A DNA stretch of 35,590 nucleotides from Alphaproteobacteria bacterium (GTDB lineage Bacteria > Pseudomonadota > Alphaproteobacteria > Sphingomonadales > Emcibacteraceae). Position 1 is the stretch's first letter. Each line of letters opens with the position of its first letter. Below are positions 1-35,590 of the stretch, one piece after another. Below the pieces are notes generated by a model. That model saw only the letters and a program-made list of their open reading frames with translations. It did no database searches and had not been told where the DNA came from. The stretch spans positions 1-35,590 of the forward strand of contig JAUIDN010000025.1 in NCBI GenBank assembly GCA_030428615.1, given 5' to 3'. Made by a program: the position numbers and the translations under genes.

Positions 1-223
1 TTTAGTTCTCATCTTCATTCCTTACGTCATTACGATGAGATCAAAACCTCTCTTATGTAAATACCTTAAATGGTCTCATAGGCGCTGACGGGGAACAATT
101 TGTGCTTTTTCGAATATATTAAAACCATGTTCGAAATGGCTTACAAAATCAATAAAACCTCAGGTAGATCCTGACAAAAAAATAGCTGAAGTATTTTCAA
201 GCTTTTACATACAATTTCATAAA
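1..223 (+). other. Degraded 5' part of the methyltransferase gene
   Basis: No open frame runs through this stretch, but it still reads like the missing front of the downstream methyltransferase. In the frame of the downstream gene, positions 89-223 give a methyltransferase-like run (around residues CAFSNILKPCSKWL and VDPDKKIAEVF), preceded by an in-frame TGA at 86-88. The next frame gives GLIGADGEQF at 72-101, which would join CAFSN if a single base were restored near 99-103. This suggests at least one frameshift, and a motif I region (Gly-rich SAM loop) lying left of the window or lost. The comparison with family members is from memory. Confidence 0.45.
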
Positions 224-856
224 ATGCTAAAAGCTTACAAAGAACAACCAATAAACTCAAAAGCAAAAGTAAATATCCACACCGGGAATTTCTTGAGCGC
301 GAATAAGAAATTCAACTCTATTGATATGATTATTACAAGTCCTCCGTATGTTACTTCGTACGAGTACGCAGATCTGCATCAGCTATCCTCACTATGGCTT
401 GATTATGTTGATGATTATAGGGAATTAAGAAAAGGTTCGATTGGCAGTTCACAAACAGACTATCGTATTGAAAACGAAGCAAAAAACTTAAATAAAACAG
501 GCAACAAGGTAGTCTTTCAATTAATCAACAAAAATCAATCCCAAGCTAAAGCAGTGGCAAGATACTATTTAGATATGCAGAAAGTTGCAAAAAAATGTTT
601 TAGCATACTTTCAAATAAGTCCGCGGCTGTTTTTGTGATTGGCAATACAGAATACAAAGGCATCAGAATTGAAAACGCACAACATTTAACAGAAGCATTA
701 TATGATGCTGGATTTGATGAAGTGTCCATATCCAAACGAGCGATAACAAACAAAATATTAACTCCTTATCGCGACAATAACGGAAGATTTTCTTCAGATA
801 AGTCAGCAAGAAAAATATATAGTGAAGAATTTATCGTGCTAGGGATTAAGCAATGA
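224..856 (+). CDS. DNA methyltransferase, C-terminal part (5'-truncated)
   Basis: This encodes the catalytic half of an amino-methyltransferase that modifies adenine N6 or cytosine N4 in DNA. The key evidence is motif IV, IDMIITSPPYVTSYEYADLH, around residues 33-52, followed by SSLWL. This matches the TSPPY class in which the SAM-binding motif I lies N-terminal. No motif I (DPFxGSGT-like) is present in the 210 residues, and no Shine-Dalgarno sequence precedes ATG 224, so that Met is probably internal to an originally longer protein. The ATGA overlap at 853-856 couples it to the ATPase gene. Activity is doubtful unless an N-terminal half is supplied from elsewhere. A site-specific methylase of a restriction-modification or defence island is the likely origin. 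Confidence 0.7.
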   Translation: MLKAYKEQPINSKAKVNIHTGNFLSANKKFNSIDMIITSPPYVTSYEYADLHQLSSLWLDYVDDYRELRKGSIGSSQTDYRIENEAKNLNKTGNKVVFQLINKNQSQAKAVARYYLDMQKVAKKCFSILSNKSAAVFVIGNTEYKGIRIENAQHLTEALYDAGFDEVSISKRAITNKILTPYRDNNGRFSSDKSARKIYSEEFIVLGIKQ

Positions 857-3078
857 ATAGCGAGCCGGAAAAACTGCAAATCAAACCCTATGCGCGGTTA
901 TTAACAATGCTTGGTGAACAACTCATTAAAAATGAGAAAGTCGCTCTTATTGAAATAATAAAAAACTCCTATGATGCTGATGCCGATTGGGTAAAAATTC
1001 ATTTTTCAAATTTTGGCCCTAACTATAACGTTCTTAAAAACTCAAAAATTATTATCGAAGACAATGGTGAAGGAATGAGTGAAGAAGTTATAAAAAAGCA
1101 ATGGCTTCATCCGGCTGCTCCGGGGAAAAAACAACGTAAACAGCATACACCTAGAACGACAAAAGGGCGTGTAATTCAAGGTGAGAAGGGTATCGGGCGA
1201 TACGCGTTATTGAAACTTGGGCGTAAAATAAAAGTTATAACCAGACCTTCAAACGACCAACATGAGTACATCGTTACATATGATTTCACAAATTATGATG
1301 ATGAATTCACTAGTTATAACGGTGAAGATAAGAATATATCACTTGACGATATTGATGTGCTTTTTGAAAAAAGGAAAGCGGAGGTCATTGTAAAAAAAGA
1401 AATTGACTTGGAAAATGGGACCGCTACGAGAGATAAATTTGGAACAAGAATTGAAATATCAAACTTAACAACAGCTTGGACCGAAAAAAAAGTGATAGGC
1501 GTTTTTAACGACATTCAAAAACTAAGAGGTGCGATACCTGACAAAACAGAGGCAAACCAAAGCATTTCGGATTTTAACGTATCTATTTTTCATAATGATA
1601 AATTAAAAAACTACGGCGAGGAAATTCAACAAAAATTATCGTTGCTAATCGATGAACGTGCAGTATTTAGAATACACGGGACATATGAGGAAAAAAAGAA
1701 ACGGTTTAATTACTATCTGAATGAAAAGAAGAAAATACTAAACCTTGAAGATTTAGAAGGATTATCTCTATATCGAAAAACTATAAAAGAAGATTTTGAC
1801 TTTAGAAAACGAACATCTGACTGTGGTGATTTTAACTTCGTATTTTACGTATTTGATTTTAATCCCTCCGCTCCTGGAAAATATAAATTAGAAAAAGATG
1901 ATAAAAACCTTATTAAATCTCACAGAATATACCTATTCCGAGATGGGGTAAGGATTTATCCTTACGGGGATCCTGATGATGATTGGCTTCATATCGATCA
2001 ATACAGAGGAACAATTTCCGCAGGTGATTTCCTAAGTAACGATCAAATTATGGGTAAGGTTAACATCACTCACGAACACAATCCAAAATTAATAGACAAA
2101 ACAAATAGAGAAGGATTGATTGAAGAAGGAACCTCAACCACCGACTTCATTAGCTTATTACAATTATTTTTGACTGAATTAAGGAAGGGTGAATACAAAC
2201 GGTATATTGAAAAGAATAAAAACAATAAAAACGAAATTGACGTATTTAAAGGCAACCGTGTACAGCAAGAAATTCAAAAACTCAGAGAATCTGTCGAAGG
2301 AAACTCTGCAGCAGAACAAAAACTAAAAGCAACGGAAAAACTTTACCTAGCTGAACGACGATATCTGGTTAAACGTGCAGAAACTACAGAAGAGTTAGCC
2401 GGTGTAGGACTTTCAGTAGAAGCATCATACCATGATGTTTTTTCATTCCTGGAAAAGGTACTAAGAAATCTAGATGATTTGATACGTAATCTCCATAAAG
2501 ATGTAGATATCAAAGAATTAGAAAAGGAGCTGTCTGCTTTGCGGGGAATGGTCTCGTTTTCAGTAGATCAAATGCGCGATGTTCAAATTATGTTTAGCTC
2601 CACAAAACAAAGAAGAAAGAACACCAAGGTTAAGGAAATAGTGGATAAAGTAGTCTATATTTACCAAAGATTATTCAAGAGAGAAGGAATATCATGTGAA
2701 GTCGAGACTATTGGCTCGCCACTGGTTGCCAAAACGACAGATGCCGTCCTTCTCCAATTGTTAATCAATTTATTCGACAACGCTATATACTGGTTGAACG
2801 TAAAAGAACCAAAGAACAAAGAAATTCGAGTTACACTAGATGGTCAAAATCGTCAGTTGATCTTTTCAGATAACGGCCCGGGGGTTAATGAAGAGGACAA
2901 ACCCTACATTTTTTCTCCTTTCTATTCAGGCAAAGGGGATGATGGTCGTGGGCTTGGCTTGTATATTGCACAACAATTGTTAGATCGACACGGTTACGGC
3001 ATTGATTTAGCTGACAATAAACTTGATGAATTATTGCCCGGAGCAAATTTCGTCGTAAGTTTTATATATGAGGAGTGA
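853..3078 (+). CDS. Dual GHKL ATPase / histidine-kinase-like protein
   Basis: A 741-residue soluble protein with two separate Bergerat-fold ATPase domains. The N-terminal one has the N-box E34...N38 with YDADAD, G1 EDNGEGM (about 70-76) and G2 GEKGIGRYA (about 110-118), resembling HSP90/MutL/MORC-type ATPases. The C-terminal one has NLFDNAIYWL (about 640), SDNGPGV (about 672), FSPFYSGKG and GRGLGLYIA (about 698-706), as in histidine kinases. Before it lies a helical segment with ASYHDVFSFL, where H527 sits like a DHp phospho-acceptor. No membrane segment or sensor domain is seen. It overlaps the methyltransferase stop by four bases (ATGA) and is followed three bases later by a receiver-like gene, so phosphotransfer or ATP-gated control of a defence response is plausible. 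The partner relationship is inferred. The gene is AT-rich compared with 4.65 kb onward. Confidence 0.8.
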   Translation: MNSEPEKLQIKPYARLLTMLGEQLIKNEKVALIEIIKNSYDADADWVKIHFSNFGPNYNVLKNSKIIIEDNGEGMSEEVIKKQWLHPAAPGKKQRKQHTPRTTKGRVIQGEKGIGRYALLKLGRKIKVITRPSNDQHEYIVTYDFTNYDDEFTSYNGEDKNISLDDIDVLFEKRKAEVIVKKEIDLENGTATRDKFGTRIEISNLTTAWTEKKVIGVFNDIQKLRGAIPDKTEANQSISDFNVSIFHNDKLKNYGEEIQQKLSLLIDERAVFRIHGTYEEKKKRFNYYLNEKKKILNLEDLEGLSLYRKTIKEDFDFRKRTSDCGDFNFVFYVFDFNPSAPGKYKLEKDDKNLIKSHRIYLFRDGVRIYPYGDPDDDWLHIDQYRGTISAGDFLSNDQIMGKVNITHEHNPKLIDKTNREGLIEEGTSTTDFISLLQLFLTELRKGEYKRYIEKNKNNKNEIDVFKGNRVQQEIQKLRESVEGNSAAEQKLKATEKLYLAERRYLVKRAETTEELAGVGLSVEASYHDVFSFLEKVLRNLDDLIRNLHKDVDIKELEKELSALRGMVSFSVDQMRDVQIMFSSTKQRRKNTKVKEIVDKVVYIYQRLFKREGISCEVETIGSPLVAKTTDAVLLQLLINLFDNAIYWLNVKEPKNKEIRVTLDGQNRQLIFSDNGPGVNEEDKPYIFSPFYSGKGDDGRGLGLYIAQQLLDRHGYGIDLADNKLDELLPGANFVVSFIYEE

Positions 3079-3081
3079 AAA

Positions 3082-4356
3082 ATGAGCGAATTTATTTGGG
3101 GGCCTGCGATTATTATTGATGATCAAATAAATGATCAACGCAGCGAAATTTGCGAAATAACAAAATTGATTAAGCAGGAAGAAGTTCCGTGCATTGAATA
3201 TGAGCACTTACCGCTAGATACCAATAAGTTTATTGATCATATAGGTTCTATCTCATTTCTTCTTCTTGATTGGGAAATTTTGCCTGACATAGATCCCAAA
3301 ACCCCGTCCCAAGCAAAACAACTGATAATTGCTAGAGAACAAAATAATCTAATAGAATTTTTAAATACTATTTTTGAAAAAACCTTTTTCCCGGTTTTCA
3401 TTTTTACATCTCAGTACAAAGAAGGAGTAGAACAAAGGCTTGAGCAAGAGAGTCTTTTTAATAAATCAGACAAAGGAAATAGGATCTTCATTGAAAACAA
3501 AAGCACGCTGATCAAAAATGACCTATTTGAAACTATAGATAAATGGGTAATAGAAAACCCTACCTTTTACGTGTTAAATGAATGGGACAAACAGTACACA
3601 CAATCAAAAAATGCACTATTTAATGATTTCTATGATCTAAATCACTCATGGCCCCAAGTCCTATGGGAAACTTATGAACAGGACGGCGTTCAGGCTTCAT
3701 TAGGCCTAGGAGAACTAATTACAAAAAACCTACATTCGAGAATGGCACCTTTTGAATTTAATAGCAACTTGTTGGCTAGTGAGCATAAACCCGACAAAAA
3801 TGAACTTAGAAAAGTACTTTCCGGAGAAATTTTCATTAAGGATGAAGGCTTACACAAAGGGACCGTAGATTGTGGGGATTTGTTTGTTTACCAGAAACAA
3901 GGGGCTAAAAAAGAAACATATCTGGTAATAACCCCACAATGCGACTGCATACCGAGGGATGTTAAGCAAGATGATGTTGAACTATATCTTCTAAAAGTAA
4001 AGCACATAAGACCTTCTGATGAACTAAACAAATTTGATATTGGTAAAGGGCGCTTTAAAAAAGAAGGTGAGGCAAAAACAATTATTTTTAATTTGTACGA
4101 TGACAAAAGTTATACTGTTCATCTAAACAAATTAAAAATTATGACTTATAAACAATTAACAACTGATGGTGAATGTGTCGGAAGATTACTACCACCATAC
4201 ATTTATAAAGTTCAACAATTGCATTCCAATTATATCTCTAGACAAGGTCTTCCCAAAATACCAGACTTCGCAGTTCTGGACATACAAGATAGTAGTAGCA
4301 ATATTGGTAACAACATTAAAAATAAAACTGTTGCCGTAAAAAAAAAGCGGGATTAA
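3082..4356 (+). CDS. Receiver-like protein with unknown C-terminal domain
   Basis: A 424-residue protein whose first ~170 residues look like a response-regulator receiver. It has an acidic pair D13-D14 after the strand AIII, a candidate phospho-acceptor D63 in FLLLDWE, T109-S110 in VFIFTSQ, and a lysine in NKSTLIKN. The loop after D63 is longer than in classical receivers. The C-terminal part matches no output domain I recognise. It contains LVITPQCDCIP with C287, D288 and C289, which could bind metal, and a basic tail (KKKRD). No helix-turn-helix was found. It starts three bases after the double-GHKL gene with an upstream GAGG, so the two are one transcription unit and probably a kinase-regulator pair. 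Its role in the methyltransferase-associated module is unknown. Confidence 0.6.
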   Translation: MSEFIWGPAIIIDDQINDQRSEICEITKLIKQEEVPCIEYEHLPLDTNKFIDHIGSISFLLLDWEILPDIDPKTPSQAKQLIIAREQNNLIEFLNTIFEKTFFPVFIFTSQYKEGVEQRLEQESLFNKSDKGNRIFIENKSTLIKNDLFETIDKWVIENPTFYVLNEWDKQYTQSKNALFNDFYDLNHSWPQVLWETYEQDGVQASLGLGELITKNLHSRMAPFEFNSNLLASEHKPDKNELRKVLSGEIFIKDEGLHKGTVDCGDLFVYQKQGAKKETYLVITPQCDCIPRDVKQDDVELYLLKVKHIRPSDELNKFDIGKGRFKKEGEAKTIIFNLYDDKSYTVHLNKLKIMTYKQLTTDGECVGRLLPPYIYKVQQLHSNYISRQGLPKIPDFAVLDIQDSSSNIGNNIKNKTVAVKKKRD

Positions 4357-4649
4357 TTCATTATTTCTGGAACAGATTCAAAAAAATAATTCGCTATGTA
4401 TTTGTTCAGGCTTCTAAATAATCCTAACCACCATCCATTAACTGTTCACCATGAAAAAAGTAAAAATTACTTGGGAACTGCCACCACTTCAATTAAGGAT
4501 GTGGCTTCATATTTACATGTGTATTGATGATGTATCTCTGCACCTTACGTATTCATTAGCGTAACCCCGCCCGTAACAATGCGGAATTTACTCTAATCAA
4601 AGAGGTCAGAGTAAATTGATTTTGCATCTGCACGCTATTGTTCACTAAA
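4357..4649. other. Intergenic boundary of the AT-rich segment
   Basis: This gap separates the AT-rich accessory module from the chromosome-like genes to the right. It lies between convergent genes. It holds a 37-codon frame at 4451-4564 that I do not believe, and an inverted repeat at 4585-4617. No tRNA, attachment-site duplication or transposase remnant was recognised. Confidence 0.5.
4585..4617. terminator. Inverted repeat, possible bidirectional terminator
   Basis: AATTTACTCT at 4585-4594 is repeated perfectly as AGAGTAAATT at 4608-4617 with a 13-base spacer. It lies between the convergent receiver-like and LytTR genes. The stem is AT-rich and followed by GATTTT on the plus strand, so termination is plausible but weak. 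It could also be an operator or an island-end repeat. Confidence 0.4.
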
Positions 4650-5453
4650 TCACCCCAAATTCAGATTTTCATTATATCGACGGGACAGGCGTAGTTCGGT
4701 ACCATCCTTTAAATATATGGTTTTATCGCCGCTTGTAGCGGGTTTGATGCTGTCCAGAAAATCCCGCCGGATGATGGTTGAACGGTGAATACGGGCGAAA
4801 TCCTTCTCCCCCAGCCGTTGTTCGATTTCCTTCATTGTTGCCCGCAGCATATATGTTTCATTGCCCACATGCAGTTCAACATAATTACCGGCCGCTTCCA
4901 CCCAATCAACGCTGGTGGGGTCGATAAATTTGAACATTCCGGATTTGCTGACCATGATCCGCTTTTCTTCGGATTGTTCGATCTGTGCTTCGCCGTGCTT
5001 AAGCCTTAAAATTTCGCGGTAGGCATAGATCACAACAAGAATGGTGATATATGACATTGCGTCCTTGCGATATTCATAAAGGATCGTGTAATTCAGATCG
5101 GTGAAGATATAGTCCCGGCCAACCATCATAAAAACCAGCTTTCGAAGAGCGACCATACCCGTGATATGAACAAATGAGAAAAGCATGCTTAAGGGAACAT
5201 GCATCAACAGCCGTTTGGGCCAGTCACGGCTTGAAATCGGGTAACGTTCATCAAACATCATAATAACCGGAATTAAGCTGAATGCGACCCATGTGCTTGA
5301 AAGTTCCCATGCAAATGGCTCCCATGTCGCGATCGGGTCTCCACGGCCTTCATGCTCCATGATAATCGATGTTGCCCGCACCACCGCTTCTATCGTGACA
5401 TAGCAAAACGCAACCAAAAATAATTTCCAGTGATGTTTAAGCGTTTGGATCAT
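4650..5453 (-). CDS. Membrane-anchored LytTR family regulator
   Basis: A 267-residue protein with about four hydrophobic segments in the first 150 residues (near 10-28, 50-67, 85-105 and 130-147), followed by a LytTR DNA-binding domain. The domain is recognised from the order FIDPTSVDWVEAAGNYVELHV, YMLRATMKEIEQRL, FARIHRSTIIRR and LKDGTELRLSRRY. There is no receiver domain, so the membrane part is presumably the sensor. It starts at ATG 5453 and is divergent from the acyltransferase gene, with 197 bases between, so the neighbour or its own promoter is the obvious target. The signal it detects is unknown. Confidence 0.85.
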   Translation of the reverse strand: MIQTLKHHWKLFLVAFCYVTIEAVVRATSIIMEHEGRGDPIATWEPFAWELSSTWVAFSLIPVIMMFDERYPISSRDWPKRLLMHVPLSMLFSFVHITGMVALRKLVFMMVGRDYIFTDLNYTILYEYRKDAMSYITILVVIYAYREILRLKHGEAQIEQSEEKRIMVSKSGMFKFIDPTSVDWVEAAGNYVELHVGNETYMLRATMKEIEQRLGEKDFARIHRSTIIRRDFLDSIKPATSGDKTIYLKDGTELRLSRRYNENLNLG

Positions 5454-5650
5454 GTTATGAAATGTCCCCGTGTTTTTATTTTTAAGTCTGCCCCAAAACC
5501 GCTTATCACCAATTGCGGACCGTTTGTCACAGCGACCGGACCGATTATCACTTCATTTATCAGGTTATCCCATTGTTATGGTATCTTCCATCAAAATTAT
5601 TCATCCTGTCTTCAGTGAACTTTACGGATAAATTTTATAACGGAGATTTT

Positions 5651-6835
5651 ATGATGAATATTGGCAGGCAACCGGTTGATTTTGGCGGGCGGCAATATTT
5701 CCTCGACTGGCTTAGGGTTCTGGCCTTTCTTTATCTTGTTTTTTACCACACGGGCATGATGTTCGTGGAGTGGGAATTTCATATTGAAAGCGGCCATGAC
5801 AGCAGATTTTTAAAATCAATCATGATGCTGACGTCGAACTGGCGGCTTGATCTTCTGTTTCTGGTGTCCGGGGTGGCGATCAGTTTCATGACCGTAAAAA
5901 TGACCTTAAAAGGCTTTCTGTGGCAGCGGGTCATTAAGCTTTTCATTCCGTTCATTTTCGCCTGCGCCGTGATCCTGCCGCCGCAGCCCTATTTTGAAGC
6001 CTTGCAAAAAGGGCTGATCGAACCCGGCTACTGGACGTTCTGGACGGAGAAATATTTTCATTTCACCTGGCTTGATGGCATGATGACACCGTGGCCGACC
6101 TATAATCATATGTGGTATGTGCTTTATCTTTTTCTTTATACTATTTTGCTGGTGCCGCTGATTGCCTTTATCAACAATGACCGGGGGCGCGGCTTACTGG
6201 CGGCGTATGAACAATGGCTGGTTCGGGGCGCACGGGTGCTTTGGGTGCCTTTGGTCCCTTATTTGGCAGCCTATTTTTATACCGGGCATAATAACGTCAC
6301 CCATGCGGTGTGGGATGACTGGTTTGGTCATTTCATCTACGCCTATATCCTCGTCATCGGGGTCATATGCGTTCGGATGCCGCGGGTGTGGGACGCATTT
6401 GAAAGAAACCGCTATCCGTCTCTCATCGTCGCGCTGGCGTCTTACGGGCTTATCATGATCAAATATAATTTTGATACGCCGCTCAATGCCATTCCCTGGG
6501 ATCTGGTGGAAATGATCATTAAGTGGTCATGGGTGGCGATGCTCATTGGTTTTGCGCGTCACCATCTTAATTTCAGCAATGATTTCCTGCGATATGCCAA
6601 TGACATTGTCTATCCGTTTTTTATCCTGCATCAAACGGTTCTCATTATCATTGGGTTCTATATCATTGACTGGGGGATGAACGGCATTCTGGAATTTCTT
6701 ATGATCGCGGCGGGGACGATATTAATTTCCTGGACGCTCATTGAACTGGTCCTAAAGAACTTTAATTTTCTGCGCCTTTTCTTCGGGATGAAGACAATAA
6801 AAAAGCCTGAATCTGTTTTAGATTCAGGCTCTTAA
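5651..6835 (+). CDS. Acyltransferase 3 family membrane protein
   Basis: A 394-residue multi-pass inner-membrane O-acyltransferase of the acyltransferase 3 family, which transfers acetyl or other acyl groups to sugars or lipids outside the cytoplasm. The opening YFLDWLRVLAFLYLVFYHTG carries the family's conserved Arg and His. About ten hydrophobic segments follow, including a late FFILHQTVLIIIGFYII. ATG 5651 was chosen over an upstream extension because GGAG lies just before it and the protein then begins with the family's normal short N-terminus. The 3' end is unusual: the last codons (about ESVLDSGS) lie inside a terminator hairpin that serves the convergent gene. The substrate is unknown. 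Confidence 0.85.
   Translation: MMNIGRQPVDFGGRQYFLDWLRVLAFLYLVFYHTGMMFVEWEFHIESGHDSRFLKSIMMLTSNWRLDLLFLVSGVAISFMTVKMTLKGFLWQRVIKLFIPFIFACAVILPPQPYFEALQKGLIEPGYWTFWTEKYFHFTWLDGMMTPWPTYNHMWYVLYLFLYTILLVPLIAFINNDRGRGLLAAYEQWLVRGARVLWVPLVPYLAAYFYTGHNNVTHAVWDDWFGHFIYAYILVIGVICVRMPRVWDAFERNRYPSLIVALASYGLIMIKYNFDTPLNAIPWDLVEMIIKWSWVAMLIGFARHHLNFSNDFLRYANDIVYPFFILHQTVLIIIGFYIIDWGMNGILEFLMIAAGTILISWTLIELVLKNFNFLRLFFGMKTIKKPESVLDSGS
6799..6830 (-). terminator. Intrinsic terminator within the acyltransferase 3' end
   Basis: An 11-bp perfect stem, AGCCTGAATCT (6804-6814) and AGATTCAGGCT (6820-6830), encloses loop GTTTT. On the minus strand it is followed by a run of six T, so it is a textbook intrinsic terminator for the SYLF gene. 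It lies inside the last codons of the plus-strand acyltransferase gene. Confidence 0.85.
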
Positions 6836-6853
6836 CGGAAATATGGTCAAAGG

Positions 6854-7414
6854 TTACTGGTTATTCCACTTATCCACTTTCCAGTATTTTGTCCCCTGCA
6901 AAGTGGCCTGCAAGGCCAGCCCCTTTTCGGTCATCTGATAGACGGTGATGCCACCAAGAACGGAATCCGCCGCGTTGGCTTCACCGCCCTGATCATCAAT
7001 GGTTGCCGCCGCATCGGCCTGCCCGGAAAGGTCCCAGCCCTTATCCACGAACTGGTCAAACATGGAACGCTTGTGAAACACGATCACGGCCCTGTAATCC
7101 TTAATACCCAGGCCGATCCCCACACCACCGGTTGCCATACGCATAAACGTATCCTTACCGGATTTATTGTCGTGGGCCACTCCCTTTCCGCTTCCCGCAG
7201 AAAGAAAAATCAGATTGACGCCACCGTTATTGAACACAGCATACCCTTCTGAATCCTTTATAAGTTCTTCCGCTTCGGGGTTATTTTTATAGAGTTGGGC
7301 GAGTACCTCGCTTCTCATTTCGCGGATTTCCTGCCGGTCTTCTTCTGCTGTTTTGGCGACCGCCGCAAATGGCATAATCACCAGAAGTAGTGCAATTGAT
7401 ATATTCCTGAGCAT
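6854..7414 (-). CDS. SYLF (YSC84-like) lipid-binding domain protein, exported
   Basis: A 186-residue exported protein with a signal peptide of about 20 residues ending AVA and then a SYLF/YSC84 domain. The domain is seen in DSEGYAVFNNGGVNLIFLSA, GKGVAHDNKSGKDTFMRM, GGVGIGLGIKDYRAVIVF and a late ADAAATIDDQGGEAN. SYLF domains bind phospholipids. In bacteria these small exported forms are common and of unknown function, probably at the periplasmic face of a membrane. The gene is monocistronic, ends at a strong intrinsic terminator, and has AAGG before the start. There is no lipobox, so it is more likely soluble periplasmic than a lipoprotein. Confidence 0.85.
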   Translation of the reverse strand: MLRNISIALLLVIMPFAAVAKTAEEDRQEIREMRSEVLAQLYKNNPEAEELIKDSEGYAVFNNGGVNLIFLSAGSGKGVAHDNKSGKDTFMRMATGGVGIGLGIKDYRAVIVFHKRSMFDQFVDKGWDLSGQADAAATIDDQGGEANAADSVLGGITVYQMTEKGLALQATLQGTKYWKVDKWNNQ

Positions 7415-7547
7415 GTTACTTTCCTTTTTAAAAATCGGTCCAGTCTAGCACCGATCGACATTTTTTCAAAATACTACGTTTAGTTACCAATTGTGGCAAA
7501 AATAGCATCATGCTCAATATTGCATCTACAAATGGATAGGCTATCCC

Positions 7548-8117
7548 TTATAGTGCCTGTGCAGTTTGAACAAATTGATCCATTGAAGCTTCTAACATCT
7601 GTGCCTGTTGTTCATCTTTCAATTTTCCCGTTTCATCAAACGCATCAAAGCCAAATGAAATAGCCGCCTGATTGGGAATAACGTGAACCGCAATATTTGA
7701 TAACATCATTCGCAATGGAACCAGTCCGCGGAGACCGCCCAATGCACCGGGAGCCGTTGATCCAATCGCCGCTACTTTCCCCTGATAAGCTGATAATGGC
7801 GTCTCGTCCGGCTCATGTGGTCTCGAAATCCAATCCAGCGCATTTTTAAGAAGCGGGGGGATGGAGCTGTTATATTCCGGTGATGCAATGAAGAAACCAT
7901 CATGTTCAACAAACAACTTCTTTAGCCTGATCGCATTTTCAGGAAGGCTGTTTGCTTCCTCCAGATCACCATCATAAATTGGCATTTCATAATCTTTCAA
8001 ATCTATTTTAGTGACTTCCGCGCCTTTTTTTGCCGCTAATTCAGCGGCCGCATCCACCAATTTCTTGTTAATTGAGCCTTTTCTTGCACTTCCGGCAAAA
8101 AATAATAACTTTGTCAT
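7548..8117 (-). CDS. NAD(P)H-dependent FMN reductase
   Basis: A 189-residue flavodoxin-fold reductase of the NADPH-dependent FMN reductase (azoreductase/chromate reductase-like) family. The FMN-phosphate loop is seen as GSARKGSINKKL (about 9-20). The middle motif PEYNSSIPPLLKNALDWISRP, a hallmark of this family, sits at about 100-120. It probably reduces quinones, azo compounds or free flavin in the cytoplasm. It begins 11 bases after the pirin gene with a good AAGGAG, so the two form an operon. That operon diverges from a LysR regulator, which suggests induction by an aromatic or quinone stressor. Confidence 0.9.
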   Translation of the reverse strand: MTKLLFFAGSARKGSINKKLVDAAAELAAKKGAEVTKIDLKDYEMPIYDGDLEEANSLPENAIRLKKLFVEHDGFFIASPEYNSSIPPLLKNALDWISRPHEPDETPLSAYQGKVAAIGSTAPGALGGLRGLVPLRMMLSNIAVHVIPNQAAISFGFDAFDETGKLKDEQQAQMLEASMDQFVQTAQAL

Positions 8118-8128
8118 TTTTCTTCTCC

Positions 8129-8848
8129 TTAGTTTCTAATATTCGAGCCTGACGGCACCTCTATAATCACAACTTCTGATGTTTCCAACGCTTTCAATGT
8201 TATGCTTTCCTGCTGTGTGATTTCAGCACCGTCGCCTTTGGTAAGGACCAAACCATCAATGTCTATTTTTCCTTCAGAAATAAGCAGATATGCCTGGTCG
8301 GCCAATGCATGATTAATTTCTTGTCCGGCTTTTAAAGTTCCGCCATAAATTCTCGCATCCTGATGAATATATAAAACATCCCCTGCCTGATCCTCATCAA
8401 AACCTGAAACCAGCAACGGCAAGCTCTTACCCGCCTTCTCCTTTGGAAAACGCCTGCTGTCCCACCTTGGTTCCACCGATTTTTCTCTGGGGTATATCCA
8501 TATCTGAAAAAGGTTCGTATCCTCGCTTTCCAGATTAAATTCCGAATGATAAATGCCCGTTCCCGCGCTCATAACCTGAACATCGCCCGCCTCGGTACGT
8601 CCTGAATTTCCTTTTGAATCCCGGTGGGTAATCGCCCCTTTTCTGACATAAGTGATAATTTCCATGTCTTTGTGAGGGTGTGTGTCAAACCCGGCGCCGG
8701 CCTTTATGATATCATCATTAATTACTCTCAACGCACCGAAGTCTATACGATCAGGGTTCTGATATTCAGAAAAACTGAAATGATATCTTGCGTCCAGCCA
8801 GTTATAATCATGATGGCCGAGTTTCTTGTAGGGATAATGTGTAATCAT
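8129..8848 (-). CDS. Pirin family protein (YhhW-like)
   Basis: A bicupin of 239 residues resembling pirin/YhhW, some members of which have quercetinase activity. The N-terminal cupin carries the metal-site residues FDTHPHKDMEIITYV and GTGIYHSEFN. The C-terminal cupin (ISEGKIDIDG and after) is degenerate, as is usual. ATG 8848 was chosen over an upstream GTG because AAGGAAG is correctly placed before it. It is the first gene of a two-gene operon with the FMN reductase and diverges from a LysR gene, an arrangement common for aromatic or quinone-responsive modules. The metal and substrate cannot be read from the sequence. Confidence 0.9.
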   Translation of the reverse strand: MITHYPYKKLGHHDYNWLDARYHFSFSEYQNPDRIDFGALRVINDDIIKAGAGFDTHPHKDMEIITYVRKGAITHRDSKGNSGRTEAGDVQVMSAGTGIYHSEFNLESEDTNLFQIWIYPREKSVEPRWDSRRFPKEKAGKSLPLLVSGFDEDQAGDVLYIHQDARIYGGTLKAGQEINHALADQAYLLISEGKIDIDGLVLTKGDGAEITQQESITLKALETSEVVIIEVPSGSNIRN

Positions 8849-8955
8849 TTTCACTTCCTTTATTATTTGAAAATTTCATTATCACTTTACTTTCGTTTAT
8901 TTTATTTGATAATATATTATTATAGAATTTAATTAATTCCATTTAGTTGATAATT

Positions 8956-9858
8956 ATGGACAATTTATCCCGGGTTGGCATATTTGTCGCCGTTGTAAAA
9001 AATGAAAGTTTTGTTAGTGCTGCCCGTGATCTGGGCATCACAAGTTCAGCCGTTTCAAAACAAGTTCAGAATTTGGAACATGATTTGGAGGTAAAGCTTC
9101 TGAACCGGACAACACGCAAAGTGTCACTCACAGAAGAAGGTGCATTATTTTTCGAGCGCGCCAGTCGGGCGCTGGAAGATATCGAAGAAGCAACAGAACA
9201 GATTCATGAACTAAAAGCATGTCCGCGGGGTAGCCTGAAAATAAGTATGCCCCATGGTTTGAGTGCTCATTATCTAAAAAAGGACATTGCCGCTTTTGCC
9301 AGACAATATCCCGATATTCATCTGGATATAAGTTTTGATGATCGGTTTGTTGATATCGTGAGTGACGGGTTTGATATTGTTGTCAGGATTGGCTCACTCC
9401 AAGATTCTTCCCTAATTGCGAGACGGCTTGCTTCGTGCCCGATCACTGTCTGCGCCAGCCCCGAATATCTGGAAAGTCACGGAAAGTTGGAAGCGCCGGA
9501 AGATCTGGTTGAGCATAATATGCTGGCCTATAATAGAAATACAAGATTACACGAGTGGCGATATAAATGTCCGGATGGCAAGTACGGACAGGTCAGCTTA
9601 AACGGCACATTCAAAAGTGATAACGGACAAATGCTGAGCGAAGCCGCAATTCATGGTATAGGTGTTGCCATACTACCCATATTCTATGTCGCTGACCATC
9701 TGAAAACCGGCGCATTGAAACAAGTGTTAACCGATTACACCGCTTCCCCGCAACGTGACATACAAGCTGTCTTTATGCCAAACCGCTATCTGTCCACTCG
9801 CCTACGCTTATTTGTCGACCATCTCACCGAAATCTGCAAAAACTTGCCATGGGAATAA
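8956..9858 (+). CDS. LysR family transcriptional regulator
   Basis: A 300-residue LysR regulator. The N-terminal winged helix is clear: SFVSAARDLGITSSAVSKQVQNLE, then LLNRTTRKVSLTEEG. It is followed by a substrate-binding domain with FDDRFVDIVSDGFDIVVRIG, typical of the CrgA/DsdC-type group that controls quinone or aromatic-stress genes. ATG 8956 gives the canonical MDNLSRVGIF start; an in-frame TTG lies nine bases earlier. The gene diverges from the pirin-FMN reductase operon across a short AT-rich gap, so that operon is its likely target. The inducer is unknown. Confidence 0.9.
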   Translation: MDNLSRVGIFVAVVKNESFVSAARDLGITSSAVSKQVQNLEHDLEVKLLNRTTRKVSLTEEGALFFERASRALEDIEEATEQIHELKACPRGSLKISMPHGLSAHYLKKDIAAFARQYPDIHLDISFDDRFVDIVSDGFDIVVRIGSLQDSSLIARRLASCPITVCASPEYLESHGKLEAPEDLVEHNMLAYNRNTRLHEWRYKCPDGKYGQVSLNGTFKSDNGQMLSEAAIHGIGVAILPIFYVADHLKTGALKQVLTDYTASPQRDIQAVFMPNRYLSTRLRLFVDHLTEICKNLPWE

Positions 9859-9918
9859 TTTAGCGTAATATATTGTAGGGAAAAAATCTTAAGTTGAACA
9901 TGTTGGAGGCCGCAAACC

Positions 9919-10416
9919 ATGTCGAAATATTTAATCCTACTTATTCTCCTGTTCTCGGCACCCCTTCAAAATACTCTCGCCCAACAAAACAATTCGACCT
10001 GCAACGGTCCTGAATATTCCGTTCTTGATTTCTGGGTGGGAAAATGGGACCTGACATGGGAGGGGGGTTCAGGCACCAATGAAATCACAAAAGAATATAA
10101 TGACTGCGTTATCCATGAAAATTTCAAGGGATCAAACCTGAAGGGAATGAGTATATCCAGTTACGTTGAGCCCGCGGGTACATGGCGCCAGATCTGGGTT
10201 GATGAAGAAAACAGCTTTCTTGACCTTTACGGTAAAAAAGACGGCGGCAATTATATTTTCCACACCACCCCCAATGATGAAACCCCCAATATTCAATTAC
10301 AGATGGTTTTTTCAGAAATAAAACCGGACAGTTTTATCTGGACGTGGCAAAGAACCGATAATGGCGGCGATACCTGGCAGGACTTATGGAAGATCAGCTA
10401 TAAACGCGCTAAATGA
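9919..10416 (+). CDS. Secreted DUF1579-like protein
   Basis: A 165-residue exported protein with a signal peptide of about 21 residues (LILLILLFSAPLQNTLAQ). The mature part opens with EYSVLDFWVGKWDLTWEGG and continues with GMSISSYVEPAGTWRQIWVD. These are marks of the DUF1579/lipocalin-like beta-barrel family found in many environmental bacteria. Two cysteines in the mature part may form a disulfide. A strong GGAGG lies 10 bases before the start. The function is unknown. It follows the LysR gene on the same strand but probably has its own promoter. Confidence 0.65.
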   Translation: MSKYLILLILLFSAPLQNTLAQQNNSTCNGPEYSVLDFWVGKWDLTWEGGSGTNEITKEYNDCVIHENFKGSNLKGMSISSYVEPAGTWRQIWVDEENSFLDLYGKKDGGNYIFHTTPNDETPNIQLQMVFSEIKPDSFIWTWQRTDNGGDTWQDLWKISYKRAK

Positions 10417-10473
10417 TTATCAGAAAATAGCCATATGAACGGTTTATTGGGGGCTTGATACGATTGTTATCAT

Positions 10474-11853
10474 CTAAACCAGTTCGTCGGAAAATTGCTC
10501 CCAGGGACCGGTAATCGCCAATGTCTTGGTAGGGGAATACACATTTACAAAAAGCGTTGATCCATCAGGCGAAAAACATACTCCTGCGAGTTCAGATTGT
10601 GTATTAAGTTTCGCGAAGGCATATGGTCTACCGTCGGGCGTTATCCCGCGCATAAAGTTATTAACCACGGTTGTATATTGATCTTCGCACACCAGTAAGT
10701 GACCGTTCGGTGCAACAGTAAGATTATCACCGAAGTTAAAGGCATCGGGATCAGTGGATTCGAAAAATAATTGCAGCTTCCCCGGACTATTATTTTCGTC
10801 TATCTCGCCCTCATCAGGAGAGGGCCGATATCGCATGATCTGACCCAAATTTGCAGCGCCACCGGATGTACAGCAAAAATATAATTCCCCATCCCCCCAA
10901 TGCACACCTTCGCCACGGGCGAAAAGGACAGCGCCGTCTCTGTGCCCGCGAACCCTAAGATCATCATACGGACTTTGAATGTCGTCCACATCAATCCATC
11001 TGGCATCGCGCCATTCACCGATAGGGAACGAAACACCACTCCAGTTTCGACTGTCAGCGCCTTCAACTTCGCCTTTCAAACCGAGCGCCTGCAATTTTCC
11101 GCCTTTTTGCAGCTGCCCTTGCTGGTTTGGAATAAACCGGTAAAAGAGACTGTTCGGCCGATCTTCGGTCATGTACACAATTCCGGTATTTGGATCAACG
11201 ACTGCCGCTTCATGATTAAATCGGCCCATGTCTTTAAGCGCCACAGGCTTTTTCAGGTTTCTTTCTTTCGCAGAAACTTCAAAAACCCACCCATGGTCAA
11301 GCTGTCCATGTTCACCCGCTTTAAAAACGGTTTCTTCACATGAGAGCCACGTCCCCCAGGGTGTGGTTCCCCCGGCACAGTTTCTTATTGTTCCAATCAG
11401 GCTTCGGTATTCGCTTACCCGTTCTCCTGTCGCAACATCGTAAATAATTGTCGTCGTGCCACCAGGAAGCGGCTCTCCAGCGTCCGACTGATCAAAAGAC
11501 ACGGGAAGTAACAGTTTATGCATTTTGGACGCAACAGGATCATGATTTTCAAGACTTATCTCATGATTTCTGATCAGTGCCACTTCCGCCCCCTCCAATG
11601 GTATGCACCCCATACCATCGGCACGGTCCGGAACCCTGAAGCCGTCATCCATCTGGTCGCCAAGTTTCGAAATAATATTATAGCTAAAACCATTTGGCAG
11701 ATCCAATATGCCCTCTGGATCTTTTTTCAGAGGGCCATACGCAATCATCACCTGTTGTTTGGCGGCAACCGCGCCTGTCGTGAAATTTTTTGCCAATCCC
11801 GCAAACGCCAATGTGCTGGCGCCCGCAACAAACTTCCTTCGTGTCAAATGCAT
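10474..11853 (-). CDS. PhoX-like (DUF839) protein, Tat-exported
   Basis: A 459-residue protein of the PhoX/DUF839 beta-propeller family, whose characterised members are calcium- and iron-dependent periplasmic alkaline phosphatases. The Tat signal is clear: TRRKFVAGASTLAFAGLA, with R5-R6. Family residues include IRNHEIS, TPWGTWLSCEET, MGRFNHEAAVVDP, VYMTEDR and LLVCEDQY, which supply the usual Glu and Cys ligands. It is shorter than the classical PhoX of roughly 600 residues and belongs to the small subgroup, so activity on phosphomonoesters is likely but not certain. It diverges from a LysR gene at 12032. No Pho box was recognised. Confidence 0.8.
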   Translation of the reverse strand: MHLTRRKFVAGASTLAFAGLAKNFTTGAVAAKQQVMIAYGPLKKDPEGILDLPNGFSYNIISKLGDQMDDGFRVPDRADGMGCIPLEGAEVALIRNHEISLENHDPVASKMHKLLLPVSFDQSDAGEPLPGGTTTIIYDVATGERVSEYRSLIGTIRNCAGGTTPWGTWLSCEETVFKAGEHGQLDHGWVFEVSAKERNLKKPVALKDMGRFNHEAAVVDPNTGIVYMTEDRPNSLFYRFIPNQQGQLQKGGKLQALGLKGEVEGADSRNWSGVSFPIGEWRDARWIDVDDIQSPYDDLRVRGHRDGAVLFARGEGVHWGDGELYFCCTSGGAANLGQIMRYRPSPDEGEIDENNSPGKLQLFFESTDPDAFNFGDNLTVAPNGHLLVCEDQYTTVVNNFMRGITPDGRPYAFAKLNTQSELAGVCFSPDGSTLFVNVYSPTKTLAITGPWEQFSDELV

Positions 11854-11968
11854 TAGTTCTCTCTACAAATAATTACTCATTTATTTTTAACGGGCGATTG
11901 TCTTCCATATCATCGATATTACCCATGCCAATGCGAGCGGTACAGTGAATTTTATATGAAGATTCATT

Positions 11969-11985
11969 ATTTATTTTTAATAAAT
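11969..11985. repeat. AT-rich inverted repeat between PhoX-like and LysR genes
   Basis: ATTTATT-TTT-AATAAAT is a perfect 7-bp inverted repeat in the 178-base divergent gap. Its place 47 bases before the LysR start suggests an operator, but AT-rich palindromes arise by chance. Confidence 0.3.
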
Positions 11986-12031
11986 TAAATAAATTCTATA
12001 CTTAAATTCAAATATTTTGTATTTATTTTCA

Positions 12032-12895
12032 ATGGATATCGTACTTGCAAAAACATTTCTGACAATAATAGAGGTCGGTAATTTCAGAATAGCTTCCGAG
12101 AAATTACACGTCACGCAGTCCACTGTGAGCGCACGCATAAAATCACTTGAAGAACAGTTGGGAAAACAGCTTTTTGTCAGAAATAAATCAGGAGCAACGT
12201 TAACTCAGGCCGGGTTAAATTTTCAGGAATTTGCGTTAAGCTTCATTCAATTGTGGGAAAAAGCACAAAACAAAGTCTCCAGCGAAGATGTATACAAGGA
12301 TCACGTGTCTATCGGTGCTAGGCCGGGACTCTGGGAGCCGGTATTAATGAAATGGCTCCCATGGGCGAAGTCGGAATTTCCGGAAATTGCTTATCGGATC
12401 GAATTTGGTATTGCGGCGGACCTGATCCGCAAGCTTGAGGAAGGTATCATTGACATTGCAATATTGCTTTCCGCGCCGACCATGCCCGGAATAGCCGTCG
12501 AAGAATTATATCTAGAGAATTTTGTACTGATTAAGAATCCAAATACCCCATTAAATTCAAACCTGTTCGATGAAACCTTTGAAAAAAGCTATATTGAGGT
12601 TGACTGGGGAAAAGAATTTCAGTCAAGCAAAAATCACTATTTCCCCACACCATTTGTGCCCCACCTTTCGGTCAGCGTTGGTACTTACGGTGTTAAATAT
12701 ATCATTGAAAATGGTGGCTGCGGTTATTTCCCCTACTCCATGATTTCCGAGCATTTAGAAGACGGAAGCTTGGTCATTGTTGAAGAAGCTCCAAAAATAA
12801 AGCAGCCCGTCTATCTTGCCTATAGTAAAAGTGACTTAAGGAAATTCGTCAAACCATTACTCGCAGGTGTCAAATCCATCACCAAAGAACTTTGA
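12032..12895 (+). CDS. LysR family transcriptional regulator
   Basis: A 287-residue LysR regulator with the N-terminal helix-turn-helix FLTIIEVGNFRIASEKLHVT and STVSARIKSLEEQLGKQLF, followed by a co-inducer domain (IEFGIAADLIRKLEEGIIDIAIL and after). ATG 12032 gives the standard MDIVLAKTFL start; an in-frame TTG lies 15 bases upstream. Weak ribosome-binding sequence is normal for this family. It diverges from the PhoX-like gene, making that gene or itself the likely target. The potassium-transport operon begins 131 bases downstream on the same strand. Confidence 0.88.
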   Translation: MDIVLAKTFLTIIEVGNFRIASEKLHVTQSTVSARIKSLEEQLGKQLFVRNKSGATLTQAGLNFQEFALSFIQLWEKAQNKVSSEDVYKDHVSIGARPGLWEPVLMKWLPWAKSEFPEIAYRIEFGIAADLIRKLEEGIIDIAILLSAPTMPGIAVEELYLENFVLIKNPNTPLNSNLFDETFEKSYIEVDWGKEFQSSKNHYFPTPFVPHLSVSVGTYGVKYIIENGGCGYFPYSMISEHLEDGSLVIVEEAPKIKQPVYLAYSKSDLRKFVKPLLAGVKSITKEL

Positions 12896-12998
12896 AGGTC
12901 TGGTGTAAAATGCTCACTTCTAAAAATTAAATGCAAAAAAATTGCACTTATCTATAAATAATTTTCGTTAGACAGCATTAAATTTTTAACATAATGTT

Positions 12999-13018
12999 CC
13001 TTTCAAATTGTTGAAAGG
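12999..13018 (+). promoter_or_regulatory. Hairpin covering the ribosome binding site of the trkH operon
   Basis: CCTTTCAA-ATTG-TTGAAAGG is a perfect 8-bp stem with a 4-base loop. Its right arm contains the GAAAGG that serves as Shine-Dalgarno for the GTG start at 13027, eight bases on. In RNA, the ribosome binding site would be paired. It may alternatively be a DNA operator. Confidence 0.5.
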
Positions 13019-13026
13019 TTGAAATA

Positions 13027-13317
13027 GTGATTTTACCTGATGTGAAATTTTCAGCAAAAGAGCTTAGAGCTTCCATATTTTATATGGTTATAAGTGGTAT
13101 TGCGTGTCTGGTACTCGCTGCCGTCACATTTGAATGTGAATATGTCTCCGGCCTCTGTATTGAGAATATAATGGAAATGTTAGGTATCTTGGACATGAAC
13201 TGGATATCAATTCACAAAAACCTTTTCATGCATATTATCCAGGTGTTATTTGTCATTACGTTTTTGGTAGAGATTAAAATTATTCTCACCAAAACAACAA
13301 AGGGATGGCGACTTTGA
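13027..13317 (+). CDS. Small membrane protein upstream of trkH
   Basis: A 96-residue protein starting at GTG with GAAAGG in front. It has two hydrophobic segments (about 17-35 and 64-86), with four acidic residues and two cysteines in the connecting loop. I do not recognise the family. Its last 13 bases overlap the trkH start, so translation of the two is coupled. An accessory subunit or stability partner of the potassium channel is a reasonable inference, with nothing more direct to support it. Expression would depend on the hairpin that covers its ribosome binding site. Confidence 0.7.
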   Translation: MILPDVKFSAKELRASIFYMVISGIACLVLAAVTFECEYVSGLCIENIMEMLGILDMNWISIHKNLFMHIIQVLFVITFLVEIKIILTKTTKGWRL

Positions 13318-14819
13318 CATCCTATAGCGATGTAAGTGGCAGCGCGCCACGCTATAGCACCAAGAAAGCCGATAGCAGCTTCGGTATAGTTTATGTAAAC
13401 ATTGGTTTATTTCTAATTGTGCTTGGGGTCGGCATGTTCATACCGGCAATAGTTGACGCAAGCAATCATAATGATGATTGGCAGGTTTTTGCTTTTTGTT
13501 CGTCATTTATAACATTTCTGGGCGCGCTTTTATTCCTGTCAAACAAAGCAAAATTTACATCGCTTTCTATCAAACAGGGGTTTTTAATAACCGTGTCAAC
13601 TTGGCTGGCGATCCCTTTTTTCGGTGCATTGCCGTTTATATTCGCTGATTTGCATTTAAGCGTGACTGATGCATTTTTCGAAGCTATGTCCGGCGTTACC
13701 ACAACGGGGTCCACAGTCATCACCGGCTTGGATGGTTTGCCGCCCGGAATTTTACTGTGGCGTAGCCTACTGCAGTGGCTAGGGGGAGTGGGCATTATCG
13801 CAATGGGTGTCGCGATAATGCCCATACTTAAAGTTGGAGGAATGCAGCTTTTTAAGATTGAAGCTTTTGATACAAGTGAGAATTTCATTCCGCGGTCAAC
13901 TTCTCTGGCGATCTCTCTAACCGTTCTCTATATCGGTTTAACGTTGATTTGTGGCGTCATTTTGTGGCTTTGTGGAATGTCTCCGTTTGATGCGGCATGT
14001 CATGCATTTACAACAATCTCTACAGGTGGTTTTTCTACGTCTGATAGCTCGGTAGCTTATTTCGACAATGCGCTCATCGAATATGTAATATCATTTTTTA
14101 TGATTATAGGCAGTCTGCCCTTTATAATTTATCTAAAAATGTTGGTCGGCCGGTCGTTAAAACCCCTTAACGATTCACAAATAAAGGGGTTCGTTATTGT
14201 CCTTGCTTTCTTCATATCATTAGTGACGATATGGCTCTGCATAGCAAACAACTTGGATTTCTTTCAATCCCTGAGATACACAACGTTTAATATCATCTCA
14301 GTGATAACAGGTACCGGTTTCGCATCAATTGATTACACAATCTGGGGCAGCTTCTCTTCCGTTCTATTCTTTTTTATTATGTTCATTGGCGGATGTTCAG
14401 GCTCGACCTCCTGCGGGATTAAAATATTTCGCTTTCAGGTAATGTTATTGGCCATCAAAACATCCATAAAAAGATGGATGTGGCCAAATGGCATCCACAT
14501 CGCGAAATATAATGGTCAACCGGTTACCAATAATATTATTGGATCCGTATTTTCATTCGTTTTTCTTTTTGTACTCAGTCTATCGGTTTTAACGCTTCTA
14601 TTAACGCTTACCGGGCTGGATTTCACGACGGCGATTTCTGGTGCCGGCACCGCGCTGGCCAATGTTGGCCCCGGCATTGGTCACATTGTCGGCCCTGCCG
14701 GAAATTTTCAGACGTTACCTGATGTCGCTAAGTGGATACTGAGTTTCGGTATGTTACTCGGGCGATTGGAGATTTTCTCTGTACTGGTTTTACTATCACC
14801 CGCCTTCTGGAAACAATAA
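13305..14819 (+). CDS. trkH: TrkH-family potassium uptake protein
   Basis: A 504-residue potassium channel-like transporter of the TrkH/KtrB family. All four selectivity-filter loops are visible: SGVTTTGSTVITG, HAFTTISTGGFST, SVITGTGFAS and ALANVGPGIG. The family's intramembrane SGSTSCGIKI stretch is also present. The length and the ten or so membrane segments are typical of TrkH. The usual gating partner TrkA (an NAD-binding peripheral protein) is not encoded in this window and is probably elsewhere. The start overlaps the preceding small membrane-protein gene by 13 bases, and another small membrane-protein gene follows 53 bases later. Confidence 0.93.
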   Translation: MATLTSYSDVSGSAPRYSTKKADSSFGIVYVNIGLFLIVLGVGMFIPAIVDASNHNDDWQVFAFCSSFITFLGALLFLSNKAKFTSLSIKQGFLITVSTWLAIPFFGALPFIFADLHLSVTDAFFEAMSGVTTTGSTVITGLDGLPPGILLWRSLLQWLGGVGIIAMGVAIMPILKVGGMQLFKIEAFDTSENFIPRSTSLAISLTVLYIGLTLICGVILWLCGMSPFDAACHAFTTISTGGFSTSDSSVAYFDNALIEYVISFFMIIGSLPFIIYLKMLVGRSLKPLNDSQIKGFVIVLAFFISLVTIWLCIANNLDFFQSLRYTTFNIISVITGTGFASIDYTIWGSFSSVLFFFIMFIGGCSGSTSCGIKIFRFQVMLLAIKTSIKRWMWPNGIHIAKYNGQPVTNNIIGSVFSFVFLFVLSLSVLTLLLTLTGLDFTTAISGAGTALANVGPGIGHIVGPAGNFQTLPDVAKWILSFGMLLGRLEIFSVLVLLSPAFWKQ

Positions 14820-14872
14820 TGCAATACCAACGGTTGGCACATTTCATCATATTATTTTTTTAGGATAAAAAC

Positions 14873-15145
14873 ATGACTCTACTCACAATACTTACGCCTG
14901 TTATCGCTGCTTTCATCATCAGTCTTATTTTTCGAAAATTGAACATGTCTGGTTGGATCGACTATCTGGCGCCTTGCCTGATCGTCACACTACTGGTATT
15001 TTTATACTCATCCACTGCTGGTGGATTTTATGAAAACCCGTTTTCTTTGTTTGAAAATTCCAGGGTGATTTTTCTAAGCTTTTTAGGTGCGGGATTTGCA
15101 GATTTTACAAATTCCATGAGGGAAGAATTATCACGGGAAACATAA
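14873..15145 (+). CDS. Small membrane protein downstream of trkH
   Basis: A 90-residue protein with about three hydrophobic segments (near 3-19, 30-46 and 66-80) and a polar tail (SMREELSRET). I do not recognise the family. AGGATAAAAACATG provides a ribosome binding site, and it follows trkH by 53 bases, so co-transcription is likely. Like the small protein upstream, it may be a channel accessory; that is inference from position only. Confidence 0.65.
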   Translation: MTLLTILTPVIAAFIISLIFRKLNMSGWIDYLAPCLIVTLLVFLYSSTAGGFYENPFSLFENSRVIFLSFLGAGFADFTNSMREELSRET

Positions 15146-15170
15146 GAGCCCGTTATATCCCAAAAATTTA

Positions 15171-16100
15171 TTATAAAGCATAATCTTCGGGCCAATCAGT
15201 TCTACTGACGATGGCCCCAGGATGCTGAATAACCAGTGAAGCACATTTCTGCCCGTAACGGACAGCATCTCTTATGTTTCTTCCGGACAAGCGTGCCGCA
15301 AGATACGCCCCGTTAAAGGCATCACCGGCGGCTGTTGTATCATAGGGTTTCGATATTACATCCGTTGATATAATTTCGCTCACACCCTTATGAAAGGTAA
15401 CACAACCGCTTTTTCCGCATTTCAGAACTACTTCGTCCGCGCCGAAATTAACATAACGGTCAATGATTTTTTCGGGGGCACTCTCGCCCGTTAAAGCCTG
15501 TTCATCGTCCTGACCGGGCATTGCAATATTGACGAGCGGAATGAAATGATTAAACACTTCCCCCGCACGTTGGCGGCTTTTCCACCCCGCCGGACGATAA
15601 TTAAGATCAAACACTATCTTCCCACCATTTTTCTTATAACATTTTAAAAAGTTATAAAATATGTCGAGCGACTTTGGGTCATAGAGGGAAAGTGTAATTC
15701 CGCTAAAGTAAATATATTCGAAGGCGGATAGTCTTTCCAACATCGCATCACAGTTTTTAAGCGTAAACAGGTCTCTCGCTGGTGAATTTTCCCGCCAGTA
15801 ATAAAAGCGGCGCTCACCGTGTTCATCCGTTTCGACCATATAAAGACCTGATTGGCGTTTGGGTACTTTTTTTACGAGACCTATCCCAATATTTTCTTTC
15901 TGCCAATCCTCGTACATCTCAACACTGAACGGATCATCACCGATTGCCGTCACATAATCAACTGAGCCACCCCAACGCGCACAATAAAGGGCTACATTTA
16001 ACGTGTCTCCTGCGTATCGAAGGTCATAATTTTTACCGAAATTATTTCTATTCTGGGATAATTCCAACATACATTCGCCAATGATTGCTATACGAGACAT
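15171..16100 (-). CDS. kdgK: 2-dehydro-3-deoxygluconokinase (KDG kinase)
   Basis: A 309-residue PfkB/ribokinase-family sugar kinase that would phosphorylate 2-keto-3-deoxygluconate to KDPG in the cytoplasm. The start IAIIGECMLELSQ, the middle YYWRENSPARDLF (the R-x-x-SPAR-like substrate loop typical of KDG kinases) and the C-terminal DTTAAGDAFNGAYLAARL with the catalytic Asp are all present. ATG 16100 is preceded by AAGGAAAC; a GTG 18 bases upstream is less likely. It is the last gene after the lyase and SDR reductase, and the KDPG aldolase that would take its product lies at 25.15 kb. Confidence 0.88.
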   Translation of the reverse strand: MSRIAIIGECMLELSQNRNNFGKNYDLRYAGDTLNVALYCARWGGSVDYVTAIGDDPFSVEMYEDWQKENIGIGLVKKVPKRQSGLYMVETDEHGERRFYYWRENSPARDLFTLKNCDAMLERLSAFEYIYFSGITLSLYDPKSLDIFYNFLKCYKKNGGKIVFDLNYRPAGWKSRQRAGEVFNHFIPLVNIAMPGQDDEQALTGESAPEKIIDRYVNFGADEVVLKCGKSGCVTFHKGVSEIISTDVISKPYDTTAAGDAFNGAYLAARLSGRNIRDAVRYGQKCASLVIQHPGAIVSRTDWPEDYAL

Positions 16101-16135
16101 TGTGTTTCCTTCGAGCACCTTTCGGTGTACAGTAT

Positions 16136-16951
16136 CTAAACGCCGCCAAAAATGGAAAAGCCGCCGTCAACGCAAACCATAGAACCTGTGACAAATTTTG
16201 ATGCATCGCTGAGTAGCCAGACCAATGCCCCTTTTAATTCATCCGGATGACCAAATCGTTTAAAAGGCGTTTGATTTATCACGTTTTGGCCGCGCTCCGT
16301 CAATCCACCATCCGGCGTCGTCAGAAGATTTTTATTTTGTTCTGTCAGGAAAAACCCCGGCGCCAAGGCATTCATCCTTAACGCGTCACCATATCTGTTT
16401 GCCATTTCCACTGCGAACCACTGGGTATAACAATCAACGGCAGCCTTACCCATGTTATATCCAAGAACTCTGGTTATCGCCCGCTTCGAATTCATGGATG
16501 AAATGTTGACTATACTGCCCCTCTCAGCCGTTTTTGCTATGGCCCCTGCAAAAACCTGCGTAGGCGTTACCGTACCCCAGAGGTTAAGGTCCGCCACCTC
16601 CTTCATTCCGGCCAGATTCATTTTGAATAAATCCTGATCGGGCATAAGGACACTTTGTGGCATAATGCCGCCGGCAGCATTCACCAGTCCGTCAATCCTG
16701 CCAAATTCGGCAAGAACCTTGTCCTTCGCCGCACTCAACTGATCATAATCCATCACATCAGCTACGAGAGCAACGGCCTGGCCATCATTTCGGTTTATTT
16801 CTTCGGCGCGCCGATTGGCAATGTCTTCATTCCTGCCGAGAATGCCGACTGAACCACCGGCCTCTACGATACCTTCGATAAAGGATTTACCCAGAATGCC
16901 CGTGCCGCCCGTAACAACGATCACTTTATCTTTTAGAGAAAATTCAGTCAT
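16136..16951 (-). CDS. SDR oxidoreductase of uronate catabolism
   Basis: A 271-residue short-chain dehydrogenase. The nucleotide loop TGGTGILGKSF, the NAAGG motif, the catalytic Ser in NISSMNS and YNMGK (Tyr-x3-Lys) are intact. The sequence resembles the D-mannonate oxidoreductase/DEH reductase group, which reduces keto-uronates with NAD(P)H. Next to KDG kinase and a heparinase-like lyase, the fitting role is reduction of 4-deoxy-5-keto-uronate to KDG; fructuronate to mannonate is the main alternative. The start at 16951 has AAGGAAA before it and lies 10 bases after the lyase stop. An upstream extension would overlap the lyase gene and was not used. Confidence 0.85.
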   Translation of the reverse strand: MTEFSLKDKVIVVTGGTGILGKSFIEGIVEAGGSVGILGRNEDIANRRAEEINRNDGQAVALVADVMDYDQLSAAKDKVLAEFGRIDGLVNAAGGIMPQSVLMPDQDLFKMNLAGMKEVADLNLWGTVTPTQVFAGAIAKTAERGSIVNISSMNSKRAITRVLGYNMGKAAVDCYTQWFAVEMANRYGDALRMNALAPGFFLTEQNKNLLTTPDGGLTERGQNVINQTPFKRFGHPDELKGALVWLLSDASKFVTGSMVCVDGGFSIFGGV

Positions 16952-16961
16952 CTTTTCCTTA

Positions 16962-19900
16962 CTACCTTGATCCACCATTAATTTTTGCATCTTTTAAAAT
17001 AATAACACCTTCTCCTTTAGGGACTTCAACAGTAATTTGCTGCGATGCATCGTCATAGGTAAAGTCTTTTAACGCTTTATCGTTAAACATAACGGACGAA
17101 GGTTTGCCGCTCACGCCGATCAGCAACTTCCCACCTTTGCTATGATAATATTTCAAACCGTTTTCAGATAATTCAAAGGTAACGGGCATATCCGACTTTA
17201 CAATTGTTTCTTCGTCGCGAATAAACGTCGTCGCAGACGCGACAAATAAATTGTCATTGCTCCATGTCATTGCGACCGCGTCAGTCTGCATATCATTAAT
17301 CACATAAACATCGTTTGGTTGCGTGGAATAGGCGAAATTCTTTCCGAAAGCCGTGCCGGAAACAAAGCCGTCATGCATTTCGCTCCTCACGCCGGTCACA
17401 TTATCGGTCGTAATAACATTCGCCATTACAAGTGGTTTGGCGTCCCGGGTCTCATAGGTAGCCTTTATCATCCCTTCCTTTTTAAGCGGCCTCACGTTAT
17501 TCAGTGTTTTAATATAGTGCGGGGTTTCAACCGCCTTAACATCCATATTTCCGGATGAAAGGTGGATTATATTCAGCTTTTTTCCTGCTTTGGTAATGGA
17601 GGAAACATCCTGTCCCACCTGAATATCCTTAAGTTCCATTGTCTGATAAAGCAAATTAACGTCGACATCATCACTCTTCGGAATAGCAATATCCAGCATC
17701 AACACCGTTCTGGGTTTAAGATAGAGCACATTGCGAGTTAACGATTTTACCTTATCCCAATAAAGCCTGCCAATATCACCGGAAGAAAAAGCCGCTTTCT
17801 TTCCGTCAAGAAATTGAGCAATAAAGGCATGATCATTAAAGCCCGGCGCAAAACCGACCGGGTCACCGACACGTTGACTTTGATGATTACCATCGATCAG
17901 GATTGTCGAATGCGCAACCGGTTGCGTAAGCCACGACTGATAGAGCGGATCCTCATAATAATCTGATGTTGAAAGATGTCGGTCTTCAATAAAAATCTGC
18001 CCTTTATCGGCAACATAAAAGCTGCCCTGATCCAGGTGCTGGTGATTAAAGAAGGGGCCGGTTCTCATAACGAAAACAAAATCATCTTTTTCCCAGCCGC
18101 TTTTAAAAACCGTTGTCCCTACGTTGTGGAAGGCCTTTACCGGATTCTCGTCAAAAGCGGTATCCTGAGTAACATTTTCAGTATCATAAAGAACATCCTG
18201 GAATGTTTCAGCACCTTTAAGATAGTTATAATACCACCCAAGGCGGGGTTCCTTTTGCTTGTCCAGTAAATAAGCCCAATTGGAAACTGGAATGATATTT
18301 CCTGTTGAATCACCGAAATCGAACCATTTTCTGTCCTTTACCAGCCCCGCCCATATATATTCATTATAGGTTCCGGTAAGAGAGGCACTGACATCAATGT
18401 TAAAAACATTGTCTAAAGAAGGCATGCTGTAAGCCAAATTGGACATACTATAGCTGTTATAGCCAAGACCTTCACCCCATGATCCATCTTCGGTATCGGC
18501 AACCCTGTTTAGAAATGTGTAATATTTCAACATTGTCCCGGTAAAGTATGGCTCCAGGTTTTCTGTTTCCGGGCCATCTGCATAAATCGCCGCCATGTTC
18601 ATTAACGATCCACCCAAAATCATCGCGAGCCAATTCGACGTTTTTGACGTTATATTGTCATTGTAGACATAAGTCCGGTAGCCGCCTTTAATTATGTTTT
18701 TAATCAGCGCGTCGCGAATTTTTTTGCTTTCTGTCGGGCTCATAAGATCATACGTAAGATCATAAGCTTCCGCCAGGCGGTGTGACCAGCTTCCAGTATT
18801 ATGCTCGCTGTAACGTCCCCTTTTTATCTGCCAGGGGTGTGACCAGTCCGGCCACTCAGATAACGTCAACAACATTTCTTTTACATAATTTCCAGCTTCC
18901 ATATCACCATGAAAAGCATAAGCCATGGAATTGGTGCGCAGTGGTCCCGCTGTCCTGAATATATGCGACACCCATGACGCCCATGTTGGTAACCAGACTT
19001 CGTCAGGAAACTGATCAAGATCATAGACCAGACTTTCAAGTGGATATGCCTCGCGGCCATTTTTCGCGTCTTTTAGAATATCATCGTAAACTGACTTAAA
19101 ACGTTCTTCTTTAAATCGCTTATCAATATTTTTCTTCTTTTCATCGTCAAAAAGGAGCCTTGGATGTTTACCCGCAATCTCCTGAACTTTTGGGGCAATG
19201 TGAATTGTAAATTGTGTTTGGGAAAGGATGCTGGCATTCCTGTAAGCCGTAAGCTTTCCAATATAAAGTCCTTTGGGATAAGACAGAATAAGTGGTTTTA
19301 GCGACCATTCTTCACCCTTTTTTGTAAGATCTCCTTCGTAAATTGGATTATCTTTATCGGTTAAAGGCGCTATTTCCACGCTTACTTTCTGTGCATCCAA
19401 CGGCCAAACCCCACTTAACTTAAATTCATCACCTTCGTTAAAATGTTTTTGTGGAATATATTGTGAAAATTCCGGCAGTTTGAACATGGCGGGTTCAACA
19501 AATTGAAAGGCCATCGCCTGATGCGCTTCCACATGAATATCATCAAGTCCAAGATAAAATGGCATATCCGGATCCGCGTCAGGAATCTTTGCAAGCACCG
19601 CCAAGGCATAAACCCTTATATTCTTGTCGCCCGTCAATTTAGGGTTTTCACGAACAAGGTCGTTATAATCAACCGTTAACGCTACCCATTCATTTGTCTT
19701 TGGGTTGGGTATTGTTATATCAAGCTTTCCATAATCACCCGCTGCAAACCTTACCTTGAAAAATTCCGCCTTCAAATTGGTTTTGAGATAATATCTGAGA
19801 TCCACTTTCATCCCTGGTCTCAAATGGATATCCATAAGCTTCTGCGCGCCAGCATAATTATCGACATTTGTATATGGCGTCACTTTTTGGACAATCGAAA

Positions 19901-20102
19901 TATTAGGGTCTTTCGCCAAAATTTCGTTAACCCTGAAATTGGGGTCATAAGCGGTATCCTGCCACAACGGATAGGATGCCCAGGCACCAAGTTCTCGGTC
20001 TTCAAAATCTTCATTATAGATAAAAGGCTCAAGTGCTATCTGAGCAAAAGATTGGCTTATAAACAACAGATACAAGGTAACCAGGAAAGTGATATTTTTC
20101 AT
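16962..20102 (-). CDS. Heparinase II/III-like polysaccharide lyase, secreted
   Basis: A 1046-residue exported protein: signal peptide (about 1-20, ending QSFA), a beta-sandwich-like N-terminal part that resembles a carbohydrate-binding region (about 25-200), an alpha/alpha-toroid (about 310-640), and a beta-sandwich heparinase II/III domain. The catalytic region is seen in SWSHRLAEAYDL (about 435) and FFNHQHLDQGSFYV (H687, H689), as in PL12/PL15/PL17/PL21-type lyases. It would cleave uronic-acid polymers by beta-elimination, giving unsaturated uronates. It heads a minus-strand operon with the SDR reductase and KDG kinase, which process that product. With NagA/NagB-like genes nearby, a glycosaminoglycan-like or uronate/HexNAc polymer is the likely substrate; alginate is an alternative. 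Confidence 0.82.
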   Translation of the reverse strand: MKNITFLVTLYLLFISQSFAQIALEPFIYNEDFEDRELGAWASYPLWQDTAYDPNFRVNEILAKDPNISIVQKVTPYTNVDNYAGAQKLMDIHLRPGMKVDLRYYLKTNLKAEFFKVRFAAGDYGKLDITIPNPKTNEWVALTVDYNDLVRENPKLTGDKNIRVYALAVLAKIPDADPDMPFYLGLDDIHVEAHQAMAFQFVEPAMFKLPEFSQYIPQKHFNEGDEFKLSGVWPLDAQKVSVEIAPLTDKDNPIYEGDLTKKGEEWSLKPLILSYPKGLYIGKLTAYRNASILSQTQFTIHIAPKVQEIAGKHPRLLFDDEKKKNIDKRFKEERFKSVYDDILKDAKNGREAYPLESLVYDLDQFPDEVWLPTWASWVSHIFRTAGPLRTNSMAYAFHGDMEAGNYVKEMLLTLSEWPDWSHPWQIKRGRYSEHNTGSWSHRLAEAYDLTYDLMSPTESKKIRDALIKNIIKGGYRTYVYNDNITSKTSNWLAMILGGSLMNMAAIYADGPETENLEPYFTGTMLKYYTFLNRVADTEDGSWGEGLGYNSYSMSNLAYSMPSLDNVFNIDVSASLTGTYNEYIWAGLVKDRKWFDFGDSTGNIIPVSNWAYLLDKQKEPRLGWYYNYLKGAETFQDVLYDTENVTQDTAFDENPVKAFHNVGTTVFKSGWEKDDFVFVMRTGPFFNHQHLDQGSFYVADKGQIFIEDRHLSTSDYYEDPLYQSWLTQPVAHSTILIDGNHQSQRVGDPVGFAPGFNDHAFIAQFLDGKKAAFSSGDIGRLYWDKVKSLTRNVLYLKPRTVLMLDIAIPKSDDVDVNLLYQTMELKDIQVGQDVSSITKAGKKLNIIHLSSGNMDVKAVETPHYIKTLNNVRPLKKEGMIKATYETRDAKPLVMANVITTDNVTGVRSEMHDGFVSGTAFGKNFAYSTQPNDVYVINDMQTDAVAMTWSNDNLFVASATTFIRDEETIVKSDMPVTFELSENGLKYYHSKGGKLLIGVSGKPSSVMFNDKALKDFTYDDASQQITVEVPKGEGVIILKDAKINGGSR

Positions 20103-20139
20103 ATTTTTATTTTCATCTACAATGGTGGGTATTTTTAGT

Positions 20140-20166
20140 TTATTATTTTTTACATAAAAATAATAA
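20140..20166. promoter_or_regulatory. Inverted repeat between divergent lyase and propeller genes
   Basis: TTATTATTTTT (20140-20150) and AAAAATAATAA (20156-20166) form a perfect 11-bp inverted repeat around TACAT. It is central in the 101-base gap between two divergent exported-protein genes, so a shared operator is plausible. It is made of A and T only apart from the central C, so chance cannot be excluded. Confidence 0.4.
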
Positions 20167-20203
20167 TGATCACGCCGACCATCGTCAAATTAAAGGTGAA
20201 GTT

Positions 20204-21541
20204 ATGACCCATAAAAAAACAACACTTGTAATTCAGTTCTTTTTCTTAATGGCGGTTTCGATGTCGCCTTCATATTCATTTGCCAATGACAGCAAAATAA
20301 TTGCCACGCGCTATTCAACCAATTTCCCGCAGTCAAAAGGTAATTATAATGGCATTTCATCTGCAAGTGATGGTCTGATCTATTATGTGCTTTGTTCAGG
20401 CGATCTTAATGTTGGTGCTCAGATGTATTCCTTCAACCCTAAAGGCGGCCAGATCACGCACCTGGCGGATCTTACCGAAGAAACTGACGGTTATGATATG
20501 AAAGCGATACCGCAGGGGAAAAGTCATGTGAATTTCTATGAATATAAAGGAAAGCTTTATTTCGCCACCCATGTTGACTTTTATAAAAACGTCGACGGAA
20601 AGGAACTTATGGGTGATCCCCCTGCCGGTTACAAACCATATCAGGGAGGACACATTTTATCCTATGATATGAAAACCGGCGAGATTGAAGATCTCGGCAT
20701 CGCTTCTCCGACCAGAGGGGGCATCATTGCCCAAACAATGGATACCGAACGTGGCAGAATTTATGGTCTTACATGGCCCGCCGGTGAGGTATTTCGATAT
20801 GATGTCGAAAGCCGGGACCTTAAACAATTTGGAAAATTTTTTGCTGATGGTGAAGAGGGTGATGGAGACCGCTATCAGATTCTCAGCCGCTCACTGACTG
20901 TTAGCAAGAATAATGGAAGCATGTTTTTTAATAACCCGCTCGGTGAAATTTACGAATATATTTTCGATCAGGACGAAATTAAAAAAGTCGATACAGAAAA
21001 CCTTAAAAAGGATTATTTCGGCGTTCCGGTGGGCCGGTCAATGGGTTATCAGTGGAGACAGTCTGTGTGGTCAGAGCTGGACCAGATGATTTATGGGGTG
21101 CATAACGAATCCGAATATCTGTTTAGTCTTGATCCGATAACAAAAAAAGTGACCCTGATTGACCGCGTGGCTTCTGAAACATCCAAAAAGGCTGGCGCTA
21201 TGGGATACGGCTTCAGCTTGGGACTGGTCTTCGGGCCGGAGAATAAAGTATTATACCACATTTCTCATGCCTATCCGAATGAAGAGGAATTTGAAAAATT
21301 TGGCCCCGGTGCCGTTGATGACCTGAGACTTAAAAACCATCATGTTATTTCTTATGATCTGACTGAACAAAAGTATGAAGACCTTGGAGAGATTATTTTT
21401 GAAGATGGCAGTGAACCCATACACATCAATTCTCTGGCACTCGGTAGTGATGGTAATTTTTACGCATTGGCCACATTGGAATTGGAGAACGGCGGAGAAA
21501 CCACTGATTTGATCTCATTCCCCAACCCCAAGGACAAATAA
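20204..21541 (+). CDS. Secreted beta-propeller protein of the glycan locus
   Basis: A 445-residue exported protein with a signal peptide of about 27 residues (ending SFAN). The rest consists of repeated blade-like units: GLIYYVLCSGDLNVGAQMYS, GKLYFATHVDF, ILSYDMKTGEIEDLG, GRIYGLTWPAGEVFRYD, QMIYGVHNESEYLFSLDP and NFYALATLE. This suggests a seven-bladed propeller. I do not recognise the exact family. Propellers in such loci include oligogalacturonate or ulvan-type lyases and glycan-binding proteins, and conserved His and Tyr residues are present. A good AAAGGTGA precedes ATG 20204. It diverges from the large lyase and is probably co-regulated with it, acting in the periplasm or at the surface. 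Confidence 0.6.
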   Translation: MTHKKTTLVIQFFFLMAVSMSPSYSFANDSKIIATRYSTNFPQSKGNYNGISSASDGLIYYVLCSGDLNVGAQMYSFNPKGGQITHLADLTEETDGYDMKAIPQGKSHVNFYEYKGKLYFATHVDFYKNVDGKELMGDPPAGYKPYQGGHILSYDMKTGEIEDLGIASPTRGGIIAQTMDTERGRIYGLTWPAGEVFRYDVESRDLKQFGKFFADGEEGDGDRYQILSRSLTVSKNNGSMFFNNPLGEIYEYIFDQDEIKKVDTENLKKDYFGVPVGRSMGYQWRQSVWSELDQMIYGVHNESEYLFSLDPITKKVTLIDRVASETSKKAGAMGYGFSLGLVFGPENKVLYHISHAYPNEEEFEKFGPGAVDDLRLKNHHVISYDLTEQKYEDLGEIIFEDGSEPIHINSLALGSDGNFYALATLELENGGETTDLISFPNPKDK

Positions 21542-21563
21542 ATAAAAATATAGAAGTTTACGC

Positions 21564-21585
21564 GCCTCTAATCCAACTTAGAGGC
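21564..21585. terminator. Hairpin at the propeller/NagB-like convergent ends
   Basis: GCCTCTAA-TCCAAC-TTAGAGGC is a perfect 8-bp stem that overlaps the stop codon and last codons of the minus-strand NagB-like gene. Neither strand has a clear T-run after it, so it may stabilise transcript ends rather than act as a strong intrinsic terminator. Confidence 0.45.
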
Positions 21586-22335
21586 ACTATCCTCATCAAT
21601 ATAAAGAACCGCGTGCGGGTGTTTTCTAAGTATTGTTGACGGATATTTTTCCTGTATGTCATCCTTAAGCGTGTGATAGATGGCATCCGCTTTGTTGATA
21701 CCCGGCGCAATTGCATACGCATATGCCGCATTAAATAAAACCGGTATGGTTAGGGTAATAGCATGGGTCGGCACTTCTTCAATCACATCAAAGCATATTT
21801 CATCTTCCGGATCGACCTGCTGCCATCTGTTTTTTTCGTCAAGGTCAATGATCTTAACAACCTCAGGATCATCGAAAAAAGCGACATGAGGATCATTAAA
21901 CGCCAAGTGTGTATTTTCACCGATACCGAGAATGACAATATCTGTTGGATATTTTTTCATAAGATCGGCGTATCTTTCGCATTCCCCTGCCAAGTCATCC
22001 ACATCCCCGTTCATATAATAAACCTCACGGAAAGGCACATGACTGAACAGAACATCTTTAAGATAATTTCCAAATAATTGCGGCGCACTTCTATCAAGCC
22101 CGACATACTCGTCCATGTGAAACGCGTTTATACGGCTCCAGTCGATGTCTTTATCTCTCAGGGAAGCGAGAAATTCATTTTGTGACGGCGCCGCGGCGAA
22201 AACGATATTGATATAGTCTTTATCCTCAAGAAGCTGATTAATCCGTTCGCTGACTTCATCCGCAGCAGCTTTACCCATTTGTGGGCGGGTTTGGTAAATT
22301 TTCACATTCAGTTGTTCTTTTTGTAATTCACGCAT
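21568..22335 (-). CDS. Glucosamine-6-phosphate deaminase-like protein (NagB family)
   Basis: A protein of about 255 residues in the NagB/6-phosphogluconolactonase family, which would convert a hexosamine-6-phosphate into the ketose phosphate and ammonia. FHMDEYVGL carries the usual catalytic Asp, and GIGENTHLAFNDP carries the ring-opening His. Compared with classical E. coli-type NagB (NDGHIAFNE), the Asp two before this His is Asn and the later Glu is Asp. It therefore belongs to a divergent subgroup and may prefer another amino sugar. ATG 22335 was chosen; a TTG nine bases upstream is closer to the GAGG and is a real alternative. It follows the NagA-like gene closely in the same operon. Confidence 0.8.
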   Translation of the reverse strand: MRELQKEQLNVKIYQTRPQMGKAAADEVSERINQLLEDKDYINIVFAAAPSQNEFLASLRDKDIDWSRINAFHMDEYVGLDRSAPQLFGNYLKDVLFSHVPFREVYYMNGDVDDLAGECERYADLMKKYPTDIVILGIGENTHLAFNDPHVAFFDDPEVVKIIDLDEKNRWQQVDPEDEICFDVIEEVPTHAITLTIPVLFNAAYAYAIAPGINKADAIYHTLKDDIQEKYPSTILRKHPHAVLYIDEDSASKLD

Positions 22336-22362
22336 ATCTGTCAATTTTTCCTCTTTTCTGAT

Positions 22363-23673
22363 TTAATTTCTACTGTAGACGACATTCCCGCCGATAATCG
22401 TTTTCTCAATTTGAATATCATTATCAAAAATCAGGATATCAGCATCTTTTCCGGGAACCAGTGATCCTTTCCTGTCGGCAATACCCATTATATTAGCCGG
22501 TGTAATAGACGCCATTCTCACCGCATCCTTCAGCGGCACATCCGCGAGGGTAACCATTGTGCGTACCAACCTGTCGGTGGTTGCGACGCTTCCAGCGAAT
22601 GATGTTCTGTCCGGTAATTTTGCCACACCATCTTCCACGATCACTTTAATCCCGTTTTCAAGACTACCTAAAATACTATCACCATCAGGCATTCCAGCCG
22701 CACGCATAGAATCCGTAACCAGCGCGATTTTATCCGCCCCTTTTCTTTTATATATCAATTTAAGGAGTGGTGCCGGCAGATGTTTACCATCAGCAATGAC
22801 CTCCACATTCATTTCGTCAATTAAAAATGCGCTCTGTACGCCACCGGCGAAACGGAAACTGTTGCGCCGTGTCACACCGGCCATTCCGGAATAAAGATGT
22901 GTAGCAAGCGAATACCCATTTTCAAAAGCAACCAGAACGTCTTCGTAAACAGCATTGGTGTGTCCCATTGACGCCATAACGCCTTTCGATTTCAAATATC
23001 TGGCAAATTCAAGTGATCCTTCTTTCTCAGGGGCAGAATCCCACCGTTTGATAACCGATGTTCGTGATAAAATTTCCTTATATTCTTCCGGGTCCGGATT
23101 TCGTATATAACGTGGATCCTGCGCCCCTCTTTGTTCCATTGAATAATAGGGCCCTTCCAAAAACATTCCCATAAACTGTGCGCCCCGGGTGTTTTGTGCG
23201 TCGGCAATTTCATAAACTTCCAGATTTCTGAACAGCTCTTCTTTCCCGCCCGAAGTTGCCGTCGGGTACATTGCTGTCGTCCCGTGCCGCGCATGCATCT
23301 CTGCGGCTTTCAGATACGCCTCAACCGTACCATCCAGAAATGAATGACCACCGCCACCATGAACATGAAGATCAATAAACCCGGGGGAAATGTTAAGACC
23401 TTTTGCGTCGATCTCTATCGCGCCGGGAACGTCCAAATTGGTTTCGCTTACTTCGGTTATTTTACCGTTTTCCACCACCACTGTTCCGCTTGGCAACACG
23501 CGATAAGGAGTAATAACGCGCCCATTAAATATTTTCAGTTTTTTATTCTGCTGGGACTGCGCGTAACCCATCTGCGCAAATGACATTATTGGTAGTAACC
23601 CACCCCCAACAGCGAGTGAGGTCGCACCAATTTTTCGGATAAATTCCCGTCTATTTTCATTTTTACTTTTCAT
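22363..23673 (-). CDS. N-acetylhexosamine deacetylase (NagA family), Tat signal
   Basis: A 436-residue amidohydrolase of the N-acetylglucosamine-6-phosphate deacetylase family. Metal ligands and catalytic residues are intact: H103 and H105 in IDLHVHGGGGH, the Glu of FLEGPYYS, the His of MGHTNA and of ATHLYSGM, and the Asp of LVTDSMRAAG. Unusually, the N-terminus is a twin-arginine signal (NRREFIRKIGATSLAVGGG, R8-R9, then a hydrophobic stretch to about 32 and a cleavage-like AQS), so the enzyme should be exported folded. Normal NagA is cytoplasmic and acts on the phosphorylated sugar. Exported, it would more likely deacetylate a non-phosphorylated sugar or oligosaccharide. GAGGA precedes ATG 23673. 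It lies between the transporter and deaminase genes. Confidence 0.85.
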   Translation of the reverse strand: MKSKNENRREFIRKIGATSLAVGGGLLPIMSFAQMGYAQSQQNKKLKIFNGRVITPYRVLPSGTVVVENGKITEVSETNLDVPGAIEIDAKGLNISPGFIDLHVHGGGGHSFLDGTVEAYLKAAEMHARHGTTAMYPTATSGGKEELFRNLEVYEIADAQNTRGAQFMGMFLEGPYYSMEQRGAQDPRYIRNPDPEEYKEILSRTSVIKRWDSAPEKEGSLEFARYLKSKGVMASMGHTNAVYEDVLVAFENGYSLATHLYSGMAGVTRRNSFRFAGGVQSAFLIDEMNVEVIADGKHLPAPLLKLIYKRKGADKIALVTDSMRAAGMPDGDSILGSLENGIKVIVEDGVAKLPDRTSFAGSVATTDRLVRTMVTLADVPLKDAVRMASITPANIMGIADRKGSLVPGKDADILIFDNDIQIEKTIIGGNVVYSRN

Positions 23674-23721
23674 TGCGATCCTCGTATTAAATTTTATAAT
23701 TGGTCAAACGATAATCCCTGA

Positions 23722-24963
23722 CTAAAAGAACCCTTTAATAGCAAAATAAGTTGTCACCAGAGAGAATATAATAACAGCAATCAAGCCTATATTCATCCTG
23801 ATCGACGCTTTATTTTCATGCATGATACTACTTCTGTTAATCAGGATAAAAATCGGAATTGCAACGGCCGGCAAAATAGCGGCTTGGAACGCCATTGAAA
23901 ATACCATCAATATCGTTGGACTTTGTTCAAGGAAGACAGAACCAAAAGCGATCAGCAAACCGGCAATAATCAGCACCCGGTACATCGGCGAATGAATATC
24001 ACGCGGTCTGCCCGTGTAATCCGAAATTAGCCAGGGTGCAATCAGGACAATCGGAAAAATGGTCGATAAACCCGCCCCCACAATACCAAGTATCAGAAGA
24101 AAAGAAGCAAATTTTCCGCCGATGGGCTCAAACAGACCAATCAAATCAAGTGTATTATCCACTTTAAGTCCCAAAAGATGAAGCGTCCCCGCCGCCACGG
24201 CCATGATGAGACCGCTTATGAGAAACATCATTGAGGCAGATACAAAAGAATCTCTTTTTTCATCTTTCAGATTATTGATGTTCCACCCCTTTTCAACAAC
24301 CACTGTGCTTCGCATAATAAAAACGGCGGCGGAACATGTTGATCCCACCATTGCCGCGACAAGCCCGAATGCCCCCGGTGTGTTGGGAATTGATGGAACC
24401 AGTCCGGTGGCAATATCCGAAATATTAGGGCTTACCATAAAAAAAACGGCGATAAAGCATAGTGCCATTATAATAACAAACAGGGTTAAAATCTTTTCAA
24501 AAACCTTGTATCGGCCAAACCAGAACATAAAAAACAGCATTGTGATCAATACCAGTGTAATCCATGCCGTCTCAACGACCACCCCTGATGTCAGCAATCT
24601 TATTCCTTCCTGAACAAGATCAGAAACAATGCCCATGATACCAACTACAGCCAGTAATTCACCGACAATAAGGGTCGCCATGATGTAAAGTGCTAAAAAC
24701 TTCCCGATTTTAAATTCTGATTTAATATTCAAAAGCGCAGTTTTTTTTGAAACCAGCGTCACCTGACCATAAGCCACCATCAGGACGTAAGTAAATATAC
24801 AGGAAAGAACAATTGCCCAAAGCAAGGTCATCCCGTACTGGGCACCTGCTCTGGCCATAGTGGTAACACTTCCCGTACCAATATTATACCCGATCAAAAA
24901 TAGTCCCGGCCCAACTGCACTCAATGCGATTAATATCTTATTTTTTGTTTTCCCTACCATCAT
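23722..24963 (-). CDS. Nramp-fold transporter lacking metal-site motifs
   Basis: A 413-residue protein with about eleven membrane segments in the Nramp (SLC11) family. The first segment, GPGLFLIGYNIGTGS (about 18-32), lacks the DPGN metal motif, and the sixth, AAMVGSTCSAAVFIMRS, lacks the MPH motif, so it is unlikely to carry Mn or Fe in the classical way. It heads a minus-strand run with NagA- and NagB-like genes, which suggests it moves a sugar, amino sugar or uronate out of the periplasm. That role is inferred from context. It diverges from the KDPG aldolase gene. No TonB-dependent receptor, TRAP or ABC importer is present in the locus, so this is the only obvious inner-membrane importer. 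Confidence 0.75.
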   Translation of the reverse strand: MMVGKTKNKILIALSAVGPGLFLIGYNIGTGSVTTMARAGAQYGMTLLWAIVLSCIFTYVLMVAYGQVTLVSKKTALLNIKSEFKIGKFLALYIMATLIVGELLAVVGIMGIVSDLVQEGIRLLTSGVVVETAWITLVLITMLFFMFWFGRYKVFEKILTLFVIIMALCFIAVFFMVSPNISDIATGLVPSIPNTPGAFGLVAAMVGSTCSAAVFIMRSTVVVEKGWNINNLKDEKRDSFVSASMMFLISGLIMAVAAGTLHLLGLKVDNTLDLIGLFEPIGGKFASFLLILGIVGAGLSTIFPIVLIAPWLISDYTGRPRDIHSPMYRVLIIAGLLIAFGSVFLEQSPTILMVFSMAFQAAILPAVAIPIFILINRSSIMHENKASIRMNIGLIAVIIFSLVTTYFAIKGFF

Positions 24964-25151
24964 TTTACCCAGAATTATGTTATCCCATTTGACTGACAGT
25001 TTATATATTTTGCCCGAAATTGAAACATTATTTATGAGCTTTGCCTTATGGATATTGTTAAGATATAAAAAACAGACGGAAAAGCATTAATGATGCGTAC
25101 TCTGACAAAATTTGTTTCACCCTTGCTATTGATCAGGCGGAGAAAAAGGAT

Positions 25152-25715
25152 ATGGCCCATCAAAATCTGGCGTTCGAAGAACTTCTGAATGACACCAAAA
25201 TAATCCCGGTACTGGTCATCAAAAAACTGGAAACGGCCATTCCGGTCGCCAAAAAACTGATTGATCAGGGTTATAACACGCTGGAAATAACCTTACGCAC
25301 CGAAGGTGCACTTGACGCCATGAAAGCAATTAAAAAATCATTCCCCGACGCGATTGTTGGGGCCGGCACGATAACCGATGGAAAACAGTTACAGAGCGCC
25401 TATGAAGCCGGCGCCCAGTTCGCCGTAAGTCCCGGAACAACAGATGAATTATTGCAGGCGGCAAATGAATTCCCCTTACCCTTTTTACCGGGCGTATCGA
25501 CAACAAGCGAAGCGATGAATTTAAGGTCAAACGGATATAAATTTATGAAATTATTTCCCGCTGAAGCCATTGGCGGCATCGCGTTGCTCAAATCAATCTA
25601 TGGACCACTTCCGGACCTAAAATTTTGCCCGACTGGCGGCATTAATGTCGCCACAGCGGACGAATATTTAGAACTTCCAAATGTGATCTGCGTTGGCGGG
25701 TCGTGGATGGTATAG
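25152..25715 (+). CDS. eda: KDPG/KHG aldolase, C-terminally clipped
   Basis: A 187-residue class I aldolase that splits 2-keto-3-deoxy-6-phosphogluconate into pyruvate and glyceraldehyde-3-phosphate. E45 in LEITLRT and the Schiff-base lysine K133 in FMKLFPAEA are present, with the GAGTI and TGGIN phosphate-site loops. The protein stops right after CVGGSWMV, whereas family members carry about 15-25 more residues forming a last helix. In the next frame, 25714-25761 reads RTEITEIFSYARYLE then stop, which looks like that missing helix, so a small frameshifting deletion probably removed the link. The active site is complete and the enzyme may still work. AAAAGGA precedes the start. Its likely substrate comes from the KDG kinase at 15.2 kb. 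Confidence 0.85.
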   Translation: MAHQNLAFEELLNDTKIIPVLVIKKLETAIPVAKKLIDQGYNTLEITLRTEGALDAMKAIKKSFPDAIVGAGTITDGKQLQSAYEAGAQFAVSPGTTDELLQAANEFPLPFLPGVSTTSEAMNLRSNGYKFMKLFPAEAIGGIALLKSIYGPLPDLKFCPTGGINVATADEYLELPNVICVGGSWMV

Positions 25716-25803
25716 AACAGAAATTACCGAAATCTTTTCATATGCACGGTATCTAGAATAATAAGACAAAATCAATAAGCAGTTTGATAACTGGCTGCGT
25801 ATT

Positions 25804-26967
25804 TTATTCCCGTGGCTTTGCGATATATTTCATGATTAACGCTTCGCCAATAGCCCCAAACCCAAGAAGGACAGTCAGAAGAATTATCAACCAGCCAAGA
25901 ACAGGAATGAAAATAACAAACGTGAAGACAATACTGCCTATGCCGATCACAATCAATTTCATAACAGTGGTATTTGAACTTCTGCCAAGGACTCCGGAAA
26001 TACGCCAGAACACTGCATAAGTCCCAAGCAGATACCCGAACAGCCAGATCAGGCAAACAAGTAATCCGACAATTGGTATAAGCGGTATGCCAACAATCAG
26101 CACCGCGCTTGCCGGAACAAGCCCAAATAACGAAGCCATGCCGATAAAACCAACAATCAATGACTTTCCGGGTTTCTGATTGATATGTTCTCTTAAGTTT
26201 TCCACCAATTCCGGCTTAGACGCCAGGCACGCCACTGCGACGACAAGCAGGAACACAAGTAGGGTAATATATGCCGCCAAGCCCCCCCAGATGGACGCCC
26301 ATATGATTGATTTGGTATAATCCCCGGATCTGGCCATATCTCCCAGCATTTCAGTTCTGGAAAACGGTTCATATTTAACCCTGCTTGCATCAATTACTGA
26401 ACTGGGAATTTCAATTTCCTCCGGCGCTGAATAAACAAGTTCACCGGATATTCGGGCATTATCACCAAAAATAATTTCCGAGGCCGTAATACGCGCGTCA
26501 CCCGCCACCACAGCATTCAGGCTTACATTCTCACCAGCCGCGACAAGATTACCGGAAAGTGGCGCATCAATTTCAATTTTTCCCGCGCCGATGCGCGCAT
26601 TTCCACCGATGGACGCATGTCGATCAAGACTCACTTTAAAACCGGAAACGGTTAAATCATTTCCAACAGGCGCTTCAACTGAAACACGGGCACCAACGGC
26701 ATAAAGATCACCATGCACATCACCTTCAACTTCCACGTCGAACCCGGCAATGTGGGCGTCCTCGCCAACCTCCCCGTCAACGACGACAGAAAAGCCCGAT
26801 ACAAAAAGATCGCGCGGTGATCTGGTCGATTGCTTTACGTCAGACCCGCTAACATATACATCATCTTCTATGTTTGAGTTTACGGGTAAATCGCTTTGTG
26901 CAAGAACAGAAACACCCCCATATATAAGAGCTGAAATAAAAGTTAGAAAAACAAAAAACCGCGCCAT
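25804..26967 (-). CDS. Bactofilin-like repeat protein with membrane domain
   Basis: A 387-residue protein with a signal peptide (about 1-23), then roughly 150 residues of short Gly/Val-rich repeats (DLFVSGFSVVVDGEVGEDA, DLYAVGARVSVEAPVGNDL, GNLVAAGENVSLNAVVAGDA) that should form a right-handed beta-helix like bactofilins. These are followed by about four membrane segments (225-255, 272-300, 305-325 and 340-378). Because of the signal, the beta-helix probably faces the periplasm, unlike cytoplasmic bactofilins. The function is unknown; an envelope-stress or structural role is plausible. AAGGGATGG precedes the start, and a perfect FNR-type box lies about 78 bases upstream. Confidence 0.7.
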   Translation of the reverse strand: MARFFVFLTFISALIYGGVSVLAQSDLPVNSNIEDDVYVSGSDVKQSTRSPRDLFVSGFSVVVDGEVGEDAHIAGFDVEVEGDVHGDLYAVGARVSVEAPVGNDLTVSGFKVSLDRHASIGGNARIGAGKIEIDAPLSGNLVAAGENVSLNAVVAGDARITASEIIFGDNARISGELVYSAPEEIEIPSSVIDASRVKYEPFSRTEMLGDMARSGDYTKSIIWASIWGGLAAYITLLVFLLVVAVACLASKPELVENLREHINQKPGKSLIVGFIGMASLFGLVPASAVLIVGIPLIPIVGLLVCLIWLFGYLLGTYAVFWRISGVLGRSSNTTVMKLIVIGIGSIVFTFVIFIPVLGWLIILLTVLLGFGAIGEALIMKYIAKPRE

Positions 26968-27038
26968 TTGACCATCCCTTCGATCTGTTCGTATTTATTC
27001 ATGTTTTCTGAATGTATGATGGAATGTTCCGTTTGGCA

Positions 27039-27052
27039 TTGATCACAATCAA
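27039..27052 (-). promoter_or_regulatory. FNR/FixK-type box, perfect consensus
   Basis: TTGAT-CACA-ATCAA matches the FNR/FixK-type consensus exactly. Its centre is about 78 bases before the start of the bactofilin-like gene and downstream of the flavodoxin gene. It suggests activation of the bactofilin-like gene at low oxygen. Confidence 0.7.
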
Positions 27053-27084
27053 ATTCACTTTCATTGCATATGACACCAAATTGA

Positions 27085-27561
27085 TCAGCTATCCAGACAT
27101 GTGGCAAAGTAGTTCATCTGTGACTGATCATGTTGTGTTTTTCTGTCCTTATCATTTATGGCGAGTTCCGCAATTGGCTCCATCTTTGATATCTGACGCA
27201 TATCTTTCAGTGCCCCATCGGTACCGGCACCACCCGCCGTCACAAAGAATGCTATTCCTGATATTTTTCCGGAATATTCCGCTAAAAAACTGCGAATGGG
27301 GCTTGCCACATGACCAGCCCAAACAGGCGCGCCGACAACAACAAGATCAAACTTCGATGGATCTTCCGCAATTGGGTCAATGGGGACTATCTTTTCGCGA
27401 AGCGAACACCAGGCCCGCTTCATATAATTCCAGAAACCTTTGCCGAAGACATCAGTTTTTACCGCCACGACTGTCGCGCCTTTCGCATTTGCAATATAAT
27501 CCGCGACTTTCTTTGTATTACCACTATCCGAATAATAAACAACGAGAATTTTTTTGGTCAT
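27085..27561 (-). CDS. Flavodoxin family protein
   Basis: A 158-residue flavodoxin-fold protein. The FMN phosphate loop YYSDSGNTKKVAD (about 9-21) is near the N-terminus. VVVGAPVWAGHVASPIRSFL (about 73-92) is the loop that covers the flavin in this family. FFVTAGGAGTDGAL follows. It probably acts as a small electron carrier or reductase in the cytoplasm. The C-terminal tail (DRKTQHDQSQMNYF) looks like a short lineage-specific extension. AAGGAGGACAAG precedes the ATG, and a perfect FNR-type box is centred about 58 bases before the start, so expression at low oxygen is likely. Confidence 0.85.
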   Translation of the reverse strand: MTKKILVVYYSDSGNTKKVADYIANAKGATVVAVKTDVFGKGFWNYMKRAWCSLREKIVPIDPIAEDPSKFDLVVVGAPVWAGHVASPIRSFLAEYSGKISGIAFFVTAGGAGTDGALKDMRQISKMEPIAELAINDKDRKTQHDQSQMNYFATCLDS

Positions 27562-27612
27562 CTTGTCCTCCTTATCGATGGTAATAAATTATCACAGTCG
27601 TAGTTCTCACCA

Positions 27613-27626
27613 TTGATCAGGATCAA
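27613..27626 (-). promoter_or_regulatory. FNR/FixK-type box, perfect consensus
   Basis: TTGAT-CAGG-ATCAA matches the consensus exactly. It lies between the flavodoxin start at 27561 and the end of the glutamine amidotransferase gene, with its centre about 58 bases before the flavodoxin start. This is consistent with activation from near -41. Confidence 0.75.
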
Positions 27627-27657
27627 GGTTTATCAGGTAATATCAAACTATGTTTTA

Positions 27658-28467
27658 TTAGAAAGTTGTACCTTGAAGTGTGAAGTTATCATCAACATAA
27701 AAGAGGCTCTGATCCGGTATTTCTATCCATTCGTCGCGAGTGATCGGTTCAGAAGCAATATCTATAGCCAGATAGTTCACAGAAGGAGCGTGATGGATAT
27801 GCGGAAAGCCACAGATTTCACAATTATAAACACCGTTATGCTTCACATAAAAAAGACTGCGGCCAATTCTGCTGCCGTAAATATTCCGGCCATCCGATAT
27901 AAGCATATTAAGTCCCATCTTTGCGCCAGGCGCAACATCACGGGACCACTGATGAATTTTTTGAACAGTTTTCTTCAGGTTATCGATTATGGTTCTGTTT
28001 TTATGTCGCCTGCAATTGGTCAAAAAAAGGTAGAAAACATGTTCGCTGTCCGTTTCTCCCAGAATCTTTGGTCTATACCGCTCATCAATTTCATCAATCA
28101 ATTGCGATTTAAAATTTTGAAATCCCGGAACCGTACCATTATGAATAAACGTCCACTGATCCGATACAAAGGGATGGGTGTTACTGATGGATGGTGCGCC
28201 AATAGTCGCGCGACGAATATGGGCGAGCACGGTTTTCGAATAAATATGCCCGGCCGCTTTTTCGAAAGCTTCCCCCTGATATGCGGCCCAGGCTTTGCGT
28301 TCGACACTCGGCAACCCATCTTTATAGGTAGCAATACCCCATCCGTTTGTGTGGCTCATTCCCCCAGTGTCTTGTGCGCTTTGTGCCAGCAGTGCATTCT
28401 GCGAATAAATCAAAGGGCACTCAACTTTTGTCGGTTCGTTAGCGTGAAATGCATAAAGTCGACACAT
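27658..28467 (-). CDS. Class II glutamine amidotransferase (YafJ-like)
   Basis: A 269-residue Ntn-hydrolase of the class II glutamine amidotransferase family. Cys2, the nucleophile after Met removal, is in MCRLYAFHA. Other marks are MSHTNGWGIATY, LAHIRRATIG, NTHPFV, FIHNGTVPGF and LGETDSEHVF, which form the glutamine site. It would release ammonia from glutamine or hydrolyse a gamma-glutamyl amide. No synthase domain is fused. It diverges by 53 bases from a hemerythrin gene and the ATP-grasp ligase gene behind it. Ammonia supply to that ligase, or hydrolysis of its product, is an attractive but unproven link. Confidence 0.88.
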   Translation of the reverse strand: MCRLYAFHANEPTKVECPLIYSQNALLAQSAQDTGGMSHTNGWGIATYKDGLPSVERKAWAAYQGEAFEKAAGHIYSKTVLAHIRRATIGAPSISNTHPFVSDQWTFIHNGTVPGFQNFKSQLIDEIDERYRPKILGETDSEHVFYLFLTNCRRHKNRTIIDNLKKTVQKIHQWSRDVAPGAKMGLNMLISDGRNIYGSRIGRSLFYVKHNGVYNCEICGFPHIHHAPSVNYLAIDIASEPITRDEWIEIPDQSLFYVDDNFTLQGTTF

Positions 28468-28520
28468 GTGGTCATCCCTGTTTTAATAAATGTAATCTAC
28501 CAATAGAATTGGAAAATAAT

Positions 28521-29006
28521 ATGATTGAAATCAAGAATAAATTATTTAAAGCATTTGCCGAGGATCACGCCGTATTGGGAAACGGATTTCACATATTGTC
28601 CGCCAAATTGCGCGAAGGCAATCTGGCCGACATAAAAAATGCCGCACAAAAGATTAACGATACTGTTGGAGCCCATATTGCTTTTGAGGAATATGAATTT
28701 TATCCAAGATTAAAAGAAGAACGCCCAAATGTTGATACGGATAAAATGTATGATGAGCATTCCGAAGGACTCAATGTAATTCTGGATATTATAGATCTTT
28801 CGGATACTGCTGACATTTCCGATGAATTCAAAAATCGTCAATTGGAACATATAAGCGTAATGGAGAGGCATGTTGCAGAATGCGGCGAACTTTTTTCCGT
28901 TCTCGACATATTGCCGGATGATGAACTCTCAAGGCTTTACGAAAGACTTCTATATTGGCGTAAGGAAAACCCGAAGTGGTCAGATGTCAGTTCATATAAG
29001 GAATAA
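28521..29006 (+). CDS. Hemerythrin domain protein
   Basis: A 161-residue four-helix protein with the hemerythrin di-iron ligand set: H16, H52, E56, H80 and H117 (with H24 and H110 also available). It would bind oxygen or NO, or store iron, in the cytoplasm. The start at ATG 28521 has GGAAAA before it; a longer upstream frame would run into the divergent amidotransferase promoter and was not used. The ATP-grasp gene follows four bases later, so the two are co-translated. The neighbourhood of FNR-type boxes and a universal stress protein suggests a role in oxygen or nitrosative stress. Confidence 0.85.
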   Translation: MIEIKNKLFKAFAEDHAVLGNGFHILSAKLREGNLADIKNAAQKINDTVGAHIAFEEYEFYPRLKEERPNVDTDKMYDEHSEGLNVILDIIDLSDTADISDEFKNRQLEHISVMERHVAECGELFSVLDILPDDELSRLYERLLYWRKENPKWSDVSSYKE

Positions 29007-29010
29007 TTCA

Positions 29011-30525
29011 GTGGATGAAACCGAACGAGCTGAATATCCGTCTGTTCCTTTCTCCCTGTCTACTGACCTTGCCCCCGAATTAGAAACGGCAGATGCAACA
29101 CGGATTAGGAAAATAGCTGCAGGGATAAAAAGGGGAAATCTAAATAAATCCAGCATTGATGTGTTTGGCCCTGGTGTGAAACAAGGCTATAAACCCGGCC
29201 CTGTTTTATTCTACGAAGACCACCGCTCAATAGCTTTATCGTCGCCTAAAGCGTCAAACCATTATCAATACAGGTTTTTACTCCTTGCAGGAAAGCAGGA
29301 TATCCTGCTGATAGAAAATAAGCGCTCCGACAAATATGAAAAATACTGCAGAGATGTCCTAAAACTGCCGTCACCAAAAATACTATGTGTAAAAAGCAAA
29401 GAAGCACTGTCCCCCCTCGCCAAAAGCTGCATTGAAAGTTCAAAAGCCATGCAGAAAATAGTAAAGATTGCCAAATTAAATGGCTGCCTGAATATAATGC
29501 CCTATATCTGCACAGGATGGACTTGGCTTTTAGGCCAGAAAATAGCAGAATTGGCAAACGTGCCGGTTTATATAATGGCCCCGACACCTTGGTTAGCTCA
29601 AAAAACAAATGACAAGTTGTGGTTTTCTGAACGATTGGCGGAATGTCTTGGCCCCTGCGCCCTGCCACAAACCTATTACGCTTTTGGGCCTGCCGCCTTG
29701 GCGATAAAAATAACTCGTTTGGCGAAAACACACCCTAAAATAGTAGTAAAAATCCCATCAAGTGCGAGTTCCATGGGTAATGTTGTTATTGATACAACGC
29801 ACATTAAAGACATATCTATACCCGCTGTCACCGAATATATACACTCACATATCCGGTTTCCGCGATATCATGATATGTACCCACTTGCGGTTTCGGTGTG
29901 GGATACGGATGTTTTAACCAGTCCCTCGCTGCAAATATGGATCCCCCTTCCAGAAGACGGGAAACCAATAATTGAGTGCCTTTTTGAGCAGGCCCTTGAC
30001 CCGGTTTCGCATACCTTCATCGGCGCCAGGCCTGCACAGTTGGAGAAGGAAATAAGAAACCGGCTAATCTATGAAGCCGGAATAATTGCCTATCTGTTCC
30101 AGCAACTGGGTTACTATGGAAGGTGCAGTATCGACGCAGTGGTAACAGGTAAAAGAACAGAGCACGATATACACTGGATAGACTGCAACGCACGGTGGGG
30201 AGGGGTTTCTATCCCGATGACAGCGGCCCAAAGACTAACGATCAACTGGAAGGAGAATTTAAAAATCATTGTCCAGAGCAACATGCATCAGTCAGCAAAC
30301 CTTAATAAAGATTTCTTAGATTCAACAACACACCTTCAATACAATGCGAGGGAAAGAGAAGAGGGAATAGTCATCATGAACCCTTCATATTACAATAATT
30401 TTGCATATCACGATTTTATGGTCTTCGCCAAAAATTCAAATTCAGGTGATTTTATATTCCAGGAAGCCGACAAAATATCCCGGCATATGTTAGATAGGTG
30501 GCGCAGCTTTGATCAGATAGCGTAA
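29011..30525 (+). CDS. ATP-grasp ligase-like protein (PGM1-like)
   Basis: A 504-residue protein starting at GTG 29011, preceded by AAGGAATA, four bases after the hemerythrin stop. The C-terminal half reads as an ATP-grasp fold: PKIVVKIPSSASSMGNVV (about 241-258, ATP-binding Lys), GYYGRCSIDAVV (about 366-378) and HWIDCNARWGGVSIPM (about 387-402), where Asp/Asn would bind magnesium. This pattern resembles peptide ligases of the PGM1 (pheganomycin) type. The N-terminal ~230 residues look like a pre-ATP-grasp Rossmann-like domain (FLLLAGKQDILLIENK). The substrate is unknown; ligation of an amino acid or peptide is inferred from the family. It is convergent with the universal stress gene, five bases apart. 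Confidence 0.7.
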   Translation: MDETERAEYPSVPFSLSTDLAPELETADATRIRKIAAGIKRGNLNKSSIDVFGPGVKQGYKPGPVLFYEDHRSIALSSPKASNHYQYRFLLLAGKQDILLIENKRSDKYEKYCRDVLKLPSPKILCVKSKEALSPLAKSCIESSKAMQKIVKIAKLNGCLNIMPYICTGWTWLLGQKIAELANVPVYIMAPTPWLAQKTNDKLWFSERLAECLGPCALPQTYYAFGPAALAIKITRLAKTHPKIVVKIPSSASSMGNVVIDTTHIKDISIPAVTEYIHSHIRFPRYHDMYPLAVSVWDTDVLTSPSLQIWIPLPEDGKPIIECLFEQALDPVSHTFIGARPAQLEKEIRNRLIYEAGIIAYLFQQLGYYGRCSIDAVVTGKRTEHDIHWIDCNARWGGVSIPMTAAQRLTINWKENLKIIVQSNMHQSANLNKDFLDSTTHLQYNAREREEGIVIMNPSYYNNFAYHDFMVFAKNSNSGDFIFQEADKISRHMLDRWRSFDQIA

Positions 30526-30530
30526 CATAC

Positions 30531-31349
30531 TCAGTGTGCCAGCAGAACGGGTCGTTTCTGATTGCTAAGCAGTTCTTTGGTAACGCCCCCAAAAACAATC
30601 TCACTCATCCTCACGTGGCTCCATGCACCCGCGACAATCATATCCGCTTCCATGCTTTCAGCAGTATCGAGAATTCTTCGTTCAACCGACACGGCCTCGC
30701 TCAATGTTAATGCTTCGGCATTCACGCCATGCCTTGAAAGATATCGGCAAATGTCCGCTTCCGGCAGGTTCGCTTTTTCCTTTTCTGAAATTGTAACAAC
30801 AGTGACATTAGTCGCCATTTTCAAAAACGGTAGCGCGTCATGCGTCGCTTTGGCACATTCACGACCACCATCCCACGCAACAAGAATATTTCCAAACTTA
30901 TGATCCGTCACCTCGGTATCAGGGATAGCGATAACAGGCAGGCCGCCACCAATGATGAAATTATTCTGTACGTCAAAAACATCATAAATGTCGCTTCCCT
31001 CCTGTCTGATGATAGAAACATCCGCAACCCGCGAATATGTATAAAGACATTGCAGTAGATCACCCGTTTCCTGGCACCAGTCAAAACGAACCCCGGCTCT
31101 TTCGAGTTTGCCTTCACAGGTTTCTCTATATTTTTCGGCCTGTTCCTCTGCGCGCTTTTCGAAATCACCATAGGCATTTATTAAATATGCAGATTCCATC
31201 GGCAATGCACCAATTACCGCTTCTATCGGCGTTAACACATGGAGCATCTTGATATGCGCATCAAACATGTTCGCCATATCAACGGCAAAATTCAGATTTT
31301 GATCAATATCCGATTCCTGATTTATGGGCACGAGGATTGTTTTTATCAT
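30531..31349 (-). CDS. Universal stress protein, tandem domains
   Basis: A 272-residue protein with two UspA-like domains. The first begins IKTILVPINQESDIDQNLNF and the second GNILVAWDGGRECAKATHDAL. The second ends with GAWSHVRMSEIVFGGVTKELL, a form of the nucleotide-binding loop common in proteobacterial tandem Usp proteins. The first domain lacks the full loop. It probably binds ATP or a related nucleotide and helps survival under energy or oxygen limitation. GGAG precedes the start, and a near-perfect FNR-type box lies about 75 bases upstream. This class is often under FNR/FixK control in alphaproteobacteria. Confidence 0.88.
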   Translation of the reverse strand: MIKTILVPINQESDIDQNLNFAVDMANMFDAHIKMLHVLTPIEAVIGALPMESAYLINAYGDFEKRAEEQAEKYRETCEGKLERAGVRFDWCQETGDLLQCLYTYSRVADVSIIRQEGSDIYDVFDVQNNFIIGGGLPVIAIPDTEVTDHKFGNILVAWDGGRECAKATHDALPFLKMATNVTVVTISEKEKANLPEADICRYLSRHGVNAEALTLSEAVSVERRILDTAESMEADMIVAGAWSHVRMSEIVFGGVTKELLSNQKRPVLLAH

Positions 31350-31417
31350 TTTATCTCCATTTCTGTGAACATTTCACATCCACACTTCAAGCTTAAAGAG
31401 TATAAACAATCTACAAA

Positions 31418-31431
31418 TTGACGCAAATCAA
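31418..31431 (-). promoter_or_regulatory. FNR/FixK-type box, one mismatch
   Basis: TTGAC-GCAA-ATCAA differs from the consensus at one position. The centre is about 75 bases before the universal stress gene start. A second box, for the divergent lipoprotein gene, lies 60 bases away at 31491. Confidence 0.6.
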
Positions 31432-31490
31432 TTCAAAATCAGTTGCTATAAGGGGCTCATCTAAAGAAATTCATTAAAAACACCCTTTAA

Positions 31491-31504
31491 TTGATTGTAA
31501 TCAT
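31491..31504 (+). promoter_or_regulatory. FNR/FixK-type box, one mismatch
   Basis: TTGAT-TGTA-ATCAT has one mismatch, at the last base. The centre is about 74 bases before the DUF4136 lipoprotein start. A TATATA at 31524-31529 sits at about the right distance to be the -10 element. Confidence 0.55.
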
Positions 31505-31571
31505 AATATCAGTTTCCCGTCTTTATATATATTTCACTTATAAAAAACATTGTCTGCAATGGATATTGAAA

Positions 31572-32198
31572 ATGAAAAAGACCGTTTACATTATTTTAGG
31601 TATTATTTTTGCTGGCATGATCACTTCATGCGCGCGGGATGTCGACTGCGAGGTGGTGACTTTTCATAATCGGCCGTTACCGCAAGGTGAAACAATCCGC
31701 ATCGAGCCGATAAATAAAGCCAACATCGGAAGTCTTCAATTCGCAGATTACGCGAAGCTCATCTCAACACAACTGCGATCAATCGGCTACACTCCGGTCG
31801 GGGCAGGCGAGGATGCAAAACTCATAGCAGAAATCGATTATGATATTAGTACCAGTCTATCAAGAATAAGGACAACAACTGATCCATATGTACATTATCA
31901 TTTCTACAGAGGTCGGTATTACACCCCTTATTACTACGGGTACTACGGCTTTGCGGCGCCACCTTATTACCGCGAATATTCCGAAACCGTTTATAATCGG
32001 TCTCTGACGATCAATATTGTCGAGGCAGAAGGCGCAAGTACACCCACAAGAAAAGTCATTTTTGAAACATCTGTAACAAGCACAGGCCGAGAACGTAATC
32101 TCAATGAAATTATGCCATATCTGGTAACGGCAGCTTTCACAAATTTCCCCGGTGAAAGCGGTGTTTCAAAAATCATCACGATCGAAAAGGATCAGTAA
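31572..32198 (+). CDS. DUF4136-like lipoprotein
   Basis: A 208-residue lipoprotein. The signal peptide ends in a lipobox (MITSC, Cys20), so the protein is anchored to a membrane, probably the outer one. The mature part has IRIEPINKANIGSLQFADYAKLISTQLRSIGY-type features in the first third, AKLIAEIDYDI, and a Tyr-rich stretch (about 95-125, many PYYYGYYG-type residues). These are typical of DUF4136 family proteins. The function is unknown. ATG 31572 was chosen because it starts a proper signal peptide and has GGA 11 bases before it. An FNR-type box lies upstream. The glycosyltransferase fragment follows 68 bases later. Confidence 0.75.
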   Translation: MKKTVYIILGIIFAGMITSCARDVDCEVVTFHNRPLPQGETIRIEPINKANIGSLQFADYAKLISTQLRSIGYTPVGAGEDAKLIAEIDYDISTSLSRIRTTTDPYVHYHFYRGRYYTPYYYGYYGFAAPPYYREYSETVYNRSLTINIVEAEGASTPTRKVIFETSVTSTGRERNLNEIMPYLVTAAFTNFPGESGVSKIITIEKDQ

Positions 32199-32266
32199 CA
32201 CCCTTCAGTAACGCAGCCATACCGCCCTCAGGGGTGACACCAATAAATTTTAATTGTGAGAGAAAA

Positions 32267-32854
32267 ATGCACTTAACAAATAAAACAAGAAAATTATCAA
32301 TCCTTTCCAATCAATTGAATGACAAAAATGGCAAGCCCGAAAAAATAGCGGTCATTGGAAATTACCTGCCACGACAATGTGGGATCGCAACATTCACCAC
32401 TGATTTATCGCTTGCATTGGCTGATGCCTACCCGGATTTGGATATTATAGCGATACCGGTTAATGACAGAAAAGAAGGATATAATTATTCTGATCGAGCG
32501 CGTTTCGAAATCTTTGAAAGTGATTTATCATCCTATCGTCACGCCGCAGATTTTCTCAATATAAGCCAGGTAAATGCGGTTTGTATCCAACATGAATTTG
32601 GAATATATGGTGGCCCCGCTGGTAGCCACATTCTGACATTGATGAAATCACTGCATATGCCGGTAATTACGGTCCTTCATACTATTCTCAAAGAACCAAA
32701 CGAAGATCAGAAAAAAGTGATGGACGGATTGATACGCTATTCTGACAAACTGGTGGTAATGAGTGAACTGGGCGTAGAGATTTTATCTGATGTTTATAAG
32801 GTACCCCGTTCTCAAATTGATTATATCCCACATGGAATAATACCAATAGCGTAG
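32267..32854 (+). pseudogene. Glycosyltransferase, N-terminal fragment
   Basis: A 195-residue remnant of a GT4-type glycosyltransferase. The N-terminal domain is well preserved: IAVIGNYLPRQCGIATFTTD, RFEIFESDLSSYRHAADFLN, CIQHEFGIYGGPAGSHIL, VVMSELGVEILSDVY and YIPHGI. It stops four codons after PHGI, where full-length relatives continue into the second Rossmann domain with the donor-binding E-x7-E motif, which is missing. The 3' end coincides with the truncated 3' end of the convergent ZIP gene, so one deletion explains both. An N-terminal domain alone should not transfer sugar. GAGAGA precedes ATG 32267. Confidence 0.85.
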
Positions 32855-33144
32855 TCAGAATTCGCAGACTTGTCACAGACAAATGCCGTAATAAAGCGAT
32901 TGAATAAATGCATAAACATATATCCAACCAGTAAAAATACTGGTGCTCTGACATTCATTTTGATGGCTTCTGGAATTATGTGCAGAAAAGATACAGAAAC
33001 AAGCACACTTGCCGCAAAGCAAATGAAGTAGATCGTATTTCGTTTCCCCCAACCTCTATAGCGTCGAATGACATATATCCCGGACACCGTTACAGATGCG
33101 GCAAGAACACTCGCAAAAAAAGTTATCCAAAAATGACCGTTCAA
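32821..33144 (-). pseudogene. ZIP-family metal transporter, N-terminal fragment
   Basis: A 107-residue remnant of a ZIP (SLC39-like) zinc/iron transporter. The first three membrane segments are visible (FWITFFASVLAASVTVSGIY, TIYFICFAASVLVSVSFLHI and PVFLLVGYMFMHLFNRF), with HIIPEA as in the family. After AFVCDKSANSDYAIGIIP the frame leaves the family and stops within three codons; the later segments with the conserved HxxxD/E metal site are missing. The start is TTG 33144 with GGAAG before it; an in-frame TAA lies directly upstream. Its last 34 bases overlap the glycosyltransferase fragment, marking the deletion point at about 32833-32842. Confidence 0.8.
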
Positions 33145-33257
33145 TTATTCTTCCATTAATATTTGAAATACAACGGGCCAATGACCGCGCCTGCAAACTA
33201 TATCTATATTTAGCAAAACTCGTAGCACACAAGTACAGTATTTTATCTGTTACGATG

Positions 33258-33271
33258 TTGATCGTGGTCAA
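33258..33271. promoter_or_regulatory. FNR/FixK-type box, one mismatch
   Basis: TTGAT-CGTG-GTCAA has one mismatch. It lies nearly midway in the 237-base gap between the divergent ZIP fragment and AhpD-like genes, about 117-120 bases from each start. The rest of this gap holds no gene that I can see. Confidence 0.5.
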
Positions 33272-33381
33272 GTTCCCAATCAACATAAATCATTAGTCTG
33301 GATATATAATCACGTTAGACTTCAAACAGTCCATGGGACAGACAATAACACTTTGATATTTGACTAACCGGGAAATTAGAA

Positions 33382-33744
33382 ATGACTTCACATGATACAA
33401 ATACTTATCCAAAACAACTGGACCACATAATCGAATGCCAAAAAAAACTTGCCGATTATCAACCGGATATGATGGCGTCGTTCGAAAGCTTGCATCATGC
33501 CTCTATTGCAGGTGGAGCACTTGATAAAAAGACAAAGGAATTAATTGCCTTGGCGATAGCGGTCGTATCACGCTGTGACGGATGTATTTCATTTCATACA
33601 CATGATGCGCTCGAAGCAGGTGCAAGTGAGCAGGAGGTTTCCGAAGCACTTGGTGTCGCTGTCCTGATGGGGGGCGGCCCTGCTATGGTATATGCAACTC
33701 ACGTCGTGGATGCCATGACGCAGTTCAAAACAAATAAAGATTAG
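33382..33744 (+). CDS. AhpD-like carboxymuconolactone decarboxylase family protein
   Basis: A 120-residue protein of the carboxymuconolactone decarboxylase/AhpD fold. The redox-active site is C65-D-G-C68 with H72 (SRCDGCISFHTHDAL), as in AhpD-like peroxidase partners, so thiol-based reduction of peroxides is more likely than decarboxylation. The fold's other marker, GASEQEVSEALGVAVLMGGGPA, follows. It is a small cytoplasmic protein, probably a trimer or hexamer as in the family. It starts a unit with the stress-type membrane protein, 19 bases downstream, and may be controlled by the FNR-type box at 33258. Confidence 0.88.
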   Translation: MTSHDTNTYPKQLDHIIECQKKLADYQPDMMASFESLHHASIAGGALDKKTKELIALAIAVVSRCDGCISFHTHDALEAGASEQEVSEALGVAVLMGGGPAMVYATHVVDAMTQFKTNKD

Positions 33745-33763
33745 ATTATTAGAGAAAGGGAAA

Positions 33764-34312
33764 ATGATGGTACATGAAGTTGTCGCCGTTTTTAAAGATA
33801 CTAAATCCTTGCAGAACGCCATTGACGAGCTACAAAATGAGGGCTTTGACCGTTCAGATCTTAGCCTTCTTGCCAGCGAAGACGTCATAGAAGGAAAACT
33901 GGGTCATATTTATTCAAGAGTAACCGATCTTGAAGATGATCCGGATGCGCCCACGATCGCTTATATCTCGCCGGAAGCACTCGCCGATGTGAAGGGAGCT
34001 TTAATCGGTACGCCGATGTATTTTGCCGCGCTTCTCACCACTGGGGTCATGACCGTTGCCGGAGGACCCCTTGCTGCAACGATAGCAGCGGTTGCAGCAG
34101 CCGGAGGGGCGGGTGCCCTTCTCGGTGGTATACTTACCACATTCGTTGACAAGCATCACGCAGAATATATCGAAAAACAGCTTGATCATGGAGGGTTGCT
34201 GCTCTGGGTTCATACGCGTGATAGCAAACACGAAGCAAAAGCGAAAAGAATATTATCCGAATATTCCGCACACGATATTCATGTCCATAGGAAGAACGTC
34301 GCTAGCAATTAA
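33764..34312 (+). CDS. Stress-type protein with N-terminal GSP17M-like domain and membrane hairpin
   Basis: A 182-residue protein. The N-terminus (HEVVAVFKDTKSLQNAIDEL and GFDRSDLSLLAS) resembles the general-stress-protein 17M-like alpha/beta domain. The centre (about 88-128) is a Gly/Ala-rich hydrophobic hairpin (ALLTTGVMTVAGGPLAATIA and AAAGGAGALLGGIL). The C-terminus (GGLLLWVHTRDSKHEAKAKRIL) looks like a repeat of the first fold. Such proteins are common in proteobacterial stress clusters and have no known biochemical role. GAAAGGGAAA precedes ATG 33764, with a second ATG directly after. It probably shares a transcript with the AhpD-like gene. Confidence 0.7.
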   Translation: MMVHEVVAVFKDTKSLQNAIDELQNEGFDRSDLSLLASEDVIEGKLGHIYSRVTDLEDDPDAPTIAYISPEALADVKGALIGTPMYFAALLTTGVMTVAGGPLAATIAAVAAAGGAGALLGGILTTFVDKHHAEYIEKQLDHGGLLLWVHTRDSKHEAKAKRILSEYSAHDIHVHRKNVASN

Positions 34313-34384
34313 GCATAGCACACACACTTGCGACGGCACCAACCGACTAAACAAACACTGACTTCAAATATCGTTAATGTTGAC

Positions 34385-34804
34385 TTATTTGCGTTCCATC
34401 GTGATTTGGTAAATATACATACCGGCCAACATCGCCAGCACAAATATAACGGCGCTTGATGGCACCAGAACCAAGCCAATAAGCGCAGGTCCGGGACAAA
34501 GACCCGCAACTCCCCACCCTATTCCAAAAAGGATAGCCCCCGCAATTAAAGGGGTATCAACATCTGTTTTACTGGGTAATGAAAATTGATCCCTAAAAAG
34601 TGGCTCGGACATTCTTCCTTGAACAATCCAGGCGAGCCCCATAACCAGTACGGCACCACCCATAACAAAAACAAGGGTTGGATCCCAACTTCCCAATATA
34701 TCCAGAAAACCCCTGACACGAATAGGATCAGCCATACCGGAAACAGCAAGCCCTGCCCCAAATAGCAATCCGGAAACTATTGCACCGATTATTTCACGAT
34801 TCAT
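34385..34804 (-). CDS. YeeE/YedE family protein (second subunit-like)
   Basis: A 139-residue membrane protein with about four segments in the YeeE/YedE (sulfur-compound transporter) group. Marks are GLLFGAGLAVSGMADPIRVRGFLDI near the start and GWGVAGLCPGPALI with the conserved Cys near the C-terminus. ATG 34804 overlaps the stop of the other half by four bases (ATGA), so the two are made together. Together they look like a split transporter for thiosulfate or a related reduced-sulfur species, but the actual cargo is unknown. A longer upstream start would run deep into the partner gene and was rejected. Confidence 0.85.
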   Translation of the reverse strand: MNREIIGAIVSGLLFGAGLAVSGMADPIRVRGFLDILGSWDPTLVFVMGGAVLVMGLAWIVQGRMSEPLFRDQFSLPSKTDVDTPLIAGAILFGIGWGVAGLCPGPALIGLVLVPSSAVIFVLAMLAGMYIYQITMERK

Positions 34805-35238
34805 TGTCCGATCCCCATAAAATTCATCACAGCGACAGTGATCATTCCGGAAATGATAAAGACCGGCGTGGCGATAAGTGACCTTCGCGACAGCCGGGAC
34901 ATGCCGCAAACGCCGTGTCCGCTTGTACAGCCGCTCCCCAATCGCGTGCCAAACCCGACAAGAAGACCGCCCACCACAAGCGACGCCGCGCCAGGATAAC
35001 GCGAAACGACTCCCGTTGACAGAAGCTGCACAACCAATGCCCCCACCAACAAAGAAACGATAAAACTTGCCGCAACTTTACGCGGTGTACCGCCGGAACC
35101 CATTCCGGCGGTGCGGGTTAGCAATCCACTTATTCCAGCAATTCGCCCCGCTCCCAAAAGCATGATAGCGGAAGCAATTCCAATCATTATACCGCCTACT
35201 AAACCCTCTAGGGGCATTGCGTCCGGAAATCCCAACAT
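34801..35238 (-). CDS. YeeE/YedE family protein (first subunit-like)
   Basis: A 145-residue membrane protein with about four segments. GFGTRLGSGCTSGHGVCGMSRLS (about 95-117) contains the two conserved Cys of the YeeE/YedE sulfur-transport signature. This is the half that usually pairs with the shorter DUF6691-like partner encoded next. AAGGAG precedes ATG 35238. It lies 103 bases downstream of the peroxiredoxin gene on the same strand, suggesting a link between sulfur import and redox defence. Such pairs are also found beside sulfide-oxidation genes, but none is in this window. Confidence 0.88.
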   Translation of the reverse strand: MLGFPDAMPLEGLVGGIMIGIASAIMLLGAGRIAGISGLLTRTAGMGSGGTPRKVAASFIVSLLVGALVVQLLSTGVVSRYPGAASLVVGGLLVGFGTRLGSGCTSGHGVCGMSRLSRRSLIATPVFIISGMITVAVMNFMGIGQ

Positions 35239-35341
35239 AATAAACTCCTTTTACCGTGAGCCTTAATGCGCAGCACACATTCCATTAAATTAATAATAGA
35301 ATCAGTTTTAACATATCTTCTTTTTTTACTTAACCACTTTC

Positions 35342-35590
35342 CTAGCTGACATTAGTCAGACGTAAATAAGGGCGTATCTCGTCCCATCCGTCCGGGAAAA
35401 TTTTTGCGGCTTCTTCATTGGTGATAGATGGCGGAATAATAACTGTATCTCCCGGTTTCCAGTCGGCCGGCGTGGCAATTTTCCGTTTGTCCGAAAGCTG
35501 TAGTGCTTCAATAACCCGAAGAATTTCGTCAAAATTTCGCCCGATACTCATTGGATATGTCATTGTCAGGCGCAGTTTTTTATCAGGGTC
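35342..35590 (-). CDS. 1-Cys peroxiredoxin (Prx6-type), C-terminal part
   Basis: The last 82 residues of an AhpC/TSA-family peroxiredoxin of the 1-Cys (Prx6) group, running off the right edge of the window on the minus strand. The readable part has LRLTMTYPMSIGRNFDEILR, KIATPADWKPGDTVIIPP and a C-terminal FPDGWDEIRPYLR, all typical of Prx6-type C-terminal domains. The N-terminal catalytic domain with the peroxidatic Cys is outside the window. It would reduce peroxides in the cytoplasm. Confidence 0.9.
   Translation of the reverse strand, partial: DPDKKLRLTMTYPMSIGRNFDEILRVIEALQLSDKRKIATPADWKPGDTVIIPPSITNEEAAKIFPDGWDEIRPYLRLTNVS

What the first reader, a model, noticed from the sequence alone, without database searches (positions are those of the whole stretch)
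1..4356. Methyltransferase / double-GHKL ATPase / receiver-like module on an AT-rich segment
Three tightly coupled genes (ATGA overlap, then a 3-base gap) combine the C-terminal part of a DNA methyltransferase, a soluble protein with two GHKL ATPase domains and a receiver-like protein with an unknown C-terminal domain. GHKL ATPases beside DNA methylases are known from restriction-modification islands, and HK-RR-type anti-phage systems exist, but this exact combination does not match a system I can name. The AT-rich composition compared with 4.65 kb onward suggests horizontal transfer. Its left end lies outside the window, where a nuclease, helicase or Z1-type gene might sit.
Basis: partly seen in the sequence, partly recalled or inferred. 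Interest (0 to 1): 0.7.

Follow-up and report, generated by a model that had tools for sequence, protein, structure and literature searches.

The report
Methylase, sensor kinase, toxin-like switch operon
A mobile three-gene cassette, found in many bacterial phyla, joins a DNA-marking enzyme to a sensor kinase and a switch protein with a toxin-shaped tail; it looks like an alarm system against foreign DNA, and in this genome a jumping gene has split the marking enzyme.

Summary
The window starts inside an insertion sequence (IS) that split the methyltransferase (MTase) gene; the 5' half opens contig C26. Beyond it I read ordinary chromosomal genes. In congeners the flanking genes are adjacent, so this is a self-contained three-gene insertion. 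MTase - GHKL/kinase - receiver occurs complete in 74 of the 80 best homologous loci, from 16 taxonomic groups. The kinase model resembles Hsp90/SMCHD1 ATPase modules plus a histidine-kinase core; its His and the checked ATP-site residues are identical in 70 of 70. The regulator is a complete receiver plus a MazF/PemK-like fold without the canonical MazF Arg motif. It is a sister variant of the published, function-unknown HEF_HK/Response_reg_2 systems (PMC8011034): homologous kinase, but neither Pfam model is matched. Best reading: a modification-linked phosphorelay releasing a toxin-like effector. Sensing, phosphotransfer, toxicity and defence are inferred, not shown.

The parts
1..97 (-). End of an insertion sequence; its transposase orfA starts here and reads leftwards out of the contig
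   Evidence: Matches at C18 and C14 (100%), C25 twice (94%, 91%), C1 and C13 (weaker); orfA of the C18 and C25 copies is HTH_Tnp_1; the other IS end opens C26
98..856 (+). 3' part of an amino-type (N6_N4-like) DNA methyltransferase gene, holding the SPPY motif; the 5' part with the FxGxGT motif is at C26:103-606, minus strand
   Evidence: Residues 170-421 of an intact homologue at 53% identity here, 10-175 at 49% on C26; A3, A6; a shared direct repeat of 8-9 bases at the two junctions
853..3078 (+). Soluble-looking sensor kinase, 741 aa: N-terminal GHKL plus middle domain (about aa 1-405), long helical/coiled-coil part, DHp with His527, C-terminal ATP-binding domain (about aa 589-741)
   Evidence: Pfam HATPase_c_3 and HATPase_c; model pLDDT 81.6; Foldseek to Hsp90/TRAP1/SMCHD1 and HK853/LvrB; invariant residues 70 of 70
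2431..2433 (+). Codon of His527, the presumed phospho-acceptor, followed by Asp528
   Evidence: His and Asp in 70 of 70 aligned kinases
3082..4356 (+). Response regulator, 424 aa: receiver (about aa 1-158), helical linker (about aa 160-250), MazF/PemK-like barrel (about aa 251-390)
   Evidence: Model pLDDT 92.3; Foldseek PDB and BFVD; conservation. Domain borders read from the model's secondary structure
3268..3270 (+). Codon of Asp63, the presumed phosphorylation site of the receiver
   Evidence: Asp in 74 of 74; also Asp13 74 of 74, Thr/Ser109 74 of 74, Lys140 74 of 74
3940..3945 (+). Cys287-Asp288 of the C-terminal domain
   Evidence: Cys 74 of 74, Asp 70 of 74
4357..4649 (.). AT-rich right edge of the insertion, up to the flanking LytTR gene
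   Evidence: GC 0.355; in four of five relatives LytTR is directly followed by a resident gene

Best explanation
A horizontally acquired three-gene conflict cassette. The MTase marks the host's DNA. The GHKL protein is a sensor kinase whose input part is an Hsp90/MORC-like ATP-driven clamp; I infer that the clamp monitors DNA that lacks the mark or is otherwise foreign and thereby switches the kinase core on. Phosphate passes from His527 to Asp63 of the regulator, and the phosphorylated receiver frees its MazF-like domain, which disables the cell or the invader, most simply by attacking RNA. Shown by sequence or model: the operon, its recurrence, its insertion between resident genes, the intact kinase and receiver residues, the MazF-like fold. 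Inferred: DNA sensing, phosphotransfer, toxicity, defence. In this genome the MTase is broken by a transposon while the kinase and regulator genes stay open.
For: Complete triad in 74 of 80 loci chosen by kinase similarity alone. Empty site in 4 of 5 congeners examined. Invariant His527 and ATP-site residues, 70 of 70, and receiver residues, 74 of 74. MazF/PemK proteins are the top structural matches in two libraries: PDB E 7e-4, the only one under 0.001; BFVD E 4e-5 and 3.2e-4. The C-terminal motif recurs in several regulators of PF19192-type loci and in a Campylobacter plasmid regulator. Neighbours look defence-rich.
Against: No functional data. The canonical MazF Arg-Pro motif is absent from the regulators, PF02452 is not hit and profile-profile support is weak (probability 3.7%; 1 of 100 decoys as high). 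Foldseek did not print query ranges, so the placing of the MazF match in the C-terminal half is by elimination. The kinase model matches Hsp90 only loosely (TMq about 0.3). This strain keeps the kinase and regulator genes with a broken MTase, which sits badly with a toxin triggered simply by missing marks, unless the operon is silent. One viral-contig relative at 41% identity (L099) has room but no regulator found.
Confidence: 0.5

Rival explanations
1. A regulatory two-component system that tunes the MTase and neighbouring restriction-modification genes; the C-terminal domain binds nucleic acid or protein and is not toxic.
For: PMC8011034 speculates that such kinases and regulators control R-M systems (Discussion); canonical MazF Arg motif absent.
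Against: No recurrent target gene beside the triad: the largest neighbour cluster spans 6 loci; the cassette is self-contained.
Confidence: 0.2
2. An addiction module: the MTase and kinase restrain the toxin-like regulator, so that loss of the cassette kills the host.
For: Mobile, rare and patchy: none of 12 same-genus genomes, 1 of 397 other genomes of the phylum; carried by a conjugative plasmid; toxin-like fold.
Against: The MTase of this strain is interrupted although the kinase and regulator frames are open.
Confidence: 0.12
3. A restriction-modification system in which the regulator's C-terminal domain is a DNA nuclease or gyrase poison steered by a MORC-like clamp.
For: MTase plus paraMORC-type ATPase is the R-M setting of PMC2292703 (passages); N-terminal part resembles a GHKL stretch of type II restriction enzyme models.
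Against: No nuclease family is hit in any of the three proteins apart from that GHKL stretch; the fold match is MazF/PemK.
Confidence: 0.1
4. About this copy only: it is a decaying remnant, silenced by the IS, whatever the family does.
For: IS ends 100% identical to other copies, hence a recent hit; the genes downstream share an operon with the broken MTase.
Against: Kinase and regulator frames are open and their key residues kept. Val282 and Thr284 depart from most of the clade (70 and 68 of 74), but Thr284 also occurs in three distant rows and in the Campylobacter and two PF19192-type regulators.
Confidence: 0.4

Closest known systems
HEF_HK (PF19191) / Response_reg_2 (PF19192) two-component-like systems, Bellieny-Rabelo et al. 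2021 (PMC8011034)
   Same: HATPase_c_3 + DHp + HATPase_c kinase beside a receiver protein and a DNA methylase. The kinases beside all 8 PF19192 genes found in 299 genomes match our kinase profile at E 1.2e-60 or better; 4 of the 8 regulators match our regulator profile at E<1e-3 (small search pool), chiefly in the C-terminal part.
   Different: Neither Pfam model is matched at E<=1 (PF19192 also not in the whole genome). Those kinases are about 1000 aa and the regulators 567-721 aa as ORFs. The MTase here is N6_N4-like; the paper stresses C5 methylases, though its figure legend also names N6/N4 types. Whether those 8 kinases carry PF19191 was not tested.
paraMORC GHKL ATPases of R-M loci, Iyer et al. 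2008 (PMC2292703)
   Same: N-terminal GHKL plus a second domain, beside DNA methylases; model resembles Hsp90/SMCHD1 modules.
   Different: Fused to a histidine-kinase core and paired with a receiver; the passages I saw contain no 'receiver' (0 occurrences).
MazF/PemK toxins
   Same: Fold of the regulator's C-terminal half: top matches in PDB and BFVD.
   Different: No PF02452 hit; Arg-Pro motif (15 of 21 PemK rows) absent; Cys-Asp conserved instead. Fused to a receiver rather than paired with an antitoxin.
GHKL-Shedu protein VcSduA of Vibrio cholerae (PMC12137116, one passage)
   Same: GHKL ATPase module used in phage defence, formerly called paraMORC3.
   Different: Fused to a nuclease, no kinase core, no receiver.
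Detocs defensive two-component systems (recalled; not read)
   Same: Works like: kinase plus receiver with a toxic output domain.
   Different: As recalled, no MTase and a different sensor and effector.

Membership tests
HEF_HK / Response_reg_2 system | Kinase matches PF19191 (HEF_HK) | tested here: not met
   Pfam scan at E<=1 lists four families, not PF19191
HEF_HK / Response_reg_2 system | Regulator matches PF19192 (Response_reg_2) | tested here: not met
   Not listed at E<=1; 0 matches in the whole genome
HEF_HK / Response_reg_2 system | HATPase_c_3 + phospho-His helix + HATPase_c in one soluble kinase | tested here: met
   no transmembrane predictor was run
HEF_HK / Response_reg_2 system | Adjacent receiver gene with the phospho-Asp set | tested here: met
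HEF_HK / Response_reg_2 system | DNA methylase beside the pair (mostly C5 in the paper) | tested here: inconclusive
   MTase present and conserved but N6_N4-like, not C5
paraMORC | N-terminal GHKL followed by an S5-type domain | tested here: inconclusive
   Model matches Hsp90/TRAP1/SMCHD1 modules loosely; no assignment to paraMORC1-5 was tested
MazF/PemK toxin | MazF fold | tested here: met
   Predicted model: 5co7_D E 7e-4, 4mzm_B E 2.2e-3; A0A3G6JHC3 E 4e-5
MazF/PemK toxin | Sequence match to PF02452 or its profile | tested here: not met
   No hit; hhalign probability 3.7% local, 1.25% global
MazF/PemK toxin | Arg-Pro catalytic-loop motif before the second strand (role recalled) | tested here: not met
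   Arg at that spacing in 13 of 74 regulators; motif in 15 of 21 PemK rows
Type II restriction-modification | Cognate restriction endonuclease gene | tested here: not met
   Three-gene insertion without a recognisable nuclease; an unrecognised nuclease domain is not excluded
Detocs | Kinase, buffer protein and nucleosidase-type regulator (recalled) | tested here: inconclusive
   No such hit in PADLOC 2023, which may not hold Detocs models

The most novel reading that the evidence does not exclude
A self-contained modification-dependent abortive-infection system in which an Hsp90/MORC-type ATP clamp reads the methylation state of DNA and passes the signal by a His-Asp phosphorelay to a receiver that unlocks a MazF-fold toxin with a new Cys-Asp active site. 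The same effector would then explain the unassigned C-terminal part of the published Response_reg_2 regulators.
Probability: 0.35. Interest if true: 0.85.

Novelty: new variant of a known kind. Interest (0 to 1): 0.62.

Why it matters
Two-component systems normally regulate genes. Here a widespread cassette appears to wire one to a DNA methyltransferase and a toxin-shaped effector, with a MORC/Hsp90-type clamp as sensor. That gives the published but unexplained HEF_HK/Response_reg_2 systems a candidate effector and a testable function, and bears on what bacterial MORC relatives do. The natural MTase break in this genome raises a sharp question: how does a cell live with the sensor and effector genes when the mark is gone?

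Tried and rejected
Left-hand nuclease, helicase or Z1 gene: not found. Among the ORFs of at least 110 aa in C26:1-20000 I read a DUF4412 protein, an NHL-repeat protein, a glutamyltranspeptidase-like protein, RnpA-, YidC-, EngB- and ArgB-like proteins; only the DUF4412 protein was scanned with Pfam, the other names are my reading.

Window edge as the only reason for the short MTase: rejected in favour of an IS insertion. The direct repeat alone would be weak evidence, since one search also lists other shared 8-mers away from the junctions; the identical IS ends and the empty site carry the case.

Decay of the regulator because of Val282 and Thr284: considered, not supported.

Profile-profile proof of MazF kinship: tried, weak (receiver and linker segments gave 0.14% and 0.36%). 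Solved-structure sequence search with the regulator profile: no hit at E<=10. PHROGs: the kinase hits families of unknown function and one named kinase; the regulator hits none. A fourth conserved gene: none; of 500 neighbour ORFs the largest cluster spans 6 loci.

Eight paper searches gave PMC8011034 and PMC2292703 as the direct relatives I could recognise in the listings; the last two listings were capped at 15 of 84 and 15 of 1,094 papers, and subscription papers and preprints are mostly not held.

Rows dropped: kinases L074 and L077 (long false N-terminal extensions) were left out of A5; L097 and L098 were left out of the tree; the weakest PemK locus L178 was left out of the PemK set.

Full report
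WHAT IS THERE. The window is contig C6 of a 3.39-Mb genome in 41 contigs. Their GC is 0.33-0.36 against 0.436 for 4650-35590.

THE LEFT EDGE. The first 97 or so bases match six other places in the genome: two at 100%, two at 94% and 91%, two weaker. The ORF next to two of these ends (C18, C25) is a transposase orfA (HTH_Tnp_1). A genome search with an intact MTase found its C-terminal part in the window (residues 170-421, 53% identity) and its N-terminal part at the start of contig C26, minus strand (residues 10-175, 49%). C26 begins with the other end of the same IS type: a copy with both ends in the expected orientation, about 1.5 kb apart, lies at C25:108153-109663. A direct repeat of 8 or 9 bases borders both MTase halves. 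The MTase is therefore split by a transposon insertion.

A THREE-GENE INSERTION. Upstream of the MTase, C26:857-20000 has 47% GC and, by my reading, ordinary chromosomal genes. In relatives G010 and G008 the homologues of the two flanking genes, LytTR (window 4650-5453) and DUF4412 (C26:857-1747), are 17 and 19 bases apart by match ends. In G012 and G001 no DUF4412 gene was matched and LytTR is followed within 30 and 67 bases by the next gene of C26. In G009 one other gene lies between LytTR and DUF4412. So 4 of 5 relatives examined have no insert there, which also supports the C26-C6 adjacency. None of 12 same-genus genomes has the regulator; among 59 relatives in all there is one weak partial match, and 1 of 397 other genomes of the phylum carries it.

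RECURRENCE. A scan of the species-genome collection with a three-member kinase alignment gave 150 relatives, of which the best 80 were kept. In 74 of 80 both partners are present in the order MTase - kinase - regulator. Of the six others, four lack room on the contig (L061, L091, L095 for the regulator; L088 for the MTase), L090 has room but no regulator and a shortened kinase ORF, and L092 has room but no MTase found. The loci were picked by kinase similarity, not by partners, but they are the best-scoring ones, and partners were found with profiles iterated on the same pool of ORFs. Among 38 viral-contig relatives, three carry both partners (L097, L098, L100, the last with the same length and range as the genome contig of L033); the rest are mostly distant, and L099, at 41% identity, shows no regulator. 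Intact copies also lie on a conjugative Allorhizobium plasmid and on a 6.2-kb unannotated faecal scaffold deposited as phage.

The tree of 68 kinases needs 20 label changes for 16 groups where 15 is the least possible; labels are far more clustered than chance (shuffled mean 38.8), the window's place is unsupported, and bins can hold foreign contigs, so this shows breadth and some mixing, not a count of transfers.

NEIGHBOURS. Among 500 neighbour ORFs no fourth gene recurs in more than 6 loci. A sample of 140 of 304 eligible neighbours hit 297 PADLOC families at 1e-10; 140 of 264 proteins from 20 arbitrary stretches of nine genomes hit 25. Pfam families at 1e-5 were 115 and 146. These are families, not proteins, redundant models inflate them, and the control is from one phylum, so I take it only as a rough sign of defence-rich surroundings.

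THE KINASE. AlphaFold2 with 70 sequences gives pLDDT 81.6, lower in the helical middle. Foldseek's top matches are Hsp90, GRP94, TRAP1 and SMCHD1 ATPase modules (TMq about 0.3) and HK853-type kinase cores and LvrB; query ranges are not printed, so the assignment to the two halves rests on the Pfam and phmmer ranges. His527 with Asp528, and 17 further positions checked in the two ATP sites, are identical in 70 of 70.

THE REGULATOR. The model has pLDDT 92.3. The receiver keeps Asp13, Asp63 and Lys140 in 74 of 74 and Thr or Ser at 109 in 74 of 74; position 14 is Asp in 61, Asn in 7, Glu in 6. For the C-terminal part, MazF is the top PDB match (E 7e-4, the only one under 0.001), with receivers further down; PemK/MazF proteins are the two BFVD matches under 0.001 (E 4e-5, 3.2e-4). 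That the match lies in the C-terminal half is by elimination. Against a simple MazF reading: PF02452 is not hit, profile-profile scores are weak (3.7%; 1 of 100 column-shuffled decoys as high locally, 0 of 100 globally), and the Arg-Pro motif found in 15 of 21 PemK rows is absent, with Arg at that spacing in 13 of 74. Instead Gly265 (74 of 74), Asp266 (73), Cys287 (74) and Asp288 (70) are conserved. The window protein has Val282 and Thr284 where most rows have Asn (70) and Arg (68); Thr284 also occurs in three other rows, and in the Campylobacter regulator and 2 of the 5 PF19192-type regulators looked at.

RELATION TO THE LITERATURE. PMC8011034 (outline, text parts 1-4 of 7 and the Discussion read; [quoted passage not shown] Our proteins miss both Pfam models at E<=1. 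Eight of 299 genomes of the phylum carry PF19192; the kinases beside all eight match our kinase profile at E 1.2e-60 or better, in separate stretches that leave out a central segment in most; their regulators match our regulator profile at E<1e-3 in 4 of 8, chiefly in the C-terminal part (E-values for a small pool). The Campylobacter plasmid regulator matches there at 5.5e-12, while the Burkholderia plasmid protein does not (E 0.09). So this is a sister variant, not a Pfam-defined member. PMC2292703 (passages) proposes DNA looping by paraMORC clamps in R-M loci; one passage of PMC12137116 reports a GHKL-Shedu protein that appears to restrict phage directly; passages of PMC12839542 had nothing on this triad. 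In the listings of eight paper searches I recognised no description of this triad or of a MazF-like domain on a receiver; recalled systems such as Detocs were not read.

MECHANISM. I commit to a phosphorelay alarm: MTase marks self, clamp-kinase senses foreign or unmarked DNA, receiver releases a toxin-like domain. The parts and their conservation are shown; sensing, phosphotransfer and toxicity are inferred. That this genome keeps open kinase and regulator genes beside a split MTase argues that either the operon is silent behind the IS or loss of the mark alone is not the trigger.

Noticed in passing
L008:5343-6533, L029:5589-6476, L033:5361-6545, L036:5323-6528, L038:5063-6256, L061:5344-6540, L031:5476-6669, L194:13459-14700: Some loci, the named ones from Pseudomonadota, carry a second MTase of the same family upstream, divergent except in L031 (same strand). 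It could mark the other strand of an asymmetric site; the window's locus has none beside it.
   Followed up: partly
L047:4084-6753, L074:3401-6685, L077:3324-6545: A much longer gene directly upstream of the triad: an 890-aa N6_N4_Mtase protein in L047, and 1073-1094-aa proteins with weak MTase-profile hits in L074 and L077.
   Followed up: no
L010:5995-10448 (Campylobacter jejuni plasmid): A related kinase, a response regulator with the same C-terminal motif, and a convergent C5 methylase on a conjugative plasmid; 41 Campylobacter plasmid records hit the kinase, of which one was opened.
   Followed up: partly
L011:5959-11405 (Burkholderia glumae plasmid): A related kinase followed by a 397-aa unknown protein, Vsr and a C5 methylase; the unknown protein does not clearly match the regulator profile (E 0.09).
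   Followed up: partly
L012:3992-7040 (Escherichia phage PhiR44_1): A gene annotated ParaMORC3 convergent with a Dcm gene in a phage, between the portal and replication genes.
   Followed up: no
L155:8079-9539: In relative G009 a different single gene (sulfatase-like by my reading) sits between the same two flanking genes, so this spot may accept insertions repeatedly.
   Followed up: no
G000 contigs C18, C14, C25, C8, C11: Several further ends of the same IS, at least three of them near contig ends, so the IS probably broke the assembly at several places.
   Followed up: partly
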